Shown here: positions 1-64,000 of the stretch, piece by piece | Position numbering within the stretch: the first letter of the stretch is position 1 | Layout: every line of letters starts with the position of its first letter | From: Thermomonas sp. S9 | GTDB lineage: Bacteria; Pseudomonadota; Gammaproteobacteria; Xanthomonadales; Xanthomonadaceae | Length of the DNA: 64,000 bases | Assembly (NCBI RefSeq): GCF_024704365.1 | Contig: NZ_JAJDFY010000001.1 | Coordinates: 2,709,001-2,773,000 of the forward strand | Direction: 5' to 3' | Program-made: the position numbers and the translations under genes | The notes under the pieces: model-generated | Told to the model about the DNA's origin: nothing | What the model saw: only the letters and a program-made list of their open reading frames with translations | Database searches by the model: none

Positions 1-963
1 CCAGGGCCTGGTGGACCTCGCGGATCTCGCGCTCGCCCGGCAGGAAGACGAGGGTGTCGCCGATGCCCTTGTCGCGCAGGATCTCGTCGCAGGCGGCGAC
101 GATGCCGTCCACCAGCGTGCGCTGGCCAGCGTCCTCGCCGTCCTGCGCGCCCTCCCCCTCGAGCGGGCGGTAGCGCACTTCCACCGGATAGCCGCGCCCC
201 TCCACGCACACCACCGGCGCGCCGCCGAAGTGCGCGGCGAAGCGCGCGGTGTCGATGGTCGCCGAGGTCACCACCAGCTTCAGGTCGGGCCGGCGCGGCA
301 GCAGCTGCTTGAGGTAGCCGAGCAGGAAGTCGATGTTGAGGCTGCGCTCGTGCGCCTCGTCGATGATCAGGGTGTCGTACTGCGACAGCCAGCGGTCGCC
401 CTGGATTTCCGCCAGCAGGATGCCGTCGGTCATGAACTTGATCGCGGTCTGCTCGCCGACCGCCTCGTTGAAGCGGACCTGGAACCCGACCGCGCCCCCA
501 GCGGCACCTGCAGCTCCTCGGCGACGCGGCGGGCCACCGAGCGCGCGGCCAGCCGCCGCGGCTGGGTGCAGCCGATCATCCCGGCGGCACCGCGCCCGGC
601 CCGCAGGCACAGCCGCGGCAACTGGGTGGTCTTGCCGCTGCCGGTCTCGCCGGCCACCACCACCACTTGATGGGTACGGATCAGGGCGACGATCTCGTCG
701 GCGTGTGCGGCGATCGGCAGCGCCGGGTCCACCGCGCCCGGCGCCGGCAGCGCGGCGACGCGGCGTTCACGCGCGGCCAGCGATGCTTGCAGGCACGCCA
801 GGAATGCCTCGCGCGGCGCGTCCGCCCCGGGCTTGGCCTGCCACTTCGCCAGCAGGCCGAGCAGGCGGCCACGGTCCCGCGCCAGCGCGGCCTCGATGGC
901 GCGCCGGGCGTGGCGTGGGTCGGCGGGAAGCGCCGGCATGGGCGCGTGCTCGATAGGTTTCAT
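1..963 (-). CDS. hrpA: ATP-dependent RNA helicase HrpA (N-terminal part, cut by window edge, frameshifted)
   Basis: DEAH-box RNA helicase; in E. coli the family acts in mRNA processing and rescue of stalled ribosomes. The ATG at 963 opens a frame with Walker [10 protein letters not shown] (residues about 104-112) and TQPRRLAA. After a one-base loss in the C-run near 495-500 the reading continues in another frame with [35 protein letters not shown] and [10 protein letters not shown]. Only about the first 320 residues are in the window. It is divergent from dps with about 100 bp between them. HrpA is favoured over HrpB because of the long N-terminal region before Walker A and the [11 protein letters not shown] motif. 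The shift is probably a sequencing error. Confidence 0.88.
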
Positions 964-1067
964 GTATCGCGGGCAGCGGGCATTCCGATTTCAGATCGAC
1001 CGGCAACCGGCGTATTGTCGCCGCAAGCCCACCCCACGCCCACCACGGGCACGACGAGGAGTCCGCC

Positions 1068-1604
1068 ATGGCCAAGAAGAAGTCCGACCACAAGTCCACC
1101 AAGACCGCCGCGCATGCCGACGGCAGCCGCGGGATCGACATCGGCATCGCCGCCGGCGACCGCCGCAGGATCGCCGAGGGCCTGGGCCACGTGCTGGCCG
1201 ATGCCTTCACCCTGTACCTGAAGACCCACAACTTCCACTGGAACATCAGCGGGCCGATGTTCAACAGCCTGCACCTGATGTTCGAGACCCAGTACACCGA
1301 GCAGTGGAACGCGCTGGACGACATCGCCGAGCGCATGCGCGCGCTGGGCTACAACGCGCCGGGCTCGTACCACGAATTCATCCGCCTCAGCTCGATCCGC
1401 GAGGAGCCCGGCCAGGCGGCCGCGCCGGCCTGGCACGACATGGTGCAGCAACTGGTGGACGGCAACGAGGCGGTCTGCCGCACCGCGCGCAAGGTGCTCA
1501 AGACCGCCGACGGCGCCGGCGACGACCCCACCGTGGACCTCATGACCCAGCGCCTGCAGACCCACGAGAAGTACGCCTGGATGCTGCGCTCGCTGCTGGA
1601 ATAA
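1068..1604 (+). CDS. dps: Dps-family DNA-binding ferritin
   Basis: A 178-aa protein of the Dps/starvation ferritin family, which forms dodecamers that oxidise and store iron and protect DNA in stationary phase or oxidative stress. The ferroxidase signature is visible: THNFHWNISGP (around residue 50), then QYTEQWNALDDIAERMRALG. A lysine-rich N-terminal tail (MAKKKSDHKSTKT) resembles the DNA-binding tails of other Dps proteins. The ATG follows a GAGGAG ribosome-binding site closely. It stands alone, divergent from hrpA, and is followed by a strong GC hairpin at 1628-1650. Confidence 0.93.
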   Translation: MAKKKSDHKSTKTAAHADGSRGIDIGIAAGDRRRIAEGLGHVLADAFTLYLKTHNFHWNISGPMFNSLHLMFETQYTEQWNALDDIAERMRALGYNAPGSYHEFIRLSSIREEPGQAAAPAWHDMVQQLVDGNEAVCRTARKVLKTADGAGDDPTVDLMTQRLQTHEKYAWMLRSLLE

Positions 1605-1627
1605 ACCGCGGCCGGCGAGCCTGCGCG

Positions 1628-1650
1628 CAGGGCCGGATGGCCCGGCCCTG
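1628..1650 (+). terminator. Hairpin after dps
   Basis: A 9-bp perfect GC stem (CAGGGCCGG with CCGGCCCTG) around a 5-base loop lies 23 bp after the dps stop. There is no clear T-run, so intrinsic termination is only probable; it could also be an mRNA-stabilising 3' hairpin. Confidence 0.4.
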
Positions 1651-1685
1651 CTCCCTTGCGCGGCCCGGCTTGCTACCCTAGCCAG

Positions 1686-3501
1686 ATGCCGTCGTCCGCC
1701 CTTGCAACGCTCCGCCGCGTGTTCGGCCATTCCGGATTCCGCGGCGAACAGGGCGCCATCGTCGAACACCTGCTCGCCGGCGGCGATGCGCTGGTGCTGA
1801 TGCCGACCGGCGGCGGCAAGTCGCTGTGCTACCAGCTGCCGGCGCTGCTGCGCGAGGGCACCGCGGTGGTGGTGTCGCCCTTGATCGCGCTGATGCAGGA
1901 CCAGGTGGAATCCCTGCGCCAGCTGGGCGTGCGCGCCGCATTCCTGAACTCCAGTCTGGAGGCTGCCGAGGTCGCGGCGGTGGAGCGCCAGTTCGCGGAC
2001 GGCGCGCTGGACCTGCTGTACGTCGCCCCCGAGCGCCTGCTCACCCCGCGCTTCCTCGGCCTGCTGGAACGCGTGCGGATTGCCCTGTTCGCAATCGACG
2101 AGGCGCACTGCGTCTCGCAGTGGGGCCACGACTTCCGCCCCGAATACCGCCAGCTCACCCTGCTGCACGAACGCTGGCCCGAGGTGCCGCGGATCGCGCT
2201 CACCGCCACCGCGGACGCGCCCACCCGGCGCGAGATCGTGGAGCGGCTGGCGCTGCAGGAGGCGCGCCAGTTCGTCAGCTCGTTCGATCGCCCGAACATC
2301 CGCTACGCGGTGGCGCCGCGCGATGGCGGCCACCGCCAGCTGCTGGAGTTCCATCGAGACCCACCGCGGCGAGAGCGGGATCGTGTACTGCCTGTCGCGG
2401 CGCAAGGTGGAGGCCACCGCCGGGCTGCTGGCCGGGCATGGCCTGCGCGCGCTGGCCTACCACGCCGGCCTGGACGCCGCCACCCGCGCCGAGCGCCAGC
2501 GCCGCTTCCTGCGCGAAGAGGCCATCGTGATGGTGGCGACGATCGCGTTCGGGATGGGCATCGACAAGCCGGACGTGCGCTTCGTCGCCCACCTGGACCT
2601 GCCGAAATCGCTGGAAGGCTATTACCAGGAAACCGGCCGCGCCGGCCGCGACGGCGAGCCGGCCGAGGCGTGGATGGCCTACGGGCTTGGCGATGCCGTG
2701 CTGCTGCGGCGGATGATCGAGGACGGCGAGGCCAGCGACGAGCGCAAGCGGCTGGAACACGGCAAGCTGGACGCGCTGATCGGCTATTGCGAATCCACCG
2801 GCTGCCGCCGGCAGTCGCTGCTGGCCTACTTCGGCGAAGCCCATCCCGGCGCCTGCGGCAGCTGCGACAACTGCCTGTCGCCGCCGCGCACCTGGGATGC
2901 CACCGAGGCCGCGCGCAAGGCGCTGTCCTGCGTGTACCGCACCGGCCAGCGGTTCGGCGCCGCGCACGTGATCGACGTGCTGCGGGGCGCGGATACCGCC
3001 AAGGTGCGCCAGTTCGGGCATGCCGCGCTCAGCACCTATGGCATCGGTCGCGAGCTGGATGCCGCCCAGTGGCGCGGCGTGTTCCGCCAGCTGGTCGCCG
3101 CCGGCCTGCTGGCCACCGATCTCGACAGCCACGGCGCCCTGCGCCTGACCGCCGCCGCCAAACCGCTGCTGCGCGGCGAGCGCGCGCTGCACCTGCGCGC
3201 CGAACCGCCGCGCCGCGAACGCCGCCGCGGTGCGAACGCCAGCGAGCGCCGTACCGGCGCCGCCGCGATCGAACTCCCGGCCGACGCCGTCGCCCGCTTC
3301 GCCCGTCTGCGGCAGTGGCGGGCGGACGCCGCGCGCACCCAGAACGTGCCCGCCTACGTGATCTTCCAGGACGCCACCCTGCGCGCGATCGCACTCGCCG
3401 CCCCACGCGACGTCGGCGCCCTCGCCGGCATCGGCGGCGTCGGCGCCGCCAAGCTCGAACGCTACGGCCGCGAGGTGATCGCGACGCTCGCGCAGGCGTG
3501 A
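1686..3501 (+). CDS. recQ: ATP-dependent DNA helicase RecQ (one-base frameshift)
   Basis: A 3'-5' DNA helicase of the RecF recombination and repair pathway, about 604 aa when repaired. The start at 1686 is chosen because [20 protein letters not shown] follows directly, as in RecQ N-termini. Walker A is [12 protein letters not shown] and the DExH box is [18 protein letters not shown]. After the break come [29 protein letters not shown], the RQC zinc cysteines ([17 protein letters not shown]) and a C-terminal HRDC domain. An extra C around 2351-2353 (in [16 protein letters not shown]) splits the frame. All domains are intact on both sides, so an assembly error is likelier than a pseudogene. Confidence 0.92.
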
Positions 3502-3509
3502 GTGCGGCA

Positions 3510-3920
3510 AGCCCTGATTCGGAAACCGACTGCCCGCAGGCTTTCGGGGATGGTGGGCCGCGCTGGAATCGAACCTGCGACCAGCGGGTTGAGTCCGATT
3601 CGGAGACCGACTGTCGCGAGGAACATGGTGGGCCGTGTTGGAATCGAACCTGCGACCAGCGGGTTGAGTCCGATTCGGAGACCGACTGTCGCGAGGAAAT
3701 GGTGGGCCGTGTTGGAATCGAACCTGCGACCAGCGGGTTGAGTCCGATTCGGAGACCGACTGTCGCGAGGAAATGGTGGCCGTGTTGGAATCGAACCTGC
3801 GACCAGCGGGTTGAGTCCGATTCGGAGACCGACTGTCGCGAGGAAATGGTGGGCCGTGTTGGAATCGAACCAACGACCAGCGGGTTGAGTCCGATTCGGA
3901 GACCGACTGTCGCGAGGAAA
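3510..3920 (-). repeat. Tandem array of five degenerate tRNA-Lys-like units (73-75 bp)
   Basis: Five direct repeats start (plus-strand coordinates) at 3551, 3626, 3700, 3774 and 3847, with lengths 75, 74, 74, 73 and 74, and abut the CCA end of tRNA-Lys at 3921. A decayed partial unit occupies about 3510-3550. Read on the minus strand, each unit aligns along its whole length to the tRNA. The T-arm, 3' acceptor strand and encoded CCA are nearly identical, and CAGTCGGT and ATCGGACT of the D and anticodon arms are kept. The 5' acceptor strand (TTTCCTC instead of GGGCCGT) cannot pair and the anticodon loop is altered. They look like fossil or pseudo-tRNAs. The unit nearest the tRNA keeps its T-stem; the next ones carry CAGG in place of TTGG. 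No protein is expected here. Confidence 0.85.
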
Positions 3921-3997
3921 TGGTGGGCCGTGTTGGAATCGAACCAACGACCAGCGGATTAAAAAGTCCGATGCTCTACCGACTGAGCTAACGGCCC
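3921..3997 (-). tRNA. tRNA-Lys (TTT), anticodon loop one base too long
   Basis: A minus-strand cloverleaf: 7-bp acceptor (GGGCCGT with ACGGCCC), D-arm with GTCGGTAGAGC, T-arm GTTGG-TTCGATT-CCAAC and an encoded CCA at 3921-3923. The anticodon region reads GGAC-TTTTT-AATCC, which identifies lysine with anticodon UUU. It has five T where the usual tRNA-Lys has four, giving an 8-base loop, and a T-C mismatch at the base of the anticodon stem. The extra T may be a homopolymer error, in keeping with the many indels in this window. It lies downstream of queC. Confidence 0.9.
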
Positions 3998-4032
3998 ACG
4001 AAGGATCGCCGCGGCGTTGCGCCGGGGCGCGC

Positions 4033-4038
4033 ATTCTA
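4033..4038 (-). promoter_or_regulatory. Possible -10 box of the tRNA-Lys gene
   Basis: On the minus strand TAGAAT (overlapping the queC TAG stop) is followed by a GC-rich GCGCGCCCC stretch. That is typical of the discriminator of stringently controlled tRNA promoters. No convincing -35 box was seen; co-transcription with queC is an alternative. Confidence 0.3.
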
Positions 4039-4737
4039 ACCGATGCCGGCGTAGCGGGTGGGATCGGGCACGCCGGCCTCGGCAAAGCCCTGCGCGCGCA
4101 GGCGGCAGGCGTCGCAATGGCCGCAGGCGCGGCCTTCGGCATCGGCCTGGTAGCAGCTCACGGTCTGCGCGAAGTCCACGCCCAGGCGCAAACCTTCACG
4201 CACGATGTCGGCCTTGGACATGCGCATCAGCGGCGCGTGCACGCGGAAGCGGCGGCCTTCCACCCCGGCCTTGGTGGCCAGGTTGGCCAGCGCCTCGAAG
4301 CCGGCGATGAACTCCGGCCGGCAGTCGGGATAGCCGGAATAGTCCACCGCATTGACCCCGCAGAACAGGTCGGTCGCGCCCAGCACCTCGGCCCAGCCCA
4401 GCGCCACCGCCAGCATGATGGTATTGCGCGCCGGCACGTAGGTGGACGGGATGCCCTGCCCGATCACGTGGCCGTCGGCATCGGTGGGCACGTCGATGTC
4501 GTCGGTCAGCGCGGAACCGCCGATGCTGCGCAGGTCCACGTGCACGGTCTTGTGCGCCACCGCACCCAGTGCCTGGGCGACGCGCGCGGCAGCGTCCAGC
4601 TCGGAGGTATGGCGCTGGCCGTAGCGCACGCTCAGCGCATGCGGGGCGAAGCCGGCCGCACGCGCGATGGCGAGCACGACGGCGGAGTCCATGCCGCCGG
4701 AGACGAGCACGACGGCGGGTTTGGCGGGTGCGTTCAT
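4036..4737 (-). CDS. queC: 7-cyano-7-deazaguanine synthase QueC
   Basis: A 233-aa ATP-dependent enzyme that converts 7-carboxy-7-deazaguanine and ammonia to preQ0 in queuosine biosynthesis. The PP-loop [14 protein letters not shown] is at residues 13-26. Also present are [35 protein letters not shown] and a zinc site built from SCYQ and [10 protein letters not shown]. It is the last protein gene of the tol-pal-cpoB-queE-queC run, 31 bp after queE. Grouping with queE supports the assignment; queD is not in the window. Confidence 0.95.
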
Positions 4738-4768
4738 ATCAATGTCCGTGCTCTAGCGCATTCGCGCC

Positions 4769-5455
4769 TCAGCGGCCCGGTTCGTCGTTCCATAGCAGCT
4801 TGTGCAGCTGCATCTGGAAGCGCACCGGCAGGCGGTCGGCCACGATCCAGTCGGCCAGCGCGCGCGCCTCGACTTGCCCCGCGCTGGGCGAGAACAGCAC
4901 GTCGCAGACCTCGGGCAGGCGATGCCCGGCCAGTACCTCCTTGGCCCAGTCGTAATCGGCGCGCGAGCAGATCACGAACTTGACCTGGTCGCGCGCAGTC
5001 AGCAGTGCGAGATTGGACCACAGGTTGCGGTGCCCCTCATCCGAGCCGGGCGTCTTCACGTCCACCACCCGTGAGACACGCGGATCGACGCCGGCGATGT
5101 CGAGCGCGCCGGAGGTTTCCAGCGAGACCACGTAGCCGGCGTCGCACAGCTTCTCCAGCAGCGTCAGGCAGCGCTTCTGCGCCAGCGGCTCGCCGCCGGT
5201 GACGCACACGTGGCGCGCGCCGTGGCGGGCCACCTCCTGCAGGATGGCGTCGATCTCCCACCACTGCCCGCCGTGGAAGGCATAGGCGGTGTCGCAGTAC
5301 TGGCAGCGCAACGGGCAGCCGGTGAGGCGCACGAACACCGTGGGCCAGCCGGCATCGCGGGCCTCGCCCTGCAGCGAGAGGAAGATTTCGGTGAGCTTGA
5401 GGCGCTCGGGCTGGACGGCCGCCGATGCGGCGGCCGCATCGGCGACGTCGTTCAT
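4769..5455 (-). CDS. queE: 7-carboxy-7-deazaguanine synthase QueE
   Basis: A 228-aa radical SAM enzyme that contracts the ring of 6-carboxytetrahydropterin to 7-carboxy-7-deazaguanine (CDG). The CxxxCxxC cluster motif appears as GCPLRCQYCDT, a short variant of the radical SAM loop usual for QueE. EIFLSLQGEA at the N-terminus and VCVTGGEPLAQ are further family marks. The start at 5455 leaves an alanine-rich 18-residue leader before LKLTEIF. It supplies the substrate of QueC, encoded immediately downstream. Confidence 0.95.
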   Translation of the reverse strand: MNDVADAAAASAAVQPERLKLTEIFLSLQGEARDAGWPTVFVRLTGCPLRCQYCDTAYAFHGGQWWEIDAILQEVARHGARHVCVTGGEPLAQKRCLTLLEKLCDAGYVVSLETSGALDIAGVDPRVSRVVDVKTPGSDEGHRNLWSNLALLTARDQVKFVICSRADYDWAKEVLAGHRLPEVCDVLFSPSAGQVEARALADWIVADRLPVRFQMQLHKLLWNDEPGR

Positions 5456-5464
5456 GCGCGCATT

Positions 5465-6254
5465 TTAGCGACTGCCGGCCACCTGCATCGCGCGCAGGCG
5501 GTCCTCGGCGGTACGCGCCAGATCGGTGCCGGGGTAGCGCTGCAACACCTGGCGCAATGTGGCCTCGGCCTGCCCGTACTGCTTGAGCCCGTACTGCGTC
5601 AATCCCAGCTTGAGCAGCGCGCCGGGGGCCTTGTCGTGAGCTGGGATAGCGGTCCAGCAGGGCCTGGAACTGCTGCGCGGCGAGCGCGTAGTTCTGGGTG
5701 ACGTAATAGCTTTCGCCCAGCCAGTACAGCGCATTCGGGGCCAGGCTGCCGCCGGGATAGGTGGCCAGGAACTCGCGCAGGCGGCGCGCGGACTCCACGT
5801 AGTCGCCCGCCTTCAGGGCATCCAGCGCATAGCCGTAGGCGCCCTGTTCATCGCGCTCCGGGGTGGCGGCCGGCGCCGGCGGTGCGGAGGTGGCAGGCGC
5901 AGCGGCGGCCGCCGCAGGCGTGGCCGGGGTGGCGGCCCCCGGCGGAGCCGCACCGGCCTGCCCCGACTCCAGGCGATCGAGGCGGCCGCTGAGATCGAGA
6001 TACTGCGCGCGCTGGCCCTGCCGGGCCTGCTCCAGCTGGTGCTGCAGCTCTTCCAGCTGGCCGCGCAGGCTCTGCACCTCGCTGCGCAGCTGGCCGATCT
6101 GGTTGACCAGCTCCACCGAGCTCTGATCGCCAGCCGCGCGCTGCTCGAGGGCCGCCACGCGGTCGGCCAGGCTGGGGGCACGCTGGGCGAACGCCGCTGG
6201 CGGCGCCAGCAGCGCCGCCGCAGCCAGCCACGTGATGCAGCAGTACGTGCGCAT
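5465..6254 (-). CDS. cpoB: Cell division coordinator CpoB/YbgF (one-base frameshift)
   Basis: A periplasmic TPR protein that links Tol-Pal constriction to peptidoglycan synthesis, about 262 aa when repaired. The signal peptide is LAAAALLAPPAAFAQ. A coiled-coil trimerisation region (LADRVAALEQR, QSLRGQLEELQHQLEQ) is followed by an Ala/Pro linker and TPRs (YGYALDALKAGDYVESARRL, LYWLGESYYVTQNYALAAQQF). An extra C near 5644 (RYP|AHDKAPGALLKLG) moves the last repeats into another frame. The ATG at 6254 overlaps the pal stop as TGATG, so translation is probably coupled. Confidence 0.9.
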
Positions 6255-6787
6255 CACTTGTCGGTGTAGATCAGCTCGACGCGGCGGTTCTTCGCCCAGC
6301 ACTCCTCGTTGTGCTCGGTGCAGACCGGGCGCTCCTCGCCATAGCTGATGACGGTGAGCTGGGTCGGCGAGCCGCCGCTCGCCTGCAACGCGGCCGACAC
6401 CGCATTGCCGCGGCGTTCGCCCAGGCCCATGTTGTACTCGCGGCTGCCGCGCTCGTCGGCATTGCCTTCCAGGCGCAGACGCGCGGACGGACGGTCGCGC
6501 AGGTACTTGGCATGGCAACTGATGATGGTCTGGAACTCCGGCTTCAGCGCATCCTTGTCGAGGTCGAAATACACCACGCGCTGGCGCAGGCAGGCATCGG
6601 TGTCGAGGTCGGCCGGGGTGTACACGCCCGGCCGCGGTGCCTCGACCGGGGCGGTGGTGGCACCGGTATCCACCGGGGTCTGCACCGGCGGAGTCTCCTT
6701 GACCTTCTTGGAGCAGCCCACCGCCACGGCGGAGGCCAGGGCGGCGACGGTCAGGACGCGGGCGATATGCGGAATCGAAACAGCCAT
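6254..6787 (-). CDS. pal: Peptidoglycan-associated lipoprotein Pal
   Basis: An outer-membrane lipoprotein (177 aa) of the Tol-Pal envelope constriction system. The start at 6787 gives MAVSIPHIARVLTVAALA followed by lipobox AVGC and SKK; a longer frame from 6820 has no reason to be used. The OmpA-like domain includes VYFDLDKDALKPE, LEGNADERGSREYNMGLGERR and a C-terminal NRRVELIY. A GAGGA element precedes the ATG. It lies between tolB and cpoB with a TGATG overlap downstream. Confidence 0.96.
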   Translation of the reverse strand: MAVSIPHIARVLTVAALASAVAVGCSKKVKETPPVQTPVDTGATTAPVEAPRPGVYTPADLDTDACLRQRVVYFDLDKDALKPEFQTIISCHAKYLRDRPSARLRLEGNADERGSREYNMGLGERRGNAVSAALQASGGSPTQLTVISYGEERPVCTEHNEECWAKNRRVELIYTDK

Positions 6788-6864
6788 GGTGGTGTCCTCG
6801 GTACGGTTGGTGTGAATCACGGAAAAACGACAGCACGAATCCGGAGCGCGCGCCTCGGTCGGGG

Positions 6865-8178
6865 TCAGCGCTTGCGCAGTGGCGACCAGGCCGGCTCGCG
6901 CACGTCGCCCTCGGCGAGGTTCAGGCGCTGGCGCACCCGGCCATCGGCGGAGACTGTATAGAGTACGCCGCGGCTGCCTTCACGGGCGGCGTACACCAGC
7001 ATCGCGCCGTTCGGGGCGAAGCTGGGGGATTCGTCCAGCGAGCCGGGCGAGAGCATGCTCCAGCGGGCGCTGCCGGTGCTGCGGTCCATCAGCGCGATCC
7101 GGTACACGTTGCCGGCGCCCTGCGCGGTGGCCAGCTTCTTGCCGTCCGGTGACAGCGACGGGCTGGCGTTGTAGCTGCCCTCGAAGGTGACCCGGCTGGC
7201 GCTACCGCCACTGGCCGGCATCTGGTACACCTGCGGACGGCCGCCGCGGTCAGAGGTGAAATAGAGGGTGCTGCCGTCGGCGCTCCACACCGGCTCGGTG
7301 TCGATGCCGTACTGGTGGGTGAGCTGGGTGAGGTGGCGGCTGGCCAGGTCCATCACGTAGATGTCGGGGTTGCCGCCCTTGGACAGGCTCATCGCCAGCC
7401 GGGTGCCGTCCGGGGAGAAGCTGGGCGCGCCGTTGATGCCGCGGAAGCGGGTGATCCGCTCGCGGCTGCCGGTGGCCACGTCCTGGATCCAGATCCCGGA
7501 ATTGCCGCCCTCGAAACTGACGTAAGCCAGCTTGCGGCCGTCCGGGCTCCACGCCGGGGACAGCAGCGGCTCGGTGGAATTGACCACCGCGCGCGGGTTG
7601 TAGCCGTCGGCGTCGGCCACCATCAGGGCGTAGCGGGTATTGCGGCCGAGGCCGCTGGCGGTGACGTAGGCGATGCGGGTCCAGAACGCGCCCGGCACCC
7701 CGAGGATCTTCTCGTACACCGCATCGCTGATCTGGTGCGACACGTCGCGCATGGCGCTGCCCGGCGCGGTCAGCGCCAGACCCAGCAGGCGCTGCTGCCT
7801 GGCCACGTCGAACAGCTCGAACTCGGTGCGGTAGCCATCGCCACTGGGAATGCAGCGCCCGATCAGCAGGAAGTCCTGCTTGAGCATGCGCCAGGTCGGA
7901 TAGGCCACTTCGCTGCCCTGGGTCGGCCGCTCCGGCAGGCTGGCCGGATCCGGGCTGCGGAACTGGCCGGAGCGGGCCAGATCGGCGCGCACCACCCCGG
8001 CCACGTCGGTCTGCCCGCAGTCGCCGCCGAACGGGACGACCGCGATCGGCAGCGCGGCCGCGTTGCCACCGACGATATCGATCTCCAGCCCCTTGGACTG
8101 GCCGAAGGCCGCCAGCGGCGACAGCGCGCACAGCAGCAGGGCGAGGCGGGCGGACGAACGGCGTCGGGATGCAGGCAT
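6865..8178 (-). CDS. tolB: Tol-Pal system beta-propeller protein TolB
   Basis: A periplasmic protein (437 aa) that switches Pal between bound and free forms. The start at 8178 gives a signal peptide [20 protein letters not shown]...AAFGQ; an upstream ATG at 8226 is less typical. The N-terminal domain includes IAVVPFGGD. Propeller blades show repeats of the form [51 protein letters not shown] and [13 protein letters not shown]. It sits between tolA and pal. Confidence 0.95.
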
Positions 8179-8303
8179 GGGCAAGGCGAGGAGTCCGCGA
8201 AGATGAACAGAGTGGCGGATAACCATAGCAGCAGGATGAACGCAGGCAGACCGTGAAGGCAGCGTCGCGGGCGTTGCGGCAGGCGCAGCGCGCATTTGCT
8301 CCG

Positions 8304-9194
8304 TCAGCGATCCTCGGCCACGAAGTTGAGCTCGAGGATGCGGCTGAACACGCTCTCGAAGCCGGCGTACGGCAACGGCGAGGCCTTCAGCACCGCCGCC
8401 TCCACCGAGCGCCGGCCGAGCGCGTCGTAGGGGCAGCCGGGCGAGATGTTCACGCTGGTGACCTCTCCGCCCGGGATCTGGTGGATGGTCAGGCGGCAGC
8501 GCTGGCCCAGCGGCACCGATTCGGGACGGGTCCACTGGCGCGCGATGGCCTGCTGCAGCGCGGCGGCGTAGCGCGCCTGCAGGCCGGGATCGGCGCCGCG
8601 GTTGCCCGGCGGCGGCGGCGCCGGGCTGGCCGTGGCCGCACGCGCATCCGCCAGCTGCTGGGCGCGCATCTCGGCCTGGGTGCGCTCGCGCGCGACCTGC
8701 TCGCGCAGCCGCCGCAGCGCCTCGATCTGGCGCAGCCGCTGGCGCTCCGCTTCCGCCTGCTGCTTCGATTCCAGCTCGGCCTGGTCGGGCTGGCGGCGCT
8801 TTTCCTCCTGCTCGCGCGGGACCCTGGCCACCTGCGGCGAGGGCGCGTCGCGCTGGACTTTTTCCTGCTCCACCGTTGACGGCTCCGGCACCGGCGGCGG
8901 CAGCGCCTTCTGCGCCGGCGGCGGGGTCGCGGGGATGTCTTCGGGCAGCGGTTTGGGCAGTGGTTTTGGCAACGGCTCGGGCGCGGCGGTCGGGGTGCGG
9001 CGCAGGGCGCGCTGCAGCGGCGCGCCGAGGTCGGAGACCGCCACCAGATCGGCCTCGATCGGATCGCCTTGCGCGGCCAGCGTGACGTTGCGCTGCGACC
9101 AGCGCAGGCCGGCCAGCAGCAGCGCCAGCAGCAGCACGTGCAGCAGCACGGCCTGCGCGATCGCGATGCCGGTGTCGGCGCGGGTCTGCTTCAC
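8304..9194 (-). CDS. tolA: Cell envelope protein TolA
   Basis: An inner-membrane protein (296 aa) connecting TolQR energy to Pal and TolB. One N-terminal TM segment ([21 protein letters not shown]) is followed by a Pro/Lys stretch ([13 protein letters not shown]) and a long charged helical region rich in E, K, R and Q. A small C-terminal domain contains [14 protein letters not shown] and [13 protein letters not shown]. Translation starts at GTG. The domain order and place in the operon make the call firm although linker sequences are variable in this family. Confidence 0.93.
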
Positions 9195-9204
9195 GCGTGG
9201 TCCG

Positions 9205-9645
<441 letters not shown>

Positions 9646-9648
9646 GGC

Positions 9649-10434
9649 TCAGCCCTCCTGGGCCTGGCGCTGCAGGACCGAGGCGAACTCCTCGCCGAAG
9701 GTGTCGTAGCGCACCGCCATGCGCTCCACGCGGGTGGCGAAGCGGTTGTACGCCCACACCGCCGGGATCGCCGCGAACAGGCCCATGGCGGTGGCCACCA
9801 GCGCCTCGGAGATGCCCGGCGCGACGGTGGCGATGGTGGCCTCCTTCATCGAGGCCAGGCCCTGGAACGAGATCATGATCCCCCACACGGTGCCGAACAG
9901 GCCGACGTAGGGGCTGATCGAGCCGACGTTGGCGAGGAACTCGAGGTTGCGCTCCAGCCCGTCCAGCTCGCGCGAGGTGGCCGCGCGCATGCCGCGCTGG
10001 GCGCTCTCCAGCGGCGCCCGCGGGTCGCCGCCACGGCGCTGGCGGGCGCGGTTGAACTCGCGCATGCCGGCTTCGAAGATCGCCTCCATGCCTTCGACCG
10101 TGCGATGGCGTTCGCTGGCGGCAGCGTACAGCTTGGGCAGCTCGACCCCGGACCAGAAAGTCTCCTCGAAGCGGTCGGCCTCGCGCTCGGCGCGGTCCAG
10201 CACCCGCTTCTTGCGCAGGATGATGACCCACGAGGCCAGCGAGGCCAGCAGCAGCAGCGCCATCACCAGCTGCACCGGCAGGCTGGCGTGCAGCACCAGC
10301 TGCAGGATGTCCAGGCCGTGGTCCGCCGGCGCGGCGGCCGCGGGCGCGCCGCTGGCCGCCAGTTCCACCGGGGTGGCCGCGGCAGTGTCGGGCAGGGCTT
10401 GCGGCAGCGATTGCAGCAGGGCGGACGGCAGCAT
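9649..10434 (-). CDS. tolQ: Tol-Pal proton channel subunit TolQ
   Basis: A 261-aa inner-membrane MotA/TolQ/ExbB protein. The ATG at 10434 ([15 protein letters not shown]) has a GGAGAG site ten bases upstream. TM1 is around LVMALLLLASLASWVIILRK. The signature lies in NVGSISPYVGLFGTVWGIM and GISEALVATAMGLFAAIPAVWAYN. In this sequence the frame is open upstream into ybgC, making an apparent 400-aa YbgC-TolQ fusion. A separate TolQ with its own start is preferred (see ybgC). Confidence 0.93.
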   Translation of the reverse strand: MLPSALLQSLPQALPDTAAATPVELAASGAPAAAAPADHGLDILQLVLHASLPVQLVMALLLLASLASWVIILRKKRVLDRAEREADRFEETFWSGVELPKLYAAASERHRTVEGMEAIFEAGMREFNRARQRRGGDPRAPLESAQRGMRAATSRELDGLERNLEFLANVGSISPYVGLFGTVWGIMISFQGLASMKEATIATVAPGISEALVATAMGLFAAIPAVWAYNRFATRVERMAVRYDTFGEEFASVLQRQAQEG

Positions 10435-10851
10435 CAAGGACTCTCCGGGGATGGCGTGAGGTGCGGCGACAGGAACGCGGGGGATGCGGCAGGGGCGGAA
10501 ATCCGCGGCGCGCAGGGCGGCAATCTTCACCTTCGCCGCGACCAGTAGCGTGCCCGCGCGCGCGATCCGCTGCGCCAGCACGAGGCTGGCGCCGCCGCAT
10601 TCAAGCAGGGCCACACTGACCGACAGCTGATCGTCCAGGCGCGCCGGGGCGCGGAAATCGACCTCCATCGCGCGCACCACGAACACTAGATCGTGATTCC
10701 GTCGCAGGACGTCCTGATCCAGCCCGGCAGCGCGCATCCACTCGCTGCGGGCGCGCTCCATGAAGGCCAGGTACTGGGCGTGATAGACCACGCCGCCGGC
10801 GTCGGTGTCTTCCCAGTAAACCCGCACCGGCCAGGCGAACGGCTCAGCCAT
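10434..10851 (-). CDS. ybgC: Acyl-CoA thioesterase YbgC (tol-pal associated; probable frameshift near its end)
   Basis: A hotdog-fold thioesterase of about 138 aa, usual first gene of tol-pal operons. Family marks are [30 protein letters not shown], with Asp 17 in the catalytic position, and [16 protein letters not shown]. As read, the frame runs on into tolQ. Removing one base from the five-base run at 10479-10483 would end YbgC at a TGA overlapping the TolQ start (TGATG), the same junction seen at pal-cpoB. It overlaps the end of ruvB by 8 bp. Confidence 0.85.
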
Positions 10852-11878
10852 CGCCGGCCTCGAACAGCCCCGGCGTGCCCGCCTTCGGCTGGAACCCGAG
10901 GTGACGGTACGCCTTGGGCGTGGCCATGCGCCCGCGCGCGGTGCGCACCAGGAAGCCCTGCTGGATCAGGTAGGGCTCGACCACGTCCTCCAGCGTGCCG
11001 CGCTCCTCGCTCAGCGCCGCGGCCAGCGATTCCACCCCGACCGGGCCGCCGTCGAAGGCGTCGATGATCGTGCCCAGCAGGCGGCGGTCGAGCTCGTCGA
11101 AGCCCTCCGGGTCCACTTGCAGCATGTCCATCGCCGCGCGCGCCATGGCGGCATCGATCACGCCGTCGCCCCTGACCTGGGCGAAGTCGCGCACGCGCCG
11201 CAGCAGGCGGTTGGCGATGCGCGGGGTGCCGCGCGAGCGCCGCGCCAGCTCGCCCGCGCCGTCGCCATCGCAGGCGATCCCGAGGATCTGCGCGGAGCGG
11301 CGCACGATCCGCGCCAGCTCGTCCGGCGAGTAGAACTCCAGCCGCTGCACGATGCCGAAGCGGTCGCGCAGCGGCGCGGTCAGCAGGCCGGCGCGGGTGG
11401 TGGCGCCGATCAGGGTGAACGGCGGCAGGTCGAGCTTGATCGAGCGCGCGGCCGGGCCCTCGCCGATCATGATGTCGATCTGGCAGTCCTCCATCGCCGG
11501 GTAGAGGATTTCCTCGACCACTGGCGAGAGGCGATGGATCTCGTCCACGAACAAGACATCATGCGGCTGCAGGTTGGTGAGCAGCGCGGCCAGGTCGCCG
11601 GCCTTCTCGATCACCGGGCCGGACGTCACCCGCAGGTTCACGCCAAGCTCGTTGGCGATCACGTGCGAGAGCGTGGTCTTGCCCAGGCCCGGCGGGCCGA
11701 AGATCAGCACGTGATCGAGCGCCTCCCCGCGCCCCTTGGCGGCCTCGATGTAGATCTGCATCTGCTCGCGCACCGGCGCCTGGCCGAGGTATTCGTGCAG
11801 GCGCTTGGGGCGGATGCTGGCGTCTTGCGCGTCTTCTTCGCGGCGGGCGACGGGGGCGACGAGGCGGTCCTGGCTCAT
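10844..11878 (-). CDS. ruvB: Holliday junction branch migration ATPase RuvB
   Basis: A 344-aa AAA+ motor of the RuvABC resolvasome. [11 protein letters not shown] is the typical N-terminus. Walker A is [20 protein letters not shown], Walker B is [19 protein letters not shown], sensor region [19 protein letters not shown], and the C-terminal winged helix contains [17 protein letters not shown]. In this genome it is separated from ruvCA by kup and the MITE. Its 3' end overlaps ybgC, tying it to the tol transcript. Confidence 0.97.
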
Positions 11879-11926
11879 GCGCCTATGGTATAGGAGCCGC
11901 CGCGACTGGCGGCCTCCGCCGGGCGG

Positions 11927-12086
11927 CTAGGGAACCTCTGATCAACTCAGAGGTTCCCGCCGGCCATGGAGGGCCGGCCACGCATCCATCACGCAAGTGA
12001 TGGATGCGTGTGAGCCGAGTCCGGGCCTGTACCGGACTCGGCGTGGGCTGACAACGCCTGGATGGCGTTGTTCAGACCTTCCCTAG
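11927..12086. mobile_element. 152-bp IS5-like MITE with CTAG target duplication at the kup stop codon
   Basis: The element spans 11931-12082. Its ends are inverted: GGAACCTCTGATCAAC on the left and, reverse-complemented, GGAAGGTCTGAACAAC on the right. They resemble IS5-family termini, which begin GGAAGG. Both sides carry CTAG (11927-11930 and 12083-12086), the target duplication expected of IS5. The interior is a chain of hairpins: stems at 11931-11941/11947-11957, 11960-11965/11972-11977, 11979-11992/11997-12010, 12014-12024/12032-12042 and 12051-12058/12064-12071. There is no coding sequence. The kup TAG stop is inside the right-hand CTAG, so insertion left kup intact. Confidence 0.75.
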
Positions 12087-14011
12087 ATTTCGACCTGCGC
12101 ACCCAGTTCCACCAGCCGGTTGCCGGGGATGCGGAAGAAGTTGCTGGCCGGGGCGGCGTTGCGGTGCATGAACGCGAACAGCTTGTCGCGCCAGATCGGC
12201 ATGCCGCGGTGGCGGCTGGCGACGATGCTTTCGCGACTGACGAAATAGGTGGTGTCCATCGGGTTGAACACCAGCTCGCACTGGTCGCAGGACTGCATCA
12301 GCGCCAGCGGCACGTCCGGGGTCTCCATGAAGCCGTAGCGCACGATCACCCGGTAGAAGTCCTCGCCGCCGATCGACTCGATCTTCAGCCGCCCGTCCTT
12401 TGGCACGTACGGCACGTCGAGCGTCTCCACGGTCAGGAAGACGTTGTGCTCGTGCAGCACCTTGTTGTGCTTGAGGTTGTGCAGCAGCGCGTGCGGCACC
12501 ATGTCCGGGCTGGCGGTCAGGAACACCGCGGTGCCGGGCACCCGCACCGGCGGCGCCAGCATCAGCCCCGGCAGGAAGGTGTCGAGCTGGATGCCTTCCT
12601 TGCGCACCTCGGCGCTGAGCAGCTCGCGCCCGCGGCGCCAGGTGCGCAGCATGGTGAACACCAGCAGCCCAAGCACGATCGGGAACCACGCCCCATCGAA
12701 GAACTTGGCGCCGTTGGCGACCAGGAAGCCGATGTCGATCACCACCACCACCATCGCCACCGGCAGCACCCACCAGCGATCCCGGGTCCACTTCGCCTTC
12801 GCCAGCAACGCCAGCAGCAAGGTGTCGATCAGCATCGTGCCGGAGACCGAGACACCATAGGCGGCCGCCAGCGCGGTCGAGCTCTGGAAGATCAGCACCA
12901 GCGCCATGACCAGCACCATCAGCGTCCAGTTCACCCCTGGCACGTAGATCTGGCCGATGGTGTCGCTGGATGTATGCCGGATCTGCATGCGCGGGATGTA
13001 GCCGAGCTGCATCGCCTGGCGCGCGACCGAGAATGCCCCGGTGATCACCGCCTGCGAAGCGATCACGGTGGCGGCGGTAGCCAGCACGATCACCGGCCAG
13101 CGCGCCCAGTCGGGGACTCCGAAATAAAACGGGTTCTTGATCGCGGACGGATCCTCCAAAACGAGCGCACCTTGACCGAGATAGTTGAGCATCAGCGCGG
13201 GCAGCACCACCGTATACCAGCCGTAACGGATAGGCCGCTTTCCGAAATGCCCCATGTCGGCATACAGCGCTTCGCCGCCGGTCACCGCCAGCACCACAGC
13301 GCCGAGAATGAACACACCATGCCAGCCATGCGCGAGGAAGAACTGCACGCTCCACCAGGGGTTCAGTGCCTTCAGCACCTCCGGCGCATGCCAGATGTTG
13401 ACCACTCCGAGCATCGCCAACGCCAGAAACCACAGCAGCATGATCGGCCCGAATACCTTGCCCACCCGTTCGGTGCCATGGCGCTGGGTAGCGAACAGCG
13501 CCAGCAGGATGATCACCGCCAGCGGGACGATCCAGTGGTGCAGGTCCGGGGCGGCCACCTCGATGCCTTCCAGCGCAGACAGCACCGAAATCGCGGGCGT
13601 GATCACGCCATCGCCAAAAAACAGCGAGGCGCCGAAGATGCCCAGGATGCCCACTGCATAGGCGGAGCGCGACTTCGATGGCAGCGTGCGCTGGGCCAGC
13701 GCCATCAGCGCCATGATGCCGCCTTCGCCTTCGTTGTCGGCGCGCATGATGATGACCACATATTTCAAGGTCACCATGATCATCAACGCCCAGAACACCA
13801 GCGACAGCAGGCCCAGCACCGTGTCGTGGTCCGGGACCAGCCCGTAATGCGGGATGAAGGCCTCCTTCACGGTGTACAGCGGGCTGGTGCCAATATCGCC
13901 GAACACCACCCCGATGGCGCCGACCACCAGCGCGACCAGCCCGGTCTTGCCGCTATCGCCATGTCCGCCACTAGCGGACTGCGGAGTGGAAAATGCAGAT
14001 TGCGTGGTCAT
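12083..14011 (-). CDS. kup: Low-affinity potassium uptake protein Kup
   Basis: A 642-aa K+/H+ symporter of the KUP/HAK family in the inner membrane. The start [12 protein letters not shown] at 14011 follows AGGGGA. The family signature [18 protein letters not shown] is at about residues 34-51. About twelve hydrophobic segments follow (for example [15 protein letters not shown]), then a soluble C-terminal domain ending VELGAQVEI. It sits between ruvA and ruvB; its stop codon coincides with the MITE target site. Confidence 0.96.
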
Positions 14012-14048
14012 GGAATCCCCTGTCCGGGCGCGCGCGGGCGCCACTGGT

Positions 14049-14633
14049 TCAACGCAGCGCGGACTGTAGCGCTTTGCGGATGATGGTTTCGGCCGCATCG
14101 CCGTCGCCGGCGACCTTCTTCGCCATGCGCTCGGCCTCGGCCGGCTTGTAGCCCAGCGCCTGCAGGGCGGTGATCGCCTCCGCCAGCGGGTCGCCCGCCG
14201 CTACCGCGGCACCGGGCGCGCCGCCCGTGAGGTCGGCGGCGCGGTCGCGCAGTTCCACCACCATGCGCTCGGCGGTCTTCTTGCCGATCCCGGGGATGCG
14301 CGTGAGCGCGGCGACGTCGCCGGCCTGCACCAGCCGCGCGAACTGGTCCACGCTGGTGCCGGACAGCACCGCCAGCGCGATCTTCGCCCCGATCCCCGAC
14401 ACTTTCTGCACATCGCGGAACAGGCGGCGCTCGGCCTCGCGCAGGAAGCCGTACAGCGCCACGCTGTCCTCCTTCTGCGCGTAATGGGTGAACAGGAACA
14501 CCTCGCGCCCCACCTCGGGCAGGTCGTAGAAGGTGCTCATCGGCGCCTCCAGCTCGTAGCCGACGCCGTGCACGTCGATGACGAGCCACGGCGGCGCCTT
14601 GTGGATGAGGATGCCCTTCAACCGTCCGATCAT
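14049..14633 (-). CDS. ruvA: Holliday junction DNA helicase subunit RuvA
   Basis: A 194-aa tetrameric protein that binds four-way junctions and loads Ruv[13 protein letters not shown] is the usual N-terminus, so the start is set at 14633 rather than 14660. An OB-fold domain is followed by two helix-hairpin-helix motifs ([26 protein letters not shown]) and a C-terminal RuvB-binding helix bundle ([19 protein letters not shown]). Its ATG overlaps the ruvC stop as ATGA. Confidence 0.97.
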
Positions 14634-15205
14634 CGCCGCCCCCTGCCCTTGCGTCCCCACGCCTCGCGCGCCGCCACGCCCAGCCGCTGCGCGCTGGCGC
14701 GCACGTGGGCGTGGGTGATCGCCACCGCCAGCGCGTCGGCGGCGTCGGCCTGCAATTTGCCGCTCAGCCCCAGCATCGCGCCCACCATGTGCTGAATCTG
14801 CCGCTTGTCGGCGCTGCCGCTGCCCACCAGCGCCAGCTTGATTTCCTTCGCCGCGTATTCGCTCACCGGCAGGTCACGCGCCACGCAGGCGGCGACCGCG
14901 GCGCCGCGCGCCTGGCCCAGCTTGAGCGCACTCATCGCGTTGTTGGAGAGGAACACCTGCTCCACCGCCACCTCGTCCGGCCGGAACTGCGCGATCAGCG
15001 CCCACAGCCCGTCCAGCAGCTTGCGCAGGCGCAGCGGGAACGATTCCGCGTCCAGCAGCACCAGCGGCTGATGGTGCACATGCGCCACCCTGCCGTCCGC
15101 GGCCACGTCCACGATGCCCACGCCGGTGCGCTGGGAGCCGGGGTCGATCCCGAGGATCCGGATCGGGGCCGGGCGCGGCGCGTTGGCGGACAGGGGAAGC
15201 GGCAT
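14630..15205 (-). CDS. ruvC: Crossover junction endodeoxyribonuclease RuvC
   Basis: A 191-aa Holliday junction resolvase. Catalytic acidic motifs are visible: [15 protein letters not shown] (first Asp), [11 protein letters not shown] (Glu) and [18 protein letters not shown] (final Asp pair). The start at 15205 gives [24 protein letters not shown], a slightly long N-terminus. Its stop overlaps the ruvA start. It is downstream of yebC, as in many gammaproteobacteria. Confidence 0.96.
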
Positions 15206-15236
15206 GGCGATCGGGGCCGGCGGGTGGCGCGGCGGG

Positions 15237-15956
15237 TCAGCCCAGCCCGGCCGCGTTGGAGTACACGTTCTGCACGTCGTCCATGTCCTCCAGCCAGCGC
15301 AGCAGCTTCTGCACCTGCTCGGCGGCCTCGCCTTCCACGGCGGTGTCGTTGTCCGCGCGCATGGTGATCTCGGCGAAGCCCGGGGGCAGGCCCGCGGCAT
15401 CCATCGCCGCCTTGACCTGCACAAAGGCCTCCGGCGAGGTCAGCACGTCGATCGCACCGTCCTCGGGATACACCACCACGTCGTCGGCACCGGCCTCGAT
15501 CGCGGCTTCGGTGATGCGCTCCTCGTCCGCGCCGGGGGCGTAGCTGAGCACGCCCAGCTTCCTGAACATGAACGCCACCGACCCTTCGGTGCCGAGGTTA
15601 CCGCCGAACTTGCCGAACGCATGGCGCACGTCCGCGACGGTGCGCACGCGGTTGTCGGTGAGGCAGTCCACGATCACCGCCACGCCGCCCGCGCCGTAGC
15701 CTTCGTAGCGGATCTCCTCGTAGGTGACGCCTTCCAGCTCGCCGGTGGCCTTCTTGATCGCGCGCTCGATCACGTCCTTGGACATGTTCACGTCCAGGCC
15801 CTTGTCGATCGCCGCGCGCAGGCGCGGATTGCCGGCCGGGTCGCCACCGCCGGCGCGCGCCGCGACCGAAATCTCGCGGATGATCTTGGTGAAGATCTTG
15901 CCGCGCATGGCGTCCTGCGCGTTCTTGCGGGCTTCGATGGAAGGTCCACGTCCCAT
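15237..15956 (-). CDS. yebC: YebC/PmpR-family protein
   Basis: A 239-aa protein of the YebC/PmpR (TACO1) family, described as a DNA-binding regulator and more recently linked to translation of difficult proline motifs. Typical segments are [66 protein letters not shown] and [19 protein letters not shown]. It lies between the acetyltransferase and ruvC, the usual ruv neighbourhood. Confidence 0.95.
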
Positions 15957-15989
15957 GGCGGTATCCGGGCGGTTGAACGAAGCCGCGGA

Positions 15990-16524
15990 TTATACGGCCG
16001 GCGGTGCGGCGGGGCGGTGGTAGATGAATTCGCGGTCGCGCTGGGCGCCCACGATGAATTCGTACTCCCCGGCGAAGGCGAAACCGTAGCGGGCATAGAA
16101 GCGCTGGGCGCCGACGTTCTCCGACCACACGCTGACCCACAGCGGGCGCGGGCCATCGCGCAGCAAGCCAGGCCATCGCCGCGTCCATCAGCGCGCGCCC
16201 GGTGCCGCCGTTGTGGTGGCCGGCGCGCACGTACAGCCGCTTCAGCTCGCCGTCCTGCGGGCGCACGCCGGCATGCGGCAACCCGCACGGGCCGGCCTGG
16301 GCATAGCCGATGGCGCGGCCGGTGGCGTCCTCGGCGATCCACAGCGCGTAGCGGGGGTCCGCCAGCGTCTCCTCGTAGGCCGCGATGCCGTGGCTCTCGT
16401 CCAGGAAGGCGCACAGGTCCTCGGGCGTGTACAGGTGCCCGAAGGCCTCGACGAAGGTGGCCGCGCCGAGCTCCGCCAGCACGGTGGCATCGGCAGGCGT
16501 GGCGCGGCGGATCGTCGCGCTCAC
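15990..16524 (-). CDS. GNAT-family N-acetyltransferase (one-base frameshift)
   Basis: About 177 aa when repaired. The GTG at 16524 overlaps the aspS stop as GTGA and opens [19 protein letters not shown]. The acetyl-CoA-binding motif A region is [26 protein letters not shown]. An extra T near 16165 ([16 protein letters not shown]) shifts the rest, which reads [17 protein letters not shown] and [14 protein letters not shown] in the restored frame, with TAA at 15990. The substrate is unknown. Co-transcribed with aspS and yebC. Confidence 0.82.
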
Positions 16525-18281
16525 GCCTGCGGCCGCACCTGCACGTGCACCTCGGCCAGCTGCGCGTCCGGGATCGGGCTGGGCGCATCGGTCATCAGGC
16601 ACTGCGCGCTGGTGGTCTTGGGGAAGGCGATCACGTCGCGGATCGAGTCGGTGCCGGCCATCAGCGCGGCGATGCGGTCGATGCCGAAGGCGATGCCGCC
16701 GTGCGGCGGCGCGCCGTACTTCAGCGCGTCCAGCAGGAAGCCGAACTTGGCGCGCTGCTCGTCGGCGCCGATCCCCAGCAGGTCGAACACCGCCGCCTGC
16801 ATCTGCGGGCGATGGATGCGGATCGAGCCGCCGCCGATCTCGTTGCCGTTGAGCACCATGTCGTAGCCGCGCGACACCGCGGTCTTCGCATTCGCGCGCA
16901 GGTCCTCGATCGAATCCACCGCCGGCGCGGTGAACGGGTGGTGCAGGGCCACGTAACGCTGCTCCTCGGCATCCCATTCGAACATCGGGAAGTCCGTCAC
17001 CCACAGCGGCTTCCAGCCGTCCTGCACGAGGCTGAAATCCTTGCCGGCCTTCAGGCGCACCGCGCCCATGAAGTCGGACACCTGGGCGTACGCGCCGGCG
17101 CCGAAGAACACGATGTCGCCGTTGCCGGCGCCGACGTGCTGAAGCAGCGCGGCGAACGCGTCCTCGGCGAAGAATTTGGCGATCGGTGAATTGACCGCGC
17201 CGGCGGCGTCGATCCTGGCGTAGGCCAGGCCCTTGGCGCCGAATTTGGCGGCGTGCGCGGCGTAGTCGTCGATCTGCTTGCGCGACAGCGCCGCACCGCC
17301 GGGGATGCGCAGCGCGGCGACGCGCCCGTCGGGATCGTTCGCGGCCGCAGTGAATACCGCGAAGCCGCAGTCCTTCACCCGCTCCGCCACGTCCACCAGC
17401 TCGAGCGCGATGCGCAGATCAGGTTTGTCGGAGCCGTAGCGGCGCATCGCCTCGGCGTAGGTCATGCGCGGGAACGGCGCCTCCAGCTCCACACCCACCA
17501 CCTCGCGGAACACGCTGCGGATCATGTCCTCGGTGAGGTCCTGCACGTCGCGCTCGGTCACCCACGCAAACTCCATGTCGAGCTGGGTGAACTCCAGCTG
17601 GCGGTCGGCGCGCAGGGCCTCGTCGCGGAAGCAGCGGGCGATCTGGTAGTAGCGGTCGAAGCCCGCCATCATCAGGATCTGCTTGAACAGCTGCGGGCTC
17701 TGCGGCAGCGCGTAGAACTCACCGGGATGCATGCGCGCCGGCACCAGGAAGTCGCGCGCGCCCTCGGGCGTGGCCTTGGTCAGGATCGGCGTTTCGATGT
17801 CCTGGAAGCCGCGCGCGTCGAGGTAGTGGCGCAGCGCCGACACCAGCCTGGTGCGGGTGCGCAGCTTGCGCTGCATGTCGGGGCTGCGCAGGTCGAGGTA
17901 ACGGTACTTCAGGCGGATGTCCTCGCCCGGGTTCTCGTGGTGGTGGAACGGCAGCGGCTCGGCCTTGTTCAGCAGCTCGATGCTCTCCGCCACCACTTCC
18001 ACCTGGCCGGTCTTGAGCCTGTCGTTCACCGACTGCCGGCGGCGCACGGTGCCGGTGATGCGCAGGCAGTCCTCGTAGCCCACCGCGGCGGCGGCGGCCA
18101 GCATGGCGGCGTTGCCGGCGACATCGGCCGGCTCGGCCACGACCTGCACGATGCCCTCGTGATCGCGCAGGTCGATGAACACGATCTGGCCCATGTTGCG
18201 GGCGACATCGGCCCAGCCGCATAGGGTCACGCTCTGGCCGATCAACGCCTCGTCGATCAGGCCGCAGAAATGGGTACGCAT
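16521..18281 (-). CDS. aspS: Aspartate-tRNA ligase
   Basis: A 586-aa class II synthetase charging tRNA-Asp. MRTHFCGLI at 18281 starts the N-terminal OB-fold ([21 protein letters not shown]). Class II motif 2 is [22 protein letters not shown]; motif 3 is [15 protein letters not shown]. The bacterial GAD insertion domain lies between. The frame is open further upstream but without homology. First gene of the aspS-GNAT-yebC-ruv block and divergent from the DUF3011 gene. Confidence 0.96.
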
Positions 18282-18431
18282 GGGAACTCCGGAACGGGCT
18301 GCCCGGCGCGGCGGGGCACCGGGGCTTGGACACGCCATTTTAACGATGCACGGCGCTAATGTGCCGAACATGGCGGGCCGCAGCCCCGGCCCGGACCCCA
18401 TCCCGCCGCAACCCATCACCGGAGGTTCGCC

Positions 18432-19349
18432 ATGTCCCGCCTGCTCGCCGTCCCCCTGCTTGCCCTGGCCGCCGCTTCCGCGCTGGCCGCCCTGCCCGCT
18501 CCCGTCCACGCCCAGGCCCAGCAGCGCGCCTACGCGCCCGAGGACCTGTGGACCCTGAGCCCGGCCGAGCAGAGCCGGGTGATCGCCCTGGAATACCGCG
18601 AGCAGTCACGCGGCCGCCAGATCCCCGACGACCAGCTGCGCTTCTATCTGGACCAGGTGCGGCTGTCGCGCTGGACCTTCAGCCAGGTGAAAAACGACAT
18701 CGCCAAGTCGCTGGGCGGCGCCGGCGCGCCCCCGCCGCCGCCGGGCCCGGGGATGCAGACCGCCCGCTGCGAGAGCACCGATGGCCGCACCAGAACCTGC
18801 AGCATGCCGTGGCAGGGGCCGTCGCGGCTCACCCGCCAGCTCTCCAGTGCCGCCTGCATCGAAGGCCGCAGCTGGTTCAACGGCAATGGCCGGGTGATCG
18901 TATCCAGCGGTTGCCGCGGCGAGTTCCGGCCCGGCACCGGTCCGGTCGGCGCGCAGTGGACCACCCTGCGCTGCGAAAGCATCGGCGGCCGCTTCGCCAG
19001 CTGCGGCCACGACGTGGTCGGTCGCGCGCAGCTGGTGCGCCAGCTCTCCAGCGGGCGCTGCATCGAAAACCGCAACTTCGGCGTGCGCAACCGCCAGCTG
19101 TGGGTCAGCGACGGCTGCCGCGGCGAATTCCGGGTGCGGGTGGGCGCCGCCCCGGGCAGTGGCTACAGCGTCACCTGCACCAGCCGCGGCGGCTATGCCA
19201 CCTGTGCCTAGGATGCCCGCCGCGGGCGGCCCTATCTGATCCAGCAACTTTCCGGCATGTCCTGTCGCGAGGGCATCAGCTGGGGCTACGACGCGCGCAG
19301 CGGGCTGTGGGTGAACCACGGCTGCAGTGCGCGCTTCGGGGCGCGCTGA
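18432..19349 (+). CDS. Secreted DUF3011 protein with in-frame TAG in its third repeat
   Basis: The signal peptide is [21 protein letters not shown]...VHAQ, after an ACCGGAGG ribosome site. After an N-terminal helical part come three DUF3011 repeats of the form C-[ES]-x-GGR-x-x-C ... LxRQLSS-x-x-CIE ... GCRGEF. Repeat 3 begins [13 protein letters not shown] and then meets TAG at 19209-19211. The same frame continues without break as [21 protein letters not shown] and [11 protein letters not shown] to TGA at 19347-19349. The stop sits where a Trp (TGG) would fit. As written the protein ends at residue 259 of about 305. The function of DUF3011 is unknown; it is common in Xanthomonadaceae. Confidence 0.8.
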
Positions 19350-19370
19350 CGGCGCGCGCCGGGATCCGGA

Positions 19371-19696
19371 TCAGCCTGCGGAGGGAGGCGCAGCTACCGC
19401 CGTAGACGCCGCGGCGGCCGGCCTGGAATCGGCCTTCGTGTCCGGTTTGGCATCGGCCTTGGCCGCGCCGCCTTCCCCCCTTCACCAGCGAGGTTGCGCT
19501 TCTTGTCGCCGTCCTGCTTGAAATCGGTCTCGTACCAGCCGCTGCCCGCCAGCCGGAACTGCGGGGCGGTCAGCTGGCGGTGCACGCGCCCCTGCACACC
19601 GCAGGCCGGGCAGGCGCTGGGGTCGGCATCGGAGAGCTTCTGCAGACGGTCGAAGGCATGCCCGCAGGCATCGCAGGTGAACGCATAGATCGGCAT
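19371..19696 (-). CDS. FmdB-family zinc ribbon protein (frameshift in G-run)
   Basis: MPIYAFTCDACGHAFDRLQKLSD at 19696, followed by CPACGVQGRVHRQLTAPQFRL, gives the four-cysteine zinc ribbon of the FmdB/CxxC_CXXC_SSSS family (putative regulatory protein). The tail FRLAGSGWYETDFK is also characteristic. At 19475-19480 a six-base run has one base too few. The restored frame continues as an Ala/Lys/Asp-rich tail (AAKADAKPDTKADSRP) to TGA at 19371, about 108 aa in total. Divergent from the SIMPL gene. Confidence 0.8.
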
Positions 19697-19798
19697 GGCG
19701 GTGATCGGCCTCGAAACGCAACAAACCGGCTGGCATAGTGTGGCCGCCCGCCGCGATTTCAAGCCGGCAACGGCTTTCCCACTACCGGAGATCCTCGT

Positions 19799-20500
19799 AT
19801 GCAGCCGCGCACCGCTTTTGCCGCCCTGTTGATCGCCCTCGGCCTGGTCGGGGCCGGCTGGCTGGCCGCCCGCGGCATGGCCCAGCTGCGCACCGCCGAC
19901 CGCTACGTCACCGTCAAGGGCTCGGCCGAGAAGATCGTGGACGCCGACCTGGTGGTCTGGCCGCTGGCGCAGAGCGTCGGCGGCAACGACCTGGCCGCGG
20001 TGCAGGCGCAGCTGGAGGCCAACACCCGTACCATCCGCGACTTCCTCACCCAGGCCGGGTTCAAGGCCGACGAGATCGTGGTCAGCCCGCCGCGGCTGGA
20101 AGACCGCTGGGCCTACGCCTACGGCAGCAATCGCCCGCCGGAGCGCTACAACTACTCCAACACCGTCACCCTGCGCACGGCGAAGGTGAAGGAGGCGCTG
20201 GCCGCGGTGCGCCGCAGCGGCGACATCGTGGCGCGCGGGGTGATGCTCAATGCCGAGCAGGGCGGCGGTCCGCAGTTCGACTACACCCGGCTGAACGACA
20301 TCAAGCCGGCGCTGATCGCCGAGGCCACCGCCGCCGCGCGTAAATCGGCCGAGCAGTTCGCCAAGGATTCCGGCGCCCGCCTCGGCGGCATCCGCACCGC
20401 CAACCAGGGCGTGGTGAGCATCGAGAACCGCGATGCCGGCAGCCCGCAGATCAAGAAAATCCGGGTGGTCAGCACGGTCGAGTATTTTCTGAAGGATTGA
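19799..20500 (+). CDS. SIMPL (DUF541) domain membrane-anchored protein
   Basis: A 233-aa protein with an N-terminal TM or uncleaved signal (FAALLIALGLVGAGWLAARG). A SIMPL/DUF541 domain follows, with RYVTVKGSAEKIVDADLVVWPL, GFKADEIVVSPP and IKPALIAEATAAARKSAEQFAKDSG. Such proteins are periplasmic and of uncertain role; some relate to oxidative stress. Followed after 3 bp by a Pr6Pr membrane gene, so probably one transcript. Confidence 0.85.
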   Translation: MQPRTAFAALLIALGLVGAGWLAARGMAQLRTADRYVTVKGSAEKIVDADLVVWPLAQSVGGNDLAAVQAQLEANTRTIRDFLTQAGFKADEIVVSPPRLEDRWAYAYGSNRPPERYNYSNTVTLRTAKVKEALAAVRRSGDIVARGVMLNAEQGGGPQFDYTRLNDIKPALIAEATAAARKSAEQFAKDSGARLGGIRTANQGVVSIENRDAGSPQIKKIRVVSTVEYFLKD

Positions 20501-20503
20501 TCC

Positions 20504-21121
20504 ATGGCCAAGGCGCGCCTGTTCGCTGCGACGCTGGGATTGCTCGCCGTCTCGGCGCTCGCACTGCAACTCGTCCTCACGCTGCAGGCCACCCACTCCC
20601 AAAGCCGCAACATATGGTCGGGGGTGTGGCTGTTCGTCGGCTACTTCACCATTCTCAGCAACATGCTGGTGGCGTGGGTGGCGCTGCGCGGGGCCTTGCG
20701 GGCGGATGGGGGGCGCGACCTGCAGTGGCGCGGGTGCGCAGTCACCGCGATCGTGCTGGTCGGGATTGGCTACCACCTGCTGCTGCGCAACATCTGGGAT
20801 CCGCAGGGTGCGGCGCTGCTTGCCGATCTGCTGCTGCACTATGCGGTCCCCGCCGGCGCACTGCTATGGTGGCTGGCGTACCCCCCGTTGCGACACATCC
20901 CCTCGCGGTCGCCGCTGCACTGGCTGGCCTGGCCAGTGGGATATGCGATCTATGCCCTGACCCGCGGCGCGCTGACCGGCTTCTATCCGTATCCCTTCGT
21001 CAACGTGATCCAATTCGGGATGGCACGGGTGCTGGTCAATGTCGTCGCCCTGTGCGCGGTGTTCGTGGCCACCGGGTACCTGCTGCGGGCGCTGGCCCAC
21101 GCCCGCCAGCGGCAGGTCTAA
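20504..21121 (+). CDS. Pr6Pr-family six-TM membrane protein
   Basis: A 205-aa integral membrane protein with about six hydrophobic helices. The family pattern is visible in GVWLFVGYFTILSNMLVAW, GIGYHLLLRNIWDPQG, LLLHYAVPAGALLWWLAYPP and WPVGYAIYALTRGALTGFYPYPFVN. The function is unknown. It directly follows the SIMPL gene and converges on the ABC-F gene with only 6 bp between stops and no terminator-like hairpin. Confidence 0.85.
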   Translation: MAKARLFAATLGLLAVSALALQLVLTLQATHSQSRNIWSGVWLFVGYFTILSNMLVAWVALRGALRADGGRDLQWRGCAVTAIVLVGIGYHLLLRNIWDPQGAALLADLLLHYAVPAGALLWWLAYPPLRHIPSRSPLHWLAWPVGYAIYALTRGALTGFYPYPFVNVIQFGMARVLVNVVALCAVFVATGYLLRALAHARQRQV

Positions 21122-21127
21122 GCCTGC

Positions 21128-22987
<1,860 letters not shown>

Positions 22988-23148
22988 GGGGGGCGGTTCC
23001 AGCGGGCCGGTGGCAGGCACGGTCGTCGCCCGCCGCCGTGGCCCGCAAAGCCGCTCACGATACCGCATAACGACATGCCCGGTGCGCGTTTGCGACTGCG
23101 GTGAACGGGTGTTAAACAAGAGTTATTCCACCCACCCCGGAGGTCGCC

Positions 23149-25545
<2,397 letters not shown>

Positions 25546-25587
25546 ATTGATGCGCAGGGCGTCGGCCACGCGCACCGTCTCCACACG

Positions 25588-25610
25588 ACGCCCCGGTTCG
25601 CCGGGGCGTC
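25588..25610 (+). terminator. Hairpin terminator after the TonB-receptor gene
   Basis: A perfect 10-bp stem (GACGCCCCGG with CCGGGGCGTC; the last base is 25610) closes on a TTCG tetraloop, 42 bp after the receptor stop, and is followed by a short T-stretch (CGTTTG). Confidence 0.6.
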
Positions 25611-25684
25611 GCCGTTTGCGGGCCCGGCGCGGAGTCCCACGCCGCGCGCATGCGATCATGCCCGCACCATCGCACGGGGGCCGC

Positions 25685-27343
25685 ATGCCGCACCACACCT
25701 CGCTGATCGCCCTGCTCTGCATCGGGTTCGTGATGGCCTTCGCGCTGGGGATGCTGGCGCGCCGGCTGCGGCTGTCACCGCTGGTCGGCTACCTGCTGGC
25801 CGGCGTGCTGGTGGGGCCGTTCACGCCCGGCTTCGTGGCCGACCAGACGCTGGCGCCGCAGCTGGCCGAGGTGGGGGTGATCCTGCTGATGTTCGGGGTC
25901 GGCCTGCATTTCTCGCTGAAGGACCTGATGTCGGTCCGCGCGATCGCCCTGCCGGGCGCGATCGCGCAGATCGCGGCGGCCACCGCGATGGGCTGGGCGA
26001 TGGCGCACTACTGGCTGGGCTGGAGCCATGCCGCCGGCCTGGTGTTCGGGCTGGCGCTGTCGGTGGCGAGCACTGTGGTGCTGCTGCGCGCGCTGGAGGA
26101 CCGCCGCCTGCTGGATACCGGCAAGGGCCGGGTGGCGGTGGGCTGGCTGATCGTCGAGGACCTGGCGATGGTGCTGGCGCTGGTGCTGCTGCCGGCGCTG
26201 GGCGACCACGACGCCGGCGCCGGCCGGCTCGGGCTGGCCCTGTTGCTCACCCTGCTCAAGGTGGGCGGGTTCGTGGCACTGATGCTGCTCATCGGGCGCC
26301 GCCTGGTTCCGCGCCTGCTGGAAAGCGTGGCGGGTACCGGCTCGCGCGAGCTGTTCACTCTGTGCGTGCTGGCGGTGGCGATGGGCGTCGCGTTCGGTGC
26401 CGCCGAGCTGTTCGGGGTCAGCTTCGCGCTCGGTGCGTTCTTCGCCGGCATGCTGCTGAACGAGAGCGAGTTCGGCCACAAGGCAGCCAACGATTCGCTG
26501 CCGCTGCGGGATGCGTTCGCGGTGCTGTTCTTCGTCTCGGTGGGGATGCTGTTCGACCCGCTGATCCTCATCGAGCATCCGCTGCACGTGCTCGCCACGC
26601 TGCTGATCATCGTGCTGGGCAAGTCGCTGGCGGCATGGGCGATCGTGCGCGCGTTCGGCAAACCGAACGACACCGCGCTCACCATTTCCGCCAGCCTGGC
26701 CCAGATCGGCGAGTTCTCGTTCATCCTCGCCGGACTCGGAATCGGCCTCGGCCTGCTGCCGGCGGAAGGGCGCGACCTGATCCTGGCCGGCGCGCTGCTC
26801 TCGATCATCCTCAATCCGCTGCTGTTCTCGTGGCTGGAGCGGCAGGGTGCGCGCAGCGCGGCGCGGCGCGAGGATGTCGCACCGCTGCCGGAGGGCCTGG
26901 CCGGGCATGTGATCCTGGTCGGCTACGGCCGGGTCGGGCGCCACCTGGCGCAGCTGCTGCGCGAACGCGGGGGTGCCGCTGGTGCTGGTGGAAGCCGACC
27001 GCGAGCGCGCGCTTGCCGCCCGCGCCCGTGGCCTTCCCACCGTGCACGGCAACGCCGCCGACCAGCGCGTGCTGCAGGAAGCGCACCCGGAGCGCGCGCA
27101 GCTGGGTATCCTGGCGGTGCCGAACGCGCTGGAAGCCGGCGAGGTGGTAGCGCGGATGAAGGCCACCAATCCGATGATCAGCGTGCTGGCGCGCGCGCAC
27201 AGCGATACCGAGGTGCAGCACCTGCTGGCGCATGGCGCCGATGCGGCGGTGCTGGCCGAGCGCGAACTGGCCTATTCGCTGGTGGACATGGTGATGTCCG
27301 CCCCGCCCTACCGTCCGCCACGCACCGCGCCCCCGCCGCCTGA
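25685..27343 (+). CDS. ybaL: YbaL-type monovalent cation:proton antiporter, CPA2 (frameshifted)
   Basis: About 552 aa when repaired. [19 protein letters not shown] starts a 12-13 TM Kef/CPA2 core with [51 protein letters not shown] and [18 protein letters not shown] TrkA-N/RCK Rossmann domain follows: [32 protein letters not shown]. An extra G at 26969-26973 breaks the frame inside the RCK domain. The segment [22 protein letters not shown] is in the next frame. The stop at 27341-27343 is reached only if one C is missing from the C-run before it; otherwise the frame runs into the esterase. It closely matches remembered E. coli YbaL segments. Confidence 0.88.
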
Positions 27344-27407
27344 CCGCCCCTGCACGCGGGGGCCGGCGGGCGTAGAGTGCGGGCTTCCCCTGCCCCGGAT
27401 GCCCGCC

Positions 27408-29030
27408 ATGTCCCTGCGCACCGCCCTGCTCTTGCCGCTGCTCGCCGTCGGCCTGTTCGTCCACGCCCAGGCCACCCAGCCGCAACTGCGCGTGCAGCTG
27501 CCGGCGACAGCCACCGCCCCGGCCTCCGGGCGCCTGCTGGTGTTCGCGGAGCCCGCGGCGAGCGCACTGGCGAAGGCCAAGGGCAATCCCGTCACCGCGG
27601 TGGACGCCAGCCCGTTCGGTGGCCAGGACGCCAGCGCCGCCGGCATGGACATCGTGCGCCTCGCCCCCGGCCAGGCGGTGGCGATGGACACCGAATCGCT
27701 GGCGTGGCCGCGGCCGTTCTCGCAGCTGCCGGCCGGCGACTACTACGTGCAGGCGGTGCTGGACACCGCGCGCGACGACAACTACGCCGGCCGCGGTCCC
27801 GACGACCTGCTGAGCGCCCCGGTAAAAATGGCCCTGGGCGGCGACGCTGGCGCGGCGACGCTGGTGCTGGACCAGCGGCTGCCGGAAGCGGGTGACCCCT
27901 GGCAACTGCCGGAACGTGCCCCGCAGGCCCTGCGCGCGGCGGCGAAAGCGGCGAAGGCCGCGACCCACGCGATCGACTTCACCAGCCCCGCGCTGAGCGC
28001 GTTCTGGGGCCGGCCGATCCAGATGCGCGGCTGGGTGGTGCTGCCGCCCGGCTACGACGCCGATGCCGAGGCGCGCTACCCGGTGCTGTATTTCACCCAC
28101 GGCTTCGGCGGCAGCCAGCGCGCGCTGGTATCCACCGCGATCTCCGCCTACGCCGGCATGCGCGACGGCAGCCTGCCGCCGATGATCTGGGTGCTGCTGG
28201 ACGAATCCAGCCCCACCGGCACCCACGAGTTCGCGGATTCGGTGAACAACGGCCCATGGGGCCAGGCCCTGACCGAGGAGCTGATCCCCGACCTGGAACG
28301 CCACTACCGCATGGACGCGCGGGCCGAGGGCCGCTTCCTCAATGGGCACTCCTCCGGCGGCTGGGCCACGCTGTGGCTGCAGGTGCGCTATCCGAAGGTG
28401 TTCGGCGGCACCTGGTCCACCGCGCCGGACCCCAGCGACTTCCACGATTTCACCGGCGTGGACCTGTACGCCGACGGCGCCAACGTGTATCGCCGCGCCG
28501 ACGGCAGCGCCTACCCGCTGGTGCGCGACAAGGGCCAGGTGGTGGCCAGCTTCGAGCAGTTCGCGCGGCTGGAGGAAGTGATCGGCCCGGTGGGCGGGCA
28601 ACTGGCCTCGTTCGAATGGGTGTTTTCCCCGCGCGGCGCCGACGGCCGCCCGCTGCCGCTGTTCGACCGCGGTACCGGCGCGGTCGATCCGCAGGTGGTC
28701 GCCTACTGGCGCGACCATTACGACATCGCGCACATGATCCAGTCCGACTGGGCGCGCCTGCGCCCCGACCTCGACGGCAAGCTGCACGTATACGTCGGCA
28801 CCGCCGACACCTTCTACCTCGACGGCGCGGCGCGCCGGCTCAAGGCGGTGCTGGACGGCGTGGGCGCGAAGAGCGATTTCCGCTTCGTGCCCGGCCGCAC
28901 CCACTTCGACCTGTACGTCGAGGGCGACGACCGCAGCGCGCTGCTGAAGGACATCGCCTGGCAGATGTACGCGATCGCCCGCCCCGGCGCACAGCGCCCG
29001 GCGGCGGCTGCGCCGGCCGCCTCCCGCTGA
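27408..29030 (+). CDS. Secreted esterase (esterase D / PF00756-type alpha/beta hydrolase)
   Basis: 540 aa. The signal peptide is [21 protein letters not shown]. An N-terminal beta-rich domain of about 180 aa is followed by a hydrolase domain: [16 protein letters not shown] (oxyanion region), the nucleophile elbow [15 protein letters not shown], and a late RTHFDLY with the probable catalytic His. The family includes feruloyl esterases, S-formylglutathione hydrolase-like and enterochelin esterase-like enzymes; the substrate is not predictable. No stop separates it from the end of ybaL in this frame, probably because of an indel near 27331. Confidence 0.82.
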
Positions 29031-29037
29031 AGCCGAC

Positions 29038-29065
29038 GCGCCCGGCCGCGACAGCGACCGGGCGC
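29038..29065. terminator. Convergent hairpin between esterase gene and clpB
   Basis: An 8-bp stem (GCGCCCGG at 29038-29045 with CCGGGCGC at 29058-29065) lies in the 44-bp gap between convergent stops and could serve both strands. There is no strong T-run. Confidence 0.45.
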
Positions 29066-29074
29066 GCGCAGCGT

Positions 29075-31659
<2,585 letters not shown>

Positions 31660-31705
31660 GGGAGGGGTTCCTGTAAGGAGGGCCGCGGTGCGGCCAATGT
31701 TCCCC

Positions 31706-31733
31706 ACATGCGGTTGCGGCGGCGTGATTCAAG
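31706..31733 (-). promoter_or_regulatory. Sigma-32 (heat-shock) type promoter of clpB
   Basis: On the minus strand CTTGAA (-35) is followed after 14 bases by CCGCATGT (-10). The sigma-32 consensus is CTTGAAA, 11-16 bases, CCCCATNT; the -10 differs at one position. It lies about 47 bp upstream of the clpB start and fits the known heat-shock control of clpB. Confidence 0.65.
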
Positions 31734-31774
31734 TCAAATCGCAGCCGGCATTGAGACGCGGTTATGCTGCCGGC

Positions 31775-32110
31775 ATGCCCGTCTGGCACCTCTACCTGCT
31801 GCGCTGCCGCGACGGCAGCCTGTATGCCGGCATCGCCACCGACGTGCAGCGCCGGTTCCGGGAACATGCTGCCGGCACCGGCGCGAAATACACCCGCGCG
31901 CATCCGCCCGACTGCGTGCTGGCCAGCCGGCCCTATCCCGACCGCGCCAGCGCGCTGCGCGCGGAATACCGCCTCAAGCGCCGCCCGCGGGCGGAGAAAC
32001 TGGCCTGGTTGCTGGCGCAGGACTCAGACGAAGGGCGCGATCCAGGCCAGGGTGGCCATGCGCCCGCCGCGGCCGTCGCGGCGGTGCGAATAAAACCGCG
32101 CCCGGTCTGA
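31775..32110 (+). CDS. GIY-YIG nuclease family protein
   Basis: A 111-aa protein. [27 protein letters not shown] carries the GIY-YIG motif in the variant form YLL...YAG. It continues [20 protein letters not shown] and [16 protein letters not shown], as in the small UPF0213/YhbQ-like group. The catalytic-fold Tyr, Arg and Glu positions are present. The in vivo role is unknown. Its last 29 codons overlap the end of pgeF on the other strand, so the C-terminal tail after LAWLLAQ may be non-functional. Confidence 0.85.
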
Positions 32111-32770
32111 AATGGTGCACAGCCCGCCGCCGTGGATCGCGTCCATCGCCAGCCCGGCCGCGGCCAGCCGCCGCCGCGCCAGCGCATAAAGATCCACCCG
32201 CCAGTGCCCGGGCCGGGTCGCCACGAAGGCCGCATCCGCGACGGGATCGACATCGACGAACGCCGCGCGCACCTCCGCGCCGATCTCGTAGGCCTGCGGG
32301 CCCGCCGCCGGTCCCAGCCAGGCCATCAGGCCCGCGGGCGGGGTGCGCATCGCCGCCACCGTCGCCTCCAGAACGCCGGCCGCCAGCCCGCGCCAGCCGG
32401 CATGGGCGGCGGCGATCTCGCCACCATCGCGGGCCGCCAGCACCACCGGCAGGCAGTCGGCGGTGAGGATGGCCAGCACCCGGCCCGGGATCGCACTGAC
32501 CGCGGCATCGGCCTCGGGCTCGTCCTCCGCAGGCTCGACCGCCACGGCCACGCCGTGCACCTGACGCAGCCAGCGCGGCACGGACGGCAGGGCCAGGGCG
32601 GCAGCCAGCTGGCGGCGGTTTTCGGCCACCGCCTCCGGCGCATCGCCGCAGCGGACGCCGAGGTTGAAACGGTCGAACGGCGGCGCCGACACCCCCAGGC
32701 CGTGGCGCAGCGTGGTCAGCGCGTGCACGCCGGGCGGCGCCGGCCAGTCGGCGCGCAGGAAGGCGTTCAT
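32024..32770 (-). CDS. pgeF: Peptidoglycan editing factor PgeF (YfiH, multicopper oxidase-like)
   Basis: A 248-aa DUF152/laccase-domain protein. In E. coli the family removes L-Ser wrongly incorporated in peptidoglycan stems. Signature segments are [61 protein letters not shown] and [21 protein letters not shown]. The His-Cys-His metal site is intact. The ATG overlaps the rluD stop as ATGA. It converges with and overlaps the GIY-YIG gene. Confidence 0.93.
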
Positions 32771-33747
32771 CGCCGCGCGCGCTCCGCCTCGGCGTGGGCG
32801 GCGGCGTCCTCGCGCAGCAGGTGCAGCAGCTGCTGCATGTCCTCGGGCACCGGCGCCTGGCAGCGGACCGGTTCGCCGCTGACCGGATGCGGAAACTCCA
32901 GCACTTCGGCATGCAACGCCTGCCGCCTGAAGCCGCGCAACGCGGCAATCAACGCCTCGGAGGCGCCCTTCGGCAGCTTCAGCGACCCGCCGTACAACGG
33001 ATCGCCCACGATCGGATGCTTCAGATGCGCCATGTGCACCCGGATCTGGTGGGTACGCCCGGTCTCCAGCCGGCATTCCAGCGCGGTGTGGGCGCGGAAG
33101 CGCTCGCGCAGGCGGTAGTGGGTGATGGCCTCCTTGCCGTCTTCGCGCACCGCCATGCGCAGGCGGTCGCGCGGGTGACGGTCGATCGCCACGGCGGCGG
33201 TGCCGCCGGCGACCAGCGCCCCGACCACGATCGCCAGGTACTGCCGGTGCACCTGGCGCGCGGACAGCTGCGCCACCAGCGCGGTATGCGCTTCCAGGGT
33301 ACGCGCCACCACCATCACGCCGCTGGTGTCCTTGTCCAGGCGGTGGACGATGCCGGCGCGCGGCAGCCGGTCGAGGCCGGGGTCGCGGTGCAGCAGCGCG
33401 TTCACCAGGGTGCCGGCCGGGTTGCCGGCACCCGGATGCACGACCAGCCCGGCCGGCTTGTCCAGCACGAACAGGTGCGCGTCCTCGTACAGCACGCAAA
33501 GCGGGATGTCCTCGGCCACGGCGTGGGTCTGCACGTCCTCGACCACGGTCAGCGCCACCGCCTCGCCGCCGCGCACGGGGTCGCGCGGGCGCGCGGGCGC
33601 GCCGTCCACCTGCACGGCGCCGGACTTGATCCAGGCCGACAGGCGCGAGCGCGAATAGGCGGGGAACAGCTCGGCCAGCACCGCATCCAGGCGGCGGCCG
33701 GCGGCCTCGTCGGGGATGCGGGCGATGCGGGGGGATGCGTCGTTCAT
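32767..33747 (-). CDS. rluD: 23S rRNA pseudouridine synthase RluD
   Basis: A 326-aa pseudouridine synthase acting on helix 69 of 23S rRNA (family knowledge). The N-terminal S4 domain ([20 protein letters not shown]) is followed by the catalytic core with [15 protein letters not shown] and the Asp motif [39 protein letters not shown] and [13 protein letters not shown] follow. It is divergent from bamD and upstream of pgeF, the same order as in E. coli and Pseudomonas. Confidence 0.95.
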
Positions 33748-33797
33748 GGGGCTGGCGCCGGACGGCGCATTCGGGCCTGATTAAAGCGCGGGACTGC

Positions 33798-33803
33798 TAT
33801 TAT
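33798..33803 (+). promoter_or_regulatory. Possible -10 box of bamD
   Basis: TATTAT lies 30 bp upstream of the bamD ATG in the short rluD-bamD divergent gap. No clear -35 hexamer was found at 17 bp spacing. Confidence 0.3.
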
Positions 33804-33832
33804 CCAGCCTTCATGCCCCCGGCGCCCGTTCG

Positions 33833-34681
33833 ATGCCCATGACCGCCCGTTCCAGCCTGCTGCGCACCGCCATCGTGCTCATGCTCGTCCTCGTCGTCGC
33901 CGGCTGCTCCGGCGGCAAAGGCCTGTTCAAGAGCAAGAAGAACCGCAACGAAGGCGTGCCGGTGGCCGAGCTGTACGACCGCGCGCATGGCCAGATGGAG
34001 CACGGCAACTGGTCCTCGGCCAGCGAGACCTTCGGCCGCCTGATCGCGCAGTATCCGTACGGCCCCTACGCCGAGCAGGCGCTGATGGAGCAGGCCTACG
34101 CCCAGTACAAGGCAGGCAAGCACGAGGACGCGATCTCCACCATCGACCGCTTCATCCGCACCTACCCGACCCACAAGAACATCGCCTACATGTACTACCT
34201 GCGCGGCCTGAACAACATGGCGCGCAATACGGTGTTCCTGGCGCGCACCTTCAACCTGGACACCAGCAACCGCGACCTCGACGCGCCGATGCAGGCGTAC
34301 AACGACTTCAACACATTGATCACCCGCTACCCGAACAGCCGCTACGTGGACGACGCGCGCCAGCGCATGGTGTTCCTGCGCAACCAGTTCGCCCGCTTCG
34401 AGCTGACCACCGGCCTGTACTACCTGCGCCGCGGCGCCTGGGTATCGGCCGCCGATCGCGCCATCTACCTGCTGGAAACCTATCCGCAGAGCGAATCCCA
34501 GGACGATGCGGTGGCGCTGCTGGGCGAGGCCTATACCCGCATGGGCGAAGCCAAGCTGGCCGCCGACGCCCGCCGCGTGCTGGAGCTGAACGACCCGCAG
34601 CATCCGTGGCTGAGCGGGCGCTGGCCGAAGTTCCCCGGCCTGATCAAGCGCCTGAATCCGCTCTCGCCTGACGTGCGCTGA
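33833..34681 (+). CDS. bamD: Outer membrane assembly lipoprotein BamD
   Basis: A 282-aa essential lipoprotein of the BAM complex. The signal peptide ends in lipobox VVAGC followed by SGGKGLFKSKK. TPR-like repeats include ELYDRAHGQMEHGNWSSASE, ALMEQAYAQYKAGKHEDAIS and LLGEAYTRMGEAKLAADARR. The conserved YPYGPYAEQA and YMYYLRGLNN segments support BamD over a generic TPR protein. The start could also be at 33839. Confidence 0.95.
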   Translation: MPMTARSSLLRTAIVLMLVLVVAGCSGGKGLFKSKKNRNEGVPVAELYDRAHGQMEHGNWSSASETFGRLIAQYPYGPYAEQALMEQAYAQYKAGKHEDAISTIDRFIRTYPTHKNIAYMYYLRGLNNMARNTVFLARTFNLDTSNRDLDAPMQAYNDFNTLITRYPNSRYVDDARQRMVFLRNQFARFELTTGLYYLRRGAWVSAADRAIYLLETYPQSESQDDAVALLGEAYTRMGEAKLAADARRVLELNDPQHPWLSGRWPKFPGLIKRLNPLSPDVR

Positions 34682-34707
34682 TCCCGGCGCGACGGCTCCA
34701 CGATGCA

Positions 34708-34743
34708 GCAAAGGCCGGCCGCAACGCCGGCCTTTGCCGTTTT
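34708..34743. terminator. Bidirectional terminator between bamD and nadE
   Basis: A perfect 12-bp stem (GCAAAGGCCGGC at 34708-34719 with its complement at 34726-34737) is followed by CGTTTTG on the plus strand. It sits between two convergent genes. Confidence 0.7.
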
Positions 34744-34750
34744 GCGCGCA

Positions 34751-36385
34751 TCACTCCCGCCAGCCGCTGGTCACCGGATAGCGGCGCTCGCGCCCGAACG
34801 CGCGCCGGCTGACCTTCGGCCCGGGCGCGGCCTGATGCCGTTTCCATTCGCTGATCCGCACCAGATGCAGTACGCGATCGACGGTAGCGGCATCGAAGCC
34901 GGCGGCGAGGATCTCGGCGCGCGACTGCTCCTGGTCCACGTGCCGCAGCAGGATGGCGTCGAGCACGTCGTACGGCGGCAGCGAATCCTGGTCGCGCTGG
35001 TTCTCGCGCAGCTCGGCCGAAGGCGGGCGGTCGATCACCGCCTGCGGGATGATGCGGTCGCCTACTGTATTGCGCCAGCGCGCCAGCGCGAACACCTCGG
35101 TCTTGTACAGGTCCTTGATCGGCGCATAGCCGCCGCACATGTCGCCATAGATGGTGGCATAGCCGACCGCGTACTCGCTCTTGTTGCCGGTGGTCAGCAG
35201 CAGGCCGCCGAACTTGTTGGCCAGCGCCATCAGCAGCGCGCTGCGGGTGCGCGACTGCAGGTTCTCCTCGGTGGTGTCCACCTGCTGCCCGGCAAACACC
35301 TGCGCCAGCGCATCGAGATAGCCCTGGAACGGCTTTTCGATCGGCAGCGTCACCATCGCCACCCCCATCGCGTCGCACTGCTCCTGCGCCAGGTCGTTGG
35401 ACAGGCCCGCAGTATAGCGCGACGGCAACCGCACCGCGGTGACGTTCTCCGTTCCCAGCGCGTCGGCGGCGATCGCCAGCACCACCGAGGAATCGATCCC
35501 GCCCGACAGGCCCAGCCAGACCTTGCCGAAGCCGTTCTTGCGGCAGTAGTCGCGGGTGCCGCGGACCACCGCGCGCCAGGCCAGCGCATCGCGACTCTCG
35601 TCGCCGTCCACCGTCCACTGCAGCGGCACAAAACGGCGGCTGCCGGGGTCGAACTCGACCACCAGCCACTGTTCCTCGAACGCCACCGCCGCCGGATGCA
35701 CGCCGCCGTCGCCATCGGCCACCACCGAGGCCCCGTCGAACACCAAGGCGTCCTGCCCGCCGACCAGGTTGAGGTAGGCGATGCCGGCGCCGGTCTTGCG
35801 CGCCCGCTGCGCCAGCAACGCATCACGCGCGGCGTGCTTGTCATGCTCGAACGGCGAGGCGTTCGGCACCAGCACCAGCTGCGCGCCCTTGCCCACAGTG
35901 GAGGCGATCGGCTCGGGGAACCACAGGTCCTCGCAGATCAGCAGCCCCACCTGCACCCCGCCCACCTCGAACACGCAGTCCCCGCAGTCGGGATCGACGT
36001 CGAAATAGCGGCGCTCGTCGAACACCGCATAGTTGGGCAGCTCGCGCTTGCGGTAGGTGTGCGCGATGCCGCCGTCGCGCAGCACGCTGGCCGCGTTGTA
36101 CACCACTGCGCCTGCCGGCTGCGGCCAGCCCACCACCGCGGTGATCCCGCGCGCGGCCTCGGCCACCCGGGCCATCGCTTCTTCGCAGGCGCGCAGGAAG
36201 GCCGGGCGGTACAGCAGATCCTCCGGCGGATAGCCGCTCAGCGCCAGTTCCGGGAACAGCACGAGGTCGGCGGCGTATTCGTCGCGTGCCAGCGCGATCA
36301 TCTCCGCGATCCGCGCCGCGTTGCCGGCCACGTCGCCGACCGGGAAATCGAACTGCGCCATCGCGATGCGGAGGGGCTGCGTCAT
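34751..36385 (-). CDS. nadE: Glutamine-dependent NAD+ synthetase
   Basis: A 544-aa enzyme that amidates deamido-NAD using glutamine. The N-terminal nitrilase-like glutaminase domain shows the catalytic triad context: FPELALSGYPPEDLL (Glu), TYRKRELPNYAVFDE (Lys) and GLLICEDLWFPEP (Cys). The synthetase domain has the PP-loop VWLGLSGGIDSSVVLAIAAD and TGNKSEYAVGYATIYGDMCG. The start MTQPLRIAMAQFDF at 36385 is preferred over a longer open frame. Confidence 0.96.
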   Translation of the reverse strand: MTQPLRIAMAQFDFPVGDVAGNAARIAEMIALARDEYAADLVLFPELALSGYPPEDLLYRPAFLRACEEAMARVAEAARGITAVVGWPQPAGAVVYNAASVLRDGGIAHTYRKRELPNYAVFDERRYFDVDPDCGDCVFEVGGVQVGLLICEDLWFPEPIASTVGKGAQLVLVPNASPFEHDKHAARDALLAQRARKTGAGIAYLNLVGGQDALVFDGASVVADGDGGVHPAAVAFEEQWLVVEFDPGSRRFVPLQWTVDGDESRDALAWRAVVRGTRDYCRKNGFGKVWLGLSGGIDSSVVLAIAADALGTENVTAVRLPSRYTAGLSNDLAQEQCDAMGVAMVTLPIEKPFQGYLDALAQVFAGQQVDTTEENLQSRTRSALLMALANKFGGLLLTTGNKSEYAVGYATIYGDMCGGYAPIKDLYKTEVFALARWRNTVGDRIIPQAVIDRPPSAELRENQRDQDSLPPYDVLDAILLRHVDQEQSRAEILAAGFDAATVDRVLHLVRISEWKRHQAAPGPKVSRRAFGRERRYPVTSGWRE

Positions 36386-36481
36386 CGGGCGTTCTCGCAA
36401 GGAAGGGGCGCGCGCTGCACGGCGGGCGCCAAGGCGTGGCAAGGATACAGGCTGCGCGTCACGGCATCCGGCCAGCGAGAG

Positions 36482-36487
36482 TAAAAT
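36482..36487 (+). promoter_or_regulatory. Possible -10 box of ppa
   Basis: TAAAAT lies 64 bp upstream of the ppa ATG in the nadE-ppa divergent gap and is the best -10 candidate there. The -35 is weak. Confidence 0.3.
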
Positions 36488-36550
36488 GTGCCGATTTCCT
36501 CCCCGCTTCCCGCGCCCGCACGGGCGCATCCCCACATTCGGAGACCCTCC

Positions 36551-37098
36551 ATGGGCCTGGACCTCGTCAGCACCGGCAAGAACCCGCCGGATGAAATCAA
36601 CGTCATCATCGAAATCCCGAAGGACGCCGAACCCGTCAAGTACGAGGTGGACAAGGCCTCGGGCGCGATCTTCGTAGACCGCATCCTGTCCACCCCGATG
36701 CGCTATCCCTGCAACTACGGCTACGTGCCGCACACCATCTGCGACGACGGCGACCCGGTGGACGTGCTGGTGATCCTGCCGCTGCCGCTGGTGCCGGGTT
36801 CGGTGATCCGCTGCCGCCCGGTGGGCCTGCTGAAGATGACCGACGAGGCCGGCGGCGACGAAAGATCCTGGCGGTGCCGGTGGACAAGGTGTTCTCCGGC
36901 TACAGCCACATCGACGACATCCAGAAGGTCAGCCCGCACTGGCTGCAGCGCATCGGCCACTTCTTCGAGCACTACAAGGACCTGGAGCCCGGCAAGTGGG
37001 TGAAGCTGGCCGGCTGGGAAGGCGCCGAGCAGGCGCGCCGGGTCATCGTCGAATCGATCCAGCGCTACGACGGCAGCAGCAACAAGCCGAACTTCTGA
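36551..37098 (+). CDS. ppa: Inorganic pyrophosphatase (one-base frameshift)
   Basis: A soluble family I pyrophosphatase, about 182 aa when repaired. Typical segments are [45 protein letters not shown] and the metal-binding [11 protein letters not shown]. One A is missing near 36861 ([24 protein letters not shown]). The rest, ending [12 protein letters not shown], is in another frame. The gene is essential in most bacteria, so the break is almost certainly a sequence error. Confidence 0.94.
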
Positions 37099-37105
37099 CG
37101 CCCGC

Positions 37106-37130
37106 GCCGTGCCGCATGCTGCGGCACGGC
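37106..37130. terminator. Bidirectional hairpin between ppa and the DUF4136 gene
   Basis: An 11-bp perfect stem (GCCGTGCCGCA with TGCGGCACGGC) around a TGC loop lies in the convergent gap. No strong T-run. Confidence 0.55.
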
Positions 37131-37155
37131 GGGGCCGACGCGCGGCTGGAAGGCG

Positions 37156-37736
37156 TCAGCCGCCCGCGCGTCCCGGATACTTCGCAAAGATGGCGCTCAC
37201 CGCCTGGTCGATATCGGCCATCTTCTGCTCGGGCGTCCGCTTGGAGACTTCCGCCGCGCTGGCCGAGCCGGTCCAGACCAGGCGGTTGCGCTTTCCATCG
37301 ACCAGGTCCACGGTCAGCACCCCCTCGCGATAGCGGCTGACCTGGGGCTCGTCATACCAGATGGGCACCGACACGAAGGCGTGATAGCGATAGCTGTAGG
37401 CCCAGCCGAAATCCACGCGCGGCACGTTCCACACCTGGCTGCGCTCGCGCTGGCGGGTCTGGAAATTCACCAGCAGATCGCCCCCTCGGGGACGAAGTGA
37501 TACCCACGGGCCTCCATCTCGCGGCGCACATCCTCGCGGATGCGGTCGGACACCCAGGAGGTGTACCCGGCCTGCTCCATCGAAATCGGTTTGTAGAAGC
37601 TCCAGGTCTGGTAGCGGGCGAAATCGGCGGTCGGATCGCGGTCGGTGCGCACGGTGGGGCCGGTCGCACAGGCCGACAGCGCGAGCATGGCCGCGGCCAG
37701 CAGCGCGCTGGCCAGCAACTTGAACGATCTGGACAT
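37156..37736 (-). CDS. DUF4136 lipoprotein (one-base frameshift)
   Basis: About 193 aa when repaired. MSRSFKLLASALLAAAMLAL then lipobox SAC (ACATGPTV) marks a lipoprotein. The DUF4136 domain includes DFARYQTWSFYKPI, IREDVRREMEARGY, FVPEGADLLVNFQ (across the break) and YREGVLTVDLVDGKRNRLVWTG. One base is missing from the five-base run at about 37482-37486. Function unknown; such lipoproteins are often several per genome in this group. Upstream on the same strand is the end of the atp operon. Confidence 0.82.
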
Positions 37737-37819
37737 GGCAGGTCTCCGGCGACGGGATGCCATGATCATCGCACCGCCAACCGTATCCGGCCTGAACGGC
37801 AGGCAGCCAGAAACGCAAG

Positions 37820-37842
37820 CGGGCCCGGCGTCGCCAGGCCCG
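37820..37842 (-). terminator. Possible terminator of the atp operon
   Basis: A 6-bp GC stem (CGGGCC with GGCCCG) with a 11-base loop lies 30 bp after the atpC stop; the following minus-strand sequence contains CGTTTCT. Weak but correctly placed. Confidence 0.35.
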
Positions 37843-37871
37843 TGAAGCCGGTCACACTCGAAGACCTGCCC

Positions 37872-38297
37872 TCAGTGCTTGAGGTTCTTGCGCAGGCGCT
37901 CCAGCGCCTGCAGCTGCGCGGTGACCTCGGCCAGGCGCTTCTGCGCCTCGGCGATCTCCATCGCCTCGCCGCGGCGGGCGATGATGCGTTCGGCCTCTTC
38001 CTTGGCGGCGCGCACCGCCGCCTCGTCGATCGCGTCGGCGCGCACCGCGGTGTCGGCCAGCACCGTCACCACCGTCGGCTGCACCTCGAGGATGCCGCCG
38101 GAGATGGCGAAGTCCAGCGTGTCGCCATTTGCCAGGGTGAGCACGACCTTGCCGGGCTTGAGCCGGGTGATCAGCGGGGCGTGCTTGGGCGCGATGCCCA
38201 GCTCACCCATCTCGCCGGTCGCGACCACCAGGGTAGCCTCGCCGTGGAAGATCTCGGCCTCGGCGCTGACGATGTCGCAGCGGATGGTGGATGCCAT
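37872..38297 (-). CDS. atpC: ATP synthase epsilon subunit
   Basis: A 141-aa F1 central-stalk subunit. The beta-sandwich domain is [39 protein letters not shown] and [20 protein letters not shown]. The C-terminal helical hairpin is [19 protein letters not shown] through [13 protein letters not shown]. Last gene of the atp operon. Confidence 0.96.
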
Positions 38298-38342
38298 CGT
38301 GATTCCTTCCGTTCAGTCGAACGCGTCAATCGAAGCGACGGC

Positions 38343-40666
<2,324 letters not shown>

Positions 40667-40728
40667 GCTCGTCTCGTCAGTGTGGATCGACTGCGCGGGT
40701 CAGCGACCCGCGCGGGTGCTTCCGGGGC

Positions 40729-42279
<1,551 letters not shown>

Positions 42280-42340
42280 CTTGGTTTCCTTGGGAGCCTG
42301 CGTCGCCGCCGGCCTGTTTCTAGAATTCGGGATAAACGGA

Positions 42341-42868
42341 TTAGTGCGCCAGCGCCGCCTGCAGGCGGGCCAGCTTGCCCTTCAGCGAGCCATCGATGAC
42401 GACGTCGCCGGCGTCGATCACTGCACCGCCCAGCAGCGCGGGATCGACCGCGGTTTCGACCTCGACCTCGCGCCCGAACCGGCGCCGCAGTGCGGTCTTG
42501 ATCGTCTCCAGCTCGGCCGCCGGCAGCGCCACCGCGGAGGTGACCCTGGCGCGCACCACGCGCTCCGCCTCGAAGCGCAGCTCGTCGAACAGCCCGGCGA
42601 TCTCCGGCAGCAGCGTGAGCCGGCGGTTGTCGAACAGCAGACCGAGGAAGTGCGAGAACTCCTCGCCGGCCGCGTCCGGCGCCAGCAGTACCAGGGCATC
42701 GTCGCGGGTGAGCTTCGGGTTGCCCAGCAGCGCCGCCACCTGCGGGTCGGCGGCCACGCGCGCGGCGAAGGCGAGCGCGTCCGACCACGCCGGCAGGCGC
42801 GCGGCATCGCGCGCCACCGCGAAGGCGGCGCGGGCGTAGGGACGGGCGAGGGTCATGGCCTGGCTCAT
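42341..42868 (-). CDS. atpH: ATP synthase delta subunit
   Basis: A peripheral-stalk OSCP/delta subunit, 175 aa. Family segments are [32 protein letters not shown] and a C-terminal INPALLGG-like segment ([22 protein letters not shown]). A start four codons later (MTLARPY) is possible. Placed between atpF and atpA as expected. Confidence 0.96.
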
Positions 42869-42878
42869 GGGTCTTCCC

Positions 42879-43352
42879 TCAGAGTTGCGCGGCCAGCTCG
42901 TCGATCAGCGCCTTCTGGTCGTTGGCGTTGACTTCGCGCTGCAGCAGGCGCTCGGCGCCGCTCACGGCCAGCGCCGCCACCTGCTTGCGCAGGTCCTCCT
43001 TGGCGCGGTTGGCGGCGGCCTCGATTTCAGCCTCGGCCAGCGCCTTCTGACGCGCGGCCTCGGCGATCGCCTCGCTCTTGGCGGCGTCGATCAGCTGGTT
43101 GGCGCGCTGGTGCGCCTGCTCGATGATCTCGTTGGCCCGGGCACGGGCGGCCTTGAGCTCCTCGGCCACCTTGGCGTCGGCCTGCGCGAGGCTCTTCTGC
43201 GCGTTGTCGGCGGCGGCCAGGCCCTCGGCGATCCTCTGCTGGCGCTCTTCGATCGCCTGCATCAGCGGCGGCCAGATGAACTTGACGGTGAACCAGATGA
43301 GGATCGCGAACGAGATCATCTGGCCCAGCAATGTCATGAAGGTCGGGTTCAT
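42879..43352 (-). CDS. atpF: ATP synthase F0 subunit b
   Basis: A peripheral-stalk subunit, 157 aa. [30 protein letters not shown] is one TM helix at the N-terminus, then a long charged coiled coil ([33 protein letters not shown]). The start at 43352 is chosen over 43418 because MNPTFM is the family N-terminus. Confidence 0.96.
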
Positions 43353-43476
43353 GTCGTACCTTGCGTGTCGAGCGGACGCCTTGCATCGGCGCCCGCCTGG
43401 GCAGCGCCACGGCGGCATGCCGCGGCGCGGTGCAGCAGACGCGCGCGGACCTGCCGCGCGCGCCCCGGGCGGCCGG

Positions 43477-45199
<1,723 letters not shown>

Positions 45200-45372
45200 C
45201 CGCCAAAGGCGGGCCCGCCAGCCGCGGCGCGGAGCGGGAACCTGGCCCGGTCCGCGCGCGGTCACAGCATCCGCAACCGCCTCTCCTCGTCGATCCCGGC
45301 GGCTGCCAGACTCCCCGGCGCCCACCGGCCCAGGGCGCTCCGTCGGAGCATCTTCAACCGCGTTGCGGGCGG

Positions 45373-47155
45373 CTACTTGCGCCTGGGCAGGTAGAGGTCG
45401 GTGATGGTGCCGTCGTACACCTCCGCCGCCATCCCCACCGATTCGCTCAGGGTCGGGTGCGGATGGATGGTGTGGCCGATGTCCTCGACCTCGCAGCCCA
45501 TCTCGATCGCCAGCGCGATCTCGGCGATCAGTTCGCCCGCGTGCACGCCCACGATCCCGCCGCCGATCACGCGGCGGGTCGCCTCGTCGAACACCAGCTT
45601 GGTGAAGCCTTCGGTGCGCCCCAGTCCGATCGCGCGGCCCGAGGCCGCCCACGGGAACCTGCCCACGCCGACCTTCAGGCCCTTGGCCTTCGCCTCGGTC
45701 TCGGTGACGCCGACCCAGGCGATCTCCGGATCGGTATAGGCCACGCTCGGGATCACTCGCGCCACCCATTCCTTCTTTTCGCCGGCGGCGACTTCGGCGG
45801 CGAGCTTGCCCTCGTGGGTGGCCTTGTGCGCCAGCATCGGCGGGCCGACCAGGTCACCGATGGCGAAGATGTGCGGCACGTTGGTGCGCATCTGCGCATC
45901 CACCGGGATCAGCCCGCGCTCGCCGACGCGCACGCCCGCCTTGTCGGCATCCAGCTTCGCACCGTTGGCGCTGCGCCCCACCGCCACCAGCACGCGGTCG
46001 AACAGCTTCGCCTCGGGGATGGACTCGCCCTCGAACGTGCAGGCGATGCCGTTCTTCTGCGCCTTCGCCTCGACCACCCTGGTCTTGAGGTGGATCGCCA
46101 CGCCCTGCTTTTTCAGGCGCTCGGCCAGCGGCTTGACCAGGTCGGCATCCGCGCCGGGGATCAGCTGCGGCATGAACTCGACCACGGTCACCTCCGCGCC
46201 CAGCGCGCGATACACGGTGGCCATCTCCAGCCCGATGATGCCGCCCCCCACCACCAGCAGCGTTTTCGGCACCTCGGCCAGCTGCAGCGCATCGGTGGAA
46301 TCCATGATGCGCGGATCGCCCCACGGGAAGCCCGGCAGCTTCACCGGCTGGCTACCGGCGGCGATGATGCACTGGGCGAAGCGCAGCACCTGTGCCTTGC
46401 CGTCTTCGCCAGCCACCTCGGAGTTCGTGCGCGGACAGGAATTTCGCGGCGCCCTGCACGACCTGCACCTTGCGCTGCCTGGCCATGCCGGCCAGGCCCT
46501 GGGTGAGCTGGCCGACGACCCTGTCCTTGTACGCGCGGAGCTTGTCGAGATGCAGCTTCGGCTTGCCGAACTCGACACCGTAGTCGCTGGCGTGCGCCGC
46601 CTGCTCGATCACGTCGGCGGCATGCAGCAGCGCTTTCGAGGGAATGCAGCCGACGTTGAGGCAGACGCCGCCGAGGGTGGGGTAGCGTTCGACCAGCACG
46701 GTGTCGAGCCCGAGATCGGCCGCACGGAAGGCCGCGGTATAGCCGCCGGGACCGGCGCCGATCACCACCAGCGCGCATTCGATATCGGCCTTGCGGCCCG
46801 AGGAAGCGGCCGCCTGCGGCGCCGGTGCAGCCGATGCCGCCTTCGCGGCCGGCGTTTGGGCCGCCGCGGGCGCTTGGGCCTTCGCCGGCGCGGGCGCCTT
46901 CTCCGCATCGCCGCTCGCCGTAGCTTCAATGACCGCGATCACACTGCCTTCCGACACCGTATCGCCCAGCTTCACCTTCAGCGCCTTGATCACGCCGTCG
47001 GCGGCCGCCGGCACTTCCATGGTCGCCTTGTCGGACTCCAGCGTGACCAGCCCCTGGTCCTTCTTCACGCTGTCGCCCACCGCCACCAGCAGCTCGATCA
47101 CCGGCACGTCGCCGTGGCCACCGATGTCGGGCACCCTGCTTTCGATCTCAGCCAT
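45373..47155 (-). CDS. lpdA: Dihydrolipoyl dehydrogenase, PDH E3, with N-terminal lipoyl domain (one-base frameshift)
   Basis: About 593 aa when repaired. Residues 1-80 form a lipoyl domain ([14 protein letters not shown], lipoyl Lys 43), then an Ala/Pro linker. The FAD-dependent E3 has [20 protein letters not shown], the redox disulfide [16 protein letters not shown] motif [16 protein letters not shown] and the C-terminal catalytic His region [10 protein letters not shown]. An extra C at about 46423 ([15 protein letters not shown]) splits it. It follows aceF by 17 bp. Lipoyl-E3 proteins of this type are known in Xanthomonas and Neisseria PDH. Confidence 0.94.
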
Positions 47156-47172
47156 GCGCCTTCTCCTTCGAT

Positions 47173-48579
47173 TCAGAGCATGGCCCGACGCAGGTCGGCC
47201 AGCAGTTGCCCCAGGTAGCTGGTGAAGCGCGCCGCGGCGGCACCGTCGATCACGCGGTGGTCGTAGCTCAGCGACAGCGGCAGCATCAGGCGCGGCTGGA
47301 ACTGCTTGCCATCCCACTGCGGGCGGATCTCGGATTTCGATACTCCGAGGATGGCCACTTCCGGCGCGTTGATGATGGGCGTGAACGCAGTGCCGCCGAC
47401 CCCGCCCAGCGAGCTGATGGTGAAGCAGCCGCCCTGCATCTGCTCGGGCTTGAGCTTGCCCTCGCGCGCCAACGCGGCCAGCTCGCCCATCTCGCGCGCG
47501 ATCTCCAGCACGCCCTTCTGGTCGGCATCGCGCAGCACCGGCACCACCAGCCCGTTGGGCGTGTCGGCGGCGAACCCGATGTGGTAGTACCGCTTGAGAA
47601 CGAGGTCATCGCCCTCCAGCGAGGCGTTGAAGGTCGGGAACTTCTGCAGCGCCGCCACGCAGGCCTTGATCAGGAAGGCCAGCAGGGTGACCTTGCCCGC
47701 CTTGCCGGCGGCAATGGCCTTGGCGTTCTCGTCGTTGAGCACGACGCGCAGCGCCTCCAGCTCGGTGATGTCGGCCACATCGTGCTGGGTGACGTGTGGG
47801 ATCATCGCCCAGTTGCGCGCGAGGTTGGCGCCGGAAATCTTCTGGATGCGCGACAGCAGCCGGGTTTCGATCGGGCCGAACCTGGCGAAATCCACCTTCG
47901 GCCACGGGATCAGGTTCAGCCCGCCGCCCGCGGCCACCGCCGCGCCGTCCGCAGACGCCGCGCCACCGGCCAGTGCCGCCTTCACGAAGGCCTGCACGTC
48001 CTCCTTCAGGATCCGGCCGCCGCGCCCTGTGCCGGCCACCCGGGCCAGCTCCACGCCCAACTCGCGCGCGAACAGGCGCACCGCAGGACTCGCATACGGC
48101 ACTTTCTCGGGCAGCACCGCCTCGGCCGCAAAGCGCATCGGCGGGATGCCGGGCTGGCCGGGCTCGGCCACCGGCGCCAGCGCCGGCACCGGCGCGCCGC
48201 TTTCGGCGGGTGCCGCGGGCGCGGGCTTCGGCGGCTCCTGCGCCACCGGCTTGGCGGGCGCGGGCTTCGGCGGCTCCTGCGCTGCCACCGCCGGCGCCGG
48301 TGCGGGCGCCGGCGCGGATGCGGGCGACGGTGTCGCCTCCGCCACTTCGATGACGGCCACCACCGCGCCCTCGGACACGCTGTCGCCCAGCTTCACCTTC
48401 AGCTCGCGCACCACGCCGGCGAAGGGCGAGGGCACTTCCATCGTCGCCTTGTCCGACTCCAGGGTGACCAGGCCCTGATCCTTGGCCACGGTATCGCCCG
48501 GCTGCACCAGCAGCTCGATCACGGGGACATCGGTATGCCCGCCGATGTCGGGGACGCGCGCTTCCTTCAGTTCGGCCAT
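47173..48579 (-). CDS. aceF: Dihydrolipoyllysine acetyltransferase, PDH E2
   Basis: 468 aa. A single N-terminal lipoyl domain ([10 protein letters not shown], Lys 44) is joined by a Pro/Ala-rich linker to the E1/E3-binding domain ([32 protein letters not shown]). The catalytic domain ends in the active site [15 protein letters not shown]. The start [15 protein letters not shown] is used; an ATG three codons earlier is possible. aceE is not in the window. Acetyltransferase rather than succinyltransferase is chosen because of the [22 protein letters not shown] segment. Confidence 0.93.
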
Positions 48580-48786
48580 GGCCGCCACTCCGCAGCAGGG
48601 AAAGCGCTATGGGAACACATCCCGCCGCGTCCGACAAATCGAACGCGCCGGAATTTCAATTTTCACCCGGGTCATTTATTCATCGGCGCAAAAATGCTCC
48701 GAAAACCCACCGAAATGACCCGCGGCAGGTATTCCACCCCCGGCAAAACCCACCCACGCCGACCGTCGCCGACGAGGCAGACCCGT
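48580..48786. other. Intergenic, upstream of aceF
   Basis: About 200 bp between the PCuAC gene and aceF, both on the minus strand, clearly more AT-rich than its surroundings (for example TGAATAAATGA). It probably holds the aceF promoter, but no convincing -35/-10 pair or operator was found. Confidence 0.4.
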
Positions 48787-49228
48787 TCAGCGCGCGCCCA
48801 GCGCGCGCACCTGGAAGCGCACCGGCACCGCGCCGGCATGCTCGAAAACGAGCGTGGCCGGCACCTGCATCCCCGGGGTCAGCGGCTGGCGCGGCTGGAT
48901 GAACATCAGGTGGTAGCTGCCGGGCTTGAGCTCCACCTGCCCATGCGCGGGCACCGCCAGGCCATCGGGCAGGGCGCGCATGCGCATGACCCCACCCTCG
49001 GCGAAGGTTTCGTGCAACTCCACCCGCGCCGCCTCGGGGCTCTCCACCCGCAGCAGGCGGTCGGCCTGGTCGCCGGGATTGACCAGGGTGGCGAACCCGC
49101 CGGCCACCTGCGCGCCCGGTGGGGTGGCGCGCAGCCAGGGCGACTGCACCTGCACGGACGCCGGATCGGCGGCCCCGCGCCGGCAGGCTCAGCAGCAGGG
49201 CCAGTAGTGCGGTCGTGATCGCTCGCAT
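48787..49228 (-). CDS. PCuAC-family periplasmic copper chaperone (one-base frameshift)
   Basis: About 146 aa when repaired. MRAITTALLALLLSLPA is a signal peptide in one frame. After an extra G at about 49173-49176 the mature protein continues VQVQSPWLRATPPGAQVAGGF. Copper-site residues of the DUF461/PCuAC family are visible: ELHETFAEGGVMRMRAL (His and Met), LKPGSYHLMFIQPRQPL (His-x-Met). Family role: delivery of Cu(I) to cytochrome oxidase CuA. No copper gene is adjacent. Confidence 0.85.
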
Positions 49229-49305
49229 CGCATCGCTCCTCACGTGACGTGTCGATTCGCCAAGCATCGCATGGCCGCGGCTGGCCCGACCTGAACCCGG
49301 GCCAC

Positions 49306-51291
49306 TCACAGCGCGCGCGCCGCCTCGACGAGGCGCTCGACAGTGAGGCCGAAGTGCGGGAACAGCGCCTCGGCCGGTGCGCTGGCGCCGAAACTGTCGA
49401 TCCCCACCACCGCGCCGTCCAGGCCCACGTACTGGCGCCAGAAGCCGGTGACGCCGGCTTCCACCGCCACCCGCCTGCGGCAGGCCTTCGGCAGCACGGA
49501 TTCGCGATACGCCGCATCCTGGCGGTCGAACACATTGGTCGAAGGCATCGATACCACGCGCACCGCATCGCCCAGCGTTTCCGCCGCCCGCATCGCTAGC
49601 GCCACTTCGCTGCCGGTGGCGATCAGGATCAGCTCCGGCGCGCCCACGCTGTCCTTCAGCACGTAGCCGCCGCGCGCGATTGCCGCCCGCTGCGCCTCGC
49701 TGCGCGCCTGGTGCGGCAGGGTCTGGCGGCTGAACACCAGGCAGGACGGACCATCGGTGCGGGCAACCGCCATTTTCCAGGCCACCGCCGACTCCACTGC
49801 ATCGCAGGGACGCCAGACGTCGTTGTTCGGGATCTGGCGCAGCGAGGCCAGGTGCTCCACCGGCTGATGGGTGGGGCCATCCTCGCCCAGGCCGATGGAA
49901 TCGTGGGTGTAGACGTGGATCGCGCGGATGCCCATCAGCGCGCTCATGCGCACCGCGTTGCGGGCGTAGTCGGAAAACACCAGGAAGGTGGCATCGAACG
50001 GAATGAACCCGCCGTGCAAGGCCAGGCCATTGCTGATCGCGCTCATGCCGAACTCGCGCACGCCGTAATAGACGTAGCGGGCGTCGGCGTCCGCGCGGGT
50101 CACCGATTGGCAGCCCTTCCAGAGCGTCAGGTTGGAATGCGCCAGATCCGCCGAGCCGCCCACCAGCTCCGGCAGCAGCGGCGCGAAGGCTTCGATCGCG
50201 TTCTGCGAGGCCTTGCGGCTGGCGATGGCCGGCCCCTCCTGCGCGGTGCGGGCGATGAAGGCGTCGGCCGCCGCCTCGAGCCCGGCCGGCAGCGCGCCGG
50301 ACAGGCGGCGCTCGAACTCGGCCGCCGCGTCCGGATATGCGGCCTTGTACGCGGCAAAGCGGGCGTTCCAATCCGCCTCGGCAGCGGCACGATCGCGCGC
50401 GCGCCAGCCGGCGTAGATCTCGGCCGGGATCTCGAACGGCGGGGATGCCCAGCCCAGCGCCGCGCGGGTGGCGGCCACCTCGTCCTGGCCCAGCGGCGCA
50501 CCGTGGCTGGACTCCTTGCCGGCCTTGTGCGGGGAGCCAAAACCAATCGTGGTGCGGCAGCAGATCAGGGTCGGCCTGCCCTCGGACTTCAGCGCGGTCT
50601 CGATGGCGGTCTTGATCTCCACCGGGTCGTGCCCGTCCACTCCGCGGATCACGTTCCAGCCGTAGGCCTCGAAGCGCTTCGGGGTGTCGTCGGTGAACCA
50701 GCCGGCGGTGTCGCCGTCGATACTGATGCGGTTGTCGTCCCAGAACGCGACCAGCTTCTCCAGGCCCCAGGTGCCGGCCAGCGAGGCGGCCTCATGCGAG
50801 ATGCCCTCCATCAGGCAGCCATCGCCCAGGAACACCCAGGTGCGATGATCGACGATGGTATGTCCGTCGCGGTTGTAGCGCTGCGCCAGCAGCCTCTCCG
50901 CCAGTGCCATGCCCACGGCGTTGGCCAGGCCCTGCCCCAACGGGCCGGTGGTGGTCTCCACGCCCGGGGTGACGTGGTTCTCCGGATGGCCCGGGGTGCG
51001 GCTGCCGAGCTGTCGGAAGCGCCTGAGCTCCTCGATCGGCAGATCGAACCCGGCCAGGTGCAGCAGCGCGTACTGCAGCATCGAGCCGTGGCCGTTGGAC
51101 AGCACGAAGCGGTCGCGGTCGGCCCAGCCGGGGTTGGCCGGGTTCACTTTCAGATAATCATTCCACAACACCTCGGCGATGTCGGCCATGCCCATCGGCA
51201 TGCCCGGATGGCCGGAGTTGGCCGCCTGCACGGCGTCGATGGCGAGAAAACGGATGGCGTTGGCAAGATCGCGGCGGCTGGGCGTCGTCAT
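49306..51291 (-). CDS. tkt: Transketolase
   Basis: A 661-aa TPP-dependent enzyme of the pentose phosphate pathway. [35 protein letters not shown] is the classical N-terminus. The TPP motif is [20 protein letters not shown]...[27 protein letters not shown] and [19 protein letters not shown] complete the pyrimidine domain. The start MTTPSRRDL at 51291 is chosen. A possible -10 (GACAAT on the minus strand, 51328-51333) lies upstream. Confidence 0.97.
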
Positions 51292-51624
51292 GGCGGAAGG
51301 CGAAGCGGAAGGAAGTACCCATTGTCCCATCCCGGACGGGGCAGTGTCTTCGGCCTGCCTCGGCGGCCACCCTCAGGCGGAAGCGCCCATTGGAAACCGG
51401 CAGACGCCCAGCCCGGAGCGTCGCGGCCATGGATCCCGGTGATGCCGCAGGGCGACGCCGCCGGATTTGATCGAGCCGGCGGACTGGCGAACCGGTGGCA
51501 AACCGAAGCCCTCCCCACCAAACTCCCACCCGAACGCGCGGCACGCGCCGATGCCGTGGACAGGCGCTGCGCAGCAGAGTCGCCACATGCGAACTGCCGC
51601 CCCCGCCGCAATGCCCCCATCCCC
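51292..51624. other. Gene-poor gap between tkt and the toxin-antitoxin pair
   Basis: About 330 bp with no supported gene. It holds the presumed tkt promoter on the minus strand near 51330. The rest is GC-rich with no repeat or RNA that was recognised. Open frames here have no family resemblance. Confidence 0.4.
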
Positions 51625-51676
51625 TCCATTCGACATGAAACCAAAACGGTTGTATTTTGGTTCCATGTCGAATGGA
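51625..51676 (+). promoter_or_regulatory. 22-bp-arm palindrome upstream of the antitoxin gene, probable operator
   Basis: Arms 51625-51646 and 51655-51676 are inverted copies with one mismatch around an 8-bp spacer. The core is AACCAAAA...TTTTGGTT, flanked by TCCATTCGACATG. It ends 9 bp before the antitoxin ATG and is AT-rich compared with its surroundings. FitAB/VapBC-type pairs repress their own promoter through inverted repeats, so an operator is the likeliest role. An mRNA hairpin over the start region is the alternative. Confidence 0.5.
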
Positions 51677-51685
51677 GGCACCTCC

Positions 51686-51931
51686 ATGCCCACCACCCTG
51701 ACTCTGAAGAACATCCCCGACGAGATCTACGCGCGGCTCAAGACCGCGGCCGCACTGCATCGGCGCAGCCTGAACAGCGAGGCGATCCTCTGTCTGGAAA
51801 CGGTGCTGGCGCCCGGCAGCATCACGCCCGGCGAGCGGCTGGCGCGCGCACGCGCATTGCGCGCCGGGCTGCAGCCGGACGCGTTCGACGCGGACGACAT
51901 CGATCGAATGAAACGCGAAGGCCGCGCGTGA
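51686..51931 (+). CDS. FitA-like antitoxin (ribbon-helix-helix)
   Basis: 81 aa. The N-terminus TTLTLKNIPDEIYARLKTAA is the Arc/FitA-type ribbon-helix-helix DNA-binding segment, followed by HRRSLNSEAILCLE. The C-terminal part (DAFDADDIDRMKREGRA) would bind the toxin. The ATG at 51686 has GGAGGCACC upstream. The stop overlaps the toxin start as GTGA, typical of a toxin-antitoxin operon. Confidence 0.85.
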   Translation: MPTTLTLKNIPDEIYARLKTAAALHRRSLNSEAILCLETVLAPGSITPGERLARARALRAGLQPDAFDADDIDRMKREGRA

Positions 51932-52323
51932 TTGTGGTGGACTCCAACGTGCTGGCCTATCTGTACCTGCCGGGGGCGTTCACCGGCGCGGCGGAACGCC
52001 TGCTCGCCAGGGATCCGGACTGGCATGCGCCCGTGCTGTGGCGCAGCGGGTTCCGCAACATCCTGGCCGGCTACATGCGGCGCGGCACGCTGGATTTCGC
52101 CCAGGCCTGCGCCATCCAGCGGGAGGCGGAATCGCTGCTCGACGGCGCCGAGCACGAGCCCGACTCCAGGCAGGTCCTGCAGTTGGCGCGCGACAGCGGC
52201 TGCTCCGCCTACGACTGCGAGTTCATCGCCCTTGCAGGAGTGCTGGGAACCCGGTTGCTGACCATGGACGGCCAGTTGCTCCGGGCATTCCCGGACATCG
52301 CAATGCCGCTTGCCGCGGAATGA
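51928..52323 (+). CDS. PIN-domain toxin (VapC/FitB-like ribonuclease)
   Basis: 131 aa from a GTG start. IVVDSNVLAYLYLPGAFTG gives the first PIN acidic residue. AEHEPDSRQVLQLARDSGCSAYDCEFIALAGVLG supplies the conserved Asp cluster, and RLLTMDGQLLRAFPD the last. Four acidic positions of the metal site are present, so the nuclease is probably active. It cleaves RNA when freed from the antitoxin (family knowledge). Confidence 0.86.
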   Translation: MIVVDSNVLAYLYLPGAFTGAAERLLARDPDWHAPVLWRSGFRNILAGYMRRGTLDFAQACAIQREAESLLDGAEHEPDSRQVLQLARDSGCSAYDCEFIALAGVLGTRLLTMDGQLLRAFPDIAMPLAAE

Positions 52324-52341
52324 AGGACAACATCCCGAGCC

Positions 52342-53682
52342 TCAGCGCACGATGTCGTCCAGCTTCTCCACCGCGGGATCGTCCAGATCCTGCGCGCCGC
52401 TGCGCTTGGCCACCACCACCGCCATCGCCAGGTCGCCGGTGACGTTCAGCGAAGTGCGGCACATGTCGAGGAAGGTATTGACGCCGAGGATGATGCCGAT
52501 GCCCTCGGGCTTGAGGCCGACGATGCCGGCGATCATCGCGATCACCGGCAGCGAGCCGGACGGGATGCTGGCGGTGCCGATGCCGCCGAGGATGCACAGC
52601 ACCAGCACCAGCACCTGCTCGCCCAGCGGCAGGTGCATGCCGTAGACCTGCGCCAGGAACAGGATGGTGATGCCCTCGAACAGCGCCGAACCGTGATGGC
52701 TGGCGGAGGCGCCCACGGTCAGCACGAAGCGGCTGATCTTGCGCGGCAGCTTCAGGTTTTCCTCGGCCACCCGCAACGTCACCGGCAGCGTGGCTGCCGA
52801 GGACGCGGTGGCGAACGCGGTCAGCGAGGCTTCCTGCGAGCCGCGGAAGAACTCGCGCACGCCCATCCCGCCCATGAATTTCACCCACAGCGGCAGCACC
52901 ACGAAGCCGTGGATGGCCAGCGCCAGCACCACCGTCACCACGAACCAGCCCAGCCCGACCAGCACGTCCCAGCCCAGCTGCGCGCACAGGATGAACATGA
53001 AGCAGGCCACCGCGTAGGGCGCCAGCTTCACGAACATCCCGATCAGGTGCATGCACACCTCGAACAGCCCGTGCATGGCGTTCTTGAACGCCTGCGTGCC
53101 CGGCGTTGGCCGCATCACCAGGCCGATGCCGAACATCAGCGCGAAGAACACGATGCCCAGCTTCTTGCTGTCGTCGCCCATGGCGCCGACGATGTTGTGC
53201 GGAACGATGTCCACGAGGATGTCGACGATGTGCAGCTCGCGGCCCTTCTCGACGATCGCGCCGGTCTTCGCCGCGTTGCTGCTCAGCGCCTGCTCCACCA
53301 GCGCCGGATCCATGTGGGTGCCGGGCTGCAGCAGGTTGGCCATCACCAGCCCGATCAGCACCGCAATGCCGGTGACCACCGCGGTATAGACCAGCGTGCG
53401 CCAGCCCAGCCGGCCCAGGCTGGCGACATCGCCCAACTCGGCCACGCCCAGCACCAGCGCCGAGAAGATCAGCGGCACCACCATCATGAACAGCAGGTTG
53501 AGGAACACCGTGCCGAACGGACGCGCGACGTACTGGATCACGTCGTTCACCCAGTCCGCACCCGGCGCGACCACGTGCACGGCCAGCCCCAGCAGGGTGC
53601 CGAGCAGGAAACCGATGCCGACTTTCAGATGCAAAGGCAGGCCCTTGGCGGGCGCAGCGGGCGCGGAATCGGTCGGGTGCAT
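52342..53682 (-). CDS. Dicarboxylate/amino acid:cation symporter (DAACS/SDF family)
   Basis: A 446-aa inner-membrane transporter with about eight TM helices and two re-entrant hairpins. HP1 is ATASSAATLPVTLRVAE and TM8 is NTFLDMCRTSLNVTGDLAMAV, with the substrate/cation residues D, R, T, N, D kept. The TM7 motif, NMDGT in GltP/DctA, reads SHHGS here (VGASASHHGSALFEG). It is therefore a member of a divergent branch; the substrate (C4-dicarboxylate or amino acid) and coupling ion are not certain. It converges on the PIN toxin gene with 18 bp between. Confidence 0.88.
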   Translation of the reverse strand: MHPTDSAPAAPAKGLPLHLKVGIGFLLGTLLGLAVHVVAPGADWVNDVIQYVARPFGTVFLNLLFMMVVPLIFSALVLGVAELGDVASLGRLGWRTLVYTAVVTGIAVLIGLVMANLLQPGTHMDPALVEQALSSNAAKTGAIVEKGRELHIVDILVDIVPHNIVGAMGDDSKKLGIVFFALMFGIGLVMRPTPGTQAFKNAMHGLFEVCMHLIGMFVKLAPYAVACFMFILCAQLGWDVLVGLGWFVVTVVLALAIHGFVVLPLWVKFMGGMGVREFFRGSQEASLTAFATASSAATLPVTLRVAEENLKLPRKISRFVLTVGASASHHGSALFEGITILFLAQVYGMHLPLGEQVLVLVLCILGGIGTASIPSGSLPVIAMIAGIVGLKPEGIGIILGVNTFLDMCRTSLNVTGDLAMAVVVAKRSGAQDLDDPAVEKLDDIVR

Positions 53683-53726
53683 GCAAGGCTCACGGAATCA
53701 GACAGAATCCGCAGCTTAGCAAAGCC

Positions 53727-55395
53727 TCAGCGCGACTCCGGGTAGAGCGGCGGCAACGGGTCTGCCGTCGCCCGTGCCACCGCGCGCCAGCGCGGGCCTG
53801 CGGCAAACGCCGGCCGCAGCGCACGCAGCGCCGCCTCCGGCGCGCCGCCGCCCCAACGCGCGGCCTGCAGGGCGCGCACGGCCTCGACCTGCGCCGGATC
53901 CTGCAGGCGCGCCGCCACGGCATCGAGATCCTCGCCCGTGCATCCCGCCGCGCCGGTCAACGCACGCGCGATCGCCGCCAGATCGCCGCTGGCAAGCGCC
54001 ACCGGCAGCGCCGGCGCCTCCGCCGCGGGCGCGGGCCCATGCGCGCGACGCGCGCGCCAGCGCCGCACGCCAGCCACGCCCGCCGCCAGCAGCGCCAGCG
54101 CGAGCACACCGCCCCAGAGCCACAGCGCAAGGACATCGCCGGCCCCACGGGAGATGGCCGGCCGTGCCGGCACCTGCGGCGCGGCGGCAGGCGGCGAGGC
54201 CGGCGCGACCGCGGATGCCGCCGTGGACATGGCCCCACCCGCGGCGGGCGCAGTGGCAGCGGGCGTGCCCGGTGCCACCTGCAGCCGCAGCGGCGGCAGT
54301 ATGGACCGCTGCGCGCGGCCGGCATCGGCATCCCACCACGCCAGCTGCGGCCCCGGCAGCGACAGCGCGCCCGGCTGCTGCGGCACCAGCGCGAACACCC
54401 GGCGCACGCTCACCTGCGGCCGGCCATCGACGAAACGTTCCTGCACCTGCGCCGGCTCCGGGAACACCTGCACCCCGGGCGCGGCCGGCCACTCGAGCGC
54501 CGGTGCCTGCGCGGCGGTGGCGCCATCCGCCTCCAGCGCGACCTCGACCATGGCCGCCGCACCGGCGAAGGCCTGGGTCGGCGCCCGCAGGTAGCGCAGC
54601 CGCAGGGCATGCAGCGGCAGCCACGGCGACGGGGCCTCCGCCGGAATCGGCCGCACCTGCAGCAGCCGCGCCGGGGCCGCTGCGCTCACCGGCGTGCGGT
54701 CGTCCTCGAACAGCGGGCCGGCGAACCCGGGGCCACGGATCGCGGTCAGGCGCGCGCCGGGCAGCAGCAGCGGGCCGCTGCGCTCCGGCACCAGCAGGTA
54801 GCGCCGCTCCAGCACCTGGTAGCGGCGCCCGCCGAGCATGCGCTGGTAGCTGATGTCCTCGCCCACCCGCTGCAGGCTGGCGCCGGCCGGCGGATCCAGA
54901 TCGAGCTCGCCGGACAGCAGCGGAATGGCGTAGTTCAACCGCACGATGACGCCCACCGTCTGCTGCACGTAGGGATGCTCGGCATCGACCGTGGTTTCCA
55001 CGAACACATCCGAGTCCGGCGTGGCCGGCTGCACGGTGGGTGCGCGCACCACCAGCTGCAGCGGCGCGGTGCTGGCATGGCCCACCCGCAGCGCCGGCAC
55101 CGTCCAGGTGCCCGGGCCGCGCGGCCGCAGCCCCACCGAGAACACGGTCTGCCGGCGCGCCTGCCCGTTCACCCATTCGAACTGGCGGCGCACGCTCTGC
55201 CCGCCGAGGGCGAACTGCGCGCGCAGCGGGGCATAGTCGATCTGGTCCACGGCCTGGTCGGTGGCGATGTTCAGCGCCACCGTCTCGCCCCTCGCTGATC
55301 TCGCCGCGATCCAGCCAGGCGCGGGTCTGCGCCGCCGCCGGCAGCACGGCCCAGGCCAGCAGCGCCAGCAGGCCGATGGCCAGGCGCCGGATCAC
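53727..55395 (-). CDS. batD: BatD-like protein (one-base frameshift)
   Basis: About 555 aa when repaired. The GTG at 55395 overlaps the BatB/C stop. The signal peptide is IRRLAIGLLALLAWAVLPAAAQ, then AWLDRGEISEGETVALNI across an extra G near 55289-55292. Repeated beta domains follow (VFVETTVDAEHPYVQQTVGV, PLLLPGARLTAIRGPGF), then one C-terminal TM (VLALWLWGGVLALALLAAGVAG) and a cytoplasmic tail. BatD is an oxygen-tolerance-type protein of unknown biochemistry, last gene of the moxR-bat operon. Confidence 0.87.
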
Positions 55396-57197
55396 GGCCC
55401 ACCCGCCTCGACCCGGCGCCGGGCCTCCAGCTGCAGGCGTGCGCGCAGCAGCGCGCCGGGATCGTCCGGCACCCGCTGCAACCAGGCCTGGTTGGCGAGC
55501 CGGCGCTCGCGCTCTTCAGCAGTCTCCGCACGCTGCGCCGGCGCGCTCTGCACTGGCCCGGCTCCAGCCGGGCGGCCCTGCAGCGCCTGCTGCATGCGCG
55601 CGCGCTGGGCGGCATCGGCCTGCGCCTGCGCGCGCGCCTGTTCTGGGGACAGCTGCGATGGCTGCGGCGGGCCGTCCAAGGTCTTCCCGGCGGTCTGCGG
55701 CCCGGAGCGGCCCTGCGCGGGCGGCGGAGACGCGCCGTCCTTGCCCGCCGCGTCCTTGCCGCCCTTGTCCCGGTCTTGCGCGTTCTGGCCGGGCGACGGC
55801 TGGCCGCTGCCGGAGCGCGGCGGCGTGGCGTTGCCGGACGCAGACGAGGACGCAGGAGGCGGCGACCGCCGCTGGCGGGCCGCCTCCACCAGCTTGCGGT
55901 TGTAGAGCGCATCCGGCATGCCGGGGCGCAGGCGCAGCGCGCGGTCGTAGGCGGCGATCGCCTCGTCGTAGCGCCCGGCCTGCGCCAGCGCGTTGCCGAG
56001 ATCGTATTGGCCGTCGGCATCGGGCAGGCCCGAGAAGCGCGCGATGGCGGTGGCGTAATCGCCGCGCCGGTAGGCCGCCACGCCCTCCCGCCGGCGCGCA
56101 TATGCGACCTGGTCGGCGCGCTGCCAGAGCGTGCCGCGCGGCGGCTGCGCGGCGGCCGGCGGGACCGCGGCCTGTGCGACAGCCGGAGGCGCCGGCCAGC
56201 CCGCCGCGACCACCAGCAGTACCGCCAGCGCGGCCCCGCGCCGGAACAGCGGCAGCACGCACAGCATGACCAGCGGCAGCAGCCAGTAGCCATCGTCGCG
56301 CCACACCTGCGCCGCCTGCCCCGACGCCACGCCCGCGGCACGCCCGGGCTGCAGCACGCCCAGCGCGCGCAGGTCGGCATCGCCCACGGTAATCGTCTGG
56401 TAGCGGCCGCCGCCGGCCGCGGCCAGCGCCTGCAGCGAGCCCGCATCCAGCCGCGCCTGCGCGAGCCCGCCCGGCCCCGCGAACACGCCGCCTTGCGCGC
56501 TGCCCACGCCCAGCGCGGAGACCGCATGGCCGGCCGCGCGCGCCTGCGCGGCGGCGGCCAGCGCCGCCGCATCCGCGTGGTCGGTGAACAGGAGGATGTC
56601 ACCGTGGGCGAAGCCGGCCTGCTGCAGCAGCCGCTGCGACCAGGCGATCGCACGCGCGGGCTGCTGACCATCGGCGGGCATCACGTCCGGGGCCAGCGCA
56701 TCGAGGAACAGGGCGACGTTCGCGGCATCGTCGGTCAACGGCGCCACCGTGTAGGCATCCTGCGCGAACACGACCAGGGCCACCTCGCCGCCGCTGCGCT
56801 CGCGCAGCAGGGTGGCGAGCTTGGCACGCGCCTGCACCAGCCGGCTCGGCGGCAGGTCGCGCGCCAGCATCGCCGACGACAGATCGAGCGCCACCACCAG
56901 CGGCTGCCGGCTCTGCCACAGCGGCTGCGCGCGCTTGCCCAGGCCCGGCCCGGCCAGCGCCAGCAGGGTCAGGGCCAGCCCCAGCAGGCCCGCCCATTGC
57001 GCCCAGGCGCGACGCGCGCCGGCGCCGCCTTCCAGCAGATGCGGCAGCAGATGCGGATCCACCGCCTGCTGCCAGCCATCGCGCCGGCGCTGGGCGCGGC
57101 GCAGCCACAGTGCCAGCGGCGGCAGCGCCAGCAATCCCAGCAGCCACCACGGGCGCAGGAAGTGCAGCGTGCCCAGCAGCGTCAGCGTCGCGCTCAT
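55392..57197 (-). CDS. BatB-BatC fusion: von Willebrand A plus TPR membrane protein
   Basis: 601 aa. LRPWWLLGLLALPPLALWLRR begins a BatB-type protein with a VWA domain: LVVALDLSSAMLARDL (MIDAS variant, DLSSA for DxSxS) and ILLFTDHADAAALAAA. After a TM segment (GYWLLPLVMLCVLPLFRRG) a TPR part follows (GVAAYRRGDYATAIARFS, YDLGNALAQAGRYDEAIAAYDRAL), as in BatC. It ends in a Q/A/R-rich low-complexity tail. The ATG at 57197 overlaps the batA stop (ATGA). Fused BatB/C occurs in related genera. Confidence 0.88.
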   Translation of the reverse strand: MSATLTLLGTLHFLRPWWLLGLLALPPLALWLRRAQRRRDGWQQAVDPHLLPHLLEGGAGARRAWAQWAGLLGLALTLLALAGPGLGKRAQPLWQSRQPLVVALDLSSAMLARDLPPSRLVQARAKLATLLRERSGGEVALVVFAQDAYTVAPLTDDAANVALFLDALAPDVMPADGQQPARAIAWSQRLLQQAGFAHGDILLFTDHADAAALAAAAQARAAGHAVSALGVGSAQGGVFAGPGGLAQARLDAGSLQALAAAGGGRYQTITVGDADLRALGVLQPGRAAGVASGQAAQVWRDDGYWLLPLVMLCVLPLFRRGAALAVLLVVAAGWPAPPAVAQAAVPPAAAQPPRGTLWQRADQVAYARRREGVAAYRRGDYATAIARFSGLPDADGQYDLGNALAQAGRYDEAIAAYDRALRLRPGMPDALYNRKLVEAARQRRSPPPASSSASGNATPPRSGSGQPSPGQNAQDRDKGGKDAAGKDGASPPPAQGRSGPQTAGKTLDGPPQPSQLSPEQARAQAQADAAQRARMQQALQGRPAGAGPVQSAPAQRAETAEERERRLANQAWLQRVPDDPGALLRARLQLEARRRVEAGGP

Positions 57198-58202
57198 GCC
57201 CGCCTCCGCGCGCCGACCAGCGCCAGCAGGCCCAGCGCCAGCGCCGCCGCCAATGGCAGTGGGTAGCGCTCGATCCGCGGCCGCACTGCCTGCCCGGCGC
57301 GCGGCACCGGCTCCAGGCGGTCGATGCGGGCATAGGCATCGGCCAGCTCGTCGGTGGCACGGGCGCGGAAGAAGGCGCCGCCGGTCAGCTGCGCGATCCG
57401 CTTCAGCCCGGCCTCGTCCACGTCGTCGCCACCCCCCAGCAGCAGCCGGAAGCCGAACACCGAGGCGGTGCCGCCCTCGCCCCCGAAAGCGATGGCGTAG
57501 ATGCGCAACCCGGCATCGCGTGCGATCCGCGCGGCCTTCTCGGGGTCCAGCACCCCGGCGGTGTTCACGCCGTCGGTGAGCACGATCAGGACGCGCTTGC
57601 CGGGCGGCGCCTCCTGCAGCCGCTTCACCGCCAGCGCGATCGCATCGCCCAGCGCGGTGGCGCGCCCGGCCAGGCCGAGCACCGCATCCCCCCAGCTGCT
57701 GGCGCACGCTGGCGAGGTCGGCGGTCAGCGGGGCCAGGGCATAGGCGCGGTCGCCGAACACGATCAACCCGACCCGATCCCCGCTGCGCCGGCGCAGAAA
57801 ATCTGCGAGCACCGCGCGTGCGGCGGTCAGGCGGTCCACCGGGCGGCCGCCGAGTTCCATGTCCTCCTCGCCCATGCTGGCGGACAGATCCAGCGCCACC
57901 ATCAGGTCGCGCCCGCTGTGCGGCGGCAGCACTGGCGCTCCCCATTGCTGCGGCCGCGCCGCGGCCACGCACAGCAGCGCCCAGGCCGCCCATCCCAGCC
58001 AGGCCACGCCCGGTGCACGCGCGCGCCCCGGCGCACCTGCCGCGACCTGGCGCAGGCGCGTGCCCCACGGCACCCGCAGCGCCGCCCCGGCCGCCGCACG
58101 CACCGGCCACAGCAGGTGCACCAGCAGCGGCAGCGGCAGCGCCAGCAGCAGCCACGGCCAGGCGAATCCATCGAATGGCCATCCTCCCGCGAACATGCTC
58201 AT
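57194..58202 (-). CDS. batA: BatA: von Willebrand A domain membrane protein (one-base frameshift)
   Basis: About 335 aa when repaired. The N-terminal TM region is FAWPWLLLALPLPLLVHLLW. The VWA domain has MIDAS DLMVALDLSASMGEEDM, GLIVFGDRAYALAPLT and, in the next frame, LIVLTDGVNTAGVLDPEKA. The C-terminal TM is PLPLAAALALGLLALVGARRRA. An extra base in the run at 57688-57693 (RQQLG|DAVLGLAGR) splits it. The start overlaps the DUF4381 stop. Confidence 0.9.
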
Positions 58203-58653
58203 GCCCGCTGCATCCACTGCAGGAACCGCCGCCGCGCCAGTATGCGTAACGCCTCCAGCGCCGCCGGGTCCACCTCGCGCCGGTACAGGCCCTCCACCAG
58301 CAGCGCTCCCGGCCCGGCCGCGAAGGCGGGCGACTTGCTGTCCGCATCCAGCAGGCGCAGCCAGTCCTCGCCCTGCAGCCGGTCGGCCGCCGGATCGATC
58401 CGGCGCGCCGCGCGCCGCAGCAGTTCGAGATCGCCGCCACCTGGTCCGGGCCCGGAGCGGCCTGCGCCAGGCGGGCATCGAATACCTGCGCCCAGCGGCG
58501 CAGGCGCTGCCGCCGCCAATACCAGATGCCAAGCCCTGTCAGTACCAGCAGCAACCCGCCAGCCAGCCCCCACCAGCCGGGCGCGGGCGGCCACCAGGAC
58601 GGCGCCAGCCCGGGATGCACGTCGCGCAGCGGCAGCGGCATGCCCGGCGTCAT
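58199..58653 (-). CDS. DUF4381 membrane protein of the bat operon (one-base frameshift)
   Basis: About 151 aa when repaired. MTPGMPLPLRDVHPGLAPSWWPPAPGWW is the typical DUF4381 N-terminus, followed by a TM helix (GLAGGLLLVLTGLGIWYW). One base is missing near 58428 (VAAIS|ELLRRAARR). The C-terminus is LEALRILARRRFLQWMQRA. Its role is unknown; it regularly accompanies MoxR, DUF58 and VWA proteins. The start overlaps the DUF58 stop (ATGA). Confidence 0.85.
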
Positions 58654-59594
58654 CGCACCCTCCGCCGCCAGGGTGTATCCAGCAGCGGCAGCCAGACATC
58701 GCTGGGCGCTGCCGCGGACAGCGCTTGCACGCGCAGACCCGCCTGCTGCAGCCGTGCCTGCGCCTGCGCCAGCGGCTGCGCGAAGGCCTGCTGCCAGCGC
58801 CGGCGTACGCCCTCGGCGTCCAGCGCCAGCGCCAGGCGCGCGCCCTGCGCCGGAGCGAACGCCAGCGTCGCGCGCGGCGGTGCTTCCTCCAGCGGGTCGG
58901 TGAACAGCAGCACGCTGGCATCGAAGCGTCCGAGCGCCGCCCACAGCGTCGGCTCCACCCCGCCCACGCTGGCGGCATCCGCCAGCACCAGCACGCGCGC
59001 ACCGGGCCGCAGCAGGCGGCGTGCATGCTCCAGCGCCAGCGTCAGCCCGGCGTCGTCCTGCGGCGGCCGCGCATACCAGCGCACCAGCGCATCCAGCACG
59101 CGCAGGACGCCGCGGGTGCCGGTGGCCGGCGGCACCGGCGCTTCCTGCACGCTGCCGCGCAGGGCCGCCACCCGGTCGCCGTCGCGCAGCGCCAGCCATG
59201 CCATCAGCGCCCCCGCGCGCGCCGCCTGCACCGACTTGAAGCGCACCCGGGTGCCGAAATACAGCAGCGGCGAGGTGTCTGCCACCAGCAGGGTGAGGCG
59301 TTCGCGTTCGGCCTGGAACAGCTTGGTGTGCGGCTTGCCGCTGCGCGCGGTGAGCCGCCAGTCGATATGGCGGGCATCGTCGCCGGGGCTGTACTCGCGT
59401 GATTCGGCATATTCCATCCCGCGCCCGCGCAGGGTGGACAGGGCGTGCCCCTGCACGCCGTGCGCCCCGCGCCGCGGCGGCCGCCGGCCCTGCACCCGCG
59501 CGCGCAGGGCCAGCAGCTCGGCCAGCTGCGGGGCGATGCCCGTCCCGCCGTCTGCCGCCTGAGCGCCCCGCTGCATGGCCCTGTGCACCTCCAT
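58650..59594 (-). CDS. DUF58 protein of the MoxR/bat operon
   Basis: A 314-aa cytoplasmic protein. The DUF58 signature is GMEYAESREYSPGDDARHIDWRLTARSGKPHTKLFQAERE. A VWA-like fold is suggested by LTLLVADTSPLLYFG and ARVLVLADAASVGGVE. It is unbroken, starts 4 bp after moxR and is coupled to the DUF4381 gene. Proposed to work with MoxR ATPase on VWA partners (inference from conserved clustering). Confidence 0.9.
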   Translation of the reverse strand: MEVHRAMQRGAQAADGGTGIAPQLAELLALRARVQGRRPPRRGAHGVQGHALSTLRGRGMEYAESREYSPGDDARHIDWRLTARSGKPHTKLFQAERERLTLLVADTSPLLYFGTRVRFKSVQAARAGALMAWLALRDGDRVAALRGSVQEAPVPPATGTRGVLRVLDALVRWYARPPQDDAGLTLALEHARRLLRPGARVLVLADAASVGGVEPTLWAALGRFDASVLLFTDPLEEAPPRATLAFAPAQGARLALALDAEGVRRRWQQAFAQPLAQAQARLQQAGLRVQALSAAAPSDVWLPLLDTPWRRRVR

Positions 59595-59598
59595 CGGC

Positions 59599-60595
<997 letters not shown>

Positions 60596-60671
60596 GGCGG
60601 GGCATCCTGCAGGTGGCGGTTTGACCGCACGACGCGGCAAAGGTTCGCCCATGGTGCCGCCGCGCAAACGA

Positions 60672-60697
60672 AAACGGGAGCCCTGCGGCTCCCGTTT
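60672..60697 (-). terminator. Rho-independent terminator of the pil operon
   Basis: A perfect 11-bp stem (AAACGGGAGCC with GGCTCCCGTTT) on a 4-base loop lies 22 bp after the pilQ stop and is followed on the minus strand by TTCGTTT. Typical intrinsic terminator. Confidence 0.75.
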
Positions 60698-60718
60698 CCC
60701 TGGCATCGACAGCGCGGC

Positions 60719-62683
60719 TCAGCGCTGGGCGACGCGCATGACCTTCGGGGTCACGAAGATCAGCAGTTCGGCCTTGGTCTTGGAGCGGCTCTTGTTCTTG
60801 AACAGGTTGCCGAGGATCGGGATATCCCCCAGGAACGGCACCTTGGAGATATCGGTGGAGTCATTGAACTCGTACACGCCGCCGATCACCACGGTCTGGC
60901 CGTCGTCCACCAGCACCGCGGTATTGACCTCGCGGCGGGCGATCTGCGGCACCTGGCCGAAGCTGCCGAGGCTGATGAAGCCGTCGAGCTCGTCCTTCTT
61001 CACGCCCATATTGAGGAACACGCGACCATCGTTGGTGATGGTCGGGGTCACCTTCAGCTCCAGCAGCGCTTCCTTGAACTGCACGGTGGGCACGTTGCCG
61101 CCCTGGCCGCCGGACACGGTGAGGTAGCCGATTTCCTTGCCCTGCCGGATCGTCGCCTCCTTCTGGTTGCTGGTCACCACGCGCGGGTTGGAGATCACCT
61201 CGGCGCGGCCCTGCTCCTGGATCGCGGACAGCTCCACGTCCAGTGCGTAGCCGGCATTCAGGATCGACAACGCCAGCGAGCCGCCCGGATTCTGCAGCAC
61301 GGCCGGCATGTTCCAGTTGAGGCCGCGGGTGATGGTCGGCACCGCCGGCGGGCTCGGCGGCGGGGTCGTGCTGTTGGCCAGCGCCGCGTTGGTGATCGCA
61401 TTCTGGTTGGCGATGTTGTTGCCGATGCTGCTGCTGTAATAGATCTTGTTGTTGTTGCCGGTGCCGGTGATGCCGAACTTGGCGCCCAGCTCGCGCGCCA
61501 CGTTCTCGTTGGCGATCACGATGCGGGCCTCGATCACCACCTGGTCGACCGGCTTGTCCAGCTCCTGCACCAGCTTCTTGATCCCTTCCACCTTCTGCGG
61601 GATGTCCACCACCAGCAGGGTGTTGGTGCGCTTGTCGAAGCTGATGCTGCCGCGTCCGGACAGGAAGCCGCGGTCCATGGCATTTTGGCCACCCTGCTGG
61701 CCACCGCCCTGCTGGTTGCCCTTGCTCTCCTCGGTCAGCAGGCGGGCGATATCCTCGGCGTTGGCGTAGTTGACCGGGATGTACTCGGTCACCTTGGCGG
61801 CGCGCTCCTCGAGGTTGATGCGGGCCTCTTCCTTGGCCAGTTCGAAGTCGGCGATCTCCTTCTGCGGGGCCACCCACACCACGTTGCCGTTGCGGCGCTT
61901 GTCCAGCGACTTGGCCTGCAGCACCAGGTCCAGGGCCTGGTCCCAGGGCACGTTCACCAGGCGCAGGGTGACGTTGCCCTGCACGGTGTCGGCGGCGACG
62001 ATGTTGAGGTTGGATTCCTCGGCGATCAGCTGCAGGACGGTGCGCACCGGCACGTCCTGGAAGTTGAAGGTCACCGGCTTGCCGCTGTAGCGCACGGACG
62101 CGCTGGCGCTGGCATCGCCGCTGCTGGCGGCGCCCATGGCCTTGCCGCCAGTGCCGGCAGCGGCGGCGACCGGATTCGCGCGCGGCACGATCTCGACGAT
62201 GTACTCGTTGCCGCTCTGGTAGGCCATCGACTCGAACATGCCCTTGGTGCCGAGCACCAGCTGCGCGCCGCTGCTGGTGGCATGCGCCTCGACGCGCTGC
62301 ACCGGGGTGGCGAAATCGACGACGTTGATCGGACGCTGCAGCGAGGCCGGCAGCTGGGCGTTGCCGATGTCGATCACCACGTTGGAGCCCATGGTGCGCA
62401 GGTCCGGGGCCGCGCCGCTGCCGGAGAAGCGCAGGATCAGCTTGCCGGAACCGCCGTCGCCGCGCTTGAAGTCGATCGCGGACACGGACACCGCATCGGG
62501 CAGGCGCTTGGCGGGATCCGCCATGCCTCCGGTGGCGGACTGGCCGATGCCGGCCGCGCGCACCGGGGACGAGGCGGTGCCCGCGCCCACCGTGACCAGA
62601 CCGAGCGCAAGGGCGACGGCAAGGGCCCGCGAGGGCAGGTGGCGCCGGACAGGCTGCATTTGCTTGGCGTTGGTGAAGGTCAT
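60719..62683 (-). CDS. pilQ: Type IV pilus secretin PilQ
   Basis: A 654-aa outer-membrane secretin. The start MTFTNAKQMQPV at 62683 has GGGGA eight bases upstream; a TTG 15 bp earlier is less likely. A signal sequence is followed by an AMIN-like domain (VSAIDFKRGDGGSGKLILRFSG), the STN/N0 domain (VTFNFQDVPVRTVLQLIAEESN) and N1. The secretin core follows: VEIQ-type IEARIVIANENVARELGAKFG, EVISNPRVVTSNQKEATIRQG and VPFLGDIPILGNLFKNKSR. Ends ELLIFVTPKVMRVAQR. Confidence 0.96.
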   Translation of the reverse strand: MTFTNAKQMQPVRRHLPSRALAVALALGLVTVGAGTASSPVRAAGIGQSATGGMADPAKRLPDAVSVSAIDFKRGDGGSGKLILRFSGSGAAPDLRTMGSNVVIDIGNAQLPASLQRPINVVDFATPVQRVEAHATSSGAQLVLGTKGMFESMAYQSGNEYIVEIVPRANPVAAAAGTGGKAMGAASSGDASASASVRYSGKPVTFNFQDVPVRTVLQLIAEESNLNIVAADTVQGNVTLRLVNVPWDQALDLVLQAKSLDKRRNGNVVWVAPQKEIADFELAKEEARINLEERAAKVTEYIPVNYANAEDIARLLTEESKGNQQGGGQQGGQNAMDRGFLSGRGSISFDKRTNTLLVVDIPQKVEGIKKLVQELDKPVDQVVIEARIVIANENVARELGAKFGITGTGNNNKIYYSSSIGNNIANQNAITNAALANSTTPPPSPPAVPTITRGLNWNMPAVLQNPGGSLALSILNAGYALDVELSAIQEQGRAEVISNPRVVTSNQKEATIRQGKEIGYLTVSGGQGGNVPTVQFKEALLELKVTPTITNDGRVFLNMGVKKDELDGFISLGSFGQVPQIARREVNTAVLVDDGQTVVIGGVYEFNDSTDISKVPFLGDIPILGNLFKNKSRSKTKAELLIFVTPKVMRVAQR

Positions 62684-62698
62684 CTGTCTAGTCCCCAA

Positions 62699-63217
62699 TC
62701 AATTGTCGAGCGCCATCTTGGCAGGGCGTTCCGGCCAGCCACCCGCGCCATCCGGTACCAGTTCGACCAGTTCAATCCGGTCTTCGAACACGCCGGTCAC
62801 CCGGCCATCGCTTTGCCCCATATAGTCACCGGGCTTCACGCGGTAGGTGACCTTGTCGGGCGCCATCACCAGCGCGACCAGGTTCTTGCCGGTGCCGAGC
62901 GAGCCCACCATCTTCAGGCTGTCCAGCGAGAACATCTCCAGCGTCTGCTTGCGCCGGCCCGGGTCCGGGCGCGGGCCGCCGGCGCCCTCGCCGGTGAACG
63001 TCTGGTCGAACGGGTCGCGCATGTTCTGCGCGGTGTACTCGAAGGTCTCGAACTGCTGCATGGTCGGCAGCGGCTCCAGCGCCGGCGCCGGCCGGGCCTT
63101 GACCTCGGCCACCCATTTTTCGAGATCCCCGCGGCTGCCGCCGCAGGCGGCCAGGGACAGGGTGACCAGCAGCAGGGCAAGCGCGCCGGCGACGCGACGA
63201 AGCATTGACGTGCGCAT
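62699..63217 (-). CDS. pilP: Type IV pilus lipoprotein PilP
   Basis: A 172-aa inner-membrane lipoprotein linking PilNO to PilQ. MRTSMLRRVAGALALLLVTL then lipobox LAAC. The PilP core has QNMRDPFDQTF, LEMFSLDSLKMVGSL, VALVMAPDKVTYRVKPGDYMG and GRVTGVFEDRIELVELVPDG. The start at 63217 is set by the lipoprotein signal; it lies two bases after the pilO stop. Confidence 0.95.
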   Translation of the reverse strand: MRTSMLRRVAGALALLLVTLSLAACGGSRGDLEKWVAEVKARPAPALEPLPTMQQFETFEYTAQNMRDPFDQTFTGEGAGGPRPDPGRRKQTLEMFSLDSLKMVGSLGTGKNLVALVMAPDKVTYRVKPGDYMGQSDGRVTGVFEDRIELVELVPDGAGGWPERPAKMALDN

Positions 63218-63219
63218 GC

Positions 63220-63902
63220 TCACTTGCCCCCTTCTTGTCGCCGGCCTTGCTGGCGTCGGCCTCGGCCTGGGCGGACTCGTCCTCGTCCAGGTAGCGGTAG
63301 GTCTTGACCGTGCCCGCCAGTTCCAGCGGGGTGTTCGGACCGATCCGGGCGTTCGGATTGTCCTTGCTCTTCTTCGGCTGCAGGGAGATGTCATGCATGG
63401 TCATGATCACCACCCGCGGCAGCGACGCCACGCCGCTGACGAAAGCCCCGAACTGGTGGTAGGTGCCCACCATCCGCAGCATGATGGGCTTCTCGGCATA
63501 GAAATCCTGCTTGGCCTCCGGGCCAGGCTGGAACAGGTCGTTCTGGATGCCGGTCGCCAGCGCGGTCTGCGAGATATCCACGATCAGGTCGGGCATCTCG
63601 GTCTTGCTGGGCAGCTGGCGCAGCATCTGCTGCAGCTGTTGTTCCATCTGCGCCAGCTGCTGCTTGAGCGGCTCGAGGTTGGCGGCACGGCCCTGCTTGG
63701 TCTCGAACTCGGTACGCAGGTCGGACTCCTGGGCCTGCAGGCGCTTGAGCTCGTCGCGCTGGCCGCTGATGGCCACGAACCAGGCGATCACCACGATCAC
63801 CAGCGCAAGCAGACCGCAGAACACCAGCTGCGCCTCGCGCGGCCAGCTGCCGATGTTGTTGATGTCGAGTTCGCGGAGATTGATTTTCTTCTTCGTGCTC
63901 AC
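63220..63902 (-). CDS. pilO: Type IV pilus assembly protein PilO (one-base frameshift near the end)
   Basis: About 227 aa when repaired. A short cytoplasmic N-terminus (INLRELDINNIGSWPREAQ) precedes one TM (LVFCGLLALVIVVIAWFVAI), a coiled coil (GRAANLEPLKQQLAQMEQQL) and a ferredoxin-like periplasmic domain (GTYHQFGAFVSGVASLPRVV). A base is missing in the G-run at 63227-63231. With it restored the protein ends KKGGK at TGA 63220-63222, just before pilP. The GTG start overlaps the pilN stop (GTGA). Confidence 0.93.
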
Positions 63903-64000
63903 GACGCATTCCCTCCGGCGGCGGGCGTGGCCGGCGCGGCGGCCGGCGCCTGCGGGCTGGCATCCTGCCCGTCCTTGGCCGCGCTGGGATTGGCCAGCTT
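63899..64000 (-). CDS. pilN: Type IV pilus assembly protein PilN (C-terminal 33 aa only)
   Basis: An open frame enters from the window edge and ends at TGA 63899-63901, overlapping the pilO GTG. The visible part is an Ala/Pro-rich tail (KLANPSAAKDGQDASPQ) of the kind ending PilN in Xanthomonadaceae. Identity rests mainly on the pilN-pilO-pilP-pilQ order. Confidence 0.75.
   Translation of the reverse strand, partial: KLANPSAAKDGQDASPQAPAAAPATPAAGGNAS

Follow-up and report, generated by a model that had tools for sequence, protein, structure and literature searches.

Headless tRNA-Lys(UUU) copies in a tandem array behind the tRNA-Lys gene of Thermomonas and related bacteria: a possible rtT-like trailer

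We analyzed a window of 64,000 nucleotides from Thermomonas sp. S9 and identified a tandem array of headless tRNA-Lys copies, which directly follows the tRNA-Lys(UUU) gene. Arrays of this kind were detected in 17 genomes of different species, in one of which the array was displaced. Alignment of the units with tRNA-Lys gives good support to an origin in which the tRNA was duplicated in tandem, as proposed in the initial annotation of this DNA, and the copies lost the tRNA head. The reading that we prefer, with a chance that we put slightly below even, is that the array may be a transcribed 3' trailer of tRNA-Lys(UUU) that works like the tyrT-rtT system of Escherichia coli.

The array and its units

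Features of the locus are listed in Table 1. The five units of 73-75 nt described in the initial annotation as abutting CCA-to-start were confirmed at 3920-3551, where each begins right after the preceding CCA with 0 nt between units. A truncated sixth unit, which retains GGCAGTCGGTTTCCGAATC and whose 3' half is gone, explains why the array had been drawn from 3510. A direct-repeat search of the window gave one family, with a spacing of 75, 74, 73, 74 and 74, far from chance. The grading of the T-stem that had been noticed was also found: unit 1 has GTTGG/CCAAC as in tRNA-Lys, and the 5' side reads GCAGG in units 2-5.

Table 1. Positions of the tRNA-Lys(UUU) gene, its array and neighboring features in the window
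Feature	Position	Strand	Remarks
tRNA-Lys(UUU) gene	3921..3997	-	CCA encoded; Rfam tRNA match 66.8 bits
Unit 1, 74 nt	3847..3920	-	3' half identical to tRNA-Lys
Unit 2, 73 nt	3774..3846	-	T-stem 5' side GCAGG; one C less ahead of CCA
Unit 3, 74 nt	3700..3773	-	
Unit 4, 74 nt	3626..3699	-	
Unit 5, 75 nt	3551..3625	-	T-stem 3' side CCAGC
Truncated sixth unit	about 3511..3550	-	D-loop and core start only; ends approximate
Candidate tRNA promoter -10 (TAGAAT), G+C-rich discriminator	4021..4038	-	
queC	4036..4737	-	Upstream neighbor, conserved at the array locus
recQ	about 1656/1686..3501	+	Start inferred; convergent neighbor; two frames in this assembly

Each unit is a headless copy of tRNA-Lys, which aligns with the tRNA from the D-loop to CCA. 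A leader consisting mostly of pyrimidines has replaced the 5' acceptor strand along with the 5' side of the D-stem, which is thereby broken. It is followed by the D-loop AGTCGG, retained from tRNA-Lys, and by the 3' side of the D-stem, which is AGA in tRNA-Lys and CTC in the units. The 5' strand of the anticodon stem is also retained, with the loop changed from CTTTTAA (7 nt) to CTCAA (5 nt), as are the T-arm, the 3' acceptor strand and CCA, the T-stem being imperfect in units 2-5. The initial annotation held that the 5' acceptor strand had been replaced. This is true of all five window units; the rest of the 5' half is not simply exchanged, as the D-loop and the 5' strand of the anticodon stem still align with tRNA-Lys and the loop is shortened to CTCAA. 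Rebuilding of the D-stem via compensating changes was considered and rejected, as the changes in the alignment were inconsistent across species.

In a unit the acceptor stem cannot form and the UUU anticodon is absent. Neither ARAGORN nor the covariance tRNA model of Rfam (RF00005) reported any unit, which rules out functional tRNAs, as had been anticipated. A scan of the array against Rfam gave no match to the rtT RNA family; tRNA-Lys itself was the sole match above cut-off, and a Plastid-ycf2 match below its cut-off lay on the opposite strand of tRNA-Lys. The genome contained 47 tRNA genes above the Rfam cut-off, and the gene in the window was the only Lys(UUU) gene found. We searched behind 45 other, distinct tRNA genes for the last 26 nt of the tRNA with fewer than 5 mismatches (597-700 nt each, only 78 nt for tRNA-Trp) and found no similar trailer. 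ARAGORN also called a tRNA-Arg(gcg) at 58027-58106, unconfirmed by Rfam.

The anticodon loop of the window tRNA-Lys has five T and 8 nt, as against four T in the 15 other array genomes compared, and ARAGORN was unable to name a tRNA with this 8-nt loop. The fifth T is probably a sequencing indel; otherwise the gene would encode a +1 frameshifting tRNA. The window assembly consists of two contigs with 89.9% completeness, and recQ, which is in one frame in G008 as judged by match positions, is split; the split gene and the completeness suggest indel errors in the assembly. The copy number of the window is given as assembled. An assembly artefact was rejected as a general explanation of the arrays, since independent assemblies have them and those of G002, G015 and G018 are single contigs. 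An open reading frame at 1656-3962 (+) carries the frame of recQ into the antisense of the array, where it encodes repeats such as RVGIEPATSGLSPIRRPTVARK; if annotated, its product is likely a spurious protein.

Distribution and evolution of the units

Among 84,980 species in the collection searched, the exact unit pattern was found in eight stretches, namely in Thermomonas flagellata, T. hydrothermalis, T. haemolytica, Rehaibacterium terrae (whose record has an N gap within the array), Vulcaniibacterium thermophilum, Lysobacter sp. CAU 1642, Arenimonas fontis and the MAG Xanthomonas sp. QR_Bin.24. A sequence-only model of the 5' part of the unit (the core model) matched 39 of 395 genomes of the family at E<=0.01 and 16 at E<=5e-6, the latter threshold being reached by 8 of the 25 genomes of the genus. 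Of the 16 genomes at E<=5e-6, 15 have the unit behind the orthologous tRNA-Lys, and G128 has it displaced by a prophage. The remaining 23 matches had E values of 3e-4 or weaker; two of four inspected look like chance, and the weak matches in G161 and G162 look like decayed displaced units. A search of 398 genomes of the order gave matches at E<=5e-4 in 10; nine belong to the same family and one (G071) to another.

An earlier pattern that required the core had been found in 12 of 395 family genomes. Because such searches depend on the core, we also ran a core-independent pattern, in which a tRNA-Lys 3' half has to precede a further T-loop; it was present in 13 of 395 family genomes, all with known arrays; the window array is outside this count because of the extra T in the anticodon loop. 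The first units of these 13 had CTC in 11 genomes and TTC in two (G015, G044), and the loop was CTCAA in 11, CTCAC in G125 and CTCGA in G111. Comparison of related genomes, which the initial annotation had recommended, thus showed that the array recurs and that its units number from 1 to at least 7: one full-length unit in G008, G004, G018, G019, G057, G139, G144, G111 and G071, two in G007 and G125, four in G002 and G015, five in the window and G044, and at least seven in G051, where an N gap lies inside the array.

In each of the 16 array loci compared (12 + 4), QueC adjoined tRNA-Lys, indicating an orthologous locus. The other neighbor, recQ, does not always adjoin the array. For example, in the MAG Xanthomonas sp. 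QR_Bin.24, genes for an N6/N4 DNA methylase, Fic and ResIII-type proteins, likely a defence island, separate the array from recQ (L039 640-7085). Presence of the array is patchy. A QueC tree (44 of the 48 rows picked; 5 of 41 inner branches well supported) requires it to change state at least 12 times, so the array is dispensable. Throughout, the groups counted as 'without array' (in the terminator, core-decay, skew and tree counts) include G020 and G011, which have units of a different, 120-nt kind described below, and the possible-remnant genomes G024 and G006.

The two halves of a unit evolve differently. Over the last 33 nt, 16 proximal units had 34 differences in total from their own tRNAs, 23 of them from G057 alone (a two-base deletion), compared with a mean of 104 when pairings were shuffled; none of 20,000 shuffles, which ignore relatedness, was as low as 34. 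The clearest case is G071, whose unusual T-stem CCGAG/CTCGG is copied exactly from its own tRNA into the unit. In G019, the T-stem of the unit is unlike that of its own tRNA and equal to that of the G015 and G018 tRNAs. The letters that changed from AGA to CTC are kept in 15, 16 and 16 of 16 aligned units; CTCAA is the loop in 14 of them, and none of the 16 tRNAs has either. The leader has no letter common to more than 9 of the 16. The non-tRNA core GGTCTC...CTCAA is common across genera and to a second family with few variants, without being strictly invariant (G015, G018, G044, G111, G125). As the 3' half matches the tRNA of its own genome and the core is shared yet absent from tRNAs, the 3' half appears to follow the tRNA and the core to be held otherwise. 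From these comparisons we infer that the 3' half tracks the tRNA through conversion or recombination. Distal units drift: the window has the T-stem GCAGG, G015 has lost CCA, and in several species the array ends in half units.

Patchy presence, distal decay and a copy number of 1 to at least 7 would also be expected of functionless recombination debris, a reading in which a tandem duplicate lost its head once and its copies expand, convert and decay neutrally, kept headless and anticodon-free only by selection against misfolded chargeable tRNA. Possible decayed remnants seen by eye behind tRNA-Lys in G024 (next to G002) and G006 point the same way, though the core model, run on 34 loci without arrays, gave nothing below E=1 (best at G024, E 2.6). 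The core argues against debris: several genera and a second family share it with few variants while the leader is randomized, and the tRNA, which has no core, cannot be what homogenizes it. We regard debris as a possible but rather unlikely explanation, second to the trailer.

Transcription, folding and phage integration

Exact TAGAAT occurs no more than 50 nt upstream of tRNA-Lys in 10 of 16 array genomes; a consensus promoter scan upstream of tRNA-Lys found nothing, and an intrinsic terminator search of 3300-5000 was likewise negative. Co-transcription of the array with tRNA-Lys is likely, judging from the direct junction of CCA and unit 1 and the lack of an intrinsic terminator there. The single unit of G004 and that of G139 are each directly followed by a strong intrinsic terminator. 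Terminator-like sites no more than 200 nt from the tRNA were found in 3 of 16 array loci versus 5 of the 33 loci that lack the 74-nt kind; with no clear difference between these counts, the idea that arrays replace intrinsic terminators was rejected.

In the 75 nt behind CCA, the mean C-over-G skew was 0.20 (sd 0.07) for the 16 array loci, 0.11 (sd 0.12) for 33 other loci and 0.03 (sd 0.16) for 46 other tRNAs of the genome. The signal is modest and overlaps the controls, 7 of the 46 other tRNAs reaching 0.2, and part of it is due to the loss of the G-rich 5' strand. It suits Rho, without proving its action. A reading of the array as nothing but a Rho-dependent terminator region, whose repeated C-rich stretches would end tRNA-Lys transcription before the convergent recQ, agrees with the excess of C over G along the transcribed strand of the array and with the negative terminator search. 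Trailers without an array are also C-rich, however, recQ is not the neighbor everywhere, and a terminator leaves both the matched 3' half and the shared core unexplained. We consider this reading the most improbable of those weighed here.

The tRNA-Lys and its five units fold better than shuffled sequences (z -2.8; 0/100), whereas single units do not (z -0.46 to 0.38). Covariation across species was limited to five pairs with two-sided changes, four of which are T-stem pairs; the T-arm, which the units inherited from the tRNA, is the only part that clearly covaries. A conserved unit fold predicted by RNAalifold, in which GGUC pairs with the acceptor strand, was rejected, as there was one two-sided change outside the T-arm, in one sequence.

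The initial annotation had also suggested an integration hotspot. This stands insofar as prophages use tRNA-Lys as an attachment site. An intact tRNA-Lys is present in G128 at 2,928,229, and a tRNA 3' half plus unit lies at 2,885,104; the stretch read between them (L145, 2,885,104-2,928,304) contains phage genes, including those for a tape measure protein and a tropism determinant. It appears that a prophage of ~43 kb has pushed the unit, together with the tRNA 3' half, to its own far end, so that what the phage used was the tRNA and not the array. A comparable arrangement, spanning 29 kb and with a decayed unit, is present in G161. In viral contigs, 12 stretches in 10 contigs matched the block from the anticodon stem to the T-loop, and 11 of them continued to CCA. 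Six were preceded by a whole tRNA, one stretch was cut, and the other five had a non-tRNA left flank. Two viral matches to the core lay in near-identical sequence that had no tRNA.

These observations bear on a third alternative, namely that the units are an attachment-site by-product, either scars of elements that integrate at the 3' half of tRNA-Lys or att-like copies acting as decoys, whose changed 5-nt loop would make them unusable for phage integration. The displaced unit of G128, the viral blocks that reach CCA and the direct repeat of a tRNA 3' end, a classic trace of integration, all fit it. Conflicting evidence comes from the five non-tRNA flanks, which have no resemblance to the 5' half of a unit, and an attP origin of that half was rejected because the viral flanks differ. 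In addition, the D-loop and anticodon stem of the units track the tRNA of the host itself, the exact unit pattern occurred 0 times in viral contigs, and the window units have no mobile DNA or integrase between the repeats of the tRNA tail. We view an attachment-site origin as improbable, more so than debris; as far as seen, with G128 as the one clear case, the phage target is tRNA-Lys.

Comparison with other tRNA trailers and implications

The parallel to tyrT and rtT drawn in the initial annotation holds for the topology. Behind tyrV of E. coli, 178-nt repeats start after CCA and end in the last 19 nt of tRNA-Tyr (L171). The tyrT-rtT repeats (rttR, tpr) likewise abut CCA in tandem, and the tRNA 3' tail is copied at the end of each; the present array shares this architecture of units that run from the tRNA CCA to a tRNA 3' copy. 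The two differ in that the rtT units are 178 nt long with a 19-nt tail, whereas here the whole unit of ~74 nt is headless tRNA-Lys. Transcription of tyrT undergoes Rho-dependent termination within the repeats. The rtT RNA is reported to be freed from the tRNA operon transcript and was tied to the stringent response (PMC4986893), rtT was linked to BIME-type repeats (PMC2965389), and E. coli strain OV2 is reported to have lost one tyr tRNA gene and RtT (PMC12584984).

A second kind of array was present in the same genus. In G020, tRNA-Lys is followed by two 120-nt units and a partial third (L158 1066-1305). As in the 74-nt kind, units behind the same tRNA-Lys abut CCA and end in the tRNA tail; unlike it, the tail is limited to the last 16 nt, and the units form strong hairpins (z -5.95). 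Of the 25 genomes of the genus, only G020 matched the 120-nt unit pattern. By eye, G011 (L156) has a single decayed 120-nt unit, and the G128 unit combines the core with a hairpin similar to that of the 120-nt kind.

Other tRNA-derived elements are less close. The tRNA-Other of Bacillus cereus is also tRNA-derived, non-translational and near an integration site, but it is a single predicted pseudo-tRNA beside an island (PMC3399842), in contrast to a tandem array of headless units that adjoins a working tRNA. Our search of the literature, mainly by titles and abstract openings, gave no report of headless tRNA-Lys arrays. The 3' external transcribed spacers of tRNAs act as small RNA sponges. Like the array, they are tRNA trailers with a possible regulatory role; unlike it, they are not known to repeat the tRNA 3' end.

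On the reading that we prefer, the array would be a co-transcribed trailer that is amplified by recombination and has a constrained core, and it would probably release CCA-ended small RNAs or help to end the transcript. Unequal recombination would alter the number of units, and gene conversion from the tRNA would renew the proximal unit while distal units decay. The polymerase would start upstream of tRNA-Lys, continue past the abutting CCA into the array and stop in or after it, at a Rho-type signal or at intrinsic terminators such as those seen in two species. Cleavage at the CCA ends could then free tRNA-Lys and CCA-ended RNAs of ~70 nt, which would have no tRNA fold and present no UUU anticodon, and the shared core may be what makes these RNAs, or a stop or processing signal, functional. 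A more specific proposal, which we hold to be doubtful, is a lineage-specific small RNA family derived from tRNA-Lys(UUU), made in several copies per transcript, in which the core GGUCUC...CUCAA binds a target such as a tRNA-processing enzyme or an RNA. Members of such a family would retain the D-loop, T-arm, 3' acceptor strand and CCA but have neither an anticodon nor a 5' acceptor strand.

Units of this kind are missed by the tRNA finder and by Rfam, and assemblies may break inside arrays. The one tRNA trailer repeat compared here was tyrT-rtT; the same layout is now seen at another tRNA, in another order and with an unrelated unit, and a second kind occurs in a species of the same genus. 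This allows comparative tests of how arrays originate, stay equal to the tRNA and disappear, and of whether trailer RNAs have a function. If the small RNA family proposed above exists, tRNA genes would be founders of the repeats from which families of trailer RNAs arise, and E. coli rtT and the two kinds of 74 and 120 nt would be separate inventions.
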